Source: Caldithrix sp. (lineage in GTDB: Bacteria; Zhuqueibacterota; Zhuqueibacteria; Thermofontimicrobiales; Sulfurfontimicrobiaceae). Taken from it: a stretch of DNA of 64,000 bases. The position numbers were made by a program, and so were the translations under genes. The notes beneath the pieces were generated by a model. It had not been told where the DNA came from. It saw only the letters and a program-made list of their open reading frames with translations, and did no database searches. Below, in pieces: positions 1 to 64,000 of the stretch. Location: positions 55,840 through 119,839 of the forward strand of contig DYKB01000010.1 in the NCBI GenBank assembly GCA_020722815.1. The letters are read 5' to 3'. Each line of letters starts with the position of its first letter. Position 1 is the stretch's first letter.

Positions 1-491
1 GGAGTGCAGCGTCTATGTCGCTGCCGCCGACGGAGTCGGCGAGTCAAAATTTTAAATGATCCAGATATTTATGTTTATAATACGAATGATGGATTTGCAA
101 TATCTTTTTGTTATGCCGACTCCGTCGGCATGCATTCACATAGAGAATGCACTCCGGGCAGCTTTTCGGAGTGCAGCGTCTATGTCGCTGCCGCCGACGG
201 AGTCGGCGAGTCAAAATTTTAAATGATCCAGATATTTATGTTTATAATACGAATGATGGATTTGCAATATCTTTTTGTTATGCCGACTCCGTCGGCATGC
301 ATTCACATAGAGAATGCACTCCGGGCAGCTTTTCGGAGTGCAGCGTCTATGTCGCTGCCGCCGACGGAGTCGGCGAGTCAAAATTTTAAATGATCCAGAT
401 ATTTATGTTTATAATACGAATGATGGATTTGCAATATCTTTTTGTTATGCCGACTCCGTCGGCATGCATTCACACAGAGAATGCACTCCGG
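1..491. repeat. Three tandem copies of a 167-bp palindromic element
   Basis: The unit GGAGTGCAGCGTCTATGTCG... begins at 1, 168 and 335, and the copies are almost identical (the third has CACACAGAG where the others have CACATAGAG) up to about 491. Each unit contains two short hairpins, GCCGAC-GGA-GTCGGC on the left and ATGCCGAC-TCC-GTCGGCAT on the right. The left and right ends are also imperfect reverse complements of each other (GGAGTGCA ... TGCACTCC), so the unit can fold as one long cruciform. The array starts at the window edge and may extend further left. It ends within 10 bases of the stop codon of the regulator gene. A diverged single copy lies at 41494-41632. The structure resembles REP/REPIN or MITE elements; short open frames inside it are not credible genes. 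Confidence 0.9.
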
Positions 492-498
492 GAGGGGT

Positions 499-1236
499 TT
501 AAACATAATCCTTCGGATTCACCCCAAACTCCTTCCGAAAACACTCCGTAAAATAAGACAAATGATTAAATCCCACCTCAAACGCGATTTCAGAAATATT
601 GCCATAACCTTGTTTGATCAGACTGGCGGCGCGTTTCAGGCGGATGGCGCGGATGAATTCGGTGGTGGATTGGCCGGTCAGGGCGTCCAGCTTGCGGTGG
701 AGTTGGGGCCGACTCAGGCCAATGCGGCGACTGAATTCTTCGGCGTTGAATTCCGGAGCCGCCATGTTTTCTTCTATCAGATTCAAAGCCCGCTGCAAAA
801 AGCGCTCATCGGCAGAGGTGACGGCAATTTCGTGGGGCTCAACTAATAATTTTTGACTAAACCGTGCCCGTAATTGCCGCCTCTGGGCAATCAGGTTTTT
901 GATACGTACCTGCAGTTCTGCGGCGTCAAACGGTTTGATGAGGTAATCATCCGCGCCGGTTTCCAGCCCTTCGAGCTTGCTGGCTTTGGTCGCGCGGGCG
1001 GTAAGCAGAATCACCGGAATATGGCTCGTGATTTCATCAGTTTTCAGTTTCGCGCAGAGTTGAAAGCCGTCCATTTGGGGCATCATGACGTCACTGATGA
1101 TCAGGTCCGGGACTTTTTCCCGGGCCTGGAAATAACCGTCGACCCCATCGGCGGCTTCAATCAGACGATAGTTCGGCTGCAAAATCTCGCCAATGTAAGT
1201 CCGCAAATCGGCGTTATCTTCCACGATGAGCACCAA
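499..1236 (-). pseudogene. Receiver plus AraC-type DNA-binding half of a hybrid two-component regulator
   Basis: This frame encodes a response-regulator receiver domain (residues ~1-115: acidic VEDNAD, phospho-acceptor in SDVMMPQMDG, conserved Lys in LIKPF) followed by a linker and a C-terminal AraC/XylS helix-turn-helix (~150-245, ending ISEIAFEVGFNHLSYF and FGVNPKDYV). In the Bacteroidetes/FCB 'hybrid two-component system' family these domains are the cytoplasmic tail of a single polypeptide that begins with a periplasmic sensor and kinase. Here it is separated from the kinase frame by one frameshift: read in the other frame across 1247-1254 (TTTTGGGG) the protein continues naturally as KDHPLVLIVEDNAD. 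It is therefore part of a broken gene (or a sequencing error in the homopolymer). Such regulators usually control carbohydrate-use genes. The TTG at 1236 is not a convincing independent start. Confidence 0.8.
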
Positions 1237-2308
1237 CGGATGGTCCTTTTGGGGCTGTCGATTCCGGGCACTTTAACATTGGTTCGGAGCCGTCCGCATC
1301 TGTTGGCGCAAAATCAACCGTTATTTCGCCCGCACCGGCGGCTTCCTGAACATCGCCTACGGGCAGCAGCACCGTAAAAACACTGCCCACACCCGGCGCG
1401 CTATTGACAAAAATTTCACCGCCATGCAATTCCACCAGCTCTTTGGTCAAGGCCAATCCAATCCCGCTGCCTTCATGCTCGCGCACGTACGAATCATCTA
1501 TCTGATAGAAGCGATCAAATATTTTCTCAAGGCGATCTGCCGGAATACCGATCCCCGTGTCGCTGACTTTAATTTCAACCCGGGACGGACTGTGCGGTGG
1601 CGCATTCAGACCAGCGGCCGAATTCACACTTACTGTAATTTTCCCGTTTTTCGGTGTAAATTTCAGCGCATTGAAGGTCAGATTGTAAATGATATTCTCC
1701 ATCTTTTCCCGATCCACCTGCGCCAACAAACGCGATTCATGACTTTCAAACAGCAGTTGGACTTCTTTTAACTTCGCCTGGGACTCAAAAGACTGGACAT
1801 AATGTTTGACCAACCGCACCAGGTCTTCGGTAGCCGGATGCAATTCCATTTTGCCAGCTTCAATGCGGGAGAGGTCAAGCAATTGGTTAATCAATCGGTG
1901 CAGGCGCTGCACGTTCCGCCGCATCAGAGAAAAATCGCGTTGGGCTTCGGTATCGGTGATTTTGGCAATCCACTTTTCCAAAGGTCCTAAAATCAGGGTG
2001 ATCGGGGTGCGGAATTCATGCGAGATATTGGCAAAGAAACGGGATTTCATGGTATCCACTTCTTTAAGCTTTTGGGATTCAAATTTTTGCATCTTTAATT
2101 CATTACGCAGGTTAATCCGGTGCAATTGAAACCGCCAGCCACCATAAAGTGTTGCCACGAAAGCCAATCCATAAAATAGATACGCCCATAGAGTTGCCCA
2201 CCACGGCGGAAGAAAGATGATGCGCAGTGAAATGGGCTCTTCATTCCAAAAGCCGTCGCTGTTGGCCCCTTTGGCGTGAAAAATATACTCATCGCCATAA
2301 TCATATTC
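1214..2308 (-). pseudogene. Sensor histidine kinase half of the same hybrid regulator, 5'-truncated
   Basis: The frame shows the end of a Y_Y_Y periplasmic domain (EYDYGDEYIFHAKG, NSDGFWNEE), one membrane helix (WATLWAYLFYGLAFVATLYG), a HisKA box with phospho-accepting His (SHEFRTPITLILGP) and a HATPase domain with N (NLTFNALKFTP), G1 (DTGIGIP) and G2 (GSGIGLALTKELVE) boxes. An in-frame TAA at 2309-2311 directly precedes the Y_Y_Y remnant, and nothing upstream encodes the expected beta-propeller sensor, so roughly the first two thirds of the protein are missing. The frame then slips at 1247-1254 before reaching the receiver domain. With both lesions this is most likely a dead regulator. Family assignment is firm; whether the frameshift is real cannot be judged from sequence alone. 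Confidence 0.8.
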
Positions 2309-2477
2309 TTATTACATCTCCTAAAAGAAAACGATGTATTTGATATAAGCGTCACATCAAAAAGCCAATATAATCCCATAAATCCTGTTTTATCGCAAAT
2401 CTGAATAAACCCCAATACTCATCATTTTTTATCAATCGTTTCGATATTTTTGAGACGATATGATTCATCCAGATAAA

Positions 2478-4379
2478 CTAATTCGCCATAAAATCCCCCG
2501 GTAAAATGATGCGCTCCGGCTCAATTTCGGACATGGCTTTTTGAAATACATTTCTGTTAAATGGCGTAAATTTTTCTGGCGAGTGGACCCGGCTGATATA
2601 GACCATTTCGGGATTGATTGTGCCACCATGGCCGGAGAAATTTTCGATATTATAATTTATGCCACGGGTGCTGCTCTGCGTGGACCAATAACGCAGGCCG
2701 ATTATCTTGCCTTTTGTATCCGTTTGCCAGTTGATAAAAATCACCGAATGACCAGAGCCAGTGGTACGCCAGAACTGGACATAATCGCCTGGCCGGGCTT
2801 TTGTAAAATCTTCGATGCGATCGCCCAGTCCAAATGCTTTCAACGCCACACCAGGGCCATCGCCCCAGGTAGATTCAACAAACCAGAGTCGCAGGAAGTA
2901 GCGCAAATCGGTGGCGGTCATTTTATTAATATCTTCACCTTTTCCTAAATCCGAGTTCAATTGCTGGAGGGATCGAAAGAGATCCTCGAACGTTAGGCCA
3001 CAGCAGTAACAGCTTTTGCTCCCGTCCGGATTTGCCCGGGCAATGCGGACGCCTTTGTAATATATATCGCGGGTGACGCCTTCGTAGGTACCAACCCAGG
3101 AATAAGGATGGGTGCCATCACGCGGGTACGATTCAAGAATTTCCACACCATATTCATTAAAATCAATATCAAACGGCTGGCGAATGAAAAGAAAGATTGA
3201 ATCCATGACCCATATTTTTCGGTCATCCATCAACTGAAAATAGAGCGGGGCTTCAAACAGCTCGACAGGCGTTCCCTGAATCGTGCCATTTTCATAATTC
3301 AATCCGTTCGGCACCGCATTGAGAAGCTGCGAAGCAACATTGCCTTCATGATATTCAAAACGAAGCTGGTCTTTATATGGAATATTGAGGTAGCCGCGCC
3401 GCAGATTTTTTCCAATCAGACCTGGCCGGGGCGCTAAATCGAATAAAACTGTCAAATAAACAATTTTAAGTGAATTTATTTCCTGAATTTTCAGCAGTAC
3501 TTTTGGTAATTCTACTTTTTGATAGGTAATGGCAATCAGGCTATCGCTGGTAAAACTCCAGTTCATGGCACAATCTGAAGAAGAGATTTGAATGGGTCTT
3601 TCATAATAAATATCGAGTGTATCGGAGCGGGATTGTCCGGCCATGACCGAGATTGTGTCTGGACGAGTTCGGGCAAAAGGGTAAACATGAACTTTAATCT
3701 CACCGAGATTCAGCGAAGTACTGTCAGAAGGAATCATAAAAACGGCCGTCATTTCTTCCACATCCCGATCACTGATTTGAATTTTCAATTGATCAAATTC
3801 CAGGGATTTTGACAGAAAGCGGGGGGTCCGACTGACAAAATTATTCGCGGACAGAGCCGTATTGAGAAGACACATTTTGCCGGTTTTTATTTGATTATCG
3901 ATTTGAAAACGATAGCAATAGGTTCCAAATCCACAAGGTTCCCCCATTTCGTTTTTTCCATCCCACAAGAGCTGGTGCTCGCCGGGCAAAAAGGATTGCT
4001 CGGTAATTCGCCGCACCCTTTGTCCCAGAATATTAAAAATATCCAGCACCACCTGACTTTTCCGATACAACCTCAATGAAAAAGTCGTGGTACCATGAAA
4101 AGGATTTGGGTAATTGGGATGGAGGTAAAAATTTTGCAAAACAGGATTATCCGAAGGGATGCCTGTTCCAAAATTCAGTTTGAAATAGCCGGCATTATCG
4201 GTAAATCCGCGTCCCAGAACCTCGTCGTTTAAAGTTAAGGTAATATAGACACGATCCAACTTTTCAGTGGTTCCGCGGCCATTGACCAATTGAAAAGAAA
4301 TCGATTCAAGTCGTGCAAAGAGGTTGTTAAAATTAAGATAGAAAAAAAATATGATTAAAATCAGTTTGCGTAAATTCAT
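2478..4379 (-). CDS. Secreted protein with FlgD-like module and C-terminal Cys/His hydrolase-like domain
   Basis: 633 residues. The N-terminus (MNLRKLILIIFFFYLNF) is a signal peptide. Residues ~84-165 form a FlgD-like/T9SS-type beta module with the NYPNPF motif (89-94) and FNILGQRVRRI, which in FCB bacteria is normally at the very C-terminus; here it is internal. After a middle region without recognised domains, residues ~430-600 resemble an NlpC/P60 or CHAP-like fold: SKSCYCCGLTFEDL (Cys 457-460), then RPGDYVQFWR and GHSVIFINW (His 544). By analogy with those families, a Cys-His pair would cleave peptidoglycan stem peptides or another amide; the substrate is unknown. Start supported by GGAG six bases before the ATG. 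Function inference is moderate; secretion and the NYPNPF module are clear. Confidence 0.65.
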   Translation of the reverse strand: MNLRKLILIIFFFYLNFNNLFARLESISFQLVNGRGTTEKLDRVYITLTLNDEVLGRGFTDNAGYFKLNFGTGIPSDNPVLQNFYLHPNYPNPFHGTTTFSLRLYRKSQVVLDIFNILGQRVRRITEQSFLPGEHQLLWDGKNEMGEPCGFGTYCYRFQIDNQIKTGKMCLLNTALSANNFVSRTPRFLSKSLEFDQLKIQISDRDVEEMTAVFMIPSDSTSLNLGEIKVHVYPFARTRPDTISVMAGQSRSDTLDIYYERPIQISSSDCAMNWSFTSDSLIAITYQKVELPKVLLKIQEINSLKIVYLTVLFDLAPRPGLIGKNLRRGYLNIPYKDQLRFEYHEGNVASQLLNAVPNGLNYENGTIQGTPVELFEAPLYFQLMDDRKIWVMDSIFLFIRQPFDIDFNEYGVEILESYPRDGTHPYSWVGTYEGVTRDIYYKGVRIARANPDGSKSCYCCGLTFEDLFRSLQQLNSDLGKGEDINKMTATDLRYFLRLWFVESTWGDGPGVALKAFGLGDRIEDFTKARPGDYVQFWRTTGSGHSVIFINWQTDTKGKIIGLRYWSTQSSTRGINYNIENFSGHGGTINPEMVYISRVHSPEKFTPFNRNVFQKAMSEIEPERIILPGDFMAN

Positions 4380-4437
4380 TCTTGCTCCGATATTTTAATT
4401 TAATTCAACCATATTCATCATGAATCCGAAGTTAAAA

Positions 4438-4986
4438 TCAGGCGATTCGCCCCGGGTTAGGGACCTGGGGCGGGTCATCTGGTACTATTTTTACAGAAGT
4501 TGTCTCTTTGAAAAGACGAAATCCGCGGGCAAGATAATTCTTTAATGCAGCAGGATGGTCCAGCGTGCAGGTATGCAGCCAGACCCGTGCAGCTCCGGTT
4601 TTCCAGGCCCTATCAACTGCTTCAGTTAATAAATGCCCTCCCAGACCCTGGCCAAAAAATTGAGGGAGGATGCCAAAGTGGATAATTTCGATATTCCAGT
4701 CTGGCTGTTCCTCAAATTCAAAATATCCGGCCGGCGTCCCTTTAAAATAGAGGACCCAGGTATGAAATCCCGGCCGGCTCACCCACTCCCGCCACTGTTG
4801 ATACGTCCATTTGAGCAAATCGACCCAGAAATAGTCCCCCCCAACCGTCGCGTAAAAAAAACGATTGTATTCCGGCAGGGGAATTTCCACTTCCTTCAAT
4901 TCCAGTCCTGGTAAGTTGCTTTTCTTCGGACGAAATTGTTCCGGACTATTCAATTCCAGATAAAAAGTTTTAATTTCAACTTGCAT
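4438..4986 (-). CDS. GNAT-family N-acetyltransferase
   Basis: 182 residues with the GNAT core: WVLYFKGTPAGYFEFE (beta strands 2-4), then the acetyl-CoA-binding motif A around LPQFFGQGLGGHLLTEAV, and motif B (AARVWLHTCTLDHPAALKNYLARGFRLFKE). The family transfers an acetyl group from acetyl-CoA to an amine; substrate cannot be deduced. AGAGGAAAAT precedes the ATG. It stands alone between the secreted hydrolase and the divergent helicase gene. Confidence 0.85.
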   Translation of the reverse strand: MQVEIKTFYLELNSPEQFRPKKSNLPGLELKEVEIPLPEYNRFFYATVGGDYFWVDLLKWTYQQWREWVSRPGFHTWVLYFKGTPAGYFEFEEQPDWNIEIIHFGILPQFFGQGLGGHLLTEAVDRAWKTGAARVWLHTCTLDHPAALKNYLARGFRLFKETTSVKIVPDDPPQVPNPGRIA

Positions 4987-5290
4987 ATTTTCCTCTTTTT
5001 AGTAAATGATACTGGTTAAGGAAAGTAAAAATTTATTTGGTTTTATGCAAGTAATTTATGGTGATACAAGAATATAAGGCAATTAAATCCCACATCAATG
5101 AAAAGCAACCGAAAATTCAGGCGATTGCATTCTCGCAAAACCGGTCCTGAGCATAATCAAGCAAAACAATCGGTCGATGTAACAATATAAATTTTTGCTG
5201 CACTGCCTTGTTTTAATTCTCTTGATTCTTTCCAAGAAAGTTTGTATATTTTTTCTTATTTTAATTTCGTAAATATATTTAAGGAATACC

Positions 5291-8209
5291 TTGAAAGATA
5301 ATTTCAATCAAATTCTGGAGCGACTGAATCCAGAACAGCGCGAGGCCGTGTGCCATGGTGATGGGCCATTGATGATCATTGCCGGTGCCGGCACGGGAAA
5401 AACCAGTGTTATCACACATCGTATTACCTATTTGATTACTTCAAAAATAGCTTTTCCACGCGAGATTCTGGCATTGACTTTTACCGAGAAAGCTGCGGCT
5501 GAGATGGCGGAACGGGTGGAAGAAATGCTCCCTTATGGCTTTGCTGATATGTGGATCAGTACTTTTCATAGTTTGGGTGATCGATTGCTGCGGGATTATG
5601 CACTGGAGTTGGGACTTTCTCCCGACTTTCGCGTATTGACACGTCCGGAGCAGAACATTTTCTTCCGGGAGCATCTATTTGAGTTTCCGCTGGATTATTA
5701 TCGCCCGTTGAGCAATCCCCTTCGCTTCATCGATTCGATTTTGAGTCTTTTCAGCCGTGCTAAGGATGAAGATGTCACGACCGCAGAATATCTTGCGTAC
5801 GCGCGGGAGTTGCAGCGACTGGCGCAACAAAATCCGGCGCAAGCAGAATTAACCGAGATGGCGATTCAACAAATGGAGTTAGCTGCCGCTTACCAGAAGT
5901 TTCAGGAGTTGATGAAATTTAATAATAATATTGATTTCGGGGATCAAATTGTTCTGACGCTTGAGCTGTTTCGTAAACACCCGCTGATTTTGAAAAAAGT
6001 TCAGGCGCGCTATCGCTATATTCTGGTAGATGAGTTTCAGGATACCAATTATGCGCAATTTCAACTGGTACAGATGCTGGCCGGGAATGCAGGAAATATC
6101 ACCGTGGTTTGCGATGATGATCAATCGATTTATAAATTTCGTGGCGCAGCGATCAGTAACATTTTGAGATTTCGGGATATTTATCCCAGCGCGAAACAGG
6201 TGGTTTTGATACGGAATTATCGCTCCACCCAGCAGGTACTGGATGCTTCTTACAATTTGATCTGCCACAACAATCCCGACCGGCTGGAAGTGCGGGATAA
6301 TATCAACAAACGACTCATTGGTCTGATTTCAGATGGGCCTTCGGTGCAGCATCTTCATTATCATTCACTTTCAGCGGAGTCGGATGCGGTGGCGCAGATG
6401 ATTGAAGATAAAGTGAATGCCGGCTATAAATTTAAGGATTTTGCAATTCTGGTACGCGCGAATAATGATGCCGATCCATTCCTGCGTTCACTCAATATGC
6501 GCAATATTCCATTTCAATTTTCGGGTAGTCGGGGATTGTATGTTCAGCCGGAGGTTCGATTGCTGATTTCATTTTTACGCGCCCTGACCGATTTAAAAGA
6601 TTCCGTGAGTTTGTATCATCTCGCCAGTTCTGAAATTTATAAGGTCCCAATGTTTGATTTGACCTCCTGCTTAAACATGTCGCATCGCGCCAATCGCAGT
6701 CTGCATGATATTATGAGCCATCTGAATGAATTCCCTGAATTAAGCGATTTAACGGAGGAGAGTCGTCAAATTATCCAGAAATTAATCGGGGATTTGCAAA
6801 GTTATCTCGAGCTTTCCCGAAATCAACCGGCTGGGGTCGTACTGTATCAATTTATTATGAACTCAGGTTATTTAAAAAATTTAACCAATGCCGGCACGCC
6901 GGAAAGTGAAGTCGAAATTTTGAATATTGCCAAATTTTTCAATGTGGTTCGGCATTATTCGGAAATTGGCGTGAATGACAATGTCCATACTTTTACAAAA
7001 CATCTCGATTTATTAATCGATGCCGGTGACGATCCAGCCACCGCCGAAAGTGAGCTGGATATCGACGTTGTAAATGTATTAACGGTTCATAAGTCAAAAG
7101 GGCTGGAATTTCCGGTTGTTTTTATGGTGAGTCTGGTTCAAAACAAATTTCCTTCGACGAATCGAAAGGAAGGCATTCCGCTACCCGATGAACTGATAAA
7201 GGATGAAGTTCCCAAAGAGGATTTTCATATTCAGGAAGAGCGCCGGCTTTTTTATGTGGGCATGACCCGTGCCCGACAGGAGCTCTATCTCACCAGTGCG
7301 CGCGATTACGGTGGCAGCCGGATGCGAAAAGTCAGCCAGTTTATCCTCGAAGCGCTGGATAAGCCCAAAGCTGACGAAGATTTCACCAGAACCTCCGCCA
7401 TCGAGTCGCTCTACCAGTTCGCACCGGTTCCGGGGGTTGAGCTGGAACCAGCCGAACCCATTCCCGATGATGAGATGATCAGTCTGAGTTATCAGCAAAT
7501 CGAAACGTATGATTCCTGTCCATTGCAGTACAAATATCGACATATTTTACGCGTCCCGATTTTGCCCCATCATTCGGCCATCTACGGGAACGCAATTCAT
7601 ACGGCAGTACAGGAATATAATCGACGAAAAGCATTGGACCATTCCATTTCGCTTGAGGAGGTGATACAAATTTTTAAAAATCAGTGGCTAAACCGGGGCT
7701 TCCTGAGTCGTGAGCATGAGGAACAGCGCCTGCAGGCCGGAATCGAGGTTCTGACACGTTTTTATCAGGAGGAGGAGCAAAACAGTTCGAAACCGGCCAT
7801 CGTTGAACAACAATTCAGCTTCACCATAGAAAATTTTAACCGGATTACAGGGCGCTGGGATCGCATTGACGTGAACCAGGAAGAGGTTAAAATAATCGAT
7901 TTTAAATCCACTGATGTGCGTGAACAGGAAAAGGCCGATAAGAAAGCCAAAGAGAGTTTGCAACTGGGAATCTATGCGCTGGCATATCAGGAAGCTTTCC
8001 AGATTACACCGAACTACCTGGAATTGCATTTTTTAGATACTGGCCTGGTGGGTCAAACTGAAGTCAATTCAAAAATTTTAGCGAAAACGGCTGAAAAAAT
8101 AATCGCTGCTGCCAATGGAATTCGCAAGCGCGATTATGCCCCGCGTCCAAATTATTTAAACTGCCGATATTGTGCGTACGCCAATATTTGTCCTGCCAGT
8201 GCTGCTTAA
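5291..8209 (+). CDS. UvrD/AddA-like DNA helicase with C-terminal iron-sulfur PD-(D/E)XK nuclease
   Basis: 972 residues. All superfamily-1 helicase motifs are visible: Walker A AGAGTGKT (31-38), motif II LVDEFQDTN, motif III VVCDDDQSIYKFRGA, motif IV RNYRST, motif V TVHKSKGLEFPVVF, motif VI RLFYVGMTRARQELYL. From ~735 to the end there is a Cas4/AddB-type nuclease: Cys743 (YDSCPLQYKYRH), catalytic VKIIDFKST (Asp870, Lys872), and a terminal cysteine trio C958-X2-C961-X5-C967 that with Cys743 would hold a 4Fe-4S cluster. It likely unwinds and resects DNA ends in recombinational repair, acting as an all-in-one AdnA/AddAB-like enzyme. Start is TTG with AAGGA five bases upstream (5281-5285); no closer ATG fits. 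It stands alone, and no AddB partner is nearby. Confidence 0.9.
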   Translation: MKDNFNQILERLNPEQREAVCHGDGPLMIIAGAGTGKTSVITHRITYLITSKIAFPREILALTFTEKAAAEMAERVEEMLPYGFADMWISTFHSLGDRLLRDYALELGLSPDFRVLTRPEQNIFFREHLFEFPLDYYRPLSNPLRFIDSILSLFSRAKDEDVTTAEYLAYARELQRLAQQNPAQAELTEMAIQQMELAAAYQKFQELMKFNNNIDFGDQIVLTLELFRKHPLILKKVQARYRYILVDEFQDTNYAQFQLVQMLAGNAGNITVVCDDDQSIYKFRGAAISNILRFRDIYPSAKQVVLIRNYRSTQQVLDASYNLICHNNPDRLEVRDNINKRLIGLISDGPSVQHLHYHSLSAESDAVAQMIEDKVNAGYKFKDFAILVRANNDADPFLRSLNMRNIPFQFSGSRGLYVQPEVRLLISFLRALTDLKDSVSLYHLASSEIYKVPMFDLTSCLNMSHRANRSLHDIMSHLNEFPELSDLTEESRQIIQKLIGDLQSYLELSRNQPAGVVLYQFIMNSGYLKNLTNAGTPESEVEILNIAKFFNVVRHYSEIGVNDNVHTFTKHLDLLIDAGDDPATAESELDIDVVNVLTVHKSKGLEFPVVFMVSLVQNKFPSTNRKEGIPLPDELIKDEVPKEDFHIQEERRLFYVGMTRARQELYLTSARDYGGSRMRKVSQFILEALDKPKADEDFTRTSAIESLYQFAPVPGVELEPAEPIPDDEMISLSYQQIETYDSCPLQYKYRHILRVPILPHHSAIYGNAIHTAVQEYNRRKALDHSISLEEVIQIFKNQWLNRGFLSREHEEQRLQAGIEVLTRFYQEEEQNSSKPAIVEQQFSFTIENFNRITGRWDRIDVNQEEVKIIDFKSTDVREQEKADKKAKESLQLGIYALAYQEAFQITPNYLELHFLDTGLVGQTEVNSKILAKTAEKIIAAANGIRKRDYAPRPNYLNCRYCAYANICPASAA

Positions 8210-8225
8210 AACTTCCATACCGATG

Positions 8226-9032
8226 CTATTTCTGGTAATGTCGCATCGCTTCAGGAAGCACCTTTTTTAAATCTGCAATTCGTTTATCATCCGATGGATG
8301 GGTCGATAAAAATTCAGGGGGAGCCTGTCCGCCAGAGGCTTCTTTCATTCTTTCCCAGAAAGCAATGGCTTCGTTCGGATTATAGCCTGCTTTGGCCATG
8401 ATAATCAAGCCAATCCGATCGGCTTCTGACTCATGTTTCCGACTATACGGTAATAGAAATCCAACCTGGGCCCCCAGACCGAACGCCTGCATCCATAAAC
8501 TTTGGGTTAACTCGGGTTTATCTTCCAATGCTTTGGCCAGTGTCAATCCGCCTAATTGAACGAGTAATCCCTGGCTCATTCGTTCGTTTCCGTGCTGTGC
8601 CAGCGCGTGGGCGACTTCATGTCCCATCACCACGGCGACACCGGTTTCATTTTTGGTAAAGGGCAAAATTCCCGTATAAAAAGCAACTTTTCCACCGGGC
8701 ATACACCAGGCATTGGGCGTCTTGTCATCTTCAATCAGAATAAACTCCCAATCAAATTGCATATTCACGCCTTCCTGTTTTAAAAAAGCTTCAGCAGCGT
8801 TGGAAATACGAGCCCCAACACTTTTAATCATATTGACCTGGGCTTGATTGGTGGAAAGTTTTGATTCTTGTTTCACTTGATCATATTGCTGATAGCTCAT
8901 CGCCTGAATTTCTGATGCGGGGATAAGACTCAATTGTTTTCGATTTGTCAATGGAACCGTTGTACAGGCCACAATGACGGCCATTAGAAGAAGTGAAGTC
9001 AGAATAATTTTTACCAAATTTCGTTTTGACAT
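8226..9032 (-). CDS. M48-family zinc metallopeptidase lipoprotein
   Basis: 268 residues from the chosen ATG, which has GGAGG at ideal spacing; an ATG 18 bases upstream has none. The N-terminus is a lipoprotein signal with lipobox VIVAC (Cys23). The catalytic domain has HEVAH at 138-142 and the third zinc ligand in SRKHESEADRIGL (~200), as in LoiP/BepA-type M48 peptidases that degrade misfolded outer-membrane proteins in the periplasm. There is no TPR tail, so it resembles the short LoiP form. It converges with the helicase gene, the two stops being 16 bases apart. Confidence 0.92.
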   Translation of the reverse strand: MSKRNLVKIILTSLLLMAVIVACTTVPLTNRKQLSLIPASEIQAMSYQQYDQVKQESKLSTNQAQVNMIKSVGARISNAAEAFLKQEGVNMQFDWEFILIEDDKTPNAWCMPGGKVAFYTGILPFTKNETGVAVVMGHEVAHALAQHGNERMSQGLLVQLGGLTLAKALEDKPELTQSLWMQAFGLGAQVGFLLPYSRKHESEADRIGLIIMAKAGYNPNEAIAFWERMKEASGGQAPPEFLSTHPSDDKRIADLKKVLPEAMRHYQK

Positions 9033-9139
9033 CTGTTTTACCTCCATCAATTTTATTGATCACTCATGAAATAAGTATTCATTTTCAATAATGAATACTC
9101 AAAATTATTGAGAGTTGCAAGTCATTTACAATTGAGTCT

Positions 9140-9261
9140 ACTCTAAAAAGGCTACTTTTATCCTCCTGAATGAAGCGAAGCGACGTGAAGAATCTATATT
9201 TTCAATAGCCAGGGCGATTTTTCACTTTGCCTGGAATGACAAGGTTAAAACTTTTTAGAGT
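9140..9261. repeat. 122-bp element with 11-bp perfect inverted ends
   Basis: ACTCTAAAAAG at 9140-9150 is the exact reverse complement of CTTTTTAGAGT at 9251-9261. The interior has GAATGAAGCGAAGCGACG and TTGCCTGGAATGACA, words resembling the CTGTCATTGCGAGG palindrome seen at 33549-33637. It lies in the 362-base gap between the M48 protease and larB. The remainder of that gap (9033-9139, 9262-9394) shows nothing recognisable. MITE-like structure is an inference; no transposase is present. Confidence 0.6.
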
Positions 9262-9394
9262 TGCTCATCATTAATATTAAATAAACTAATTTATTAAACA
9301 CCTTAACCAAGAGAATGGATCAACCATATTTAATCCTTTAGATGCAGAAAAGGCTTAACAAATTCACGAATGAAAAATTACACCCGATTATCGA

Positions 9395-10198
9395 CTAAGT
9401 CGAGGAAGCATGCATTTTCAAAGCTTTTTTAAAACCCTTTTGAATTCCCTGCAGCACAAGATGCGCATAAACCCCCGCGCCAAAGCCATTGTCGATATTC
9501 ACAACCGCAACTCCCGTCGCGCAGGAATTTAACATGGTCAGTAGCGGTGCTAATCCCTGAAAACTGGCGCCATATCCCACACTGGTGGGAACACCTATGA
9601 CGGGACAGGCAACCAGACCGGCGGCAACACTTGTTAACGCGCCCTCCATACCGGCGACACTGATGACAATATCGGCTTCAAAAAGCCGTTGCATTTCAGC
9701 CAATACCCGATGAATCCCGGCTACGCCCACATCAAACGCACGCTCAACGCGATTTCCCAAAAATTCAAGTGTCTGTGCAGCTTCTTCAGCAACGGGTAAA
9801 TCAGATGTGCCGCCAGATAGCACCATTGCATACGGGACTGATTTATCAAAAGGATTCTGTTGCTCTTTTTGTAATTTTAACAGACGTGATACCGGATCAT
9901 AAACCGCTTCAGGAATTTTTTGAGAAATCGCCTGCGCCATCTCTTCCGGAACACGCGTCGCCAGTACGCGATCATGATATTTCCAGAGCTTTTCCAATAT
10001 GGTAATCGCCTGCGGTATCGTTTTCCCCTGGCAAAAAACAACCTCCGGCAAACCCTGTCGGAGAGCCCGGTGCATATCCAGACGGGCATCCAGAACATCT
10101 TCGTACGGAAGAATCCGAAGCCGTTCTATGGCTTCATCTAACTGAATTTTCCCATTTTTGACATCCAGCAGGAGTTTTTTTAGTTTTTCTTGATCCAT
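9395..10198 (-). CDS. larB: LarB, nickel-pincer nucleotide cofactor biosynthesis
   Basis: 267 residues, full length for the family. The N-terminal helical part (FARLDMHRALRQGLPEVVFC-like segment, written here as DARLDMHRALRQG) and the AIR-carboxylase-like C-terminal domain (VLSGGTSDLPVAEEAA, SVAGMEGALTSVAAGL, PVIGVPTSVGYG) are diagnostic. LarB carboxylates and hydrolyses nicotinic acid adenine dinucleotide in the first step towards the nickel-pincer cofactor of lactate racemase and related isomerases. No larC or larE is visible within the window, so the partner genes must be elsewhere or absent. No good ribosome site lies close to the ATG (GGAG is 13 bases away), so the start is less certain than the identity. 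Confidence 0.9.
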   Translation of the reverse strand: MDQEKLKKLLLDVKNGKIQLDEAIERLRILPYEDVLDARLDMHRALRQGLPEVVFCQGKTIPQAITILEKLWKYHDRVLATRVPEEMAQAISQKIPEAVYDPVSRLLKLQKEQQNPFDKSVPYAMVLSGGTSDLPVAEEAAQTLEFLGNRVERAFDVGVAGIHRVLAEMQRLFEADIVISVAGMEGALTSVAAGLVACPVIGVPTSVGYGASFQGLAPLLTMLNSCATGVAVVNIDNGFGAGVYAHLVLQGIQKGFKKALKMHASST

Positions 10199-10445
10199 TT
10201 AATTTTATAAACTCCAAATCATGGAAATACCAATCGCTATACGCAATTTGCCACCATACACTTTTTAACTATGCAAAATCTGACCCCGCACCTGAACTTT
10301 CTCCCCCTTTGACAAGCTCAGGTAACAGGGGAGAGAAAATCGCTTTGCCCTCGCCATTTGGGCGGATTATATCCCACATCCTTTGCTGAACACAGGAGAA
10401 ACAGGCCGAAAAAGCAATACACCCCGACTATAAAACAATTTCCTT

Positions 10446-12161
10446 CTATTCTTCGTGCGATATATACAAATATCGTTTCACTTTATTAGTTGGTGTCTTT
10501 TCAAAGGGCTCCGGATATTCGATTAACTTGCTAATTCTGGAAAATTCTGGTAATTGTTCATTGATTTCTTTCCGAACTTTTTCCAGGATTTCCTCAATTG
10601 CTTTTTTGGACTCAGTTTCATTCAGTTTATCGCGTTGACATGCCTGATCCAGATAATCATAATCAGGATATGCTTTGGCAACGAGTTTCCCCTTGCTTGA
10701 ATAAACCACAACCTCCTGAATATAGGGACTTTGCAATATCTGCTGTTCAATGATTTCAGGGTAGATATTTTCACCCGAAGGACCAACGATGACATTTTTC
10801 GACCGGCCTTTGATAAAAAGATAGCCATCGTTATCAAAATAGCCCAAATCACCAGTTTTCAACCATTCCTCATCCAGAAAAGCCTGTTTAGTGACATCCG
10901 GATTTTTATAATAACCCTGCATGACGATGGGACCTTTGATAACGATTTCACCAATTTTCGTAATGGGGTCCGGTTCATGAATTTTCATTTCAATACCCGG
11001 GATTGGCTGCCCACAGGAGCCGACACGAACTTTTCCAAATGGATTGATGGTCATAATCGGGGAAGTTTCCGTCATGCCATAGCCGGTGGAATAGCTAATT
11101 TTCGCATCGCGTAAGAAGATTTCCACATCTTCATTTAAAGCAGCCCCACCAAACATAAAGAAACGCAGGCAACCGCCAAGCGATTTTATCAATTTTTTTC
11201 CGGCGACTTTATTCAAGAGTTTCCGGAATGTGGACATCTGGTATAACCGATTTGTAATCTTTTTGCTCTGAATTTGCGGAAGAATTTTTTTGCGATAAAT
11301 TTTATCCATAACCAGTGGAACGGTTAAAACTCCTGTTGGCTTTGCCTGCTCCATAGAGGTCAACAGTTTTTGCGGTGTTGGTAGTCCTTCCATATAGAAA
11401 ATACTCACGCCGGCCGCCAATGGACAGAGCATGCCACCAGTCGCTTCAAAAGTATGAGAAAGCGGGAGAAGTGACAAAAAGCGATCGGCAGATGTCAATG
11501 GAAACTTTTCGATACTATAAACCACATCAATTGTGATATTTTTATGGGTCAGCATAACACCTTTCGAATGGCCAGTAGTGCCCGAAGTATAAATGATGGC
11601 GGCCAGATCCTCAGGTTCTGGTTCCGGAAAGACCTCTAAAATTTCAGTGGCCGTCGGTACTTTTCCGAGCTTTGTCTCCAGTTCCTGAACTGTTTTTTCA
11701 AACTGATTTTTTGGAACAGGCTGCAGTTCTTCAATTGAAAAATCCTCCAGGGAATAAATGGAGTGCAAATTTGAACCTTCCATACTTTCAATTTTTGAGC
11801 GCTGCTTTTGCGCCACGAACAGGATAACCGATTCTGAATTCCGAATAATATGACGCACATCAGCATCCGGAAATAAGGGCAATATTGGAACCGCAACCGC
11901 ACCAATAAAAACGGTCGCGAGATAGGCTATCACCCATTCGGGACTATTGGTGCCCAGAATAGCCACCTTATCCCCCTTTTGAATTCCTCGCGATAATAAG
12001 TTTGCAGCGAGTTTGGTAACCTCATTTTCAAGTTCCGCATAGGTTCGCGGCTTTTCGTTCACAAAGGCAATCGCCGGCAAGGCACCAAATTTTTTAAAAC
12101 TCCGTTGAATTAGTGTCCGCAAAGTATATTTATCAATTTCGATGATCATAAAATTCCCCAT
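10446..12161 (-). CDS. Long-chain fatty acid-CoA ligase (AMP-dependent synthetase)
   Basis: 571 residues with the adenylate-forming core motifs: A3 P-loop IIYTSGTTGHSKGVMLTH, A5 GYGMTETSP, A7 KTGDLGYFDNDGYL with A8 KGRSKNVIV, and the catalytic A10 lysine in TPTNKVKRYLY near the C-terminus. It would activate a fatty acid to acyl-AMP and then acyl-CoA at the cytoplasmic face of the membrane. The size and motifs match FadD15/long-chain ligases. The second ATG at 12149 sits behind GGGGA at good spacing and could be the true start. Single gene, flanked by unrelated neighbours. Confidence 0.88.
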   Translation of the reverse strand: MGNFMIIEIDKYTLRTLIQRSFKKFGALPAIAFVNEKPRTYAELENEVTKLAANLLSRGIQKGDKVAILGTNSPEWVIAYLATVFIGAVAVPILPLFPDADVRHIIRNSESVILFVAQKQRSKIESMEGSNLHSIYSLEDFSIEELQPVPKNQFEKTVQELETKLGKVPTATEILEVFPEPEPEDLAAIIYTSGTTGHSKGVMLTHKNITIDVVYSIEKFPLTSADRFLSLLPLSHTFEATGGMLCPLAAGVSIFYMEGLPTPQKLLTSMEQAKPTGVLTVPLVMDKIYRKKILPQIQSKKITNRLYQMSTFRKLLNKVAGKKLIKSLGGCLRFFMFGGAALNEDVEIFLRDAKISYSTGYGMTETSPIMTINPFGKVRVGSCGQPIPGIEMKIHEPDPITKIGEIVIKGPIVMQGYYKNPDVTKQAFLDEEWLKTGDLGYFDNDGYLFIKGRSKNVIVGPSGENIYPEIIEQQILQSPYIQEVVVYSSKGKLVAKAYPDYDYLDQACQRDKLNETESKKAIEEILEKVRKEINEQLPEFSRISKLIEYPEPFEKTPTNKVKRYLYISHEE

Positions 12162-12578
12162 AAATAATGAAATTATGAAAGTGGTTTAATATACCCAATT
12201 TTACAAATTTTTATTATTGGAAGCAACAAAAATTATAACAAAAATGAAAGATTTTGGAGCTGGGGTTACGATACGGAAATGATTATCGGTTTTTTATAAC
12301 TGATGAAGGCGTAATACGTAATAAAAAATTTTATTGAATTCAATGGTCAATTCGCAACTTAAGAAAGGTCTGTTATAAAATACAAATGGGGTATAATTAC
12401 GTCATTCTGTTTGCAATTATACCCCACAATAATCAGCAAAAGCGTTGAAAATTTTAATCGAGTTGATTTAAATCGTAACTTTCGCCAGAGCCATAAGAAA
12501 CCCAATCTGGACACGATTTTCCTCCTGAGAAAATAAGTTCATCGTAATTTCCGAAATTAAGCTGCTAAACTAAATTTA
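12162..12578. other. Intergenic, no gene recognised
   Basis: 417 AT-rich bases. A short GCGTAATACGTAAT word at ~12308-12322 belongs to the CGTAAT/CGTGAT word family seen more densely at 25880-26040 and 36131-36240. No coding sequence or clear terminator was seen. Confidence 0.5.
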
Positions 12579-13070
12579 CTAATTCAGTGAAATATGAAGT
12601 AATGTTCCCGGAACAATCATGTGCCCAGGCTCGAGTTGATTTTCCTGTCTTACCAGTTCCTCAGATACGTTAAAACGGGCGCAAATTTCTGTCAAATTTT
12701 CACCCTCCCGGACGAAATATGTATCTAACAGTAAATTTCCATTCCAATGAGAAGTCCGTTCCAGTCGATTCACGTCAACCGTCATCAAACTCGGTTGCAT
12801 CACAGTAACAGGCGTATTGTTCATCGAATTTGGTATCAGTTTTGGCATTTCAGTCGGGGCATACAAATCATGGACTGGCTGACGCGCGACAAAATATATC
12901 AACGCCATCAACACAAAGCTCAGGATGAAGCCAATAAAAATGGCCATCAAAAACATTTTAAACATTTTGGCAATAAGATCAGTTATCATAAATTGGGCCT
13001 CCCTATAAAATGCATTTTTAATTGGAGCAAAAGCGCCATTCGGGGAAAATAATTGATTTAGAAAACTCAT
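12579..13070 (-). CDS. Membrane-anchored LysM-domain protein
   Basis: 163 residues. A single strong membrane helix (MFLMAIFIGFILSFVLMALI, about residues 39-58) is followed by a short linker and a C-terminal LysM domain (~115-160: VREGENLTEICARFNVSEELV ... PGTLLHISLN) of the peptidoglycan-binding type. The topology suggests a small cytoplasmic N-terminus and a periplasmic LysM domain touching the cell wall. The start is secure: AAAGGAGGTGA lies just upstream of the ATG. No catalytic domain is present, so it may be a scaffold or wall sensor. Function is otherwise unknown. Confidence 0.75.
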   Translation of the reverse strand: MSFLNQLFSPNGAFAPIKNAFYREAQFMITDLIAKMFKMFLMAIFIGFILSFVLMALIYFVARQPVHDLYAPTEMPKLIPNSMNNTPVTVMQPSLMTVDVNRLERTSHWNGNLLLDTYFVREGENLTEICARFNVSEELVRQENQLEPGHMIVPGTLLHISLN

Positions 13071-13867
13071 TAAATCACCTCCTTTATTTGAGAATTAACT
13101 CAATTTATTTACTTTTCACGCTACCTGATATCAAATTCCGTACCAAATTAAATTTCTGTAATTTCTCAAGAATAATAACGATTGTGATTACAGAAAAGTT
13201 ATGAGAATGGTACATAAACAAATAAAATAAAGCGAAAATCTATATACTTAATCAAAATTCAACTTTTATGCAAACTATATTTCAATTATAAATTTTTTTA
13301 AATAATAGACCATTTATGTTGTCCATATTTTAATTCATTACTTGGTGACTTATTTATGATTCATCAGAAAGGAAATTTGCTATTGAATCGGTGAATTTAC
13401 CCGAAAAGTCATTTATTGAGTGAATTTTACCCCACCAGACGATGATATACCTCATTTAACAATCACAATTGAGTACCGGACCTTTCCAAAATCTTTCGGC
13501 GTGTTCCGATCTGGTACAATGATTCATGATAATTGTCAAAAATTTATAAAAAGACAGGATCGATAACTTTACTACTTTTTAATTACAGACGGTGAAATTG
13601 AAATATCCGACAACTTGCGTAATAAATCCATATCTACTTCGCCTGAAATGAAAATTTATCCCAAAATTTGTGACTTCTCGTAAGGTCAATTATTTCTTTA
13701 TATTATTTTTATCTGATTCATTTTATCCGATTATGCTCAAAAAACTGGCATTAAGCTTGCTTTATTATCAAAATTCTATTTTTTTTGAGCGATATTTCCT
13801 TTTTTTGATTCGCTGGGGATTCACCTGGATAGCAATACCTTTCAAAATTATCGATAAAGGACGTTGG
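13071..13867. other. Long AT-rich divergent intergenic region
   Basis: About 800 bases between two divergently transcribed cell-envelope genes. It is strongly AT-rich and contains no reading frame with recognisable content. An open frame continues upstream of the following gene from a GTG at 13670, but that extension has no ribosome site and lacks signal-peptide character, so it is treated as non-coding. Promoters for both genes presumably lie here; no convincing -35/-10 pair was singled out. Confidence 0.5.
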
Positions 13868-16009
13868 ATGAGTGTTCAAACACAGAATACTTTATTGGGA
13901 ATTTTTTTGCTGGTTCTCTTTGTAATTGAACCAAATGGAATGGCACAAAACGCGCATTCTGATGATCTCAATTTATCGCGTATCCATATGCAACAGCCGA
14001 CAATGCATTTGAATCATCCGCTTTTACCGGATCAGAGCGCTAATGAACGCCAAAATTCATCAAAATTGCCTGTATCTTACGCAGTTCAACCGGGAAATTC
14101 AGACCTGGATTCCAAACGGTCAGTGGCACCCAATGGCGCTTTAGCTGTTAAAAATTTTTTTTTAAAATGGGGAAAATCTTCCAATAAAAAACAGCGGAAG
14201 AAAAATTATTATCTTGTCATCGATCTGGATAGTACCAAAATTGCCCGGTTTATTCAAAAGCATGCCGGAAAACGGGACACCAATTGGCAAAATTTACCCC
14301 AAAATAAATTTTGGTGTCAAAAATTTCTCCAGGCTGACTCTTTCCTCGTTCCAGTAAATATCGGCGGCCATTTTTACTGGACAGTATTTGAATATAAAAA
14401 CGATCGAAAACTAAGGTGTATCAGAAAAAAAACACTTCAAATTGCCAATTATACACTTTCCGGTGCAAATCTGGAGATTAAGGCTTTTGCCTTTGAATAT
14501 AGTCCATTGCTAACCCGTGATGATTATCATGGTGAATTAAAAGTGGAAGTCAAAAATTCAGGGAATCAACCCGCGGAAAATGCGTGGTTGACACTTAGGG
14601 ATTCGGTTTTAACGCCCTTTAAAATTGATGAGGCAATGAATTCCAGAGAATCAAACGCTATGAAAATATTGGCGCGCAAACAAATTCCGCTGATTAAAGC
14701 GGGTGAGACACGTCTCGTTACCTTCCCCTGGCGGACCTCCTTTATCGGTAAACATAAAATTGAGATTCAGGCCAGTGATCGAAGCGAACAGGTTGTATAT
14801 TCACAACAAAGCCAAATATTTTTAACGATTCCCAAAGGTACAGTTACGACCGACGAAAATCCCGTTGCATTAAAAATAATCCAGGTATCCATTGAAATAC
14901 CAATCATCACTGAAATTTCATTCGATGCGAATAGTTGTGTTGTCAGACCTGAATATTTACATAAAGAATTCTTCGCACCATCACTTTTAGTGCTTGCAAA
15001 TCGTTTAAAACAACACCCTGAAGCCATTATTTTATTGCGGGGATATTCTGATGTAAATTCAGATATCTGGAATGCGAAATTGGCGGACAATCGCGCGCTG
15101 GCAATAAGAGATTCACTTGTCAATCTTGGCGTAAAGCCGGAGCAGATCAACATCCAACGAGGTCACATTCTGCCCCGCATTGACTATCAAACCACATCAG
15201 AAGAATCTCAATGGATTTTGGAGGAACGCCGCCATGTTCAGATAGTGATCAAACCGGCTGATCAGCCCAAATTATTAAATCCAATTCAATATATCGATTT
15301 TGAAGTGACTCCCCTTCCGGTTCGTTTTGAATCGCCGATAAAAACATCCATTCCATTAAAAAAAGGATTTTTGCAACTCAATTGTCACAAATTGAAGGAC
15401 GAAATTGATTTTTCCGATCAAATATCATCACAAAAAATACCCCTCTGGACGCCGATTAAAGTATTGGCCGATACCGGCTGGCTTGAGAACGAAATTTCAT
15501 ATTTTTCAACCATAACGGATAGCCTGGGAAGAATTTTTAAAACAAAAAATCAGGTGATTCACCTCAAAAAGTTAATATTGAATAAAGAACATCGAATGGT
15601 GCTGCCGCTAAAATTTGCACAAAGTCATCTGCGTTTCGAATCATATTGGGCGCGAATTTTCGATCAAATCACCAATTTATTTGCCGATCCCGAAAAAAAA
15701 CTCTGTTTCACCGGCCATGCTTGTGCCATTGGTTCGGAAGTTTCCAATTATCAGCTCTCTCAAAAGCGGGCCGAACGATTTCATGCCGGTTTGCTGGAAT
15801 TTATTCGTAAAAAACATCCCGAATATTACGGTCTCATCAAGGAGCGAATGATTCCAGCACGGGGATTTGGCGAATCCAGGCCATTGATGATTTCGCGATT
15901 AAATGGCGAACAAATATTAATTGGGGACAATTTCCACGCCCTGGGCCGACGCTTGAATCGAAGGATTGAAGTCATTTTTAGCCAGGAAGAAAAATTGAGC
16001 AATTTTTGA
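13868..16009 (+). CDS. Secreted protein with two OmpA-like domains
   Basis: 713 residues from the chosen ATG, preceded by AAAGGA and followed by a clear signal peptide (TLLGIFLLVLFVIEPNGMAQ). The middle has an extracellular-repeat-like segment (LEIKAFAFEYSPLL ... VEVKNSGNQPAENAWLTL). Two OmpA/MotB-like peptidoglycan-binding domains follow: the first around ITEISFDANS to LLRGYSDVNSDIWNAKLADN (~345-435), the second at the C-terminus (FRFESYW-like start, CFTGHACAIGSEVSNYQLSQ, ERMIPARGFGESRPL, LNRRIEVIFS). Tandem, separated OmpA domains with a large intervening region are unusual; most family members have one. A periplasmic or outer-membrane structural role attached to peptidoglycan is likely. 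Confidence 0.72.
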   Translation: MSVQTQNTLLGIFLLVLFVIEPNGMAQNAHSDDLNLSRIHMQQPTMHLNHPLLPDQSANERQNSSKLPVSYAVQPGNSDLDSKRSVAPNGALAVKNFFLKWGKSSNKKQRKKNYYLVIDLDSTKIARFIQKHAGKRDTNWQNLPQNKFWCQKFLQADSFLVPVNIGGHFYWTVFEYKNDRKLRCIRKKTLQIANYTLSGANLEIKAFAFEYSPLLTRDDYHGELKVEVKNSGNQPAENAWLTLRDSVLTPFKIDEAMNSRESNAMKILARKQIPLIKAGETRLVTFPWRTSFIGKHKIEIQASDRSEQVVYSQQSQIFLTIPKGTVTTDENPVALKIIQVSIEIPIITEISFDANSCVVRPEYLHKEFFAPSLLVLANRLKQHPEAIILLRGYSDVNSDIWNAKLADNRALAIRDSLVNLGVKPEQINIQRGHILPRIDYQTTSEESQWILEERRHVQIVIKPADQPKLLNPIQYIDFEVTPLPVRFESPIKTSIPLKKGFLQLNCHKLKDEIDFSDQISSQKIPLWTPIKVLADTGWLENEISYFSTITDSLGRIFKTKNQVIHLKKLILNKEHRMVLPLKFAQSHLRFESYWARIFDQITNLFADPEKKLCFTGHACAIGSEVSNYQLSQKRAERFHAGLLEFIRKKHPEYYGLIKERMIPARGFGESRPLMISRLNGEQILIGDNFHALGRRLNRRIEVIFSQEEKLSNF

Positions 16010-16079
16010 ATAAAATGAGCCAAAATTGAATTGCCAGAAGCTCTGGAGGCTTTGTGTGGACAAAAAATTGGCCAACAAT

Positions 16080-16171
16080 AACCTTGCGAAGGTTCGTCAC
16101 AATTCAATATTTAGATTATCAGTTAAATTCAACATATCTAGTCTTGCCTGTTCAAAAACCTTCACAAGGTT
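16080..16171. repeat. Pair of short REP-like hairpins
   Basis: AACCTTgcgAAGGTT (16080-16094) and AACCTTcacAAGGTT (16157-16171) each form a 6-bp stem with a 3-base loop, with different loop bases. They sit between convergent genes (stops at 16009 and 16223). Neither is followed by a T-run, so they look more like repetitive extragenic palindromes than intrinsic terminators. Confidence 0.5.
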
Positions 16172-16222
16172 AGTCCTCGGACAGACACTGAAGCGCGTGG
16201 CAATTCAAAATTTTTAATACAC

Positions 16223-17227
16223 TTATCTAAACTGATTCACAAACGTCAAAAAGCGTTTCGCGGTCCAGTCCAGATTTTCAATGGAACCGCCGCCTTCCAG
16301 CACCTCGCACATTTCGTAGGCGATATAGCCCTGATAGCCAATCTCTTTCAGCGTTTTCAGGAAGGTTTGATAGTCGACAATTCCCGTTCCCACTGGTACC
16401 GCCCGAATAACAGCATCTTCGGGGAGATAATTGGTGATTTTATGTTCGTAGCTAAAGCGTGGAAATTTCACATAATCCGCCACGGTGGTATGAATGATAT
16501 ACGGCTTCATTCGCCAGATCGATTTCCGAATCTCCTCGCTGCTCAATCCCTCTAAAGTGGGCGACCAGGCGTCCCAGGCGGCTTTGACATTGGGGAGATT
16601 CACCTCATTCAGCAGCCAGAACATTTCATCATGGTGCAGCGCGATATCGTGATGGTTTTGAACGGCCAGCGTCACCCCATATTGCGCGGCGACTTTACCC
16701 GCCATTTTCAACCCTTCCACTACCTGAGCGTACTGCTGATCATAAGGCACCCCGTCCCGAACATAGCCGGTAAATACCCGTACCATCGGCGTCCCCAGAT
16801 CCCTGGCTAATTTGGCCACTTCCGTCATATAAATCGCCTGAATTTCCGTCATGGGAATACCCGGCTTCTCCATTCCCGCGGTAAAATCGGTATAACCCGC
16901 CAGCGCCACCAGTTCCAGTCCAAGTTCTTTGATACGCGCTTTCAATTTCTTTCGTGCGGCTTCGTCATAATCGAATGGTGAAACATGCGGCCGTTTGGCA
17001 ACGAGCATCACCCCCTCAAAGCCCAGCTCTTTGGCTTTGACGAGAAATTCATCCACTGACAACCGCGCATGTCCCCGCCAGACACCGGCGTAACTGATGG
17101 AATGCAAACAGGTTTTCATTTTAAAATCTGCCGGATTGCCGGTCGGTGTCGTTTGAGCAAAAAGTATTTGGCTCAACAAAAACAAAATAATGACAAACAG
17201 GCTGCTTGTTTTGAATTTCATATTCAT
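16223..17227 (-). CDS. Secreted sugar phosphate isomerase/epimerase-like TIM-barrel protein
   Basis: 334 residues from the ATG behind AAGGAG (seven bases); upstream in-frame sequence to 17359 has no ribosome site. Signal peptide: KTSSLFVIILFLLSQILFAQ. The rest is a xylose-isomerase-like AP-endonuclease-2 fold: ELGFEGVMLVAKRP, VALAGYTDF, GTPMVRVFTGYVRDG, VTLAVQNHHDIALHHDE, VKAAWDAWSPTLEGL, YIAYEMCEVLEGGGSIENL. Conserved Glu/His/Asp residues typical of metal binding are present (QNHHDI, AAWDAW, YEMCE). Secreted members of this superfamily are common in polysaccharide-degrading bacteria, with mostly unknown substrates. Confidence 0.8.
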   Translation of the reverse strand: MNMKFKTSSLFVIILFLLSQILFAQTTPTGNPADFKMKTCLHSISYAGVWRGHARLSVDEFLVKAKELGFEGVMLVAKRPHVSPFDYDEAARKKLKARIKELGLELVALAGYTDFTAGMEKPGIPMTEIQAIYMTEVAKLARDLGTPMVRVFTGYVRDGVPYDQQYAQVVEGLKMAGKVAAQYGVTLAVQNHHDIALHHDEMFWLLNEVNLPNVKAAWDAWSPTLEGLSSEEIRKSIWRMKPYIIHTTVADYVKFPRFSYEHKITNYLPEDAVIRAVPVGTGIVDYQTFLKTLKEIGYQGYIAYEMCEVLEGGGSIENLDWTAKRFLTFVNQFR

Positions 17228-17458
17228 TGCAAATCTCCTTTTGTTAGATGAAAGATGTTTTTGGGTTCTGAGTTCCGGGTTCACGGTTAATGCTTTAAAA
17301 TACAGGGCAATATTGTTAGAACTGGTTTTCAAACCTTTGAACCTTAAACGGTGAACCATGAACCCCTGATATATTCGTAAATTTTATGTTATTTTTCAAG
17401 GGAAATTTTTGGGGAGGTTTTAGCCGGCGGGATCGCAAAACAATATACATTCGTCTTT

Positions 17459-17600
17459 AATCATTTCACCCAGCGGGAGGTTTATAAAGTTGCAGCAAAA
17501 CACTCATCAGGCATAAACCTCCCGCATGGTACTTTTTATTCTAAAATAGAAGTCAAAATGATTAGCATCAAAATTATTAAAACAGACGTAATTTCAAAAC
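17459..17600. repeat. Left flank copy of a dispersed ~140-bp repeat
   Basis: The segment starts TCATTTCACCCAGCGGGAGG, contains the inverted words CGGGAGGTTTA / TAAACCTCCCG, and ends with AGTCAAAATGATTAG ... CAAAATTATTAAAACA. A diverged copy in the same orientation lies at 18363-18500, so two related elements flank the 201-bp tandem array. The AGTCAAAAT ... ATTATTAAAACA part recurs in the tandem repeat at 56727-57086. Confidence 0.7.
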
Positions 17601-17609
17601 ATTCGTAAC

Positions 17610-18190
17610 CAACCCAATCCCGCAAACCTTATTGACCTTCATAACCAATCCAATCCCGCCCCGGCAGAACCTTATTGCCTTATTTTGTGTAAGATGCCAA
17701 TAAGGCAATAAGGTTGATGCTGGTGGGGAGATCGGGGGTTACTAAGGTGAATAAGGTTTTTATCAACTGGCAGACAAATCATCCAAACCGGATTAACCGT
17801 AGTAACCAGTCAAATCAAATCCCGCAAACCTTATTGACCTTCATAACCAATCAAATCCCGCCCCGGCAGAACCTTATTGCCTTATTTTGTGTAAGATGCC
17901 AATAAGGCAATAAGGTTGATGCTGGTGGGGAGATCGGGGGTTACTAAGGTGAATAAGGTTTTTATCAACTGGCAGACAAATCATCCAAACCGGATTAACC
18001 GTAGTAACCAGTCAATCAAATCCGACAAACCTTATTGACCTTCATAACCAATCAAATCCCGCCCCGGCAGTAACCTTATTGCCGTATTTTGTGAAAGATG
18101 CCAATAAGGCAATAAGATTGATGCTGGTGGAGAGATCGGGGGTTACTAAGGTGAATAAGGTTTTTATCAACTGGCAGACAAATCATACAA
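17610..18190. repeat. Three tandem ~201-bp repeats with a 17-bp perfect inverted repeat
   Basis: CAAACCTTATTGACCTTCAT begins copies at 17623, 17825 and 18026 (periods 202 and 201). Each copy carries AACCTTATTGCCTTATT and, 14 bases later, its exact reverse complement AATAAGGCAATAAGGTT; the third copy has drifted (CCGTATT, AAGATT). An outer, imperfect pair (ACCTTATTGACCTTCATAACC / GGTTACTAAGGTGAATAAGG) encloses it. Related words recur at ~62500-62625. Unit length and lack of unique spacers exclude CRISPR. No credible gene lies inside. Confidence 0.85.
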
Positions 18191-18362
18191 ATGCACACTT
18201 TTTTCAATTGCCACAGATTACACCACGCGTCAAGCCCGTCCGTTAGCTAACAGATTATCGGGCATCCATTAGTTTTAGAAAAATGAATTCCCGCCAAAAA
18301 CATGCGGGAATAACTGAGTTCTGTAATGGGGCTTTCTGAATCCTCAATCAGTATTTTGAAAT

Positions 18363-18500
18363 TAAATCATTTCACCCTGCGGAAGGTTTATAAAGTTAAA
18401 CTCATTAATAAAATCGAACCTCCCGCAGGGTACTTGTTGTTCTAAAAATAGAAGTCAAAATTATTAAAACAAACAAGTTAATCATCTTGTCACCGAAATG
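18363..18500. repeat. Right flank copy of the dispersed ~140-bp repeat
   Basis: TCATTTCACCCTGCGGAAGG at the start and CGAACCTCCCGCAGGG further on mirror the left copy at 17459-17600, then AGAAGTCAAAATTATTAAAA and AAGTTAATCATCTTGTC follow. The latter words also occur twice at 56780-57030. Together with the left copy it brackets the tandem array, which suggests insertion of one repeat type inside another or joint amplification. Confidence 0.65.
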
Positions 18501-18699
18501 AGCGGCCACCGAAAAAAACGAATCATTTTCAGTTTTTCGACACATGACGTTTTTTTATGTGCAGACCTCTTTATTCTGTGGCCAATAATTTTTATCCCAA
18601 ATCTGATTACTTTTTTCTTGAATGCCCCGGGAATATATGCTATATTTGTGAAATAATAATTCGTTTTTTCAGAATGCATATAAAACAGGAATATGATTT

Positions 18700-20559
18700 A
18701 TGAAAAAAAATCAGGTAACCCGTCGTCATTTTTTGAAAGCAGCCAGTGCCGGTACGGCTTTGATGACTTTGCCGGCGCTTTTCGGTTCCTGCGCGCCGAA
18801 AACAAGCGAACGACCGAACATTCTCTGGCTGGTGAGTGAGGATAATTCGGTTTTTTTGGGGTGTTATGGGGATAAATTTGCCACCACGCCGAATCTGGAC
18901 AAGTTCGCGTCCGAGGGGATTTTGTATCTGAATGCCTTTGTGACCGCACCGGTGTGTGCGCCTTCCCGGTCCACCATCATTTCGGGTATGTATCCGCCGT
19001 GTATGGGCACACAGCACATGCGAAGTATGAATAATATCCCCGAATTTGTCAAATTTTTCCCGCAATACCTGCGCGCGGCGGGCTATTATTGCACCAACAA
19101 TGCGAAAGAGGATTATAATATGCCCAAACCGGAGGGCGCATGGGACGAATCGAGCAAAAAGGCGCATTATAAGAACCGAAAGCCGGGGCAGCCATTTTTT
19201 GCAGTGTTCAATACCGAGATTAGTCATGAAAGCTGCCTGCACACGACCGAAACCAGTTTGACGCATGATCCCGCGCAGGTGCAGTTGCCGCCCTATCATC
19301 CGGATACGCCGGAAATTCGCCATGATTGGGCGCAATATTATGATAAAGTTCAGCAAATGGATGCCAAAATCGCCGAATTTTTGGTTGAGTTGGAGAAAGA
19401 AGGGCTGGCAGAGGATACGATTGTCTTTTATTATGCGGATAATGGCGGCGTACTGACGCGCAGCAAACGTTTTTTGAATGACACGGGCACGCATGTCCCG
19501 CTGATTGTGCGTTTCCCGAAGAAATATCAGCATCTTGCCCCGGCCGCACCGGGTACCTGGTTGGATCAACTGGTCAGTTTTGTGGATTTGGCGCCGACAG
19601 TTCTGAATCTCGCCGGGCTGCCGATTCCGGAATATATGCAGGGACAGGCATTTCTGGGACCGACGACGAAACCACCGCGCGAATATATCCACCTCTTTCG
19701 CGGTCGCATGGATGAGCGCTATGATATGATGCGGGCGGTTCGCGATAAAAAGTACAAATATATTCGCAATTATATGCCCATGCGGATTTATGGACAGCAT
19801 TTGAATTATCTCTGGAAAATGCCCGCGACGCAGTCATGGGAACAGGCATATAAAGATGGGAAATGTGACGAAATTCAAAGCATTTTCTGGAATCCGAAGC
19901 CGGCGGAGGAGCTTTATGATACAGAAGCTGATCCCTGGGAAGTTCAGAATCTGGTGGATAATCCAGACTATCAGGAAGTTCTCACTCGAATGCGAGAAGC
20001 GACCGATAAATGGATTTTCGACATGCGGGATTCGGGATTTATGCCGGAGGGGGAGTTGCTGGAAAAGGCCAAAGAGAAGACGCTTTATGAGGTGGTGCAT
20101 GATCCATCCTACGCGCTCGACAAGATTAAAGAAACGGCGGATATGGCCATTTCCCGAAATCCTGAACATTTGGCCGAACTCGTGAATCGATTATCGGATG
20201 AGAATAGCACGGTTCGTTATTGGGCGGCGACGGGGTGCATTGTTCTGGGCGAAAAAAGTCAATCGGCTGTTCCGGATTTGATAAAAGCTTTGCAGGATCC
20301 GGTGCCCGATGTTCGGGTGGCCGCGGCTGAGGCGCTTTGTGGATTGGGAAAAGTGAAGGAAGGTCTGGCTGTTTTAAGCAAAGAACTGGAAAATGAAAAT
20401 ACCAAAGTCGGTTTACATGCCATCAATGTGCTGGAATGTCTGGGCGAGCTGGCGAAACCAGCTTTGCCGGTCGTTAAAAAGGCTGCGGAAACCAGTTCTG
20501 ATCCATATATTGTGCGGGCGGCGGAGTATTTTGTTGAGAAGTTTCAGGTTAAAAAATAA
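18700..20559 (+). CDS. Tat-exported sulfatase with C-terminal HEAT-like repeats
   Basis: 619 residues. The N-terminus has a twin-arginine signal (TRRHFLKAASAGTAL) and a possible lipobox ending at Cys31 (ALFGSC). The sulfatase domain (~37-470) has the formylglycine motif CAPSR at 86-90 (Cys-type, needing a formylglycine-generating enzyme), the metal-binding start NILWLVSEDNS and a second metal site YYADNGG. Residues ~490-619 are HEAT/PBS-lyase-like repeats (STVRYWAATGCIVLGEKSQ, PDVRVAAAEALCGLGK), a fusion found in some planctomycete and FCB sulfatases. It would remove sulfate esters from polysaccharides outside the cytoplasmic membrane. AGGAA precedes the ATG. No maturase is visible in the window. 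Confidence 0.9.
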   Translation: MKKNQVTRRHFLKAASAGTALMTLPALFGSCAPKTSERPNILWLVSEDNSVFLGCYGDKFATTPNLDKFASEGILYLNAFVTAPVCAPSRSTIISGMYPPCMGTQHMRSMNNIPEFVKFFPQYLRAAGYYCTNNAKEDYNMPKPEGAWDESSKKAHYKNRKPGQPFFAVFNTEISHESCLHTTETSLTHDPAQVQLPPYHPDTPEIRHDWAQYYDKVQQMDAKIAEFLVELEKEGLAEDTIVFYYADNGGVLTRSKRFLNDTGTHVPLIVRFPKKYQHLAPAAPGTWLDQLVSFVDLAPTVLNLAGLPIPEYMQGQAFLGPTTKPPREYIHLFRGRMDERYDMMRAVRDKKYKYIRNYMPMRIYGQHLNYLWKMPATQSWEQAYKDGKCDEIQSIFWNPKPAEELYDTEADPWEVQNLVDNPDYQEVLTRMREATDKWIFDMRDSGFMPEGELLEKAKEKTLYEVVHDPSYALDKIKETADMAISRNPEHLAELVNRLSDENSTVRYWAATGCIVLGEKSQSAVPDLIKALQDPVPDVRVAAAEALCGLGKVKEGLAVLSKELENENTKVGLHAINVLECLGELAKPALPVVKKAAETSSDPYIVRAAEYFVEKFQVKK

Positions 20560-20669
20560 TCCTGAATTCATAATTTAGAAATGGAAGTATTGTTGGAATT
20601 TAAACTTGGCCACCGAAAAATAATTTGATAGAATTCATTCGGTGGCCTGGTATTTTTTTAGAGTCATTG

Positions 20670-21143
20670 ATGCGAATACTTCGTCATTATAAAATTGGAG
20701 ATGAATCGTCTGTTTTCGCACTCATTAAGGGCGTGCTGGGCGAATATGGATTACAAACGAATCCGGAAGCGACTGATAAGGACCTTTTTGATATTGAAAA
20801 ATTTTATATAAAACAAAAAGGGGTCTTTAAAGTCCTTGAGGAGAACAACCAGATAATCGGATCGTATGGAATCTATCAGTTGAGTGACACGATTGGTGAA
20901 TTACGCAAGATGGATTTGAACAAAACATTTCGCGGGCAGGGATTGGGGAAGCTTTTGCTTGCGGATGCTTTTATCGAAGCGCGAAAATTGGGCTATCAGG
21001 AGATGGTGCTGGAAACAAATCGGGTGTTGAAAGAGGCGATTGGGCTTTATCAGAAGCATGGATTTGAATTTTTTCAGCCGGATCATCTTTCGGATCGGTG
21101 TGATGTGGCGATGAAGCGGGGAATTTTGGATATTGAATATTAA
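20670..21143 (+). CDS. GNAT-family N-acetyltransferase
   Basis: 157 residues from ATG 20670; the frame is open back to a TTG at 20625 but that part is not family-like. Core motifs: VFKVLEENNQIIGSYGIYQL, GELRKMDLNKTFRGQGLGKL (acetyl-CoA pyrophosphate loop RGQGLGK), then YQEMVLETNRVLKEAIGLYQ and KHGFEFF. The substrate cannot be inferred. It follows the sulfatase by about 110 bases on the same strand but shares no obvious function. Confidence 0.85.
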   Translation: MRILRHYKIGDESSVFALIKGVLGEYGLQTNPEATDKDLFDIEKFYIKQKGVFKVLEENNQIIGSYGIYQLSDTIGELRKMDLNKTFRGQGLGKLLLADAFIEARKLGYQEMVLETNRVLKEAIGLYQKHGFEFFQPDHLSDRCDVAMKRGILDIEY

Positions 21144-21186
21144 TTTCGAGAGACCATTGAGAATGTTTTAAGAGAATTCTAAAAAC

Positions 21187-21267
21187 TCACGCAAAGACGC
21201 GAAGGCGCACAGATTCGCAAAGTTGATTTTTGGTTTTTCTTTGCGTTTCCTTTGCGTCTCTGCGTGA
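21187..21267. repeat. Inverted CACGCAAAGACGCGAAGG-type palindrome
   Basis: The left arm TCACGCAAAGACGCGAAGG and right arm CTTTGCGTCTCTGCGTGA are near reverse complements around an AT-rich loop between convergent genes. Cousins occur at ~48190 (CACGAAGACACTAAGGCACG), ~58110 (GCAGAGGCGCGGCGGACGCA) and ~58180 (GTGCCTTCGTGTCTTCGTGG). A long stem here could also act as a bidirectional transcript end, though no clear T-run follows. Confidence 0.6.
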
Positions 21268-21320
21268 ATGTGATTTTGGGGGTCATATTCTTCTCACGTT
21301 TCGCGCATCACACCCCAAAA

Positions 21321-22463
21321 TCATTTAATCTCCAATTCATCTTTTGTCGGCAATTTGGGGAATTTTGCGTGCGGCTCCTGCTGATACCAGAACGCCACGG
21401 ACGAAATATCATCCTGCAGCGGGAGATAGCGCCCGCCGGAACGCCAGCCCAGCGCCTGCATGGTGATTTTCAAATCTTTCTGAAAGCGAACCGGGTCCAT
21501 GATGTGCCAGCGATAAAGACCAAAGCGCTGTTGGGAGTTGTAAAGACCATCGGGTTTGATGACCTGGGGCATGCCGGCGTAAGGCGTGGTATATTCCATG
21601 TATTTATCATTCACGACAAATCCGTAGGAGCCGCAGAAATAGTCCTCGGTGCCGGTGCCGCAGATAGTCGGGAATTCCTTATCGCCATCCATATAAAATT
21701 TAATCTCACCCTCCCCCCACCAGCCGGTGCTGTTCGATCCCCAGCACATATAGGTACCCACATATTGTCCCCAGCCCTTTACACCATCCAGGATGGTATA
21801 GACTTCTTTATAAGGCACTGGATTGACCCGGCGGAATTGGGCATGGAAATAGGCGGCATCTTTTGGAATTTCAGTCAGCGTGTAATTAATCTGAAAATAG
21901 AGGGTCATTTGCTTGTCATCCAAATTTTCCATGGTGATTTTACAGGATTTTTGGAAGGGCATCACCCAGTAACAGTTTAAACCACTCAACGGATTGACGC
22001 ACACGGGCAAGGAAGAAACCTGTGCATATTTGCCCCAGCCGCAGGCAAAGAAATCACCAACCGGTACTTCAACCGATGGTTCTTTCTCGCCGTCCCAGTA
22101 GAAGCGAATGATGGAATAACGCCAATTGCCGGCTGGTGTCATCCAGATTTGCTGAATAGCCCCTGGTCCTTGAATTTCTGCCAGCGTAAACGTTTGACCG
22201 GCAGCAATATGAATATAGGGCGATACTTTCCACCCCGGTCCCAGATCGCGCGCGGCTTTTGCGGCGAGGCCGTCGGTAGACATCCCGCCTTTGCCTTTTT
22301 CACCGGTAAAGTTTTCAGGGCTGATGGACCGGGTCAAAGCCTTCGATAATAGTGGCAGGTTTCCCATATTCATGTAGAGGCCATTAAAAGGCGTATTCTG
22401 GGCGAATAAAAAGGTACATAAAATGAGAAGGATGATGCTGCTGCGAAAAAAAAGCTTCTGCAT
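21321..22463 (-). CDS. Secreted DUF2961 / GH172-type glycoside hydrolase
   Basis: 380 residues. A signal peptide (LFFRSSIILLILCTFLFAQ) is followed by a full DUF2961 domain: STDGLAAKAARDLGPGWKVSP, GPGAIQQIWMT, RFYWDGEKEPSVEVPVGDFF, CVNPLSGLNCYWVMPF, GTGTEDYFCGSYGF. In the characterised members (GH172, difructose-dianhydride and fructo/arabinofuranosidases) two conserved Glu residues act in catalysis; GTGTEDYF carries one candidate. Product is periplasmic or extracellular; its exact glycan is unknown. AAAGGAG seven bases before ATG supports the start. Divergent from the amidase/golvesin gene. Confidence 0.88.
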   Translation of the reverse strand: MQKLFFRSSIILLILCTFLFAQNTPFNGLYMNMGNLPLLSKALTRSISPENFTGEKGKGGMSTDGLAAKAARDLGPGWKVSPYIHIAAGQTFTLAEIQGPGAIQQIWMTPAGNWRYSIIRFYWDGEKEPSVEVPVGDFFACGWGKYAQVSSLPVCVNPLSGLNCYWVMPFQKSCKITMENLDDKQMTLYFQINYTLTEIPKDAAYFHAQFRRVNPVPYKEVYTILDGVKGWGQYVGTYMCWGSNSTGWWGEGEIKFYMDGDKEFPTICGTGTEDYFCGSYGFVVNDKYMEYTTPYAGMPQVIKPDGLYNSQQRFGLYRWHIMDPVRFQKDLKITMQALGWRSGGRYLPLQDDISSVAFWYQQEPHAKFPKLPTKDELEIK

Positions 22464-22812
22464 AATTTGACTCCTTTGATTTGTTTGATTGTTAAAGTTT
22501 CATGAGTTAATTTAAAGTAACCACAGGTTTCGCAGATTTCACAGATAAAAATATTATCAAATTCCATCGAAAAGCTGGAGCTTTTCGATTTCAGGGTCAT
22601 CAAACTGGAGTTCGGTTACCAGAGAAATGAAAAATGATGAACTAATTTTATCCTTTAAAATTGAAATTGTCAAGAAATAATTTTTTAAATTTCAGCGGTT
22701 TTAATCAAATGAATTATTTCAGATGAAATAAAGATTCCCCTTGATTTCATTGTTGTAATTTTGTTATTTTAATTTAAGCAGATTCATTATTAATTAAATC
22801 GGGAGCTCAAAT
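22464..22812. other. Divergent intergenic region with an 11-bp inverted repeat
   Basis: 349 bases between divergent genes. ATCGAAAAGCT (22566-22576) and AGCTTTTCGAT (22579-22589) form a perfect 11-bp stem with a two-base gap, a possible operator or cruciform; there is no T-run on either side. A CCACAGGTTTCGCAGATTTC word at ~22520 resembles a repeat near 60190-60260. The -35-like TTGATT at 22741 has only a weak -10 partner. Confidence 0.5.
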
Positions 22813-25800
22813 ATGAAAAGATTAATTATTGGTCTGGTGCTGGGTTGTATCATCGTTTTTCAAAATTGTGCAACCTTTCGGCCGTCTCCAACTATGAAGA
22901 AATATGCGCATCTTGATAAGGAAACCCAAAAACTCTATGAAAAAGTGCAAGACTTTATCGATCAAAGCCAGAAGAAAAAGTTGCCGGTGGAAATTCCGGT
23001 ATTAACGAAAATTGATACGCTCTATCTGGATAAAGTTTCAAGGAAGGTGACGGTACATCTCGGCCAGGCACTGGCCAATATTCCTTTTCGCGAAAAAAAT
23101 ACCGCAGCCATTTACGAAAGCATCCGAAAAAACCTGGGCGGGAAATATAAAGATTATGATCTGAAAATTTTCACGCGGAAGCAGGCGATTGAGGATCTAA
23201 TTCCAAACTTTTATCGCTCGGACACATCGAAATATGATCGGACCCGGATGCCCCGAAAAGATGAGCGACCAACCGCACTGGTTCGCCAAACCAATCGTCC
23301 CTGGCAGCCGACCCAAGGGCTGCAAAATCGGAATATCGCGCTCTGGCACAGTCATGGGTGGTATTATGAACCGAAGTTGAATCGCTGGGAATGGCAGCGG
23401 GCGCGTATTTTTCAGGTGGTGGAAGATTTGTATACGATGTCTTACACGGTTCCCTATCTCGCACCCATGCTGGAAAATGCCGGAGCCATGGTTTATTTCC
23501 CCCGTGAGCGGGATATTCAATCGCATGAAGTCATTATCGATAATGATGCCAATTTTCCGGATGCACTTTATTCTGAACTGGCCTGGGAGGGTAAAATCTG
23601 GCAAAATGGGGCGTCAGCCGGTTTTGGAATCGGACAGCCGCCTTATGATACGGATGAAAATCCTTTTCAACAGGGGACTTATCGAAAAATATTATCTGAT
23701 GCCAAAGGAAATGCGCAAATCGAATGGATTCCGACGATTCCAGCGACCGGGGAATATGCGGTTTATATTTCCTATTTCGCTTCATCTCAAAATGTAACCG
23801 ATGCGCATTATACTGTTCATCATGCCGGCGGAACAACTCCTTTTTTAATCAATCAGCAAATTGGTGGTAACACCTGGATTTATCTGGGTAAATTTAAATT
23901 TTTTGCCGGTCAGCATCCGGAAGCCGGAAAAGTGGTGCTCACGAATCAAAGCTCGGAAGCGAACAGATGGATTACCGCCGATGCAGTGCGATTTGGCGGC
24001 GGAATGGGGAATATTGTGCGCCATGATCAAACGAGTGGTCGTCCCCGGTTTGTGGAAGGGGCGCGCTATTATTTACAATATGCCGGCATGCCCGATTCGC
24101 TGGTTTACGATTTTACAGTGCAGGAAGATGATTATAAAGATGATTATCAAAGTCGGGGGGAATGGGCAAATTATCTAAAGGGGGCACCATTCGGGCCAAA
24201 TAAAAATCGCAAAATTCCAGGGCTGGGAATTCCAATTGACCTTTCGATGGCTTTTCATACCGATGCTGGTTACACGCGAAACGATACGGTCATTGGAACG
24301 CTGGTGATTTTTAGTACAGAAGGCGCTGATACCACCACTTTTTTCCCGGATGGCATGTCCCGGCTGGCGAATCGGGATTTTGGGGATATTTTACAAACAC
24401 AACTGGTTGAAGATATTAAGGCGAAGTACGATCCAGTCTGGAATCGGCGTTATCTCTGGGATCGGCCTTATAGTGAGGCTTTTCGTCCGAATATGCCAGC
24501 AGCACTTCTGGAACTCCTTTCGCATCAAAATTTTCTGGATATGAAATTCGGTCTGGATCCGCGTTTTCGCTTTGATGTGAGTCGATCAATTTATAAAGCC
24601 ATGCTCAAATTTCTTGCCACGCAATATCAATTTCAATATGTTGTGCAACCATTACCAGTATCTCATTTCCAGGTCAGTTTTTCCGGTGAAAAACAGGTAA
24701 CGCTGAAATGGCAGCCAGTACAGGACCCCTTGGAAAAAACGGCCACTCCAGAAAAATATATTGTTTACACACGAATTGATAGCAACGATTTTGATGCGGG
24801 TATTTTGGTGGATAAATCTGAAATTGTTATCAATAACCTGAAGCCGGGTATTATTTATAGTTATAAAGTTACGGCTGTTAATGCCGGTGGCGAAAGTTTT
24901 CCTTCGGAAATCCTCGCGGTCTGCTGGCAAAATACCACTAAACCACCAGTGTTGATTGTCAATGGCTTCGATCGGGTTGCCCCTCCGGCCACGCTGGAAT
25001 GCGATAGCCTGCTGGGATTTGTGGATTTCTGGGATCAGGGGGTACCGGATCGCTATGATTTGTCCTATATCGGGAGTCAATACAATTTTAACGCCAAATC
25101 GAACTGGCTGGATGACGATGCCCCGGGTCATGGTGCCAGTTGGGGAAATTTTGAAACGAAAATTATCCCGGGCAACACTTTTGATTTTCCATATTTGCAT
25201 GGCAAATCGATTCAGGCGGCTGGATTTTCATTCGTTTCATCCAGTGATGAGGCTGTCTGGGATAAACAAGTTGATATTTCCTCTTACAAGATTCTGGATT
25301 TGATTCTGGGTGAAGAAAAATTAACAAATTGGCCAAAACCGGTAGCCGGGAAACAATTTGAAGCCTTTCCGAAAAAAATGCAATCCGCACTTTCGGCTTT
25401 TGTGACCAATGGCGGCAATTTATTTGCATCCGGTGCCTATATTGGCACCGATTTATTCGACAGGAATCCGATTGATTCGACAAATATCAAATTTGCGAAA
25501 AAAACACTGGGATTTCGCTGGCGCACTAGCTATGCTGTCCGGACCGGCGGCGTCTGGTCTTGTGATACAACCTTGCTACAATTCGGGAATTCTTTTGAGT
25601 TTAATACAAATTATCATCCGAAAATTTATGCGGTCGAAGCACCCGATGCCATTGAACCGGCGGATCGATTCTCGCGAACGGTTTTACGCTATTCAGAGAG
25701 TAATATGAGTGCCGGCGTTGCCTATCAGGGTAAATACCGCGTGGTTTGTTTTGGATTTCCGTTTGAAACTATTTTGTGCCCAAAAAAGCGGGATGAAACG

Positions 25801-25839
25801 ATGAAGGGTATTCTGACTTTTCTGGGGCGTGAGAAATGA
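22813..25839 (+). CDS. Large lipoprotein: Amidase_3-like with golvesin-type insert and FnIII domain
   Basis: 1008 residues. The N-terminal signal (LIIGLVLGCIIVFQNC) suggests a lipoprotein, although FQNC is a poor lipobox. A catalytic domain resembling N-acetylmuramoyl-L-alanine amidase has its zinc residues spread out: IALWHSHGWYYE (~178), MVYFPRERD, SMAFHTDAGY (~480) and ALLELLSHQNFLD (~563). Between the second and third lies a beta-rich golvesin-C-like domain (~290-400: GNAQIEWIPTIPATGEYAVY, RWITADAVRFGGG). A fibronectin type III domain follows (~610-705) and a 300-residue C-terminal domain that I do not recognise. Related Bacteroidetes proteins are often labelled xanthan lyase. A cell-wall or matrix amidase is the best guess. 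Confidence 0.72.
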   Translation: MKRLIIGLVLGCIIVFQNCATFRPSPTMKKYAHLDKETQKLYEKVQDFIDQSQKKKLPVEIPVLTKIDTLYLDKVSRKVTVHLGQALANIPFREKNTAAIYESIRKNLGGKYKDYDLKIFTRKQAIEDLIPNFYRSDTSKYDRTRMPRKDERPTALVRQTNRPWQPTQGLQNRNIALWHSHGWYYEPKLNRWEWQRARIFQVVEDLYTMSYTVPYLAPMLENAGAMVYFPRERDIQSHEVIIDNDANFPDALYSELAWEGKIWQNGASAGFGIGQPPYDTDENPFQQGTYRKILSDAKGNAQIEWIPTIPATGEYAVYISYFASSQNVTDAHYTVHHAGGTTPFLINQQIGGNTWIYLGKFKFFAGQHPEAGKVVLTNQSSEANRWITADAVRFGGGMGNIVRHDQTSGRPRFVEGARYYLQYAGMPDSLVYDFTVQEDDYKDDYQSRGEWANYLKGAPFGPNKNRKIPGLGIPIDLSMAFHTDAGYTRNDTVIGTLVIFSTEGADTTTFFPDGMSRLANRDFGDILQTQLVEDIKAKYDPVWNRRYLWDRPYSEAFRPNMPAALLELLSHQNFLDMKFGLDPRFRFDVSRSIYKAMLKFLATQYQFQYVVQPLPVSHFQVSFSGEKQVTLKWQPVQDPLEKTATPEKYIVYTRIDSNDFDAGILVDKSEIVINNLKPGIIYSYKVTAVNAGGESFPSEILAVCWQNTTKPPVLIVNGFDRVAPPATLECDSLLGFVDFWDQGVPDRYDLSYIGSQYNFNAKSNWLDDDAPGHGASWGNFETKIIPGNTFDFPYLHGKSIQAAGFSFVSSSDEAVWDKQVDISSYKILDLILGEEKLTNWPKPVAGKQFEAFPKKMQSALSAFVTNGGNLFASGAYIGTDLFDRNPIDSTNIKFAKKTLGFRWRTSYAVRTGGVWSCDTTLLQFGNSFEFNTNYHPKIYAVEAPDAIEPADRFSRTVLRYSESNMSAGVAYQGKYRVVCFGFPFETILCPKKRDETMKGILTFLGREK

Positions 25840-25879
25840 GATAGTTTTTCGTAAATAAGGATGATTTAAATTTGATGAT

Positions 25880-26040
25880 GCTTGCGGGGGGTGTGATGCG
25901 TAATGCGTGAAACGTAATACAAAAAAAAACGAGGTCCATGACAATTGCCAAATCAAATATCATAAATCACATGTTCACGCATTACGTATCACGAATTACA
26001 CAATAAGCATCACGCATTACGTTTCACGCATAATGATTTA
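25880..26040. repeat. Cluster of CGTAAT/CGTGAT words in inverted orientation
   Basis: GTGATGCGTAATGCGTGAAA on the left is mirrored by CACGCATTACGTATCACG and ATCACGCATTACGTTTCACG on the right, forming an extended imperfect palindrome just upstream of the next gene. The same words occur at 36131-36240 and in shorter form at ~12308, ~37815, ~61940 and ~63607. These look like low-complexity mobile or slippage-derived intergenic repeats rather than binding sites. Confidence 0.65.
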
Positions 26041-26099
26041 TCACATTTCAATACAATTTACCTCAAATCTAAAAAGTACAATCAAAACAGGAGGCAATC

Positions 26100-26558
26100 A
26101 TGAAGCTCACCAGTTGGGTTTTTGAAGATGGGGGAATGATTCCATCAAAATATACGTGCGATGATATTAATGTTTCGCCGCCTTTAAGATGGGAAGCCGC
26201 GCCGGCGGGGAGCAAAAGTTTCGCGCTGATTTGCGATGACCCGGATGCGCCAGTGGGAACGTGGGTGCATTGGGTGATTTTTAATATTCCATCGCATGTG
26301 CCTGAGTTACCGGAAAATATCCCGCCGGATAAAACTTTGAAAAACGGCGCGGTTCAGGGTAAAAATGATTTTCGAAAACTGGGTTATGGCGGTCCCTGCC
26401 CGCCTGGTGGAACACATCGGTATTATTTTAAACTTTATGCACTGGATATGGAACTTAATTTACCATCAGGTATTTTAAAGGTTGATTTACTCGGTGCGAT
26501 GAGAAATCACATTCTGGCTGAATGTCAGCTTATGGGAAAGTATAAGCGCGTCCGATAG
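26100..26558 (+). CDS. YbhB/YbcL-family PEBP (Raf-kinase-inhibitor-like) protein
   Basis: 152 residues, full length. The phosphatidylethanolamine-binding fold is shown by YTCDDINVSPPLRW, ALICDDPDAPVGTWVHWVIF (the ligand-site D-P-D-A-P) and YGGPCPPGGTHRYYFKLYAL (the G-P-C-P-P-x-G-x-H-R-Y signature). Cytoplasmic, with no signal peptide. The biochemical role of bacterial members is not settled. AGGAGG sits six bases before the ATG. Confidence 0.93.
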   Translation: MKLTSWVFEDGGMIPSKYTCDDINVSPPLRWEAAPAGSKSFALICDDPDAPVGTWVHWVIFNIPSHVPELPENIPPDKTLKNGAVQGKNDFRKLGYGGPCPPGGTHRYYFKLYALDMELNLPSGILKVDLLGAMRNHILAECQLMGKYKRVR

Positions 26559-26695
26559 TAAAAAGGCTTTTGGCTTTCAGCTTTTAATCAGATCATAAAC
26601 GATATGACAACGATGTTCATTTGGAACTGTTAATGTTTATCAATATCTAATTTTAAATATTTAATGGACTTAGCATAATTGACTGAGAAGTGAAG

Positions 26696-28051
26696 ATGAT
26701 GAATAATGATATGGAATTAATTAATGCCTTAACCGAGACTTTAAAGAATAGTCCTTCTAATATTCCGCTGCGAAAGCATCTGGCGCAACTGTTATTAAAA
26801 GCCGGCCGCTTTGAAGAAGCCGAACAGGAACTCCGTCAGGTACTGGTACATATACCGGATGATATTGAAATTAAAATTTCGTTGGCAGATACTTTTTTTC
26901 ACCTGGACAAGATTTCCATGGCGGTGGTGATGGTGGAAGAATTGATGAAACTGGATTATTTGCCGGCAAATTTCTTTTTATTGGCTGTTCAAATTTTTTT
27001 AAAAGCAGGAGAAACGAAACAGGCTACCCGGGCGTATTTAAAGGCCATTAAGCTGGATAAGTCTTTAATCAATAAAGAATTGGAAAAAGATTTGGAAATT
27101 AATCGGCAAATTTTATCCGAAGTTGATGACCAAATACCGCGAGATCGAATTCCCCTCCCTGTTAATGATATTCCGGATGGGCCTGATTTTGTTCTGGAAC
27201 GTTCGGAGATCAAATTTGCAGATGTGGGTGGCATGGATAATTTAAAAGAACAGATCCAGATGAAAATTATTTATCCAATTACACATCCGGAAATTTTTAA
27301 AGCATACAAAAAAGAAATTGGCGGAGGAATTTTACTCTATGGTCCGCCGGGCTGTGGTAAAACCTATTTCGCACGGGCAACCGCAGGGGAGGTGAATGCC
27401 TATTTCATTTCGGTCGGTATTCACGATGTACTCGACATGTATATCGGCCAGAGTGAAAACAATCTGCACGATCTGTTTCAACTGGCGCGGGGGAATGTTC
27501 CCTGTGTGCTTTTCTTCGATGAGGTGGATGCGCTGGGAGCAAAAAGGAGTGATTTGCGGCACGGTGGTGGCAGTCAATTGATTAACCAGTTCCTTTCTGA
27601 ATTGGACGGAGTGGATAGTTCAAATACCGGCGTCCTGATTTTGGCGGCGACAAATGCCCCCTGGCATCTGGATAGTGCATTTCGACGCCCGGGCCGGTTT
27701 GATCGGGTCATTTTTGTTCCGCCACCGGATCAGGCAGCCCGTATGGCGATTTTACAGATTATGCTCAAAGATAAACCCACTAAAAATATCGATTTTCAAA
27801 AAGTCGCCCAGAAAACTGAACACTTTTCCGGGGCCGATTTACGGGCGGTGGTAGACCAGGCCATTGAAAAAAAGTTACACGATGCACTCAAAAGCGGTGT
27901 ACCAGCACCTTTGACCACCGATGATTTGTTAAAAGTCATAAAAAATATAAAGCCCACCACCAAAGAGTGGTTCGCAACCGCACGAAATTATGCATTGTAT
28001 TCGAATCAAAGCGGGATTTATGACGATATTTTGGCTTATCTGAAAGTCTGA
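26696..28051 (+). CDS. AAA+ ATPase (VCP/Cdc48-like) with N-terminal TPR repeats
   Basis: About 451 residues. The first ~140 form TPR-like helices (LRKHLAQLLLKAGRFEEAEQ, QATRAYLKAIKLDKS). The single AAA domain follows: FADVGGMDNLKEQI, Walker A GPPGCGKT (~217), Walker B VLFFDEVDAL, sensor-1 LAATNAP, arginine finger RRPGRFDR and the C-terminal four-helix lid HFSGADLRAVVDQAIEKKL. This is the classic-AAA D-domain pattern (Cdc48/FtsH/ARC type), with TPRs in place of the usual N-domain, suggesting that TPRs recruit protein substrates for ATP-driven remodelling. GTG at 26690 and ATGs at 26696 and 26699 are all possible starts; none has a strong ribosome site. Confidence 0.85.
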   Translation: MMNNDMELINALTETLKNSPSNIPLRKHLAQLLLKAGRFEEAEQELRQVLVHIPDDIEIKISLADTFFHLDKISMAVVMVEELMKLDYLPANFFLLAVQIFLKAGETKQATRAYLKAIKLDKSLINKELEKDLEINRQILSEVDDQIPRDRIPLPVNDIPDGPDFVLERSEIKFADVGGMDNLKEQIQMKIIYPITHPEIFKAYKKEIGGGILLYGPPGCGKTYFARATAGEVNAYFISVGIHDVLDMYIGQSENNLHDLFQLARGNVPCVLFFDEVDALGAKRSDLRHGGGSQLINQFLSELDGVDSSNTGVLILAATNAPWHLDSAFRRPGRFDRVIFVPPPDQAARMAILQIMLKDKPTKNIDFQKVAQKTEHFSGADLRAVVDQAIEKKLHDALKSGVPAPLTTDDLLKVIKNIKPTTKEWFATARNYALYSNQSGIYDDILAYLKV

Positions 28052-28060
28052 TGTTGCTGC

Positions 28061-29857
28061 TTAATTTGCAGTTGTTATGCGATATTCACCCGTGTCATAA
28101 TCTGATGTTTTAATAATAAGCCGTTTTTGATCCGGCAAATACACATAATCAATGGTTTCCTGCAATATTTCCCCATCTAATAGAACTGTTTTAGGGGCAT
28201 CCATCAATAAAATTCGTAAAATATGGGCCTTTTTTATGCCAGTAAAAGCAATTCGTAATTCATGAGAATCATTTTCGACCAAAACCGTTGTGTTGCCCGA
28301 GCCATCCGGATAGTGCACGGTAAATTGATTTTTTGGGCCGGGGCAGATGAGCCAGGTAACAAATCCAGTGGAAGTAGAGTCACCGAGGTTATTATAAGCT
28401 CTGGTCACATTTAGTGGAATAATCGCCCCTTCCCGCACATAAACCGGGTATTCATCCAGCGGAAATTCTCTGGAAAAAATAGCCGGCCCTTCAATCTCTT
28501 TTGTATCATCAAAAAAATAGCGCCATTTTCCTTCCGGCAGGTGGATGGTATTGGTCAGGCTATCCTGATAAATCGGGGCGATTAATAAATCATCGCCAAA
28601 AAGATAATGAAATTTCCCCTCAACCGGACGCTGCAACGGCTTCCCCCCTTCATGACAGCGAACGACATGGCTGTACATATAGGGGATTAATTCCGTATGC
28701 AGCCAGGAAAATTTGCGAATAATTTCCAGTTCCTGTTGACTGCGTTTCCAGAGGGCACGCTCACCATGGCCGCCATTCATAAAAAGCCCACAAAAAGTCG
28801 ATAATTGTGCCCATCGGATATAAAGCCGCGGGGGAATGGTGGAGCCACTAAAACCAGCAATATCCGACCCAATCACACAATAGCCGTGTTTGGCACTTAA
28901 CAGAATATCCCGAATCGCCTCTTCAATCCCTTCATCGCCCATCATGGCGATATCTTTTTGTTGAAGGCCCTTTGCATCACCCGTTCCTCCTGATTTCCAG
29001 GTATGGCGCTGATCGCCAACCCAGGTCACCGGTGCTGCATCCTGCGGAGCATAACCTTCGGGATGGATGAAGGCGCGATCAATCGCTCGGGCCAGCGTTA
29101 CAAATTCGGGATTTTGCGTTTTACCAAATTGATATTCGGCGCGATAATAATGATCCATATAGGAGCGGGTCGTCATCCACCCGGCAGCAGTCCGTTGATA
29201 GGGAACTGGCAGAAAACCAAAAAGATTATTTGTAAAAAAAGTGGCGCTTCCATCTAATTTCCATCCGTCAATCCCCAATTTGAAAGCCTCATATTGTAAC
29301 TCGCGCCACCATTTCATCGCCTCGGGATTGGTATAATCGATAAATCCACCCTTACCTTTCCACCATTTCACCTGATGACCATCGCCAGCCAGATAGCCCC
29401 GAACCTTCGCTTCTTCATAAAACTCCTGCGAATTTTGAATCGCTGGATCTTTACTGTAACTATTCACCATACTGGTCATCCAGAGAACAACGCGATAGCC
29501 TTTCGCTTCGAGCCCGTTGAACCATTCCTTTGGATTGGGATAGCGATTTTCATCAATTCGAAAATCATTATACCGTAGACTCCAGGGACTATCGAGAATA
29601 ATCGTCCGGACCGGAATGTCGTATCGGGAATACCCTTCCAGTAATTCATCTACGCGACTGGCAGTATTCTCATCATCTTCCCAGAGCCAGCATTCGAGCG
29701 CCCAGGCCGGTGTTATTGGAACACGACCGGATTTAAACGAATGAAATGGAAATCCCCACAAAGGGTAGGCGATGTAAAAATAAAAAATAATCGATAACGT
29801 GACCAAAATCCAAAAAACAATTTTCAGTAATCTGATAAATGAACGATATAGTCGCAT
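28061..29857 (-). CDS. Membrane-anchored GH31-family alpha-glycosidase
   Basis: 598 residues. An N-terminal helix (FWILVTLSIIFYFYIAYPLW) anchors or exports the protein. The GH31 (beta/alpha)8 barrel shows DIPVRTIILDSPW, YRVVLWMTSMVN, the nucleophile motif GIDGWKLDGS near residue 200, the acid/base region VIGSDIAGFSG, and the C-terminal beta domains (GKWRYFFDDTKEIEG, EGAIIPL). GH31 enzymes hydrolyse alpha-glucosides, alpha-xylosides or alpha-sulfoquinovosides; the exact specificity is not readable here. AGG precedes the ATG. Its stop lies 10 bases from that of the AAA gene, so the two converge. Confidence 0.9.
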   Translation of the reverse strand: MRLYRSFIRLLKIVFWILVTLSIIFYFYIAYPLWGFPFHSFKSGRVPITPAWALECWLWEDDENTASRVDELLEGYSRYDIPVRTIILDSPWSLRYNDFRIDENRYPNPKEWFNGLEAKGYRVVLWMTSMVNSYSKDPAIQNSQEFYEEAKVRGYLAGDGHQVKWWKGKGGFIDYTNPEAMKWWRELQYEAFKLGIDGWKLDGSATFFTNNLFGFLPVPYQRTAAGWMTTRSYMDHYYRAEYQFGKTQNPEFVTLARAIDRAFIHPEGYAPQDAAPVTWVGDQRHTWKSGGTGDAKGLQQKDIAMMGDEGIEEAIRDILLSAKHGYCVIGSDIAGFSGSTIPPRLYIRWAQLSTFCGLFMNGGHGERALWKRSQQELEIIRKFSWLHTELIPYMYSHVVRCHEGGKPLQRPVEGKFHYLFGDDLLIAPIYQDSLTNTIHLPEGKWRYFFDDTKEIEGPAIFSREFPLDEYPVYVREGAIIPLNVTRAYNNLGDSTSTGFVTWLICPGPKNQFTVHYPDGSGNTTVLVENDSHELRIAFTGIKKAHILRILLMDAPKTVLLDGEILQETIDYVYLPDQKRLIIKTSDYDTGEYRITTAN

Positions 29858-29959
29858 ATTTTACCTGGAATGTAGATTTTTCATCATCATATTTTTAATG
29901 CAATGGATTAAATGTGAGTTCGTAAGTGAAGATAGTGAATGAAATGGATTAAAAACGAT

Positions 29960-30190
29960 CTACTCTAAAAATTCGTCCGGCAAATTAAATTTTCGTTGTA
30001 TCGCTTTAAGTAAACCGATCCCAAGTTGCTTGCCCTCGCCATGACACGTCACAGGAATAAAATTTTTAGTCGTTTCCTGAAAAAATATTCGTTCACTCCC
30101 TTTTCCGCGACTTAACGGCAGTTCAACTATCCCATATTTTTTCAGTCTTTGTTTTAGTTCGCGGTATGTTAATCGTCTGGGTTTAGACAT
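29960..30190 (-). CDS. hicA: HicA-like mRNA interferase toxin
   Basis: 76 residues from the ATG at 30190, which overlaps the end of the upstream HicB-like gene by 8 nt (translational coupling). The small dsRBD-like fold is indicated by RRLTYRELKQRLKKYGI and the family signature near the end, PVTCHGEGKQLGIGLLKAIQ, where the His is the likely catalytic residue. HicA toxins cleave mRNA and are neutralised by HicB. The order is antitoxin first, toxin second, which occurs in a subset of HicAB loci. An upstream GTG in the same frame (30220) lies inside hicB and is less likely. Confidence 0.78.
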   Translation of the reverse strand: MSKPRRLTYRELKQRLKKYGIVELPLSRGKGSERIFFQETTKNFIPVTCHGEGKQLGIGLLKAIQRKFNLPDEFLE

Positions 30191-30590
30191 AGCAGCATTC
30201 GTATGAATCAATTTTACCAATTAAATTTTCTAAAAATGGAAACCTGGATTGAGTATTTTCGGGTTTTATTTCAGGGTGCAGTTCAATTGGATTAAGAAAT
30301 CTGGATTTTAATAACTTGTTCCAATATTCGGGAGGTGCTGGATCAATAATTTTTTCAAAAAGTCCTTTAGAAATAGCAAATGAAATATGATTTTTAATAT
30401 TATCTAAAATGCTTTCCTGGGCGGCCTCGATGGTATCTCCTTCACCCACTAAATCAAATTCAAGGCAATGAGCTGAATATAAATCATCATCTTTTTCAAT
30501 AATCACATGAACATTTACTAAAATGCCATTTTCTGTAATTCGGACTGCGTTTTCGTAGGCATCTTTTATCCATGTTTCATAAATGTACAT
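30183..30590 (-). CDS. hicB: HicB-like antitoxin
   Basis: 135 residues. The N-terminal half matches the HicB RNase-H-like fold: IEKDDDLYSAHCLEFDLVGE, GDTIEAAQESILDNI. The C-terminal half has no recognisable ribbon-helix-helix or HTH domain. It is the upstream gene of a two-gene operon with the HicA-like toxin (8-nt overlap). AGAGGC lies upstream of the ATG. The antitoxin would bind the toxin and probably repress its own promoter; the operator was not located. Confidence 0.75.
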   Translation of the reverse strand: MYIYETWIKDAYENAVRITENGILVNVHVIIEKDDDLYSAHCLEFDLVGEGDTIEAAQESILDNIKNHISFAISKGLFEKIIDPAPPEYWNKLLKSRFLNPIELHPEIKPENTQSRFPFLENLIGKIDSYECCYV

Positions 30591-30942
30591 TTTTTGCCTC
30601 TTTAATTAAAATAAAAATAATCATGCAATGATTATAACCTATGAAACCATTTTTATATCATTCGAATATTAATTTCTCTTCCTTAAATCTTACATTCAAA
30701 TGCCGTAAGCATGTCATCTATTTTAACAGCTAGATATAACTTTAGTTTCAATTTGTTATATACCGACAAAATCAAGATAATGGGAATTTGGTTTTAACTC
30801 AAATTTTCATGTTTGGATGTGCCTTTTTATATAAAAAATCTCTTCAAAATATTCAATACATTTTTTAAAAAATTTTACTTTTTTTAAAATAAAACGAGGA
30901 GTAAATGTCGTTTTGTTACTTCCAATATGGGTGAATATCTAT

Positions 30943-31168
30943 TTAATACCGCCACAAATAACTGGCCTTAAAGAAAAGCCCCCGCTGCATTTCATACATT
31001 TTGCCGGTTTTTTCAACCCAGCGATTTTCCTGCCAGGCGTTTTTTTCAGAGATCATTCCATAACCGAGATGAACCACGGTGCCCGGAATCCACGTAAACG
31101 AGATGAGAAAATCGGTGAGCAGGTGTTTATCGTAGCTGTTATCACGCCGGGTCGAGGTATCCGCTCAA
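30943..31168 (-). pseudogene. C-terminal remnant of a DUF5916-like outer-membrane protein
   Basis: Translated leftwards, the segment reads TRRDNSYDKHLLTDFLISF, TWIPGTVVHLGYGMISEKNA and ends QRGLFFKASYLWRY-stop, a pattern typical of the last beta-strands of the carbohydrate-binding-family-9/DUF5916 outer-membrane proteins. It is cut on the upstream side by an in-frame TGA at about 31166 and no further barrel sequence is found. About 74 codons survive of a protein that is normally over 700 residues. No start codon serves it, so it is a relic. Family assignment rests on the characteristic ending only. Confidence 0.6.
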
Positions 31169-31714
31169 AAAAGGAGGGTAATTTAAGATGCAAAGCGTAT
31201 AGAGCATGGCGCCTAGCGAAAACCAATATTGCTATGCCCTCTGCTCCAGGCGCTATGCTTAAAAATCAACTTATTTGAAAAACTAATTTTTAATCTACCA
31301 ACACATTTTGAGCGGATACATAAAAACTTTGAAAAACAGCATAAATTGACTCCCTGGCAGAGAAAAGCGATGATAAATTGGAATAAAAATTTTAAGAAAA
31401 CCGGGAAAATTTCCTCATCTTGATATACAGTCCCATAATTTTTGGGGTTGTACGAAAAACAGGCATGGAAGATTCAACAGATAGGGGCTGTTATTGATTC
31501 TTCAATGGCTAAAACGTGTTGGATTAGCATGAATTTTGTAAAATATATTCCAATAAATAATCAAACAGCCCTGAATAGAAATGTAAATTAAGTTTTGCGT
31601 TCATTCAAAAGTTAAAACAGCGATGAAAATGTTGTTGGAACCGATTTGGGGGAAACTTTCTTGACTGATTTTTATATAAATAAGAGAACCTGCTCTATAA
31701 ATGAAAGGGAAAAA
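31169..31714. other. Intergenic, with inverted GCATAGCGCC words
   Basis: 31190-31262 contains AAGCGTATAGAGCATGGCG and, in opposite orientation, GGCGCTATGCTT, an imperfect palindrome of words common in intergenic regions of such genomes. A 64-codon open frame (31229-31423) with a Lys-rich end overlaps it, but nothing supports it as a gene. The rest to 31714 is AT-rich with no recognised feature except the AAAGGG ribosome site of the next gene. The gap 30591-30942 upstream of hicB likewise shows nothing. Confidence 0.45.
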
Positions 31715-32494
31715 ATGAAACTGCCAATCTATCAGGTCGATGCTTTTACCAGTGAATTGTTCTCCGGAAATCCGGCGGCAGTGTGTCCGCTAAAAGAATG
31801 GCTGTCGGATAAGACAATGCAAAAAATCGCGGCTGAAAATAATCTCGCTGAAACAGCTTTTTTCGTTCCAAAAGGAGAAATTTTTGAGTTGCGATGGTTT
31901 ACGCCCAAAGTTGAAGTCGATTTATGCGGCCATGCCACCCTGGCAACCGCGCATGTTATTTTCAATTATCTGAAATACAAGCAAAGTCAAATCGAATTTT
32001 CTACCAAAAGTGGTGAATTATACGTTTCCCGAACCAAAGACCGGCTCATCCTTAATTTCCCCGCAACGAAACCTGCTAAAATAGATATTCCCAAAGATTT
32101 AATAGCCGGTCTCAATCTCAGGCCCCTGGAAGCTTACAAATCACGAGATATTATGGCTGTTTTTGAGAAAGAAGCTGATATTTTGGCGCTTAATCCGGAT
32201 TTTGAAATTCTCAAAAAATTAGATTGCCTTGGCATTATGGTCACCGCACCTGGCACAGACTCAGACTTTGTCTCTCGTTTTTTTGCCCCACGGGTGGGAG
32301 TGAATGAAGATCCGGTTACCGGCTCGGCTCATACAACATTGATTCCTTTCTGGGCGAAACGACTTGGAAAGGACAAATTACATGCGTTTCAGGTTTCTGA
32401 ACGCCGCGGTGAAATTTTTTGTGAGTATCTGGGGGAACGCGTGAATATTGGCGGCCATGCGGTCACTTTTTTTATTGGTGAAATGATGCTTTAA
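31715..32494 (+). CDS. PhzF-family isomerase
   Basis: 259 residues from the ATG behind AAAGGGAAAAA; the in-frame extension to 31646 is not family-like. The two-lobed PhzF fold (diaminopimelate-epimerase-like) is evident: PIYQVDAFTSELFSGNPAAV, the catalytic Glu in AENNLAETAFF, LRWFTPKVEVDLCGHATLAT, FFAPRVGVNEDPVTGSAHTT, and GGHAVTFFIGEM. PhzF itself isomerises a phenazine precursor; most homologues, including this one outside any phenazine cluster, have unknown substrates. Confidence 0.93.
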   Translation: MKLPIYQVDAFTSELFSGNPAAVCPLKEWLSDKTMQKIAAENNLAETAFFVPKGEIFELRWFTPKVEVDLCGHATLATAHVIFNYLKYKQSQIEFSTKSGELYVSRTKDRLILNFPATKPAKIDIPKDLIAGLNLRPLEAYKSRDIMAVFEKEADILALNPDFEILKKLDCLGIMVTAPGTDSDFVSRFFAPRVGVNEDPVTGSAHTTLIPFWAKRLGKDKLHAFQVSERRGEIFCEYLGERVNIGGHAVTFFIGEMML

Positions 32495-32515
32495 ATTTTT
32501 AAAAGGTATGATGCT

Positions 32516-33268
32516 ATGAAAAATTCAGGGTACACAATTTTCCTTTTCCTCCTGATTAATCCCATATTTACTTTACAGGCGCGTAATACGATTTCTGCAA
32601 CCGCCATCCTGCGCCAGATTGAGGCGGGGAAAACTGTCAGCTATGAAAATTACGAAATTATTGGAAATTTAGATCTCACCTCGATTCAAAATCGTTCCTT
32701 TTCCCGTGAGATAAATAACGACAGCACTCAAAAAATCATCTGGAATCAGGTCAAAGTACCGCTGAATTTCCAGCATTGTATTTTTAAAGGAAGTATTTCA
32801 GGTTATTATCTGAATTATCGACAAAACATTGTTTTTCGTAGCCGATTTAGAAAACCCGTTGTTTTTAAAAATTGTGAGTTTCAGGGCGAATCTTCATTTC
32901 AAAATACAGAATTTCAGGGAAAAGTTGATTTTACCGGCGCTGAATTTAAAACTGAAGCATTGTTTAAAAATGCCGAATTTATGAAAGAAACCCATTTTCA
33001 GGATGTTCATTTTCGGGGTGATGCCAATTTTCGCTCCGTTATTTTTAAAAAGTCAGCAAGTTTTATTGGCGCCTATTTTGAGGAGGAGGCTGAATTTAGA
33101 AGCGCAAAATTTCACCGCGGTGCCAATTTTTATAAAGCCCTGTTTATGAGCAAGGCGCTGTTTCAATCGGTTGAATTTTATAAAGCCGCCTTTTTTAAAG
33201 AAGCACAATTTAAGCGCGAATTCGATTTTCAGGGTGCCACCTTCAATGGAAAAGAATTCAATCCGTAG
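32516..33268 (+). CDS. Secreted pentapeptide-repeat protein
   Basis: 250 residues. A signal peptide (GYTIFLFLLINPIFTLQA) is followed by ~60 residues resembling the usual N-terminal segment of such proteins (AGKTVSYENYEIIGNLDL). From ~115 to the end there are about 25 five-residue steps with Phe at the central position: FKNCEFQGESSF, AEFKTEALFKNAEF, ADANFRSVIF-like and GATFNGKEF. These build a right-handed quadrilateral beta-helix, probably in the periplasm or on the cell surface. The gene starts 21 bases after phzF, so the two may be co-transcribed. No enzymatic role can be given. Confidence 0.82.
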   Translation: MKNSGYTIFLFLLINPIFTLQARNTISATAILRQIEAGKTVSYENYEIIGNLDLTSIQNRSFSREINNDSTQKIIWNQVKVPLNFQHCIFKGSISGYYLNYRQNIVFRSRFRKPVVFKNCEFQGESSFQNTEFQGKVDFTGAEFKTEALFKNAEFMKETHFQDVHFRGDANFRSVIFKKSASFIGAYFEEEAEFRSAKFHRGANFYKALFMSKALFQSVEFYKAAFFKEAQFKREFDFQGATFNGKEFNP

Positions 33269-33548
33269 TGTCAGCCACAAATTTCTAAAATATCGTAGTT
33301 TGACCGATAAGCCGATTATCGAATCCCGTTGCTTTAATAATTTTGAATCAAACCATTTTGACCTCTATTCTGAAAACCAAGAACCTCCCACAGGGTTATT
33401 TTTATGGATTTTGATGGCGTTGCCCCTCAAAAAATTGTAAAATCTATCCAGTTAGCGGTCATTAAATTTTTTTCTTGCTATCTATTGAATTTATGCTTAT
33501 AATTGTAATCAGATTTTAACCTTCCGCTTTGTCCGAAAACACCAAGAC
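33269..33548. other. Intergenic, no gene recognised
   Basis: Up to the palindrome at 33549 the sequence is AT-rich and non-coding. AGAACCTCCCACAGGGTTAT at ~33381 recalls the CCTCCCGCAGGG word of the repeats at 17459 and 18363. Confidence 0.4.
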
Positions 33549-33637
33549 CTGTCATTGCGAGGCGTTTTTTCCGAAGCAATCCCTTTGTATAATAACTGAG
33601 AATGCTTCGTCGCCAAAAACGCTCCTCGCAATGACAG
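33549..33637. repeat. CTGTCATTGCGAGG inverted repeat element (89 bp)
   Basis: CTGTCATTGCGAGG (33549-33562) and its exact reverse complement CCTCGCAATGACAG (33624-33637) bracket inner arms with GAAGCAAT / ATGCTTC and CGTTTTTT / AAAAACG. Elements with these ends are widespread intergenic palindromes in many unrelated bacterial genomes. It lies upstream of the uronate-isomerase-like gene. Confidence 0.75.
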
Positions 33638-33714
33638 TACCGGGTGCGTTTGCGGACAGACACTAATTATAATTTCAAAAATTACTCAATTTAATCATCA
33701 GAGGGAGAAAAATT

Positions 33715-34971
33715 ATGGATTATCTTAAAACCAAAACTGACTTGCAACAATCGCTCAATCAAATTATTGATGAAACACCCATTATAGACATTCACACGCA
33801 CATTTATGACACCAACTTTAAATCACTCTTGCTCTGGGGAATTGATGAATTACTGACCTATCATTATCTGGTAGCTGAACTTTTTCGCATGCGATACGAT
33901 TTAAATGCAGAAGAATTCTGGGCCCTGAGCAAAACGAAACAGGCTGAATTGATCTGGGAAAATTTATTTATCAAAAATTCTCCGGTTTCTGAAGCGTGTC
34001 GCGGTGTCGTCACCGTTATGTCACGATTGGGGATTAAAAATATCCGGAATCAGAAATTGGATGATATCCGCAAATTTTTCAGTCAGTATCCAATCAAAGA
34101 TTATATAAATCGGGTTTTTGAACTGGCCAATGTGAAAGAAGTCGTGATGACCAACGACCCATTCGATGATCTGGAACGCCCGGTCTGGCTGGAAAATCCG
34201 AAAATTGATCCACGATTTAATGCCGCCTTGCGTATCGATCCCGTTCTGATGCAATGGGAGCAAAACGCCTGTCCACGGCTGAAGTCCTGGGGCTATGATG
34301 TGGAAACGGATTTATCGAAAAATACGCTGGCTGAAATTCGGCGCTTTCTGAGTGACTGGATCGACAGGATGAAGGCCCTTTACATGGCGGTTTCTTTGCC
34401 ACCGACATTTTATTTCCCGGAGGAATCGACCCGCGGCACGATTATCAAAGAGTGCATCCTGCCGGTTTGTCGCGAGAAACAGATTCCTTTTGCCATGATG
34501 ATCGGCGTGAAAAAACTGATCAACCCAGCCTTAAAATTAGCCGGCGATGGTGTTGGCAAGGCTGATTTAAACGCTGTTGAAAATCTGGTGCGGATGTATC
34601 CCAAAAATAAATTTCTGGTCACGCTATTGTCCCGAGAAAATCAACATGAATTATGCATCCTGGGACGAAAATTTGGCAATTTGATGATTTTCGGCTGCTG
34701 GTGGTTCCTGAATGATCCCAGTATCATCGAAGAAATGACGCGAGAGCGACTGGAACTGTTGGGATTGAGTTTTATCCCGCAGCACTCGGATGCGCGCGTG
34801 CTGGATCAGTTAATTTACAAATGGCATCATTCAAAATTGTTATTCAAAACCATTTTGCTGGATAAATACAACGATCTCTTACTGGCTGGCTGGGCACCAA
34901 CACCGGAAGAAATCTCACGTGATGTTCAGAATTTATTTAGCGGCAATTTTAAAAAATTTTTGGCGTTATAG
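33715..34971 (+). CDS. Glucuronate isomerase-like amidohydrolase
   Basis: 418 residues, somewhat shorter than UxaC (~470). Uronate-isomerase hallmarks include the metal-binding IIDIHTHIYD near the N-terminus, LLLWGIDELLTYHYLVAELF, WENLFIKNSPVSEACRGVVTV, LANVKEVVMTNDPFDDLE, RFNAALRIDP, and a late His/Asp-containing segment GLSFIPQHSDARVLDQLIYKW. UxaC interconverts D-glucuronate/fructuronate and galacturonate/tagaturonate. Short homologues like this exist in planctomycetes and acidobacteria, so substrate specificity may differ. GAGGGAG precedes the ATG. Its likely partner, a hexuronate-type transporter, is 14 kb away (48534). Confidence 0.8.
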   Translation: MDYLKTKTDLQQSLNQIIDETPIIDIHTHIYDTNFKSLLLWGIDELLTYHYLVAELFRMRYDLNAEEFWALSKTKQAELIWENLFIKNSPVSEACRGVVTVMSRLGIKNIRNQKLDDIRKFFSQYPIKDYINRVFELANVKEVVMTNDPFDDLERPVWLENPKIDPRFNAALRIDPVLMQWEQNACPRLKSWGYDVETDLSKNTLAEIRRFLSDWIDRMKALYMAVSLPPTFYFPEESTRGTIIKECILPVCREKQIPFAMMIGVKKLINPALKLAGDGVGKADLNAVENLVRMYPKNKFLVTLLSRENQHELCILGRKFGNLMIFGCWWFLNDPSIIEEMTRERLELLGLSFIPQHSDARVLDQLIYKWHHSKLLFKTILLDKYNDLLLAGWAPTPEEISRDVQNLFSGNFKKFLAL

Positions 34972-35036
34972 ACCCAAAAGAAGCAAAAATGACAGGATAA
35001 CAGGATTCTCTGGATGAACAGGAAGCTTGATTTACT

Positions 35037-35210
35037 ACCTAAAATTCTAAAATGACCCCCTCCCGCTCCCCCACATTCCAAAATGCCGAATTTGGGGGAG
35101 AGGAAGCTTGGTTCTCTCCCACATTTTCGCTTTTTGAAAATGGGAGGCGGTACAGAAGGAGTCAATTAACGACTTCACCGGAAAAAAAATGTTTCATTTA
35201 AGAATTTCAG
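35037..35210. repeat. Dispersed repeat shared with 61972-62130 and 62760-62800
   Basis: CTAAAATTCTAAAATGACCC, then GGGGGAGAGGAAGCTTGGTT, CTCTCCCACATTTTCGC and TTTGAAAATGGGAGG match in order and spacing the segment at 61972-62130. The trailing CTTCACCGGAAAAAAAATG and TTTCATTTAAGAATTTCAGG match 62760-62800. An open frame at 35189-35413 starts inside it and is not considered a gene. Just upstream, GACAGGATAACAGGATT (~34991) is another dispersed word, found again at 49923 and 60128. Confidence 0.7.
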
Positions 35211-35425
35211 GTATTATTTTAATGTATGACAAATTTCTGAATCAAAATTTTATCCTCTCAATCCTGGATATCCCGTTATCCTGTCAGAAATTTTTCCGAG
35301 TAATTCTTTCATACTGGCTAAGAATTTGCAATTTAAAATTTAATTTTCTGACTGGTCTAAATTGGAAAAAGGCCATTTTTAAAATGGACTTTATTATCGA
35401 TAAAAAATATTAATTCGTGAATACT

Positions 35426-36106
35426 ATGCAAAAAAAACTTCATTCTCTGCCGTTGCTTTTTCTCCTGTTGGGTTTGCTTGTTTTCGGTTGTTTAAAGCAA
35501 AGACCTGAAGGCATAAATCGTAACTGTCCTTATTCAATAGGCGATCATCTTGAATATGAAAATCATTCGTCCATGCGGCTGAGTGATGGGACGGAGCAAA
35601 AGGATAACGTTTTCATCATCCTCGAAGTAATTGACCTGGTGGCAAATCAGAACGAAACCCGGGTGAAGCTGAAACGCTATTATACAGATCGCAGTGGTAC
35701 AATTGAAGATTCACTGTATCATATTTATTCATCGCGGCGCGTGCTGATTATCCGTCCGGATAATTCCCGTGATTCGCTGTCATTTGAACTGGGAAATACA
35801 GACATCCAGACCCTGAGCGATTTTACAGATTCGACAGGTTTTCGATATACGGTTAAATTAACCGAAAACGATGCAACCATCACCAACACGAAAAATGAAG
35901 TATTCAAAGACTGTATCAAAATCGTCAAAACAATTCAGCCTCCCAATGCCGGCGAAGATGAATATGTTTATAAACGAATTGCCTATTATAAAGATACAAT
36001 TTTAATTAAATATTTAAGCGTTGACCATCAACAACGAGAAGAGGGAATTGAAGAACTGCTGGCAACCTCTGAACTCACCGGCTATAAAATTGATACGTGG
36101 CGGTGA
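35426..36106 (+). CDS. Putative lipoprotein of unknown function
   Basis: 226 residues from ATG 35426 (a GTG nine bases earlier is also possible; neither has a strong ribosome site). The N-terminus is a lipoprotein signal, SLPLLFLLLGLLVFGC, with lipobox Cys ~24. The mature part has a conserved-looking YSIGDHLEYENHSSMRLSDG and alternating strands (VKLKRYYTDRSGTIEDSLYH) and ends with YYKDTILIKYLSVDH, consistent with a compact beta-rich periplasmic domain. No family was recognised. Confidence 0.7.
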   Translation: MQKKLHSLPLLFLLLGLLVFGCLKQRPEGINRNCPYSIGDHLEYENHSSMRLSDGTEQKDNVFIILEVIDLVANQNETRVKLKRYYTDRSGTIEDSLYHIYSSRRVLIIRPDNSRDSLSFELGNTDIQTLSDFTDSTGFRYTVKLTENDATITNTKNEVFKDCIKIVKTIQPPNAGEDEYVYKRIAYYKDTILIKYLSVDHQQREEGIEELLATSELTGYKIDTWR

Positions 36107-36130
36107 AAGAACTGTTTTCTTTTAATCGTT

Positions 36131-36240
36131 ATCAGTGAATTTTAATAAGCGGCGTGATACGTAATACGTGATGCGTCATACGTGAGACGTGAAAGAACCA
36201 CAATCACGAATCACGCATCATTCATCACGCATCACGTTTC
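36131..36240. repeat. CGTAATACGTGATGCGT word cluster
   Basis: GCGTGATACGTAATACGTGA, TGCGTCATACGTGAGACGTG on the left and CACGAATCACGCATCATTCA, TCACGCATCACGTTTC on the right form an inverted array like the one at 25880-26040. It fills the gap between the lipoprotein and the radical SAM gene. Confidence 0.65.
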
Positions 36241-36270
36241 AAGCCTCACTTTTTACCCATAAATTATCCA

Positions 36271-37812
36271 ATGAAATCCAATCACGACTTTTTAATGATT
36301 ACTCCTCCAGTCCTGGTACCCACCCAGGTTCCTGTTGGCGCTTTTATGTTGGCTTCAATGCTTTCAGCACAAAACATTCAAACCATCCTTTATGACGCAT
36401 CCATAGAATATTTTCATTTTATCCTCAATCAATCCCCGCAGCAATTCTGGTCGGCTTCCGCGCAGCGACGGGCCCAAAAGGCGGTATACTATTTTCAAAA
36501 TGCGCGTTATTTTCAGCCACATTTACATCGGACGCATATTAACAATTTCCATCACTATCTGAGCCAGTGGAGCACCCAATTTGAAGGCTGGCAGGTCGGC
36601 TTGACGGATATTTCCTGGTCGCAAATCCCGCCGCATGATCCGGCGGCATTCTATTCCTGGCTTTATAAAGGCAGCAGGACACCCTTCACCGATTATATTC
36701 ACCAACAACTGATTCCCAATATTCAGAATTATCAGACGTCGCAAATTGGCATTTCACTTACCTATCTTTCCCAGATCTATTTTACACTTGAGTTGCGAAT
36801 AGCACTGGCGGAAATTGACATCGAGCCCTATATTGGGGGCGCGTTAATTCACGTCCTGGATAATCAAACCGGCAAAACTTTTAATTTTGATGGCCTTTTT
36901 AATCGGAATTTGCCATCAAAATTCAAATTTCTGGAAGAAAAATCGACATCCCGGTCGCCGATAAAATTTCCACTTGCCTTACCGATTTTTCATCGCCCGT
37001 TTCGCGATTATTTTACCCCGGTCCCGATTGTTCCCTTCCCGCTTTCCCGAGGATGTTACTGGAATCGCTGCCTTTTTTGCCCCGATCAGGACAAACCTTT
37101 TCAAAAATATGAAATCACCCTGCTGGAAAAGTTTCTACAGGAAGTGACCGATTTAGTGGGGGATAAACAAATTATTTTTAATATCTGTGACTCTTCTGTT
37201 CCAACCGGCCCGTTGAACCAGTTACTCCCCTTTTTCAAATCGAATCAGGCGCAATTTTATGGCTTCTTTCGGTTTGAGAAGACTTTTTTAAATCTAGATT
37301 ATCTGCAGCGATTGTATGAAAGTGGCGCCCGCTTACTTCAATTTGGGCTGGAAAGTGGTTCACAACGACTCTTGAACCTGTTTCAAAAAGGATTTGATCT
37401 CGAAGTAGCTGACAAAGTACTAAATCTCTCGCAGCAAACTGGTCTCAAAAATTATATCTATCTCCTATTCGGTCTTCCCACTGAAACCGAAGCCGATCGC
37501 GAAATGACCCTCGAATTTGTTCAAAAAAATCATGCTGCCATCCACTTCCTGAATCTGGCACTTTTTAATCTCCCCAAATTTTGTGACATATCGAATCATC
37601 CGGAAAAATATCACATTCAACTGGTAGATGAAGAAAAATATCAGCAGCCATTGCAGCTCTATGTGCCATTTTCCAGCACCGACGGCCCCATTCGCCCCCG
37701 GGCACGGGATTTTATCCAGTATCGCCTGCAAAAAGATCCGATTATCCGTCAGATTGTGAAAAATACACCGGCACGGGTAAGGATTGATCATGCGGTATTT
37801 TTTGGGGCGTAA
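36271..37812 (+). CDS. Radical SAM protein with B12-binding-like N-terminal domain
   Basis: 513 residues. The N-terminal ~200 residues have the Rossmann-like pattern of cobalamin-binding radical SAM enzymes (LMITPPVLVPTQVPVGAFML, LSAQNIQTILYDASIEYF, QIGISLTYLSQIYFTLEL, IEPYIGGALIHVL). The radical SAM core starts at RGCYWNRCLFCPD, a C-X4-C-X2-C cluster motif near residue 261 seen in this subfamily, followed by FNICDSSVPTG, LLQFGLESGSQRLLNLFQKG and IYLLFGLPTETEADREMT. Relatives act in methylations, ring formation or RiPP maturation; no precursor peptide or partner enzyme is adjacent, so the reaction is open. The start lacks a strong ribosome site. Confidence 0.82.
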   Translation: MKSNHDFLMITPPVLVPTQVPVGAFMLASMLSAQNIQTILYDASIEYFHFILNQSPQQFWSASAQRRAQKAVYYFQNARYFQPHLHRTHINNFHHYLSQWSTQFEGWQVGLTDISWSQIPPHDPAAFYSWLYKGSRTPFTDYIHQQLIPNIQNYQTSQIGISLTYLSQIYFTLELRIALAEIDIEPYIGGALIHVLDNQTGKTFNFDGLFNRNLPSKFKFLEEKSTSRSPIKFPLALPIFHRPFRDYFTPVPIVPFPLSRGCYWNRCLFCPDQDKPFQKYEITLLEKFLQEVTDLVGDKQIIFNICDSSVPTGPLNQLLPFFKSNQAQFYGFFRFEKTFLNLDYLQRLYESGARLLQFGLESGSQRLLNLFQKGFDLEVADKVLNLSQQTGLKNYIYLLFGLPTETEADREMTLEFVQKNHAAIHFLNLALFNLPKFCDISNHPEKYHIQLVDEEKYQQPLQLYVPFSSTDGPIRPRARDFIQYRLQKDPIIRQIVKNTPARVRIDHAVFFGA

Positions 37813-38113
37813 TTCGTGGAACGTAATCCAGGAAGCGTAATACTGGAAGGGAAGTGAAATGGTGTTGAGTGGGAAATATAAAAGAAGCGATAATATCCTG
37901 AAATTGCGCAAGGGTGGGATTTTTCATGACACTTTACCGTTTAAGTGCTCATACTTTGTATTATTATTCTCAATTTCTTTGGCCACATCCACCAGACAGG
38001 ACCTCTCGCTATCATCTTCATACAGTTTAAAATCACCCACCAACAGATTTTACTAAAATTCCATGAAATAAAGTTGGTATTTATTTGTATCGATTCTGAG
38101 GGGTTGGTGATAT
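37813..38113. other. Intergenic, short CGTAAT words
   Basis: TTCGTGGAACGTAATCCAGG and AGCGTAATACTGG (37815-37850) belong to the CGTAAT word family. Downstream, an AT-rich stretch with no supported gene leads to the TTACCAAACC repeat array. Confidence 0.45.
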
Positions 38114-38334
38114 AGCTTTACCAAACCTCACTAAACAATCAAAACATAATCAATAGTTGAATTTAAATAAAAGCACAAAATGTAGTATGAAAATCTGATT
38201 TGGTAAAGCTTTTATACAGCCCAATCGATAGCAAAGCTTTACCAAACCTCGCACATTCTGAAGTCAATCATAATCTGGTTTTTGAAAAACATTTTGCAGG
38301 TTAATTACATTGCGGGTAAAAGGTTTGGCAAAGC
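38114..38334. repeat. Four-unit CTTTACCAAACCT inverted array
   Basis: AGCTTTACCAAACCT (38114-38128) and AAGCTTTACCAAACCTC (38234-38250) are in one orientation; TTTGGTAAAGCT (38199-38210) and AGGTTTGGCAAAGC (38321-38334) are in the other. The result is two successive head-to-head pairs of about 100 bp, 24 bp apart. It lies at the 3' end of the TIR/STAND cassette and could be a MITE pair marking the edge of the island. Confidence 0.65.
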
Positions 38335-38400
38335 GACTTTCTGAATCTGCAAACCAAAAGACTCTCTGCGCTGCCTTGTGAAAAAAATATCGAACAGCTA

Positions 38401-40167
38401 CTACCCCCGCTCCTTCAACCATCTTTCCATTAACGGAACCCGCAGCCGAAATTCACTATTTTCTTCTACCACCAGCAGCCGGCGTTTGAGGGAGCGATAG
38501 AGGGCCTCGTTGTCGGGGATAGGCTGACTGGCTTTGCGGCGAAAGGCGGCGAGATATTCCCACTCGCCGGAGAGTTTGCACTCGCCGTGCATGAGTTCAT
38601 AGAGCACATTATGCCCTTTTACGATGGATTGATTCAGGGCTTGTTCAAAAATAGTGTCGTCGGCCTGAGTTTTGTCGGAATCATTGACCAGATCCACAAT
38701 GGTTTCGGCAATGAGCTGCACCAGATGCGGCCAGCTGCCGGCCTGATTGTCGAAGCCGTTGAATGCCATTTTTGCCCCAAAACTCCGGCGTAAACCCGGC
38801 CGTTTGGGATCATCTTTTTTCCATTTTTCCGGCTTTAAATGATTATTCACAGCCTCCAGTATGTCGAAAATTGATTTTAATGAATCATCGGAACCAATAG
38901 TTATTTTCATCTCCAGTAAAATTCGGGTAAAATTTTCAGCCAGCAATTGATTCAAATCTTTAATGGATGTAAACGCCCGCGCGCTCTGCATGGAAATAAA
39001 AACCGATTTAACTGAAGGCGGTAAAAAACCACCCAGATTTTTTAAAATCGTGGTCTTGCCCATGCGCCGGCGGCCATACAGCACCAGTCCTGGACAACCG
39101 GTACTCAGCATGATTTGTTTTTCCAACTCTCCTACCACACGGTAGCGTGGAATAAAAGCTTCCTGTTCTCGACTCACTGGATCGCCAGCCCGGAAAACCT
39201 GCGGCGATACCTCTTTAGCGAGAATTGCTGCCACCTGTTCTTTTTGCTTTCGGGCAATTGCTAACCAGGCATTGGCAGCTTTACGAAATGCTGACACCAG
39301 TGGTTCCGCGAAGCCACCAATTTCATGAATAAAATTTTCGATTTGTACATAACGCTCTCTGGCCATGGGCGCTTTCAGAAAAGGACGGTTCATGGTCTCG
39401 ATCTGATGTTGTAACTGGCAAATCTCATGAACACCATCTTTAATCCGTCTGGTTTGCGTGAGAAAGCCTTTTTGACCTTCAGGTAATTGATTGATTAGAT
39501 TTTCAACATCGCAAATATTTTGGATTTTAGCGGTACTACGGGCAGTTAAGATGGTTTTGGCTTTTTGCGCTCCCCAACGCTGGGCGGGATAGCTATCAAT
39601 AATCCGTTCAATGGCGGCCTTCCCCTCCACCCTATTCGCTTCCACATGGGCAATTAACAGCCGTTCCAACCAAGGAAAAGGAACCGAACAGAGATCATCC
39701 CAATAAACCGGGTGAAATTTTATCAGGAAATTCTGGTAAGGGAATAAAAAGCTTAAATATATTGGAAGATAATAGAGTCTCAAATTTCCGATAATGAAGG
39801 ATATTCCAACAGCGTATCCTTCTTTGGTTCCAACTACCATGTTAACTAATATCCCCAAAAATATTCCAAACATGAGTCCTATAAAAATTTCGTAGATTCC
39901 CTCACGATTTTTAAAGGTAATCCTGATAATCAATCCTAAAGCGATACCAACAATAATTCCAATAAAGATTTTATTGCTACACTCCCAAGCTATCCCCATA
40001 GAAATTCCATCGCCGATTTCATAGACAAATATGTAAGTGATTTCTCCTATAAAGTTCATATTTTTTATTTTTATTATCTTTACTATATTCAAAATTTTAC
40101 TTATGGATATTCTGAAGATAGGGAATATTATAGGATTTACACAAATAGATACCAAAAAAAATTCCAA
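38401..40167 (-). CDS. STAND-like P-loop ATPase with N-terminal membrane helices (probably internally deleted)
   Basis: 588 residues in the longest frame; ATG at 40059 is another possible start. Residues ~65-145 contain Gly/Ile-rich membrane helices (IFIGIIVGIALGLII, FIGLMFGIFLGILVNMV). A conserved-looking segment FHPVYWDDLCSVPFPWLERL (151-170) and a helical region lead to Walker A GRRRMGKTTIL (365-375). The C-terminus (ALYRSLKRRLLVVEENSEFR ... ERWL) resembles the winged-helix end of STAND/AAA_16 ATPases. Between ~445 and ~475 the expected Walker B, sensor and Arg-finger region is absent: the chain goes almost directly from NNHLKPEKWKKDD to AGSWPHLVQLIAE, normally ~130 residues apart. It probably responds to a trigger with its TIR partner; the present copy may be inactive. 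Confidence 0.65.
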   Translation of the reverse strand: MEFFLVSICVNPIIFPIFRISISKILNIVKIIKIKNMNFIGEITYIFVYEIGDGISMGIAWECSNKIFIGIIVGIALGLIIRITFKNREGIYEIFIGLMFGIFLGILVNMVVGTKEGYAVGISFIIGNLRLYYLPIYLSFLFPYQNFLIKFHPVYWDDLCSVPFPWLERLLIAHVEANRVEGKAAIERIIDSYPAQRWGAQKAKTILTARSTAKIQNICDVENLINQLPEGQKGFLTQTRRIKDGVHEICQLQHQIETMNRPFLKAPMARERYVQIENFIHEIGGFAEPLVSAFRKAANAWLAIARKQKEQVAAILAKEVSPQVFRAGDPVSREQEAFIPRYRVVGELEKQIMLSTGCPGLVLYGRRRMGKTTILKNLGGFLPPSVKSVFISMQSARAFTSIKDLNQLLAENFTRILLEMKITIGSDDSLKSIFDILEAVNNHLKPEKWKKDDPKRPGLRRSFGAKMAFNGFDNQAGSWPHLVQLIAETIVDLVNDSDKTQADDTIFEQALNQSIVKGHNVLYELMHGECKLSGEWEYLAAFRRKASQPIPDNEALYRSLKRRLLVVEENSEFRLRVPLMERWLKERG

Positions 40168-40216
40168 TTACTAATCCTTTTAAATGAAATTTAAAATGAT
40201 CAAATAGCGTATTCAT
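40097..40216 (-). pseudogene. Displaced first membrane helix of the STAND-like protein
   Basis: A 39-codon frame starting ATG 40216 encodes MNTLFDHFKFHLKGLVIGIF then FGIYLC. Its Gly/Ile-rich helix has the same style as those inside the neighbouring ATPase, but in a different reading frame, and it overlaps that gene's first 71 bases. The simplest reading is that it is the true N-terminus of the ATPase, separated by a frameshift. It could alternatively be an independent micro-protein. No strong ribosome site is present. Confidence 0.4.
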
Positions 40217-40255
40217 TTCTGTATTTACATCAATTCCAATAACTTCATATATTAG

Positions 40256-40474
40256 TTATCTACAGATTATAATGAATAAAATCATCCATGGTATAAAATG
40301 GTAAAGTAATTTTACGCTACTAAAAATTATTTTTTGGTATCCTTGCTTCTGTATAATTGTGTCTAAATTATCATTAAACTGTGCTGGTTTTCGATACAGC
40401 AATCCCAACCACCATAACGCCAACTTATGACTCTCCCAATTCCAGCCAATTTGTTCCAATGGCAAAGGTTTCAT
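40256..40474 (-). CDS. Small membrane protein of the TIR cassette
   Basis: 72 residues. The N-terminal soluble part is distinctive (LEQIGWNWESHKLALWWLGL, YRKPAQFNDNLDTII) and the C-terminus is a membrane helix (LLYHFIPWMILFIIICR). Its ATG overlaps the stop codon of the TIR gene (ATGA, 40471-40474), which implies translational coupling and a shared function. It lies between the TIR gene and the membrane-anchored ATPase. No family is recognised with certainty. I infer a linker or membrane recruiter in the cassette. Confidence 0.65.
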   Translation of the reverse strand: MKPLPLEQIGWNWESHKLALWWLGLLYRKPAQFNDNLDTIIQKQGYQKIIFSSVKLLYHFIPWMILFIIICR

Positions 40475-41393
40475 GGCCGGCCTCCCAATTCAATATTGTT
40501 GGGAAAAAGGGCAGAAAGCGGGTGATTTCGTGGGATTAGATTAGCAAAATAATCTCGGGATTCCATCACCAGGACTAATTTCTTTTTATCGGTCACCAGA
40601 TTCCGCAAGGCAGCAAAAAAACGATGATCAGAGTAGGTGTCATATACTATCAGATCAAAATGGAGTATTTTCAGAAAGATTTGGTTTGGATGATTGGAAC
40701 AAAAACGATCTAACGATAATAAAGCATTCGTCTTCGTTATTTTATTAACCGTCCCACCGCAAGCTTTGATGATATCCTCAATGAGACCCGTCAAAGTTGA
40801 GGCCGAGCCTGCGGCCAGATCAACCTGTGCTAATTGAATTCTGTGTTCCTGTGATAAATCCATTTTCACCTGGCTTAATAATTCACGCCATCTGGGATGA
40901 TTTCGAATGACCAGATTTACAGATTCGTGCCGTCGCAGGCGACGTACCAATTCATCCCGCACTCTAAGCCAATCCGGCACGGTACATCCTAAATTTACGT
41001 CACAGGGCTTTAAGAGCAAATCCCATTTTTCAGCCAATTTATCATTGGTTAAATCAATCCAGATTGGCGGATTTGTTTGAAAAGGCGCCGGCAAAGCACA
41101 GCTTTCCCGCATCACCGGAATCACTTTCCCGTCTTTAAATTGCGGATCCAGTGCAATCGCCCGGTTCATTTCATGCAGACAATAAGGGCTGGCTAAATAA
41201 TCAGGCGAAAAGACCAGAATCGACAGATCAGCCTGATCCTGGTATTTATCCATCTGGCCAATAGCGGACTGGCCTGAAAGTGCTGGTAATCGATAATCAC
41301 TCCCGCGCCGCCGGCTTCCAGGCAGGAAACTAATCTTTTTTTGACCCATTCTTTCGGTTCATGTTTGTAGCTGATAAAGACTTTTTTCGCCAT
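40471..41393 (-). pseudogene. TIR-domain protein with STAND-associated C-terminal extension, frameshifted
   Basis: The first frame (ATG 41393, behind GGAGGG) gives MAKKVFISYKHEPKEWVKKR ... GVIIDYQHFQ; from ~41274 the protein continues one base back in another frame with GQMDKYQDQADLSILVFSPD, YLASPYCLHEMNRAIA. Together these form a complete TIR domain, with the candidate catalytic Glu of NADase-type TIRs in YCLHEM. After the TIR (~135 residues) comes an extension: VNLVIRNHPRWRELL, VDLAAGSASTLTGLIEDIIK and a terminal part with FDLIVYDTYSDHRFFAALRN and KKLVLVMESRDYF, similar in layout to proteins paired with STAND ATPases. The total would be ~306 residues. A single-base loss or sequencing error separates the frames. 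It probably consumes NAD+ or signals when triggered. Confidence 0.75.
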
Positions 41394-41493
41394 CAGCCCT
41401 CCAAATTCAATTTTTCAGAATTTGAACCTGTGTTTTGCGTAGTATATAATAAATAAAACAAAACGCTTTAAATTTTACAATATAAATTTTATC

Positions 41494-41632
41494 TTTGGAG
41501 TGCTGCGTCTATGTCGCAGCCGTCGACGAAGTCGGCGAGTTAGAATTTTTCTATCTCAAAATATGTGTTATCTCTGTAGATTTGAAATATGCCAACTTCG
41601 TTGGCATGCATCCACATAGAGGATGCACTCCG
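41494..41632. repeat. Diverged single copy of the 167-bp palindromic element
   Basis: GGAGTGCTGCGTCTATGTCG at the left and CACATAGAGGATGCACTCC at the right match the ends of the array at 1-491, with an altered AT-rich interior. The right inner hairpin is ATGCCAAC-TTC-GTTGGCAT, where the array has ATGCCGAC-TCC-GTCGGCAT: both arms changed together, so the 8-bp stem is preserved. It sits between the divergent TIR and HepT operons. Confidence 0.8.
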
Positions 41633-41666
41633 GTTATGGCTACCGGAATAAAATATTATAAATTGC

Positions 41667-41695
41667 TTGACTTTTTCTGATAAATCATGTAAAAT
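41667..41695 (+). promoter_or_regulatory. Sigma-70-type promoter of hepT-mntA
   Basis: TTGACT (41667-41672), a 17-base spacer and TAAAAT (41690-41695), five of six consensus bases in each hexamer, lie 38 bases before the ATG of hepT, which has GAGGAG upstream. Position and match make this the likely promoter. Confidence 0.6.
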
Positions 41696-41733
41696 AGAAT
41701 AAAAATTTCAATAAAGTTTAGAGGAGATACCTG

Positions 41734-42156
41734 ATGACCGTACGGGATATTCGCTGGATTCAAAGATTTAATCATTTTAATCAGGCCTTTTTTCAATTAA
41801 AAGATGCTGTGGAACTTTCACAGCAACGTCCACTCTCGAAACTCGAAGCACAGGGATTGATTCAAGCGTTTGAATATACTCATGAACTGGCCTGGAATAC
41901 GTTGAAGGATTTTCTCGAAAGCCGGGGTACTCGTCTTTACGCTTCTAAAGATACAACTCGTGAGGCTTTTAAAAGCGGGCTGATTGAAAATGGCGAGGTA
42001 TGGATGGATATGATGAAAAGCCGTAATCTGACTTCCCATACCTATAATGAACCTGTTTCACAAAAAGTCATTTCAGCGATCCTCGATAGTTATTTTATGG
42101 AATTTAAGGTTTTTCAACTCAAATTTAGTCAATTACAAAACGAAGAACAAGCATGA
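41734..42156 (+). CDS. hepT: HepT-like HEPN RNase toxin
   Basis: 140 residues, all-helical HEPN domain. The catalytic RX4HXY motif is present as RNLTSHTY (~residues 97-104). FEYTHELAWNTLKDFLES is typical of the HI0074 'nucleotidyltransferase substrate-binding' group. HepT is an RNase that degrades RNA or tRNA unless AMPylated at the motif Tyr by MntA. It overlaps the next gene by ATGA (42153-42156), as is usual for the pair. GAGGAG precedes the start and a good promoter lies at 41667-41695. This is one of the few intact modules of the island. Confidence 0.9.
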   Translation: MTVRDIRWIQRFNHFNQAFFQLKDAVELSQQRPLSKLEAQGLIQAFEYTHELAWNTLKDFLESRGTRLYASKDTTREAFKSGLIENGEVWMDMMKSRNLTSHTYNEPVSQKVISAILDSYFMEFKVFQLKFSQLQNEEQA

Positions 42157-42473
42157 AATACGGCGTAAAAGAAGAAATTATCCAAAAAATTTCCGCTGTC
42201 TTTGCCCGGTATCCGCAGGTGGAAAGAGCAGTGTTGTATGGCTCCCGTGCTAAAGATAACTTCAAAAATGGCTCGGATATTGACCTGACCTTACATGGTG
42301 ATGAAGACCTGACACTTCAAGTACTCTACCAAATCATGGATGAGCTCGATAATTTGCTCCTGCCTTATACGATTGATCTGTCCATTTTTCGGGATATTAG
42401 CGATTTGGATTTGGTTGAGCGTATTCAGCGGGTAGGAGTGGTGTTTTATGAGAAGGAAAAGGAAATGATTTAA
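42153..42473 (+). CDS. mntA: MntA-like nucleotidyltransferase antitoxin
   Basis: 106 residues of the minimal nucleotidyltransferase (MNT) type. The signature GSX10DXD is exact: GSRAKDNFKNGSDIDLTL, followed by the third acidic strand TIDLSIFRDI. MntA uses ATP to AMPylate the Tyr in the RX4HXY motif of HepT, switching the toxin off. It is translated by overlap with hepT. Such modules stabilise genomic regions and some act against phages. Confidence 0.9.
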   Translation: MKYGVKEEIIQKISAVFARYPQVERAVLYGSRAKDNFKNGSDIDLTLHGDEDLTLQVLYQIMDELDNLLLPYTIDLSIFRDISDLDLVERIQRVGVVFYEKEKEMI

Positions 42474-42566
42474 ACAAATTTCCTCTGGAGAAGGAACTAT
42501 TTTATCACCTATCCCGCTGAACTATGAACTGCCAGTGTATAAAAGCCTGCAATTAAGGATAGCACC

Positions 42567-42748
42567 TTAGGAGCGTTGAAAAAACCGAATAACGCTTTGA
42601 AGTCGGATTGAATCTCCATGATATTGCCTTCTGAGATGTTCAACAGCAGCGATTCGTTCTTAAGGTGTTTTTGTTTGCCAGTACGCTAAATTTTCGGCAA
42701 TTTCATTTGAATCGTGGATATTTTTTTGGTTACGATTTTTTTTATCAT
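42567..42748 (-). pseudogene. Broken small antitoxin-like gene
   Basis: Read leftwards from ATG 42748 through an A7 run, the frame gives IHDSNEIAENLAYWQTKTP, an in-frame TAA, then ERIAAVEHLRRQYHGDSIRL and QSVIRFFQRS-stop. The pattern YWxxKTPxERxAAVExLRRQY is that of a small conserved protein commonly encoded next to nucleotidyltransferase-type toxins. An internal stop and a frameshift near the start make it non-functional. No partner toxin gene remains on that strand. The rest of the 42474-42825 gap shows nothing. Confidence 0.55.
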
Positions 42749-42825
42749 GAATGGTGCCCTATTAATTGACAATTTAATTAAAAACAGTCTAAAAGTTGTC
42801 AATTGGATTCTATTGTGAGATTAGC

Positions 42826-43542
42826 TTATTTTATCACGCTTTGAATAATCTGTTTGATATATTCCGGGACAGTTTTGTTTGATTCTTTGGCATCTGTTTT
42901 TAGTTTTTCATATTGTTCTATCTCTTTTCCCTGCCAGATTAAATCAACTCGCCGCACTTGCTGCATAGCAACATGAAAATATTTTTCTGGATACGCCCAG
43001 TAACAGGAGAGACAAATTTCTTTTTTTCTCAGTGTTTGCCAATTTTCACAATGCTCACACGACCATGACTTTAAGCGATTGGCTGAACCGGATAACAACA
43101 TAAAATCATCTGGTAATAATTCACTGCTTTCGCCTTCAACTTCATAAGAAACACGATGATCAATCTGAAGTACACTTTTATCCATGACTTCAAGATAGAT
43201 AAAACATTTACAGCCATACTTTTCTATCAGATCGTCTTTAATTTTCCTTGAGAGATCGGTACGTCCGGATAGTTTTTTAAAACGCTTCTTGCTTATATCA
43301 CCAAACCGATATGCCGCTATTTTCCTGCCATCAGAACCGGTGACACGAAACGTTTCAAGTGGAATTCCATGCTCGTGGACATCCCGATTTGCTCTGGGGG
43401 GATGATTATACCCATATTTTTCTTTTAATTCTTCGGTGGTGATGTGTCCATGCTTTAAAATATGTTCGATAACAGTTTTGGGACGCTTCGCTGTGACTGA
43501 ATTGCATAGTTCAAGAAATTCATTTGGGTATTTTTGTGCCAT
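42826..43542 (-). CDS. HNH-type restriction endonuclease
   Basis: 238 residues. The N-terminus has a helix-turn-helix-like region (VIEHILKHGHITTEELKEKY). The HNH nuclease core is VLQIDHRVSYEVEGESSELL followed by FMLLSGSANRLKSW (the N of HNH), with a zinc knuckle: SCEHCENW (C-X2-C) and ICLSCYW (C-X2-C). Its overlap of 23 nt with the adenine methylase gene and shared strand identify it as the restriction partner. HNH-type type II enzymes exist for several recognition sites; the site is not readable from sequence. GGGAG is immediately upstream of the ATG. Confidence 0.82.
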   Translation of the reverse strand: MAQKYPNEFLELCNSVTAKRPKTVIEHILKHGHITTEELKEKYGYNHPPRANRDVHEHGIPLETFRVTGSDGRKIAAYRFGDISKKRFKKLSGRTDLSRKIKDDLIEKYGCKCFIYLEVMDKSVLQIDHRVSYEVEGESSELLPDDFMLLSGSANRLKSWSCEHCENWQTLRKKEICLSCYWAYPEKYFHVAMQQVRRVDLIWQGKEIEQYEKLKTDAKESNKTVPEYIKQIIQSVIK

Positions 43543-44458
43543 AACTCCCTTTTTCTTCCATTAAAACGAGTTGTTTAGCCTCATTTTTTTTATGAAAATA
43601 CGGAAAAGCAGCAACTTCCTGGGCTAATCGTGGTGATAAATATAAGGACTCGACCGTAACGGCGTCTCGCCTGAGTAAGGTAGCTTGTGAAGACCGGCCG
43701 GCTTCCAGTTCAATTAAAGTCAACGAAAGGCTTTCAGGTAAGCGCGTATCAAAGGTCTTGTTTCCTGTCCGACCATCATAACTAACGGCATAACGAATAT
43801 GACGAGTATTCAACTCCTTGAGTGCTGTCACAAATTCATCATACTGTATACCCGAAAAATAGCGGGAATCTCTGTCGCCACAGACTCCTTGATATGGGGG
43901 ATCCATGTATACCACATCATCCTCATTGATATTTAATAATATGGCCTTGTAGTCGAGTGAGGATATTATCGCTTTTCCTTTTAAAAGCGAAGAAACGCCA
44001 TAAATATTTTCCCGCATTGTTGAAGGCTGGGTTCCAAGTCGTCGTTTATCAGGACTTTGATTAAAAAGCCCCTCCGTATTATAGCGCACAGAGCCTTTCA
44101 CACAACGCGCAAGCAAATACAAAAATAATCTGGCGTCACCTGTTCGGTTGAAATTCTCTCTAATCTGATAATAATGTTCTATCGAGTTATTATGCTGTTG
44201 ATTCCATAGTTTTTCGTAAAAATCAGCTATTTCAACCGGATGATTGATGATAAGTTCTAGTAATTCCATGAGAGATTTATTTAAGTCATTTATCCAATAG
44301 GCGTTCGTTTTATTTCGTGCGGCGCAGGCGATTGAAATAGCAGCAGTTCCTGCGAAAGGCTCTACAAGTCGCGGGAATTTATGGGGTAAGTACCGAAGAA
44401 TAGTTGATGCAAGAACTCTTTTGCTCCCTTGATATTGTATTGGATGTGGAAGTTTCAT
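43520..44458 (-). CDS. D12-class adenine-N6 DNA methyltransferase
   Basis: 312 residues. Typical Dam/D12 motifs: IQYQGSKRVLASTILRYLP (N-terminal), SAM-binding VEPFAGTAAISIACAA, and catalytic DVVYMDPPYQGVC (DPPY). The target-recognition part lies between ~60 and ~170. It modifies adenine in the recognition site and so protects the host from the HNH enzyme encoded downstream (overlap 43520-43542). AAGG precedes the ATG, and the stop of a truncated addiction-module gene lies within this ribosome site, suggesting that the R-M pair replaced the 3' part of an older toxin-antitoxin gene. Confidence 0.9.
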   Translation of the reverse strand: MKLPHPIQYQGSKRVLASTILRYLPHKFPRLVEPFAGTAAISIACAARNKTNAYWINDLNKSLMELLELIINHPVEIADFYEKLWNQQHNNSIEHYYQIRENFNRTGDARLFLYLLARCVKGSVRYNTEGLFNQSPDKRRLGTQPSTMRENIYGVSSLLKGKAIISSLDYKAILLNINEDDVVYMDPPYQGVCGDRDSRYFSGIQYDEFVTALKELNTRHIRYAVSYDGRTGNKTFDTRLPESLSLTLIELEAGRSSQATLLRRDAVTVESLYLSPRLAQEVAAFPYFHKKNEAKQLVLMEEKGSYGTKIPK

Positions 44459-44466
44459 GTTATACC

Positions 44467-44601
44467 TTAAATATTTTTTTCTATTTCAGTAAGTTCTATA
44501 GATTCAGCATCTGCGGCAATACTGTCCCGGTTATCTTCAACCAACTGGATACGTTCGGGTATTGAAAGCATTAAAGTATCGGTAACTGAAATTTTTTTCA
44601 T
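44467..44601 (-). pseudogene. Truncated addiction-module component (TIGR02574-like)
   Basis: A 44-codon frame from ATG 44601: MKKISVTDTLMLSIPERIQL, then VEDNRDSIAADAESIELTEI, EKNI-stop. The segment ERIQLVEDxxDSIAAxxExxxLTExE matches the N-terminal two thirds of the small antitoxin-like 'putative addiction module component' family, normally ~70-75 residues. It stops just where the methylase gene begins (8 bases before its ATG). It is too short for the ordinary automatic gene-length cut-off. The corresponding RelE-type toxin was not found beside it. Confidence 0.6.
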
Positions 44602-44671
44602 TTTAGTCAGTCAAATATTGAAATTACGATGTTAGAGTCGTGTGTCCATTAAACCGACATGATTATAATAT

Positions 44672-44947
44672 TCAGGAAATTGATAAATTAAGTTTTCTCC
44701 CAATCGCTTCTAAATAATTTTTGAGAGTCGAAAGCCGAATATCTTCTGAGTGATTTTCTATCCGCGAAATAGCCGATTTTTTAGTCTTTAATTTTTGAGC
44801 CAATTCTTCCTGTGTAATGCCAGCCGCTTCCCTGGCCTGACGTAAAAGCACACCGATTTTAAAGCCTTCGTATCCCTCTTCAAAATTATTTTCAAAGGTT
44901 GAATTTCGTTCTTTTCTATTTTTGATATATTTTTCCAGATCGTCCAT
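44672..44947 (-). CDS. higA: HigA-like XRE-family antitoxin
   Basis: 91 residues. The C-terminal HTH_3/XRE domain is clear: [58 protein letters not shown]. The start at 44947 has AAGGAGGAAAGCACG upstream. It is the downstream partner of the HigB-like toxin frame, the order (toxin first) being usual for HigBA. It would bind both the toxin and the operon operator. The toxin frame runs into this gene by 160 nt in another frame. Confidence 0.88.
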
Positions 44948-45294
44948 CGTGCTTTCCTCCTTAAATAATCTTTCTTACGTTGTTCGGCGAGTAATATTTC
45001 TTGGTTTGGCGTTTTCTGGCTCTTTTTTGCAAACCCATTCGTTAGTATAATAAAATTCCTGTCATCGAAGAAGCCAAGAATTCGATAATTATTTTTTCCA
45101 AAACTTATCCTTGCTTCCCCAATATCATCAGTACTTGTTAATTTTTTAAAATATTCCTTTGGTATTCTTTCCAGTTCTTTTATCAATCTCAGAACCCATA
45201 AAACCCGCGTAACTTGCCTGTCATCCAACGAATCCAGAAACTCTTCAACAGGGCATTTTCCGTACGCTGTACGATAGAATATTATTTCTCGTAT
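44788..45294 (-). pseudogene. higB: HigB/RelE-like toxin lacking a normal start codon and stop
   Basis: The family N-terminus (xREIIFYRTAYGKCPVEEFL, DSLDDRQVTRVLWVLRLIKE, LERIPKEYFKKLTSTDDIGE) is preserved but the codon in the Met position is ATA (45292-45294), preceded four codons upstream by an in-frame TAA. The first TTG (45228) would remove about 22 residues of the fold. At the other end the natural finish ([13 protein letters not shown]) is not followed by a stop; the frame runs another ~50 codons through higA. Unless ATA is used as a start, little toxin should be made. HigB-type toxins cleave ribosome-bound mRNA. Confidence 0.7.
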
Positions 45295-45346
45295 ATCAAT
45301 AAGTTAACAAATATGATAACAAAAATCAAGTAAAAAGTTTGTTCTG

Positions 45347-45366
45347 AAATTTATCTAGATAAATTT
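45347..45366. promoter_or_regulatory. 20-bp perfect palindrome upstream of higBA
   Basis: AAATTTATCTAGATAAATTT is an exact 20-base palindrome located 53 bases upstream of the first toxin codon. Perfect palindromes in this position are typical operators for HigA-type repressors; it may also be chance in AT-rich DNA. No good -35/-10 pair was identified between it and the gene. Confidence 0.5.
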
Positions 45367-45439
45367 ATGTTCGACGCAGAGCCTCACCGCTGCATTCCGC
45401 CGCAAGAGCCGCGGAACGAGGAGAGCGGGGCGGATTCAG

Positions 45440-46414
45440 CTAAACATGCTTCCCAAAAGGATGTTTCGCCTTACGCAGTTTTTCGAGGTCTTCTTTGGTG
45501 AATTGGAAGTTGACAGAAATATTATTCTTGTGATGGTCGACGTCGATTTTGTTGAGAATATCGACAGCTTCGCGGTCTTCACTGGTGGATAATTTTGCGG
45601 TGGCGATGAAGCCTTTGATGGCATCCTTAAACAGGCCGGCATTTTCGGCGTCCGCGCATTCCATTTCGCCGTTGAAGTTAATTTGATTGGTTACTCTCAT
45701 GGAAATGTTCATATTTTTCAGGCTGCTCAGGCCGCGGGCTTCTTTTAATGATTCGTCCAGGTGCAGTTTATCCAGAATATCCGCCGCCTGGGTGACGAGC
45801 CAGCAATCGGTCTTGAATTTCACCAGATCGAGTCGGGCCTGCAATTCCGATTCAATCTGGGTCTTTTTCTGAACGGAATTATCCAGCCAGGCTTTTACCA
45901 ATACTTCATCGCCGCCTAAAAAGACAGTTGAATCCACAAAACAAATAGCCTTATTTTCGTCCTTGCCAGTATAAATTTTGAAATTCTGATATTCCGTGGC
46001 CACCAGTTCTTTATGACGCGATTCTTTGGCAATAAAAGTTATGATTTTTTCGGGATTAAAGTTGCCATAAACCACGGCCAAGCCATCCATATCATCCCGA
46101 CTCGAATCGAATTTGCCGACAAAGAAAAGCTCGGATATATCTTTTTCAAAATTAAAGCCACTGGAATCGACAAAATCCCGATATTCGTCATTATGAACCA
46201 GGTCTTTATGCAGCGAATCGCGAAACATCTCAAAAAAATCGCTCTTTTTGATCTGCTGGAAGTTCACATAGCCAAGCACATCCGAGGCCGGCATCAGGGC
46301 AATCTGTTGCGCGGTGGTGCCGGACATAGCTTCGTGCATAGCTTTGTCGCAAGAAGAAAAAACAAGGAAACTGCCTACGATTAAAATTAAAAAATAAACA
46401 AGTCTTGATTTCAT
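45440..46414 (-). CDS. DUF3352-like lipoprotein linked to an ABC exporter
   Basis: 324 residues. Lipoprotein signal YFLILIVGSFLVFSSC with Cys at ~22. The mature domain begins ALMPASDVLGYVNFQQIKKS and contains AVVYGNFNPEKIITFI, YTGKDENKAICFVDSTVFLG and WLVTQAADILDKLHL, the alternating pattern of 'DUF3352-type' lipoproteins that measure protein-like cargo; function unknown. GGAGGG precedes the ATG. Its start is 8 bases after the permease stop, so it is the last gene of a three-gene operon with the ABC ATPase and permease. Confidence 0.68.
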   Translation of the reverse strand: MKSRLVYFLILIVGSFLVFSSCDKAMHEAMSGTTAQQIALMPASDVLGYVNFQQIKKSDFFEMFRDSLHKDLVHNDEYRDFVDSSGFNFEKDISELFFVGKFDSSRDDMDGLAVVYGNFNPEKIITFIAKESRHKELVATEYQNFKIYTGKDENKAICFVDSTVFLGGDEVLVKAWLDNSVQKKTQIESELQARLDLVKFKTDCWLVTQAADILDKLHLDESLKEARGLSSLKNMNISMRVTNQINFNGEMECADAENAGLFKDAIKGFIATAKLSTSEDREAVDILNKIDVDHHKNNISVNFQFTKEDLEKLRKAKHPFGKHV

Positions 46415-46422
46415 ATTCCCTC

Positions 46423-47244
46423 CTAAAAATTTTTACGTTGAAAAATAAAACCTGAAATGACAAATATAATTCCCCCGAAAAGTAATGACGTCCATAACGG
46501 CATCCAGGACGTGACGGCCACCCCGCGTACCAGCTTCTGGGTCATATCGCCCAGTTCCGCCGTCTTGGGCAGGATATAATACAGTCCATCCACAATGTAG
46601 CCGTAAATTTTCGATGACAGCAGGGCATATATCCGATCCCGCTGAATCAATAACGGACTGAAAAACAGTATTAAATACGTCATCATCAAAGAAAAGGCAC
46701 TGCTGCGGCTCACCACGCCCAGAAAAGTCACCAGCGCGAACAGGATGGCAAAGGTGATGACAATCATCAATCCCGCCAGCAAAAAGCCCCAGTTCCAAAG
46801 GCCGGTTTTTACCGACATGACGATCCAGGAAAAAATCACCAGATAGAAGATGTTAAAAGCGACAATCGATACCGCACCCATAAAACGGCCCAGTAAAATC
46901 TGAAACCGGCTCAGGGGCTTGGTCAAAAACAGGTCAATATAGCCCGGTTGCAGCATATTGGGAATCAAACTGCTGGTGGCGAACAGGGACATAAAGATGC
47001 CGGCGGTAAAAAGCATCACCGCAATGCCGCCCTCGATGCCCCAGATAATTTCTTCAACTTCGGTGATTTTCTCGATGTCCTTTCCGAAAATGGAGATCGA
47101 GGATTTCATCCCGTCCACGATATCCAGATTCAGGGCGAACATGAATAAGAGACAGATAAAAGTCGAGATGCCAAAAAACGCGATAAAAGTCTTTTTCGCC
47201 AGAGACTCGCGGAAAGTAAGTTGTATAATCGACCAGAATTTCAA
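46423..47244 (-). CDS. ABC-2-type transporter permease
   Basis: 273 residues with six predicted membrane helices: FIAFFGISTFICLLFMFALN, IAVMLFTAGIFMSLFATSSL, IVAFNIFYLVIFSWIVMSV, FLLAGLMIVITFAILFALVT, FSLMMTYLILFFSPLLI and the C-terminal LWTSLLFGGIIFVISGF. The motif PGYIDLFLTKPLSR is typical of ABC-2 permeases. TTG start with GGAGGGG at five bases; TTGA overlaps the stop of the ATPase gene by 4 nt. Together they form an exporter of unknown substrate across the inner membrane. Confidence 0.85.
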   Translation of the reverse strand: MKFWSIIQLTFRESLAKKTFIAFFGISTFICLLFMFALNLDIVDGMKSSISIFGKDIEKITEVEEIIWGIEGGIAVMLFTAGIFMSLFATSSLIPNMLQPGYIDLFLTKPLSRFQILLGRFMGAVSIVAFNIFYLVIFSWIVMSVKTGLWNWGFLLAGLMIVITFAILFALVTFLGVVSRSSAFSLMMTYLILFFSPLLIQRDRIYALLSSKIYGYIVDGLYYILPKTAELGDMTQKLVRGVAVTSWMPLWTSLLFGGIIFVISGFIFQRKNF

Positions 47245-48164
47245 TTTTCCCCTCCTTTATTTTCAGTAATCACTTCGATGAAGAAATCCTCCAGCGTAAT
47301 TTTGCGGGGAATGATGGCCTGAATCAAGATTTTTTGTTCACGCAGCCGGTCGATTAATTCGTTCAATTGTCCCATTTCTTTGACAGCGACCGTATAAAAA
47401 TCATTCACGTGCGTTACGGGTATTTGCAGTTCCTGACAAATTTGTGGCAATTGGGCCGTGCCATTTTCCACTTTTATTTGAAATTGTTCCTTAATCGAGA
47501 TAAAATCATCCACACTCCCTTTTTGGAGCAAGGTGCCTTTATTCAGAATGGCCACTTCATCGGAAATGCGTTCCACTTCCGAGAGCAGGTGGGAATTGAG
47601 AAAAATCGTTTTTCCCTGTTCCCGCAGCATTTTCAATAAATCCCGAATCTCCTTACGGCCAATGGGATCGATGCCATCGGTAGGTTCATCCAGAAATATT
47701 AAATCCGGGTCATTGATGAGCGCATGGGCCAGCCCCAGCCGCTGCATCATGCCTTTGGAAAATTTCCGAATTTTGGTTCGGCCCCAATCCTGAAGTCTGA
47801 CCGTGGCCAATAATTGGGGAATTTTCTCCTGCAAAGCCGATTTGGAAACGCCGGCCATTTTTCCGTAATAAAAAAGCACCTGCTGGGCATTTAAAAACTC
47901 TGGAAACCGATGATTTTCAGCCAGATAGCCCATTCGATGATGAATAGAAAAATCCGTAAAAACATGTCCCAGAATTTTTGCCCCGCCATTCGTGGGGTGA
48001 ATAATTCCGGTCAGAATTTTTATTAATGTTGTTTTACCAGCGCCATTGGGTCCCAGCAGGCTGAAAATTTTACCTTGATCAACTTGCAGGCTACAGGCTT
48101 CCAGGGCTTTGATTTTGCCACTCTGGTAATGCTTGGTTAATTGATATGTTTCGACAGCGAACAA
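47241..48164 (-). CDS. ABC transporter ATP-binding protein
   Basis: 307 residues from TTG 48164, which has AGGAGA at ideal distance; the frame extends to 48197 without a site. Walker A SLLGPNGAGKTTLIKIL, Q-loop LAENHRF, signature KFSKGMMQRLGLA (variant of LSGGQ), Walker B PDLIFLDEPTDGIDP, H-loop FLNSHLLSEVE. The C-terminal extension (~215-307) is the usual DUF4162-like tail of ABC-2 exporter ATPases. First gene of the operon that continues with permease and lipoprotein. Confidence 0.92.
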   Translation of the reverse strand: MFAVETYQLTKHYQSGKIKALEACSLQVDQGKIFSLLGPNGAGKTTLIKILTGIIHPTNGGAKILGHVFTDFSIHHRMGYLAENHRFPEFLNAQQVLFYYGKMAGVSKSALQEKIPQLLATVRLQDWGRTKIRKFSKGMMQRLGLAHALINDPDLIFLDEPTDGIDPIGRKEIRDLLKMLREQGKTIFLNSHLLSEVERISDEVAILNKGTLLQKGSVDDFISIKEQFQIKVENGTAQLPQICQELQIPVTHVNDFYTVAVKEMGQLNELIDRLREQKILIQAIIPRKITLEDFFIEVITENKGGEN

Positions 48165-48485
48165 AGTCTTCTCCTGTTTGAAAAAATAATTTGCCACGAA
48201 GACACTAAGGCACGAAGAGATGAAAAGAAAACATTTTGGCTAAAAATTTCGAAAAAATAAATCTGGTACCCTTACCTGATACTGAGTTTGTTATCATATA
48301 TTGAAAATTCATGGCGGATAAACCTGGTATCTTCTCTGTGCCTTTGTGTTTTATGGCGAAAATTTATGAACAATCCAGCCTTAAAATATTCCTTTCAGAT
48401 TACGAGGGGTTGCTGATGAATGTTTCATAAGTCGATGGGGTGCAAGGATGTTCTTTGAAGTGCCATGTTCAATCGATTGGGGATT
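48165..48485. other. Intergenic with CACGAAGGCACGAAG-type repeat
   Basis: TTTGCCACGAAGACACTAAG and GCACGAAGAGATG (48190-48225), with TCTCTGTGCCTTTGTG at ~48333 in the opposite orientation, form an imperfect palindrome of a kind repeated at ~21187 and ~58110-58195. No gene was seen. Confidence 0.5.
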
Positions 48486-48522
48486 AAACAAAAACCCCGG
48501 TCAATTGTATTCACTGGGGTTT
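48486..48522 (-). terminator. Intrinsic terminator of the MFS transporter gene
   Basis: AAACCCCGGT (48492-48501) and ACTGGGGTTT (48513-48522) form a 10-bp stem (one G-T pair) with an 11-base loop. On the minus strand it is followed by TTTTTGTTTAATCC, a T-rich tail, 12 bases after the stop of the transporter. Confidence 0.75.
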
Positions 48523-48533
48523 GTATTTTTAAT

Positions 48534-49838
48534 CTAAGCTTGCATGCTTTCCATATCTTTTGCGGCGATATTGGGGACAATAGACTGGAAAATAGCCAGC
48601 GCTATTAAGTATGCCGAGCCAGCAATGAAGAAAAGGCTGTAATAGCTGCCTGTGAATTCCAGAATGAAGCCGGCAGAAGCCGAAAAAATCATTCCACCAA
48701 CTGAACCCGCCATCCCGCCGAAACCGACCACAGAACCCACGACTTTTCGGGGGAACATATCCGAGGCGGTGGTGAAGATATTGGCCGACCAGCCCTGATG
48801 TGCCGCGGTCGCGAGGCCTAATAAACCAACAGCGACCCATAAGCTGACATGTTGTGTCGCGATGATAATTGGCGTTACCGCGAGGGCACAAATTAACATG
48901 GCCATTTTGCGACCTTTATTAATTGTCCAGCCGCGTTTAATAAAGAAGGACGAGAGCCAACCGCCCCCGATACTCCCGACATCAGCTAAAACGTAGATGA
49001 TGATTAAGGGTAAACCCAGTTCTTTAACATCGAGATTCAGGCTATATTGCTTTTGAAGGAAACCGGGGATCCAGTACAGATAGAACCACCATATCGGATC
49101 GGTCAAAAATTTTCCAATGGCAAAGCCCCAGGTTTCGCGATAGGACATGAGTTTTAGCCAGGAAATTTTTTCAGGCGGATCGGCCGGATCACTCTCAATA
49201 TAGGCCAGTTCTGCCGCGGACAACCGTTTTTGCTGACGGGGTTTTTCGTACAGCCAGAACCAGAAGATGAGCCAGATAAATCCAAGGGCACCGGTAAAGA
49301 TAAATGCTTTTTGCCAGCCCCACTTTACCACAATGATTGGTACTAAAACAGGAGCCACGACAGCCCCAACGTTCGTTCCCGCATTAAAAATTCCAGTCGC
49401 CAGCGCGCGTTCTTTTTTCGGGAACCATTCGGCCACAGTTTTAATGGCCGCGGGGAAGTTTCCAGCCTCGCCAAGTCCCAGTGAAAATCGCCAGAAACCA
49501 AATCCAAAAGCTGTTTTTGCCAATGCATGCCCCATTGCAGCGAAACTCCAGACAATTAGGGCTGCCGCATAACCGAGTTTGGTACCTAACATATCCATCA
49601 AACGTCCGGTAGCGACTAAACCGATGGCATACGCAGCCTGAAACGCCATGACAATGAACCCATATTCGGCTTCGCCAAATATGCCTTCATTCATCAGCGT
49701 TTGTTTGAGAATACTAATCACATGGCGATCGATGTAATTGATGGTGGTCGCGAAAAAAATTAACGCGCAAATTGTCCACCGATAATGACCACCGGGTTTG
49801 GCCGGTGTTGGAGATAATTCATTGGGTAATTTTGTCAT
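48534..49838 (-). CDS. MFS transporter, hexuronate (ExuT)-type
   Basis: 434 residues, 12 predicted membrane helices. The anion:cation symporter pattern is clear: FFATTINYIDRHVISIL (helix 1, with the R near NYxDR), FGFWRFSLGLGEAGNFPAAI (helix 4, GLGEAGNFPAAIK characteristic of hexuronate and phthalate-type ACS transporters), WFPKKERALATGIFNAGTNVG, and IFTTASDMFPRKVVGSVVGFGG. This signature fits uptake of hexuronates by proton symport, which would feed the uronate-isomerase-like enzyme at 33715. GGAGG lies before the ATG and a terminator follows. Confidence 0.85.
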   Translation of the reverse strand: MTKLPNELSPTPAKPGGHYRWTICALIFFATTINYIDRHVISILKQTLMNEGIFGEAEYGFIVMAFQAAYAIGLVATGRLMDMLGTKLGYAAALIVWSFAAMGHALAKTAFGFGFWRFSLGLGEAGNFPAAIKTVAEWFPKKERALATGIFNAGTNVGAVVAPVLVPIIVVKWGWQKAFIFTGALGFIWLIFWFWLYEKPRQQKRLSAAELAYIESDPADPPEKISWLKLMSYRETWGFAIGKFLTDPIWWFYLYWIPGFLQKQYSLNLDVKELGLPLIIIYVLADVGSIGGGWLSSFFIKRGWTINKGRKMAMLICALAVTPIIIATQHVSLWVAVGLLGLATAAHQGWSANIFTTASDMFPRKVVGSVVGFGGMAGSVGGMIFSASAGFILEFTGSYYSLFFIAGSAYLIALAIFQSIVPNIAAKDMESMQA

Positions 49839-49922
49839 TTTCCCTCCTTTAAAGATGCTTTTTATAGATTAATTAAATATAATGCTGCAATTTTTTAATT
49901 GTAAATATCGCTTTTAAAAAAT

Positions 49923-50029
49923 GACAGGATAACAGGATTAAATGGAGTCGTCCGTCCCAAAATTAATTCAACACGCTTTTAAAACAGAAAACTAATCCTG
50001 ATAATTTATAATGTCCTGTAATCCTGTCT
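49923..50029. repeat. GACAGGATAACAGGATT inverted pair
   Basis: GACAGGATAACAGGATTA at 49923-49940 faces GTCCTGTAATCCTGTC at 50013-50029, forming an imperfect stem around ~70 bases. The same word occurs at ~34991, ~35278 (inverted) and ~60128, and it is frequent in many environmental genomes. Confidence 0.6.
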
Positions 50030-50057
50030 ATTTTTTAACATAGCCGGTCATCAATCT

Positions 50058-52277
50058 TTAATAAGCTAAAATCTCATTCAGATTGACTTGAGAATTCTCA
50101 AATTTTACGACAAATGCTTCCACCGCTTGCTGAACTGAATAATGTTCATAGACTATTTTAAGTTCGTTGACGATATATTCCTGATTTACACGTTCGCCGG
50201 ATTGATTAGCTGGATTAATGAGAAACAATTTATGGGGTGTCAGTAATGCCATTAACTCCGGCAGATCATAAACTCCAACTGCCCCGGCAACGGTTGAAGG
50301 CATATAAAGTGGCTTATAATATTGATTCATCACGAGTGACTTAAATGAAACCAGCGGCTCAATCAGTACGATTTTTTTAAAAACCGGTTCAAAAACAGCC
50401 GCATGCAGCAAAGCCGAACAAAGTTCACCACGGGCGATGACATTTATCTGAGTTGGATCGATATCTTCCCGTGATTTTAAGTAGTGAACCAGGCGCAGCA
50501 TATCACTGGCATGAATCCCCGCCAGACTGCGCTGAATTTGAATGGCCCCAAACCAGAGGTTGTAGGGCGCCTTACCAATTTTAAAATGATAGGCATCTCC
50601 GGTGAAGGCACCGGGGCCCATCTCTCCATAACCAAGAATATCCGGCGTCAGCACCGCCTGACCTTTTTTTACCAGCGATTCAATTTCGCCGCCAGGAGCG
50701 GTTTCGGCAGCTTTGCCAGCAGGATTTATATACAGCGTGGCAGGCCATTTCGTTGTTCCGGTTGGTAAAAACAGAAGAAATGGGATGGGATAATTGCCTT
50801 CACCTTCAATAAAATATTTTTCGATGCAATAACCTGAACGTTGATAACGGCCAGCAAATACAGCCGTGGATTTCATAGCCGGAACTTTAAAACCAGAAAG
50901 CGTCCTCACTGCCGCTTTCACTTTTTCTAAATGTTCAGCTAAATTTTGACGGGAAATTTCTAATTTCGTTACTAATTTTTCTGCTTCGCGGCGATTCAGG
51001 CTAAAGATTGTTTCATCGCCATAAGATGTTTGCAGTTGGCCAGTCGGAGTGATTTGTAATTCTGCCGGCGTCAAAAACTCCACCGCCTCGTCTTTTGGGT
51101 TTCCTGGCCAATGTAGATGCTTTTGTAAAAATGCATAGAGTGCTTCGCGATTTTTAACTGTGGTTTCATGTCCGGCATTGTCTTCCACCATCTGGAAATT
51201 GTCTGGCTGCGCAAGGGCCTGATATGCCTTGCGAATTTCGCAGGCTGTTTCGCGTGCCCCCTGGATACTGAAGAAATCGCGGGTCGTCGTAATCATTAAA
51301 GCTGGTTTAGGCGCCCGAACTTCCAATAAATCAGCATGATCGATACCATTTGCCAGACCATGATAGAAATTTTGTTCCGCATCCTGCGGACCGATTGATT
51401 CGAGCAGGCGTTGAAAGCCGCAGATATAGCATTCCGGTGCAGTTACCAAAATCCGCGGATCAAAAGCAGCAATATAAGCTGATTGTGTCCCGCCACCGGA
51501 TCGGCCGGTAATCGCAATTCGTTCGGGATCAACCTCTTTTCGGGTCAATAAATAGTCCACAGTGCGAATACCATCCCAGATCATATAACGCGCAGCCGAA
51601 CTGCCAATGAGAAAACATTGCGCACCGGGGTAGGAGTGCTCCAATGTTGGACCGCCAATGCGGGAGGATTTGGTTGTTTCATCATAATATTGCAACCGTT
51701 CGCCCTGACCAACCGGATCGAAAGCTAAAACGATAAATTTCTTGTTTACCAGGTTTAAAATCGTTTGTTGATAAGCTTTCCCGCGAAAAGCTTCCTGGCT
51801 ATGACCACTGCAGTAAAGGACAGCCGGCACCTTCCCTTTCAGGCCATTCGGGATAAAAAGCGCCGCGGTAACATAAAATTGTGGTTGAGACTCAAAGATA
51901 ATTTTTTCGATGCGATAGTCTTTTTTCCGGATGATGCTGATAATTTTGGCATTCAGGGGTGTTTTGGCAGGAAATGGCCCGACAATTTTTAAAAGTTTTT
52001 CATTGACGGCTTTTTGGTGCTGTTTCCAATCTAATTCTGAACTAAGTTCAGAAATTTTCACTTTTCGATTGTCTAATAGTTGAAACGCCTGATCAGTCAG
52101 GTGATGATAAAGCGCATTTGAAATATCCGTATACTTCATCCACCGTTTGAACAGGGATAAATCTTCATCCTGGGCGTTGATTGGAAGAACGAGGAGTCCT
52201 GTATTTAATAAAAATAACCATAGTAAGAGCGATAAGATAGTTCGATTATTACGCTGATAATATGATTTCGATAACAT
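50058..52277 (-). CDS. Secreted esterase with tandem alpha/beta-hydrolase domains
   Basis: 739 residues with a signal anchor (TILSLLLWLFLLNTGLLVLP). The first alpha/beta-hydrolase (~130-400) resembles acetyl-xylan esterase/CE7- and CE15-like enzymes: oxyanion region VPAVLYCSGHSQEAFRG, FDPVGQGERLQ, nucleophile ITGRSGGGTQSAYIAAFDPR, and catalytic His in NAGHETTV. The second (~510-720) keeps the topology (ATLYINPAGKAAETAP, GYGEMGPGAF) but its nucleophile elbow reads IARGELCSALLHA without G-X-S-X-G, so it is probably a non-catalytic partner domain. It likely removes acetyl or methyl esters from polysaccharides. GAGGG before the ATG. Confidence 0.78.
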   Translation of the reverse strand: MLSKSYYQRNNRTILSLLLWLFLLNTGLLVLPINAQDEDLSLFKRWMKYTDISNALYHHLTDQAFQLLDNRKVKISELSSELDWKQHQKAVNEKLLKIVGPFPAKTPLNAKIISIIRKKDYRIEKIIFESQPQFYVTAALFIPNGLKGKVPAVLYCSGHSQEAFRGKAYQQTILNLVNKKFIVLAFDPVGQGERLQYYDETTKSSRIGGPTLEHSYPGAQCFLIGSSAARYMIWDGIRTVDYLLTRKEVDPERIAITGRSGGGTQSAYIAAFDPRILVTAPECYICGFQRLLESIGPQDAEQNFYHGLANGIDHADLLEVRAPKPALMITTTRDFFSIQGARETACEIRKAYQALAQPDNFQMVEDNAGHETTVKNREALYAFLQKHLHWPGNPKDEAVEFLTPAELQITPTGQLQTSYGDETIFSLNRREAEKLVTKLEISRQNLAEHLEKVKAAVRTLSGFKVPAMKSTAVFAGRYQRSGYCIEKYFIEGEGNYPIPFLLFLPTGTTKWPATLYINPAGKAAETAPGGEIESLVKKGQAVLTPDILGYGEMGPGAFTGDAYHFKIGKAPYNLWFGAIQIQRSLAGIHASDMLRLVHYLKSREDIDPTQINVIARGELCSALLHAAVFEPVFKKIVLIEPLVSFKSLVMNQYYKPLYMPSTVAGAVGVYDLPELMALLTPHKLFLINPANQSGERVNQEYIVNELKIVYEHYSVQQAVEAFVVKFENSQVNLNEILAY

Positions 52278-52495
52278 GGTTTTTCCCTCATTTTTACGGA
52301 AATTTAATAAAAGGGATAATAAACATTTTTTTATTCGCTGTCAAGGAAAAAATTTGCATACCAATAGATTCATCACTGCCGGAACAATTGCACGGGTGAT
52401 ATGAATTAATTATTGCATATTTGAAAAGAATTTAATATGTTAAAACAATACGTTTTGCCGGTTTTATGAATAAAAATTGATACAAAATTTAGACT

Positions 52496-55009
52496 ATGAA
52501 AACTTACATTTTTAAGATCTTACTCATTACACTTACTACACTGAATTTGCTGACAGGTTTTTTCCTGGCCTATATTCTTTTTCAACAGGTAACGGATGAA
52601 AATCTTTTCACCGATTTAAAGCCGGGAAAAATAGTTGTTATCCAGGTAGAACCCGGGGGCGCTTCAGATCGGGCAGGCTTAAAAGTGGGGGATGTGATTA
52701 CCAAAATCAATCACCAACCATTTAAAGATCGATTTGAAGCAGATGCAATCATGCGTTCCAACAGTCCCGGCTCGATTCTCCAATATGACATTTTACGGAA
52801 TGAACAGCCCCTGCAAATTTTTGTGCAATTAGCCCGAATTCAGGTGCGATTATATTATCTCCTTTTTTGCGCCACCGGACTCGTTTTAATTGGATTGGGC
52901 TTTCTGGTGGGGTGGAAACGGGCCTATCTTTTTGAAGCCCGTATTTACGCACTTGGAATGATTGCAATTTCATTGGTACTCTTTACCGTGGGAAAATATC
53001 AGGCACCGATCACTCTCTTTCGAAGCATTTTAAGTGGATGGGTGCTTTTTAATATTTTCCTGGGACTGGCCGCGAGTTCGCATGCCGCCATGTATTTTCC
53101 GGTAAATAAATATAAGGACGCCAAACATTATCACCTGGCGAAATATTATTATATAATAGCAGGATTTACATTTTTTTTAAGTCTTTTTTTATTAATCCAA
53201 TTTGGTCTCCCCGCTGGCGTGAGCAATTTGCCGATTCTTCGTTATCTGATTTTAATCATCCCAATTTCAATTTATAGCTGGTTGAAAACATCCCCTGAAT
53301 ATCGAAAAATAGCCTGGCGTCTTTTGATTCCGGTACGAATCTTTTTTATTATTATTTTCTCGTTTGGGATTTATTTCGTTTTTTTCATGCAGCAAAAGTC
53401 AATTTCAGGCGACCTGTTTTTTTTGACCCTTTTTCTCATTCCCCTTTTTGATATCTATCTCATTCAGAAATTTCAAGTTTTTAATATCTATCTCGTGATT
53501 CGGCGTACCGGGCTCTATCGACTTGTTAATATTGGTTTTATGCTCTTAAGCATCATCCTGTTTTTAGCCCTGGTTCGAACATTAACCTATTGGGAAGTGA
53601 ATCTGCCGACGATTTATTATCATGCCGGGGCATTTGATTTTCTCTGGACCAAAGACATCCCTGGTGAAAAGCAAGTAATTCTACAAAAAGCAATGGTGAT
53701 CGGCATTGGGATTTTTATCGCCTTCATTATTTATCTAGGGCTCCTTCATTTAAAAACCTGGGTAGATCGAAAATTTTATCGCGAAAAGTATAATTATCGA
53801 AAAGCCCTTTCTGAATTCTTAAAAATAGTCCCGGCGTCGCTGAATTTAGGGACTTTTTTTCAGAAGTTTATTGAAAAACTCGTTGAAATCATGCATTTAA
53901 AAGGGGCTTTTTTAATTTATAATAAACAAGTTATCGCTGCTCATGGTATTCGCTTTGAAATGCCGCTGGATGTTCAATATATTCAGTTAAACCACCTGAC
54001 ACCAGTACCAGTGACGCATCTCAGTCAGATTGGGCTGCAAAAATACTTAAAGCAAATCGGTGTTGAATTTGTTGTTCCGGTCATCAATAGCGAGCATGAA
54101 ATTGTCGCCATTTTATTTTGCGGCGAAAAGCGTTCGGAATCGAATTACAACCAGGAAGATGTTGAATTTTTATTAGCCATTGCCAATTATCTCGTCATCT
54201 CTTTGAATCAGTTAGAACTCCAGCTTGAGGTTCAGGAAAAAGAGCGCATCGAAGGTGAACTCAGTCTGGCACGAAAAATTCAACGAAATTCGCTCCCCAT
54301 GAGTGACATTTCACTGCCAGAACTGGAAACCGCTTCTTTTTTTGAGCCAGCATCCGAAGTGGGTGGCGACTACTTTGATTATATTCAATTGAATCACCAG
54401 TCGCTTGGAATTTTCATCGGAGATGTTTCCGGAAAGGGCACCTCAGCCGCATTACACGTTGCGAAAATTCAAGGCATCATTCGCTCACTTTTTCCAATCT
54501 ATCGTGAGCCGGGTACGCTTTTCAAAAATCTTAATGAACGACTCTATCTGGATACACCGCGTAATACCTTCTTTACGGCCATTGGGAGTATTTTTGATTT
54601 AAAAAATAAAGAAGTTCAACTGGTTCGGGCCGGACATTCGCCGTTTATTTATTATAATGCGCATACTAACAAAGCGCAACAGATGGTTGGCAAAGGAATC
54701 GGCATGGGGCTGGTTCACAATGGTCTGTTTGCGCAAAATCTGAAAATCCAGGTGATTCATTTTTTGCCCGGTGATATTTTTCTCTTTTTTACCGATGGGC
54801 TTGAAGAGATGATGGATGCGGGGCATAATTTATATGGAAATGATCGGGTTTTACACCTCATCGAGAAGTCGCACGACCATTCTGCCCGTGAGATACGTGA
54901 AGCAATTATCAAAAATCTCTGGGAATTCAAAGGGGCACAGCCGCAACATGATGATATTACGTTGATTGTTGTTAAAATTTTATCAAATAAGCTCTCTGAA
55001 ATTTTGTAA
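52496..55009 (+). CDS. PDZ, multi-helix membrane, GAF and PP2C (SpoIIE-type) phosphatase regulator
   Basis: 837 residues. One membrane helix at the N-terminus precedes a PDZ domain (~36-110: IQVEPGGASDRAGLKVGDVI), then seven or so membrane helices (~120-420), a GAF-like domain (~450-580: AHGIRFEMPL, VVPVINSEHEIVAILFCGEK) and a SpoIIE-type PP2C phosphatase (~595-835: FEPASEVGGDYFDYI, GIFIGDVSGKGTSAALHVAK, VRAGHSPFIYYN, FLFFTDGLEEMMDA, QPQHDDITLIVVK) with all metal-binding Asp residues. It probably dephosphorylates an anti-sigma antagonist in a partner-switching stress response, with the PDZ sensing envelope signals. No partner is adjacent. Start lacks a strong ribosome site. Confidence 0.88.
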   Translation: MKTYIFKILLITLTTLNLLTGFFLAYILFQQVTDENLFTDLKPGKIVVIQVEPGGASDRAGLKVGDVITKINHQPFKDRFEADAIMRSNSPGSILQYDILRNEQPLQIFVQLARIQVRLYYLLFCATGLVLIGLGFLVGWKRAYLFEARIYALGMIAISLVLFTVGKYQAPITLFRSILSGWVLFNIFLGLAASSHAAMYFPVNKYKDAKHYHLAKYYYIIAGFTFFLSLFLLIQFGLPAGVSNLPILRYLILIIPISIYSWLKTSPEYRKIAWRLLIPVRIFFIIIFSFGIYFVFFMQQKSISGDLFFLTLFLIPLFDIYLIQKFQVFNIYLVIRRTGLYRLVNIGFMLLSIILFLALVRTLTYWEVNLPTIYYHAGAFDFLWTKDIPGEKQVILQKAMVIGIGIFIAFIIYLGLLHLKTWVDRKFYREKYNYRKALSEFLKIVPASLNLGTFFQKFIEKLVEIMHLKGAFLIYNKQVIAAHGIRFEMPLDVQYIQLNHLTPVPVTHLSQIGLQKYLKQIGVEFVVPVINSEHEIVAILFCGEKRSESNYNQEDVEFLLAIANYLVISLNQLELQLEVQEKERIEGELSLARKIQRNSLPMSDISLPELETASFFEPASEVGGDYFDYIQLNHQSLGIFIGDVSGKGTSAALHVAKIQGIIRSLFPIYREPGTLFKNLNERLYLDTPRNTFFTAIGSIFDLKNKEVQLVRAGHSPFIYYNAHTNKAQQMVGKGIGMGLVHNGLFAQNLKIQVIHFLPGDIFLFFTDGLEEMMDAGHNLYGNDRVLHLIEKSHDHSAREIREAIIKNLWEFKGAQPQHDDITLIVVKILSNKLSEIL

Positions 55010-55072
55010 TAAATCAGAAATAACAATTATTTTTAATATTTTATCCAATTATACGGAAACTGGAGAAGGTAT

Positions 55073-55885
55073 ATGGAACTACATTCTGTCTGGGTTGCTG
55101 CTGGTTTAACATTATTTGCCGGATTATCAACTGGAGTTGGGAGTGCGCTTGCTTTTTTTGCGAAAAGAACGAATACCCGGTTTCTCTCCATCGCCCTCGG
55201 TTTTTCTGCCGGCGTAATGATTTATGTTTCGATGATTGAAATTTTTATGAAGGCTAAAATTGCATTAGTTCAGGCTTTCGGCGAGGCTACGGGTTACTGG
55301 GCTACCGTAGGCGGCTTTTTTGGTGGCATGATCCTCATCGGTATTATCGATAAATTCGTACCATCAGGAGAAAATCCCCATGAAATTCATCGTATTGAAG
55401 AGATACATCCCAATTCCCCCCAAAAGGACTATCGGGAATTATTTCGAATGGGGGTTTTTACGGCCCTTGTTATCGCAATTCATAATTTTCCGGAAGGACT
55501 GGCGACTTTTATGGCCGCATTGAAAGATCCCTCGCTGGGTGTTGCGATTGCCGTGGCGATTGCCATTCACAATATTCCAGAAGGTATTGCTGTTTCTATC
55601 CCTATCTATTATGCCACCAATAACCGGAAAAAAGCTTTCTTTTACTCTTTTTCCTCAGGATTAGCAGAACCTGTTGGGGCGCTGGTTGGTTATTTTCTCA
55701 TTTTTCAGTTTATTAACGAGGCCGCTTTTGGCGTTATCTTTTCGGCAGTTGCCGGCATTATGGTGTTTATTTCGCTGGATGAACTTTTACCCGCCGCACG
55801 GGAATATGGAGAACATCATTTATCGATTTATGGGCTGATTGCCGGCATGATGTTAATGGCAGTCAGTTTGTTGTTATTTGTTTAA
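55073..55885 (+). CDS. zupT: ZIP-family divalent metal transporter
   Basis: 270 residues, eight predicted membrane helices. The ZupT/GufA metal-binding helices are present: [17 protein letters not shown] and [14 protein letters not shown] (HNFPEG and HNIPEG), and the last third has [11 protein letters not shown]. The cytoplasmic loop after helix 3 carries [15 protein letters not shown], a histidine-rich region. It imports zinc and other divalent cations. Possibly co-transcribed with the phosphatase 63 bases upstream. Confidence 0.93.
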
Positions 55886-55955
55886 AAACCAGGTTGTTCA
55901 ACTGCAAAGATTATTAATTTCAAGGTTACAATAAAATCGCAATTGGAGGATCAAA

Positions 55956-56729
55956 ATGGCTCAAATCCGTTTAATATCCTGGAATGTCAATGGCATTCGG
56001 GCGGTTCATCGGAAAGGCGCTTTTGACTGGTTTCAAAAAACGCAGCCGGAAATTTTTTGTATTCAGGAAACGAAATCTCACCCGTCGCAACTGCCTGCCG
56101 AATTAACCCAAATCGATGGGTATCATAGCTACTTTGCATCTGCCGTGCGAAAAGGTTATAGCGGGGTGGCATTATATTCGCGAATTCAACCGATTGCTGT
56201 AAAATATGGCTTTGGAATTGAAAAATTTGATACCGAGGGACGAATTATCATCGCAGAATATCCTCAGTTTTATCTGTTCAATATTTATTATCCCAATGGA
56301 AAATCATCCGCCGAGCGACTAGCCTATAAAATGGAATTTTATGATGCTTTTCTAGACGTTGCTGAAAGCTTAAAAAAGACAGGTAAATCACTGATAATCT
56401 GTGGCGATGTGAATACCGCACATAAAGAAATCGATTTAGCCCGTCCCAAAGAAAATGAGAAGGTCTCGGGATTTCTGCCGGAAGAACGTGCCTGGATTGA
56501 CAAATTTCTCGCGCATGGTTATCTGGATACGTTCCGTCTGTTTAATCAGGAACCCGGGCATTATACCTGGTGGGATTATAAAAGCGGTGCGCGTGAAAGG
56601 AATATCGGCTGGCGTATCGATTATTTTTTCGTAAACCAGGATTTTAAATCGCAAGTTAAAAATGCATGGATTGACGCGGATGTGATGGGATCAGATCATT
56701 GTCCACTGGGAATTGAAGTCAGTCTTTAA
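55956..56729 (+). CDS. xth: Exodeoxyribonuclease III
   Basis: 257 residues, full length. Conserved EEP-superfamily residues are visible: [29 protein letters not shown] (catalytic Glu), [28 protein letters not shown], and [12 protein letters not shown] (catalytic His/Asp). It is an AP endonuclease and 3'-5' exonuclease acting in base excision repair. GGAGG six bases before ATG. Confidence 0.95.
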
Positions 56730-57086
56730 TCATTTTGTCGCTCATAATTTTGACTTAAAATCTTCTATTTGAAAAAAGAAAGTCAAAATGATTAGAGTCA
56801 AAATTATTAAAACAAAAAGTTAATCGTCTTGTCCCAAAATCGTCTTGCCTCAAAATTGTCCTGTCATCAAATTTATGGCAAAACCATTTTGGGTAAAACG
56901 ATTCAAACTGGTCTTTCATCATTTTGACGCTCATAATTTTGACTTAGAATCTTTTATTTGAAAAAAATAAAGTCAAAATAATTATAGTCAAAATTATTAT
57001 AACAAAAAGTTAATCATCTTGTCCCAAAATCATCTTGTCCTTAAATTATTAGAAAAACAATTTTGGGCAAAATTATTAAAAGCGAT
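56727..57086. repeat. Two tandem ~189-bp copies of an AGTCAAAAT/TCTTGTCC repeat
   Basis: CTCATAATTTTGACTTA occurs at 56741 and 56930 (period 189), each time followed by AAGTCAAAATGATTA-like, TCAAAATTATTAAAAC-like and AAGTTAATCATCTTGTCCC-like words. The second copy is diverged. The central words recur at 17550-17600 and 18450-18500. Copies contain internal complementary words (TTTTGAC / GTCAAAA), giving fold potential. No gene is seen between xth and the downstream radical SAM gene. Confidence 0.75.
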
Positions 57087-57090
57087 GAAT

Positions 57091-58041
57091 TTAACCATTA
57101 TTTTGCGCCAATTGATAAAAAATCCCCCGACCTAGCTCTTTGGCAATTATCCGACGTTGTTGAATTAGTTTTTTGAGATACTTATTCATTTCGGATGGCG
57201 GGAATCCTAAGACTGTCGAGAGGTCGTCAATGGTACAGGGACGGCGTTTGATGGTTTGTAAAATTTGCGTTTCGGTATCGGCTGCTTCAGTTTTTAATAT
57301 TTTTTCGTAGCGAAAACTGGCGATAATATCCGCAGGCCATTCCAGACGGGCGGCTATATTTTCCAGCAACTCACGGGGGGCCGGTCGGACCCAGCTTTCG
57401 GTTCCAGGTCGATCCAGCGTGTTGAGTTGCACTTTATCCGGTTTAATTCGCGGCAAAAGCTTGCGAAAACGTTCAATTTCGGAATCCTTGTCATTTATAC
57501 CCGGAATAATAAAAATTTCCAGCCAGATTTGTCCCGTATAAATCTGGCGAAATTCAATGAGGCCATTGAGAAAGGTTCCAAAATCGAGGGTCGGGTCTGG
57601 CCGATTGATCTGCCGAAAAACTTCTTCCGAAGCAGCATCCAGTGAGGGGAGAACCACGTCCACCGGTTTGATCTCCTCCCGAAGTTCCGGCAGATGGAAT
57701 AGTGTGCCATTGGTCAGCAGGGCAATTTTATCTTTTGGATAATTTTTCTTTAAATAATCGATGATTTTGCCGATTCCGGAATGTAACGTGGGTTCGCCGG
57801 AGCCGGAAAAAGTGATATAATCGGGCTGCTGATTTCCAGCTAAAAAATTTGCCAATTCAGCCAGAACGGCTTCGGTAGGAACATATTCCTGCCTTTCCAG
57901 CGTGAAACAGGTGGTTCGCCCGCACTCACAATAAACACAATCCAGCGAACAGGTTTTAAAAGGTACCAGATCAATTCCAAGCGAGATTCCCAGCCTTCGT
58001 GACGGGACGGGGCCAAAGAGATGCCGCATTCGACTGTGCAT
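57091..58041 (-). CDS. Radical SAM protein of the COG0731 type with winged-helix tail
   Basis: 316 residues. The family start HLFGPVPSRRLGISLGIDLV and cluster motif CSLDCVYCECG (C-X3-C-X2-C) are diagnostic, followed by TFSGSGEPTLHSGIGKIIDY, VVLPSLDAASEEVFRQINRP and IFIIPGINDKDSEIERF. The C-terminus (~235-316) is a winged helix (RRPCTIDDLSTVLGFPPSEM). Homologues are described only generally as Fe-S oxidoreductases; some are linked to tRNA or cofactor modification. AGGAA precedes ATG 58041; ATG 58029 is possible. Confidence 0.88.
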   Translation of the reverse strand: MHSRMRHLFGPVPSRRLGISLGIDLVPFKTCSLDCVYCECGRTTCFTLERQEYVPTEAVLAELANFLAGNQQPDYITFSGSGEPTLHSGIGKIIDYLKKNYPKDKIALLTNGTLFHLPELREEIKPVDVVLPSLDAASEEVFRQINRPDPTLDFGTFLNGLIEFRQIYTGQIWLEIFIIPGINDKDSEIERFRKLLPRIKPDKVQLNTLDRPGTESWVRPAPRELLENIAARLEWPADIIASFRYEKILKTEAADTETQILQTIKRRPCTIDDLSTVLGFPPSEMNKYLKKLIQQRRIIAKELGRGIFYQLAQNNG

Positions 58042-58207
58042 GTTAGTTCCTGTGAAATCCTTTCCATAATTTTTTAAAATAAAAATTTGATATTATTAAA
58101 CTTTTTTCAACGCAGAGGCGCGGCGGACGCAGAGAGAAATTAATTTTTACTGAATTCTGCATTTAAATCAAAATTCTTCGTGCCTTCGTGTCTTCGTGGC
58201 AATTTTT

Positions 58208-60004
58208 TTAATATATATTTTTTATTTCCTGCATCACCCGTGCAATTGGATACAAATCTTTTTCCTTATCCCAATACGGCGAGCGCTGATAAAAAAATTG
58301 CAACCGTTGATACGCACTCTTCGCAAAAGTTGAATCACTGGCCAGCCGGGCTTCGAATTCGGCTTTTAGCTTTGAATCTTTTTTAAGCATTTTTTGGGCT
58401 AAAGGTTCCATAATATAATCTTCAAAATACTCTTTTTGCTCAAAAATCGTGTTAAAATAGCCCCAGCGAATCAAAGCGTCGGGTGCTTCGGGCTCCAGCA
58501 GGTGAAAGACAAGCCGCGCCAGCCGCTGTCCGGATGGCACATACCAGGTATTGGCCGAAAAAGTCCGGATTTCTTTCACCAACTGTGTTGTAAAATTTAG
58601 CATGTGCCGGCCTTCATAAGGACGTTCGCTCCAGCGCGGATTTTCAAAACGATAACATTCAAAAGTATCCGTAATTGCAGATGAAAGCTGCTTCATTTCA
58701 ATCCCGTGCGCCTTCAAAACATCAATCACCGCCTGCCAATGTGCGGGAATTAAATATCCGTAAGGCGGTGTCATCGTTACCACGGGTTCAACATAATTAA
58801 AATATATTGAAGGGATATCAACCGGAATTGGTTCATAAACCAGATAATTCTGGCCGGAGATTTCTCCAAAGACATTTGTAAATTTATAGGCGTGATAAAT
58901 TAAGCTATCGCCTTTTCCTGTTAATCGATAGGTGAGCGGAAATTTTGTGTTGAAATTATATTTCGAGTACAATTTTACACAATTTTGATCCTCAAATCCG
59001 ACCGCATCGATGAGTTTTTTCCCGTTTTGCGCCATTTCCTGCAAAATGACCTGAATGAGATCGTAAGTAGCAAAAATCCGGGTTTTATAATCCTTCAACG
59101 CATGGGTTTCAATTAAAAATCCCGCGCGATTACGCAACGTGATATAGGGATTGGAAAGTCGTGCCGGCCAGATACCGCCCCGCAAACCTTTCGCCGGATC
59201 GTTTTCATCAATTAAACCGGCATACGGATCCAGAAGATGGCCTTTTTGTTCACAGGCCGGAATGACCGCCGGTAGAAAGTCCTCACGCGCCCAGCGGGAG
59301 ACAGCGCCGCCGTATTCATCGTGCGTATCGATGTAATAATGGATGTCGTACTGAAAATCAGCGCCATCAGTGGTGTGGCAATCAATAAACAAATGCGGCT
59401 GCCATTCATTCAATACCGAAAACAGGGAGCGAATTTCGGGCGTTTCAGCTTTCATAAAATCGCGATTCAGATTTAGCCGGGTGGCAGTTACCCGCCAGCC
59501 CATCTCTTCGGGACCATTCTGATTCAGGCGATTGTAGGGACTCATCATTTCATGTCCATCCACATTGAGAATGGGGATTATCAGAATGATGACCTGATCC
59601 AGAATTTCGGGATATTTATTCTCGATGAGCAGATCACGCGCCAGCAGCATACAGGCATCTTTGCCCTCGCTTTCACCCGGATGGATACAATTTTCAATAA
59701 GGACAATTGGTTTATGAGTTTTGAGGGCTTTGAGGCCGGCAAATTTTTTATCTTTGGAAATGATAAATAGTTTAAGTTCACGATTTTCGGCACTTTTTCC
59801 AAATGTTATCATTTTGGCATGAGGAGAATGACGCGCTAATTTCTCAAAATAATTCATTGTTTCCTGGTAACGGGGTGTCTTTTTATAGTTCGATTTTTCA
59901 GAATACGTTTGCCAATCCTCAGCACTGGCGAATGAAGCAAGAAAGAAATTGAAGATGATAATTAAGGAAATATTTCTGAATGTGATTATTCTATAATCAA
60001 TCAT
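58208..60004 (-). CDS. Secreted M14-family zinc carboxypeptidase
   Basis: 598 residues from ATG 60004, behind GGAG. Signal peptide ISLIIIFNFFLASFASA. M14 catalytic domain (~45-330): zinc ligands in ENCIHPGESEGKDACM (His-X2-Glu), IPILNVDGHEMMSPYNRLN, RLNLNRDFMKAETPEIRSL, and LFIDCHTTDGADF (third His). The C-terminal ~250 residues form an unassigned domain. It would trim peptides from extracellular or periplasmic substrates. A ~75-residue extension to 60073 is discarded for lack of signal. Confidence 0.9.
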   Translation of the reverse strand: MIDYRIITFRNISLIIIFNFFLASFASAEDWQTYSEKSNYKKTPRYQETMNYFEKLARHSPHAKMITFGKSAENRELKLFIISKDKKFAGLKALKTHKPIVLIENCIHPGESEGKDACMLLARDLLIENKYPEILDQVIILIIPILNVDGHEMMSPYNRLNQNGPEEMGWRVTATRLNLNRDFMKAETPEIRSLFSVLNEWQPHLFIDCHTTDGADFQYDIHYYIDTHDEYGGAVSRWAREDFLPAVIPACEQKGHLLDPYAGLIDENDPAKGLRGGIWPARLSNPYITLRNRAGFLIETHALKDYKTRIFATYDLIQVILQEMAQNGKKLIDAVGFEDQNCVKLYSKYNFNTKFPLTYRLTGKGDSLIYHAYKFTNVFGEISGQNYLVYEPIPVDIPSIYFNYVEPVVTMTPPYGYLIPAHWQAVIDVLKAHGIEMKQLSSAITDTFECYRFENPRWSERPYEGRHMLNFTTQLVKEIRTFSANTWYVPSGQRLARLVFHLLEPEAPDALIRWGYFNTIFEQKEYFEDYIMEPLAQKMLKKDSKLKAEFEARLASDSTFAKSAYQRLQFFYQRSPYWDKEKDLYPIARVMQEIKNIY

Positions 60005-60322
60005 TTGCGACTCCGTTTTAAAAATTGATTTTGATGAACTGTTAAAGAAAAGATAAATTTGGTTAAAAAGCAAGTTAAAATTTATATGATTAATAAAATA
60101 TCAGTTCGGTGGGTTTATCAAATTTTTGACAGGATAACGGAATAACAGAATTTGAGTTTAAATAACCTCATTCAGTTCTAGATATTTATTACAAAAACCA
60201 CAGATTACACCGATTTCGCAGATTTGTAAAACTAAATCTGTTCAATTTGCGAAATCTGCCGTTAAATCTGATTAAAATTCGACTGTCAGAGTTCAAATTT
60301 TACATTTATGTTAATTTTTTAC
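60005..60322. other. Divergent intergenic region with dispersed words
   Basis: TTGACAGGATAACGGAATAA (60127) is a diverged form of the GACAGGATAACAGG word. CCACAGATTACACCGATTTC and CAGATTTGTAAAAC ... ATTTGCGAAATCTGCC (60198-60262) form an imperfect inverted pair. No gene. Confidence 0.5.
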
Positions 60323-60351
60323 TTGACAAAAAGTGATGTTATTGATATGTT
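60323..60351 (+). promoter_or_regulatory. Sigma-70-type promoter of the HU operon
   Basis: TTGACA (60323-60328, perfect), a 17-base spacer and TATGTT (60346-60351, four of six) lie 55 bases before the ATG of the HU-like gene in otherwise AT-rich DNA. Confidence 0.6.
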
Positions 60352-60406
60352 AAATTGAGAATTCATCGGAATTGAAATAACCAACAATTAAATTATCTGG
60401 TGCCAC

Positions 60407-60697
60407 ATGAATACAACCGATATCATCAAAAATCTGAGCAAAAAGTTGGGAATTACCCAAAAACAGACGCGCGAAATACTGAAAGAGACGATTGAATCCT
60501 TTAAAAACGTACTGGTTAAGGGCGATCAGTTTTTTATTCGGGAGGTGGGTTCTTTTCGCGTTCGGGCGCGAGCCGGGCGCAAGTCGTTTAATGCTTTTAT
60601 CAGACGATGGATGATGATTCCGCCACGAGTTAATGTCAATTTTCGACCGGCGCTCAAATTAAGGAATCTGGCCAAGGAGAAGTTGCCAAATGAATGA
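60407..60697 (+). CDS. HU/IHF-family DNA-binding protein
   Basis: 96 residues. N-terminal helices TDIIKNLSKKLGITQKQTRE ILKET, then the beta-arm region GDQFFIREVGSFRVRARAG RKSFN and end VNVNFRPALKLRNLAKEKLP. It should bind and bend DNA as a dimer. The next gene, another HU-domain protein, overlaps it by 8 nt, so the two are probably co-translated and may form a heterodimer. Confidence 0.9.
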   Translation: MNTTDIIKNLSKKLGITQKQTREILKETIESFKNVLVKGDQFFIREVGSFRVRARAGRKSFNAFIRRWMMIPPRVNVNFRPALKLRNLAKEKLPNE

Positions 60698-61937
60698 AAA
60701 AATTCAAATTCGTGAAATTTTGAAAAGTATCGTTGAAAAAACCGGGGCTGATCCGGAACTTATTCAACATTTTTTGAATGAGCTGAGTGCAGCCATTGAA
60801 GAAGGGTTAGCCCGCGACGGAAAAGTCCGGATTCAGGATTTGGGAACGTTTACCCTCAAATGGCATAATCCCAGAACCGGCCGAAATGTCCAAACGGGTG
60901 AAGCGATAGAGATTCCTGGTCAATACAAAGTCCATTTTCAGCCAATGAAATCGCTGAAGCTGGCGGTGAATCATAAATATGCGCATCTCAAACCGGTGAT
61001 GCTGGATGAAATTGTAACCGAAGAGACGGAATCGACCCAATTCATGCAAACCACCCAGCCAGAATTGCCCCTGACGCAGTCCGATCACTCATTAATTGAA
61101 ACAAATTTATCCAGTCAGGAAAATGAGCTTTCTCCGCCGCCCATGCCAATTCCATCGCATACAGAAAAAGGCACATCCGGACAACACCCGCTTCCCGTCC
61201 CGCTGCGAAAGAAACCGTCCAATCCTTATCGCCGGGCTATCGTCGGGCTTTCGCTGCTGTTATTGCTGCTTTCTTTGCTGGTGATTTACCTTTATCTGGA
61301 TCGTTTTCGTCAGGCACAGCCGTTTGCGCCGCAATTGACGCAAAATGACCGGATGGCGGATTTGACTCAAACACAACCGGGAGAAAAGGGCGATAATTCG
61401 ACATTAATGGATTCCAGCAAGCCGCAAATCGTCGATGCAGCGCCCCCCAATCAATCGACGGCGGTGGCGCCGATTGAGAGGACGGTTGCCCTTTCCGATC
61501 AAAAAAGCCGAACTAGCGAACTGGCGAATTCTGGCGGGCTAAAATTCTATCAGATTAATCCCGGTGATAACCTCTGGGATCTGGCGGGTCAATATTATGC
61601 CGATCCCTTCTGGTGGCCATATATTTATCAATCGAATCTTTCTGATCTTCCCAATCCGGACGTTCTGGATATTGGACAAAATCTAAAAATACCAGCCCTG
61701 AGAAGGAATGTTTTAAGTCCTTCCCCTGATGAACAGAAAAAGTTGGCGCTTGGCTATTTTAATGCATATCTGGTCTATCAAAAAATTTCGGAACAGCAGG
61801 CATTTCCTTTTATCCGGCAGGCTATTTTGTATGATTCAACCCTGCTGAGTAGTCGTCGCTATGAAATTGCCACTTCGGATTATCAGCGGCTGTATTTAAT
61901 GCGGGATCAGCTTAAGAAAGAGTATAGCGGGAAGTGA
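60690..61937 (+). CDS. HU-domain, transmembrane and LysM fusion protein
   Basis: 415 residues. Residues ~1-95 are an HU/IHF domain (REILKSIVEKTGADPELIQH, GKVRIQDLGTFTLKWHNPRT GRNVQTGEAIEIPGQYKV-type arm). A Pro-rich low-complexity linker leads to a membrane helix (~185-205, VGLSLLLLLLSLLVIYLYLD), and the C-terminus has a LysM domain (~285-335: YQINPGDNLWDLAGQYYADP ... LDIGQNLKIPA) followed by a helical tail. The order suggests a cytoplasmic DNA-binding end and a periplasmic peptidoglycan-binding end, i.e. a protein that could tether the nucleoid to the cell wall. Ribosome site AAGGAG is 10 bases away. Overlaps the HU gene by 8 nt. Confidence 0.82.
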   Translation: MNEKIQIREILKSIVEKTGADPELIQHFLNELSAAIEEGLARDGKVRIQDLGTFTLKWHNPRTGRNVQTGEAIEIPGQYKVHFQPMKSLKLAVNHKYAHLKPVMLDEIVTEETESTQFMQTTQPELPLTQSDHSLIETNLSSQENELSPPPMPIPSHTEKGTSGQHPLPVPLRKKPSNPYRRAIVGLSLLLLLLSLLVIYLYLDRFRQAQPFAPQLTQNDRMADLTQTQPGEKGDNSTLMDSSKPQIVDAAPPNQSTAVAPIERTVALSDQKSRTSELANSGGLKFYQINPGDNLWDLAGQYYADPFWWPYIYQSNLSDLPNPDVLDIGQNLKIPALRRNVLSPSPDEQKKLALGYFNAYLVYQKISEQQAFPFIRQAILYDSTLLSSRRYEIATSDYQRLYLMRDQLKKEYSGK

Positions 61938-61971
61938 TGGGGGCGTGATGCGTGAGAATTAAATTTTGTAC

Positions 61972-62130
61972 CATCTAAAATTCTAAAATGGAAGTTTATG
62001 ATGTTTTAAATCAAAGAATGCCCCCCCGGTATCTCCCCCAAATTCCCAAAAACGGAATTTAGGGGAGAGGAAGCCTGGTTCTCTCCCCGATTTTCGCATT
62101 TTGAAAATGGAGGAGATACAGAGCATAGCC
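61972..62130. repeat. Second copy of the CTAAAATTCTAAAATG / GGGGAGAGGAAGC repeat
   Basis: CTAAAATTCTAAAATGGAAG, TTTAGGGGAGAGGAAGCCTG, GTTCTCTCCCCGATTTTCGC and TTTTGAAAATGGAGG follow the same order and spacing as 35037-35165. The two copies differ by small insertions and substitutions. The CTTCATTTGAGAATTTCAGG word that ends the first copy recurs here only at 62780, across two other repeats, so the element has been split by insertions. Confidence 0.7.
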
Positions 62131-62185
62131 GTCAGGTTAAGGTGATAACTAATTGAAAATTAAGAACTAAGTTGAATTATAAACT

Positions 62186-62259
62186 GCCCTCACCCTAACC
62201 CTCTCCCAGAGAGAGAGGATAGCTACGCCCTCTCCCTCTGGGAGAGGGTTGGGGTGAGG
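62186..62259. repeat. CCCTCACCCTAACCCTCTCCC palindrome
   Basis: The left arm (62186-62210) and right arm (62235-62259) match at 24 of 25 positions, with a 24-base loop containing GAGAGAGGATAGCTACG. Elements of the form CCCTCACCC(C/T)AACCCTCTCCC are very widespread intergenic palindromes; their translation is the well-known spurious peptide PHPNPLPEGEG. Confidence 0.85.
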
Positions 62260-62291
62260 GTCAGCTGCGCGGAATTCTATGAATTTTATTG

Positions 62292-62663
62292 GTAACCGAT
62301 CACAGGGTGAAAGCAAACAATTTTCATTTTTTGTGTCCAGGGCAGAGGTGGATAAAGTCTGCTGGAATATTCTCAAGCAGACTGCGCATCATAAAAAGAT
62401 CAGCTTTGCTGAAAAGTGTGAACACTTTATTGAATGTTGTCATCCGACATTGTCGATGAAAAAGATTGAGAAAGATAACGTTTGCTGGATTTGATCCATA
62501 AGGTAATAAGGTTAAATTGCAGGGACCCTCGAATTGTTACTAAGGTCAATAAGGTCTATTGGGTTTGATCTCGCGGCCTGGTTGATTAAAAACCTTATTA
62601 ACCTTGGTAATCAGTAAAACCGGAGACACAACAAATTTGATACTATTCCCTGTGATCGGTTAC
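62292..62663. mobile_element. 372-bp MITE-like element with 16-bp terminal inverted repeats
   Basis: GTAACCGATCACAGGG (62292-62307) and its exact reverse complement CCCTGTGATCGGTTAC (62648-62663) bound the segment. It has a 71-codon open frame (62279-62494) with no similarity recognised. The right half (62500-62625) contains GGTAATAAGGTTA, GTTACTAAGGTCAATAAGG and AAAACCTTATTAACCTTGG, words from the 201-bp tandem repeat at 17610-18190. No transposase or target-site duplication was identified, so mobility is only inferred. Confidence 0.55.
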
Positions 62664-62807
62664 TTTTATTGTATAACCAACATATTGTTTTTTAATAAAT
62701 TAAGCCCTTAATTTGACGAACATAGGATACAGCGGGGGTCAATATTCCACTGGAAACAATTTCACCAGAAAAAAACGCTTCATTTGAGAATTTCAGGTAC
62801 CAAACAA

Positions 62808-63569
62808 TTATTTCGGCACAAAGTTAATAATTTCTGGAATCAGACTTTGATCGAGGGGCGTAAATTCAAATTGCGTAAGTTGTAAAGGCTTAATCCATTT
62901 CCACTCGGCACATTCAATCGCTCGCGGTGTGCCATTTAGATATTCGCAATTAAGGATGAATAAAGTAAATTTATCATGATATCCATCGCTCTCCAATTTG
63001 GCATATAAATCCTTAATCCGGATCGAAATATCCAGTTCTTCCTTAATTTCGCGAACCAGTGCCGATGCCAATGTTTCATCCGGCTCGCATTTTCCGCCGG
63101 GGAATTCCCAAAAACCACCCAACGAATCATCGAAGTGGCGTCGGGCGATGAGCAAATTGTCACCATTCCAGATGAGTCCTCCCACGACATTGATGCCAAT
63201 CGGCGATAACGCTCTTTTTTGATAATCATAAATCGCTTCTTTGAGACCTTCAAATCCTTTCAGATGGATTTTATTGTTTTCGGAAAATTCATTTTCATAG
63301 TTCAAATTAAAATTATCATGAAGAATTTCCTGGATTGGTTTATTTTTCATTAAACTGGCCATATTTTTGAGTGATGCTTCCATTTCATCGTTTAATATGC
63401 CAATTTGATTGAAATAGGTTTCCTGCAAAATATCTTCTTTAAGGCGAAGTTGTATCTGCAGATTTGTCCCGGCTTCAAAATTCGTTATTTCGAAATAGCC
63501 ATCCGGATCCTGGATGATTCCAAAAGGATGGAAATTCTGAGCGACATTTAAAGAGTCTGATTTATTCAT
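62808..63569 (-). CDS. NUDIX hydrolase with N-terminal NifU-like (cysteine-less) domain
   Basis: 253 residues. The C-terminal half is a MutT-like NUDIX domain: VVGGLIWNGDNLLIARRHFD, WEFPGGKCEPDETLASALVR, EIKEELDI (Nudix box G-X5-E-X7-R-E-X2-E-E). The N-terminal ~100 residues (DPDGYFEITNFEAGTNLQIQ, LRLKEDILQETYFNQIG, ASLKNMASLMKNKPIQEILH) follow the residue pattern of the IscU/NifU N-terminal scaffold but lack its cysteines, so they cannot bind a cluster. The combination is unusual. It probably hydrolyses an oxidised or modified nucleotide; the N-terminal part is a possible binding domain. The NifU relation is tentative. Confidence 0.78.
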   Translation of the reverse strand: MNKSDSLNVAQNFHPFGIIQDPDGYFEITNFEAGTNLQIQLRLKEDILQETYFNQIGILNDEMEASLKNMASLMKNKPIQEILHDNFNLNYENEFSENNKIHLKGFEGLKEAIYDYQKRALSPIGINVVGGLIWNGDNLLIARRHFDDSLGGFWEFPGGKCEPDETLASALVREIKEELDISIRIKDLYAKLESDGYHDKFTLFILNCEYLNGTPRAIECAEWKWIKPLQLTQFEFTPLDQSLIPEIINFVPK

Positions 63570-63692
63570 TCGGCATCATGGGATTTAATAAAAATTTTTT
63601 TAATAATTTACGATTACGAATTACGTTTCACGATCAGTCCCCGGGGTTTTCCAATCATTCTGCCTCTTAAAATTGCCAGACCATTGTAAATT

Positions 63693-64000
63693 TTACAAAA
63701 TATATTTATGCACCATCTCATCCAGTTCCTGAATCGTCCCCGGGGCATTTCCTTCCAGCCGATTATTGATGATGATGTAGGCATAAACCTGATTTTCGAG
63801 TACCTGGCGAATTAATTGTAAAATATCTTCCCGAATATCGGGCTGAATGCGCTTGAGTCGATCAAAAGGCTTAAAAAAATTTTCTGATTGACTATGCCCC
63901 CAGCCGGGTGGCTGAAGTGCCCGAACTACCACAAAATTTTTAGTTAAACCGCCAATCTTCAGTTGGGTTCCAATTGAATGCTGATATGCCCATTGATTGT
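63693..64000 (-). CDS. DUF72-family protein, C-terminal part (continues past the window)
   Basis: The frame stays open to the window edge (103 codons visible). Sequence near the edge, NQWAYQHSIGTQLKIGGLTK, then VVVRALQPPGWGHSQSENFF, KPFDRLKRIQPDIREDIL, and AYIIINNRLEGNAPGTIQEL, are typical of the C-terminal region of DUF72/YecE-like TIM-barrel proteins (the NNRxEGNAP motif and VRAxQPPG). Function is unknown; a role in metal-dependent hydrolysis has been proposed for the fold. The start lies outside the window. Confidence 0.8.
   Translation of the reverse strand, partial: NQWAYQHSIGTQLKIGGLTKNFVVVRALQPPGWGHSQSENFFKPFDRLKRIQPDIREDILQLIRQVLENQVYAYIIINNRLEGNAPGTIQELDEMVHKYIL

Follow-up and report, generated by a model that had tools for sequence, protein, structure and literature searches.

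A probably decayed TIR/ATPase operon in Caldithrix sp. and its intact two-gene relatives in other bacteria

The window analyzed here (the whole 64,000-nucleotide stretch of a Caldithrix sp. contig) contains on its minus strand, between positions 41393 and 38401, three visible open frames, which raise the question of whether they constitute a working cassette of three genes. The first-pass annotation read them as a TIR protein, a small membrane protein and a membrane-anchored STAND ATPase. The three open frames are indeed there, but the three genes are not: relatives of this locus possess two, and the middle frame of 72 codons corresponds to the N-terminus of their ATPase. Our preferred reading, to which we assign a probability of roughly 85%, is that the locus is a pseudo-operon, the decayed remnant of a two-gene TIR/ATPase operon, and the window copies of both genes probably make no active product.

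The intact organization consists of two overlapping genes, which encode a TIR protein with a C-terminal domain of ~160 aa and a single ATPase of ~760–790 aa. Relatives were identified in a Nitrosovibrio MAG (L019), in a Methylococcaceae MAG (L018), in genomes of the two orders to which these belong, and in other KSB1 MAGs. In L019 the TIR gene (1420-2334, 304 aa) is followed by the ATPase gene (2331-4715, 794 aa) with a GTGA overlap. The L019 ATPase begins with MRILSLSQLGPGWRSHLSALYWLGLLYRRPQRF, and this start is common to L018, L047, L057 and L058, fused in each case to the remainder of the ATPase; the intact pair is seen in L019, L047 and L057, with the intact ATPase start additionally present in L018 and L058. 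The ATPase opens with a "WNWESHK..LALWWLGLLYRKP" segment, followed by Gly/Ile-rich membrane helices; a helical linker then leads to a STAND/ORC-like ATPase and a winged-helix-like end. The partner of the TIR gene is this ATPase in every locus with a visible neighbor, and the two adjoin one another repeatedly in unrelated genomes; judged from sequence, they form a genuine TIR/STAND-type two-component system. The recurrence anticipated by the first-pass annotation is therefore borne out for the TIR protein and the ATPase, but not for the 72-aa protein as a separate gene. G078 has the two genes on separate contigs: that of the TIR gene reaches as far as the ATPase start, and that of the ATPase opens within the Gly/Ile repeats. 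The pair is thus probably contiguous in this genome as well. The TIR/ATPase junction of G078 (L014, 3236-3241) reads ATCA, not ATGA, so that neither the ATPase start nor the TIR stop is preserved, and an in-frame stop comes next in the ATPase frame; this reflects decay or else an error at the contig end. L018 carries at 1323-2552 a tandem array of ~3.9 copies with a period of 314 bases, each copy comprising the ATPase 5' end and an interspersed repeat, and the final copy is the true, fused start of the ATPase gene. A wider family includes single-gene ATPases with other Gly/Ile/Leu-rich membrane domains (L010, 3856-6048; L037-L045), beside which no TIR gene was seen within the short flanks examined; in L010 another ATPase gene lies immediately upstream.

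Analysis of the phylogenetic distribution reveals that the TIR protein is rare and scattered. It is present in 2 of the 82 genomes of the window's phylum, in 6/301 genomes of one order and 2/397 of another, and in a single one of 399 sampled Pseudomonadota, namely the query genome itself. The ATPase or a distant relative occurs in 4/82 genomes of the window's phylum, the window genome included. No relative of the ATPase was found in viral contigs, nor in plasmid and phage records searched by tblastn (E<=1e-8) with a related KSB1 ATPase.

The TIR domain with a C-terminal extension of ~170 residues that had been proposed for the window is confirmed by a match to PF13676 (E 2e-20, 73.9 bits against a cut-off of 28, with the two frames joined by X; the rear frame alone scores 44.9 bits). 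The catalytic Glu of the SxxYxxSxxCxxE helix is invariant in eight aligned sequences, including that of the window; the NADase motif is present, and the domain is predicted to act as a NADase. Searches of Pfam with the C-terminal domain revealed nothing convincing. AlphaFold predicts for it an alpha/beta fold (pLDDT 55 overall and mostly 55-80 in this part, from a shallow alignment), and the top PDB matches of this low-confidence model in Foldseek are AAA+/ORC proteins. Profile-profile comparison with hhalign aligned the domain with the ATPase core of the partner (E 2.2e-5, probability 76%), collinearly from strand 2 to strand 5, with the Walker B and sensor positions included, while the region equivalent to the P-loop shows a conserved WR and no GK[ST]. 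Both the profile alignment and the model suggest that the domain is apparently a dead relative of the partner's ATPase core. As to the ATPase itself, AAA_22 scores above its cut-off in three intact relatives, and the fold matches of a low-confidence model comprise ORC, the plant NLR NRC3, Avs3 and MalT; a PDB sequence search with the ATPase profile gave no match. Its putative winged-helix C-terminus, a region where the model confidence is too low, has a conserved RRRLL...RVPLMxRWL end. The structure predictions drew on the window and L016-L019 sequences in shallow alignments, and the two models are of low confidence (the second with pLDDT 51).

No system-specific model in PADLOC or NCBIfam covers the TIR C-terminal domain or the ATPase, and among open-licence papers we found none on the TIR-ATPase pair. 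The TIR region alone matches Thoeris ThsB and TIR antiphage proteins (PADLOC ThsB, bSEFIR; E 2.5e-7 and 1.9e-8, respectively), but, unlike in Thoeris, the ThsA (SIR2/Macro/SLOG) partner is absent beside the TIR gene, and the C-terminal domain has no library match. Inactive STAND-type domains beside TIR effectors, together with membrane segments, were described in iSTAND and STAND-based NTP-dependent conflict systems, which are vWA-MoxR ternary systems (Kaur et al. 2020, eLife, PMC7159879). The same three elements are found here in a multi-gene locus; however, neither a vWA nor a MoxR gene is seen, and the TIR protein itself carries the inactive domain, which resembles the partner's own ATPase core. 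Like the STAND/ORC-Cdc6-like ATPases (ORC, NRC3, Avs3, MalT), the intact relatives possess Walker A and B and, putatively, a winged-helix-like end, but they differ from them in the N-terminal Gly/Ile-rich membrane domain; none of the Avs or NACHT family models scored above cut-off for the ATPase.

The composition of the related loci varies. In L055 two TIR proteins are encoded in tandem, and the ATPase has no membrane domain; L056 contains an additional TIR gene, and an N-terminal MinD/ParA-like domain substitutes for the membrane domain of its ATPase. This MinD/ParA-like domain matches the PADLOC candidate PDC-M28B (MinD-like, E 1e-24), but, unlike in PDC-M28B, it is fused to the ATPase, and it is absent from the window. 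The L056 (7180-11476) and L057 (291-3592) loci share both flanks at a DNA identity of 90-94%; the TIR genes agree over their first ~630 bases (85%) and the ATPase genes over their last ~950 (87%), with nothing common in between. L059 (7973-12971) agrees with them in the TIR start (83%), in the ATPase end (89%) and, over part of its length, in the downstream flank (92%); its middle is taken up by a DUF4276-like gene and one for a HEC-01A-like ATPase. Since the ends are conserved and the middles exchanged, this suggests that the middles were replaced by recombination between conserved ends.

From domain homology we infer co-assembly, NADase activity and an immune role, and we tentatively propose that the intact pair is an ATP-gated TIR immune switch. 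The membrane ATPase would serve as sensor or scaffold and would exchange nucleotide upon a trigger; it could then assemble with the TIR protein via contacts between the active and the dead ATPase, which would cluster the TIR domains, and the clustered domains would cleave NAD+ or generate a NAD-derived signal, leading to cell shutdown. An immune role as such is likely, by association of the domain types. It is unlikely that the pair is non-immune, with the ATPase in a housekeeping or stress-regulating role and the TIR protein as its scaffold. Such a role would fit the flanks of L018, L019, L047 and L055-L058, which hold mostly housekeeping genes, and the related GI/GL-rich membrane ATPases that occur without a TIR gene; however, the TIR catalytic motif is kept, and both the sporadic distribution given above and the swapping of modules, in which a HEC-01A-like defence gene has taken over part of one locus, are usual for conflict systems. 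The phage-defence neighbors expected in the first pass are found to a weak extent, beside the window locus (a type II restriction-modification system and a toxin-antitoxin pair) and inside L059, the other loci being mostly in housekeeping surroundings. In the window, the region 41734-45228 beside the broken operon is a small defence/TA cluster of intact genes: an HI0074/HI0073-type nucleotidyltransferase pair (NTase_sub_bind and Pol-beta; 41734..42473, plus strand), a type II restriction enzyme with a Dam-family methyltransferase (42826..44458, minus strand), and a HigB-like toxin (Gp49) with an HTH antitoxin (44672..45228, minus strand).

The window copy of the operon, which had been taken for a working TIR/STAND conflict cassette, represents a recurring system of that kind but probably does not work as one itself, for it shows at least six lesions across the TIR and ATPase genes, four of which are small indels. 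Residues 1-41 of the TIR protein (MAKKVFISYKH...IDYQHFQA) are encoded at 41271..41393 on the minus strand, from an ATG at 41393 in frame 1, and this frame leaves the TIR sequence after residue ~41. The remainder (40471..41268, minus strand), with the SPDYLASPYCLHE catalytic-Glu motif and the ~160-aa P-loop-less ATPase-like C-terminal domain, lies in a shifted frame. All six intact TIR proteins used as tblastn queries were split in this way, with one frame covering residues ~1-40, a second one the remainder, and the break at ~41270, between FQA and GQSAIGQMD (41268..41279, minus strand). Hence the TIR frame is not intact in this genome, there is no single continuous TIR ORF, and the earlier placement of its end at 41393 implies that the two frames had been joined.

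The ATPase gene is broken more extensively. A nonsense codon lies at 40258-40256, and the frame changes between a T8 run (40161-40154) and position 40017. The rest of the gene (38401..40167, minus strand) is a 588-aa frame that has no ATG and opens at a TTG beside the T8 run; it carries hydrophobic Gly/Ile-rich segments of a degenerate membrane region, the helical linker, Walker A (GRRRMGKT, 39075-39052, minus strand) and the winged-helix-like end. The Gly/Ile-rich segments, Walker A and the winged-helix-like end had been recognized correctly, but the ATPase is not intact, as an in-frame deletion of ~92 codons (junction at 38820..38827, minus strand) has removed the sensor strand and Walker B (LLLAIDEYEN); both are present in G056, G078, G080, L018 and L019, and the DEYE of the relatives is missing from the window ATPase. 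Further downstream, the ORF is in the wrong frame for ~57 bases (38747..38803, minus strand): translation in the alternate one, RPGFTPEFWGKNGIQRL, has 9-12/17 identities to the relatives versus 2-3/17 for the frame of the ORF, which implies, at the level of sequence comparison, a compensating pair of frameshifts. No direct repeats were found at the deletion and frameshift sites. The membrane-domain remnant (39790-40260) is strongly AT-rich, with 28% G+C vs 42% in the window.

Could the window nevertheless hold a working two-gene system, with the frame breaks as sequencing or assembly errors? We regard this as improbable. The genome is a draft of 247 contigs, one break is near the T8 run, and the four small indels could be assembly errors; this is unlikely, however, for the ~92-codon deletion of Walker B, which like the in-frame TAA is atypical of read errors, or for lesions confined to this locus. 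The neighboring genes (restriction-modification, HI0073/HI0074-type, HigBA-like, MFS, ABC transporter) match their own families over most of their length, and ten further TIR matches of this genome each lie in one frame, the window TIR domain alone being split over two; because these are unbroken, decay of the locus is a more likely cause than poor assembly. Related loci are broken too: the TIR gene of L058 has a stop and a frameshift, and L059 is interrupted, its middle being replaced by other genes. The other TIR_2 domains of the window genome are found in about ten frames on contigs C33, C140, C229, C30, C17, C183, C60 and C97; C140 has two adjacent TIR genes, and C30 a TIR_2 domain in a 2120-aa frame.

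The 72-aa ORF (40256..40474, minus strand) had been put forward as a separate membrane protein and potential conserved marker of the system. Its position and its start, which overlaps the TIR stop as ATGA, were described correctly. However, its sequence matches the L019 ATPase at residues 1-62 (E 1.1e-14), and beyond its TAA (40256-40258) another 52 codons are open in the same frame (40097..40255, minus strand); these continue the ATPase membrane domain and still align with the relatives' ATPase. The alignment with the L057 ATPase crosses the TAA (..ILFIIICR*LIYEVIGIDV.. vs ..LLLIFASRWLLFVLLGLEM..), extends to the T8 run, where the frame is lost, and resumes in a third frame. In all five loci with a visible ATPase start (L018, L019, L047, L057, L058) the segment forms one continuous frame with the rest of the ATPase, and in none of them is it a separate gene. 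By homology, the 72-aa ORF is the truncated N-terminus of the ATPase, cut by an in-frame TAA, and its status as a third gene is contradicted by the fusions and by the homology through the TAA. A true three-gene cassette, for which the ATG at the TIR stop and the hydrophobic C-terminus of the ORF could be quoted, is scarcely credible on these grounds, and the ATPase that would remain lacks Walker B. Equally far-fetched is recoding by programmed frameshifts and readthrough to full-length TIR and ATPase proteins: the ATPase frame does change at a T8 run, a classic site of slippage, but several separate events of differing types would be required, none conserved in the relatives, and the deleted Walker B would stay missing.

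Recognition of the locus as a probable pseudo-operon corrects a tempting misreading, in which the truncated end of a gene mimics a new conserved small protein. It also draws attention to an intact pair elsewhere in bacteria, outside the defence libraries, whose TIR protein and ATPase appear to share an ancestral ATPase core. More tentative even than the switch mechanism taken alone is the fuller reading that the intact relatives are an undescribed immune switch, in which a dead/active ATPase assembly would gate TIR at the membrane and whole modules would be exchanged between fixed ends. Such exchange hints at how loci of this kind diversify, and the combination of one dead and one active core offers a testable idea of how bacterial TIR effectors may be held off and switched on.
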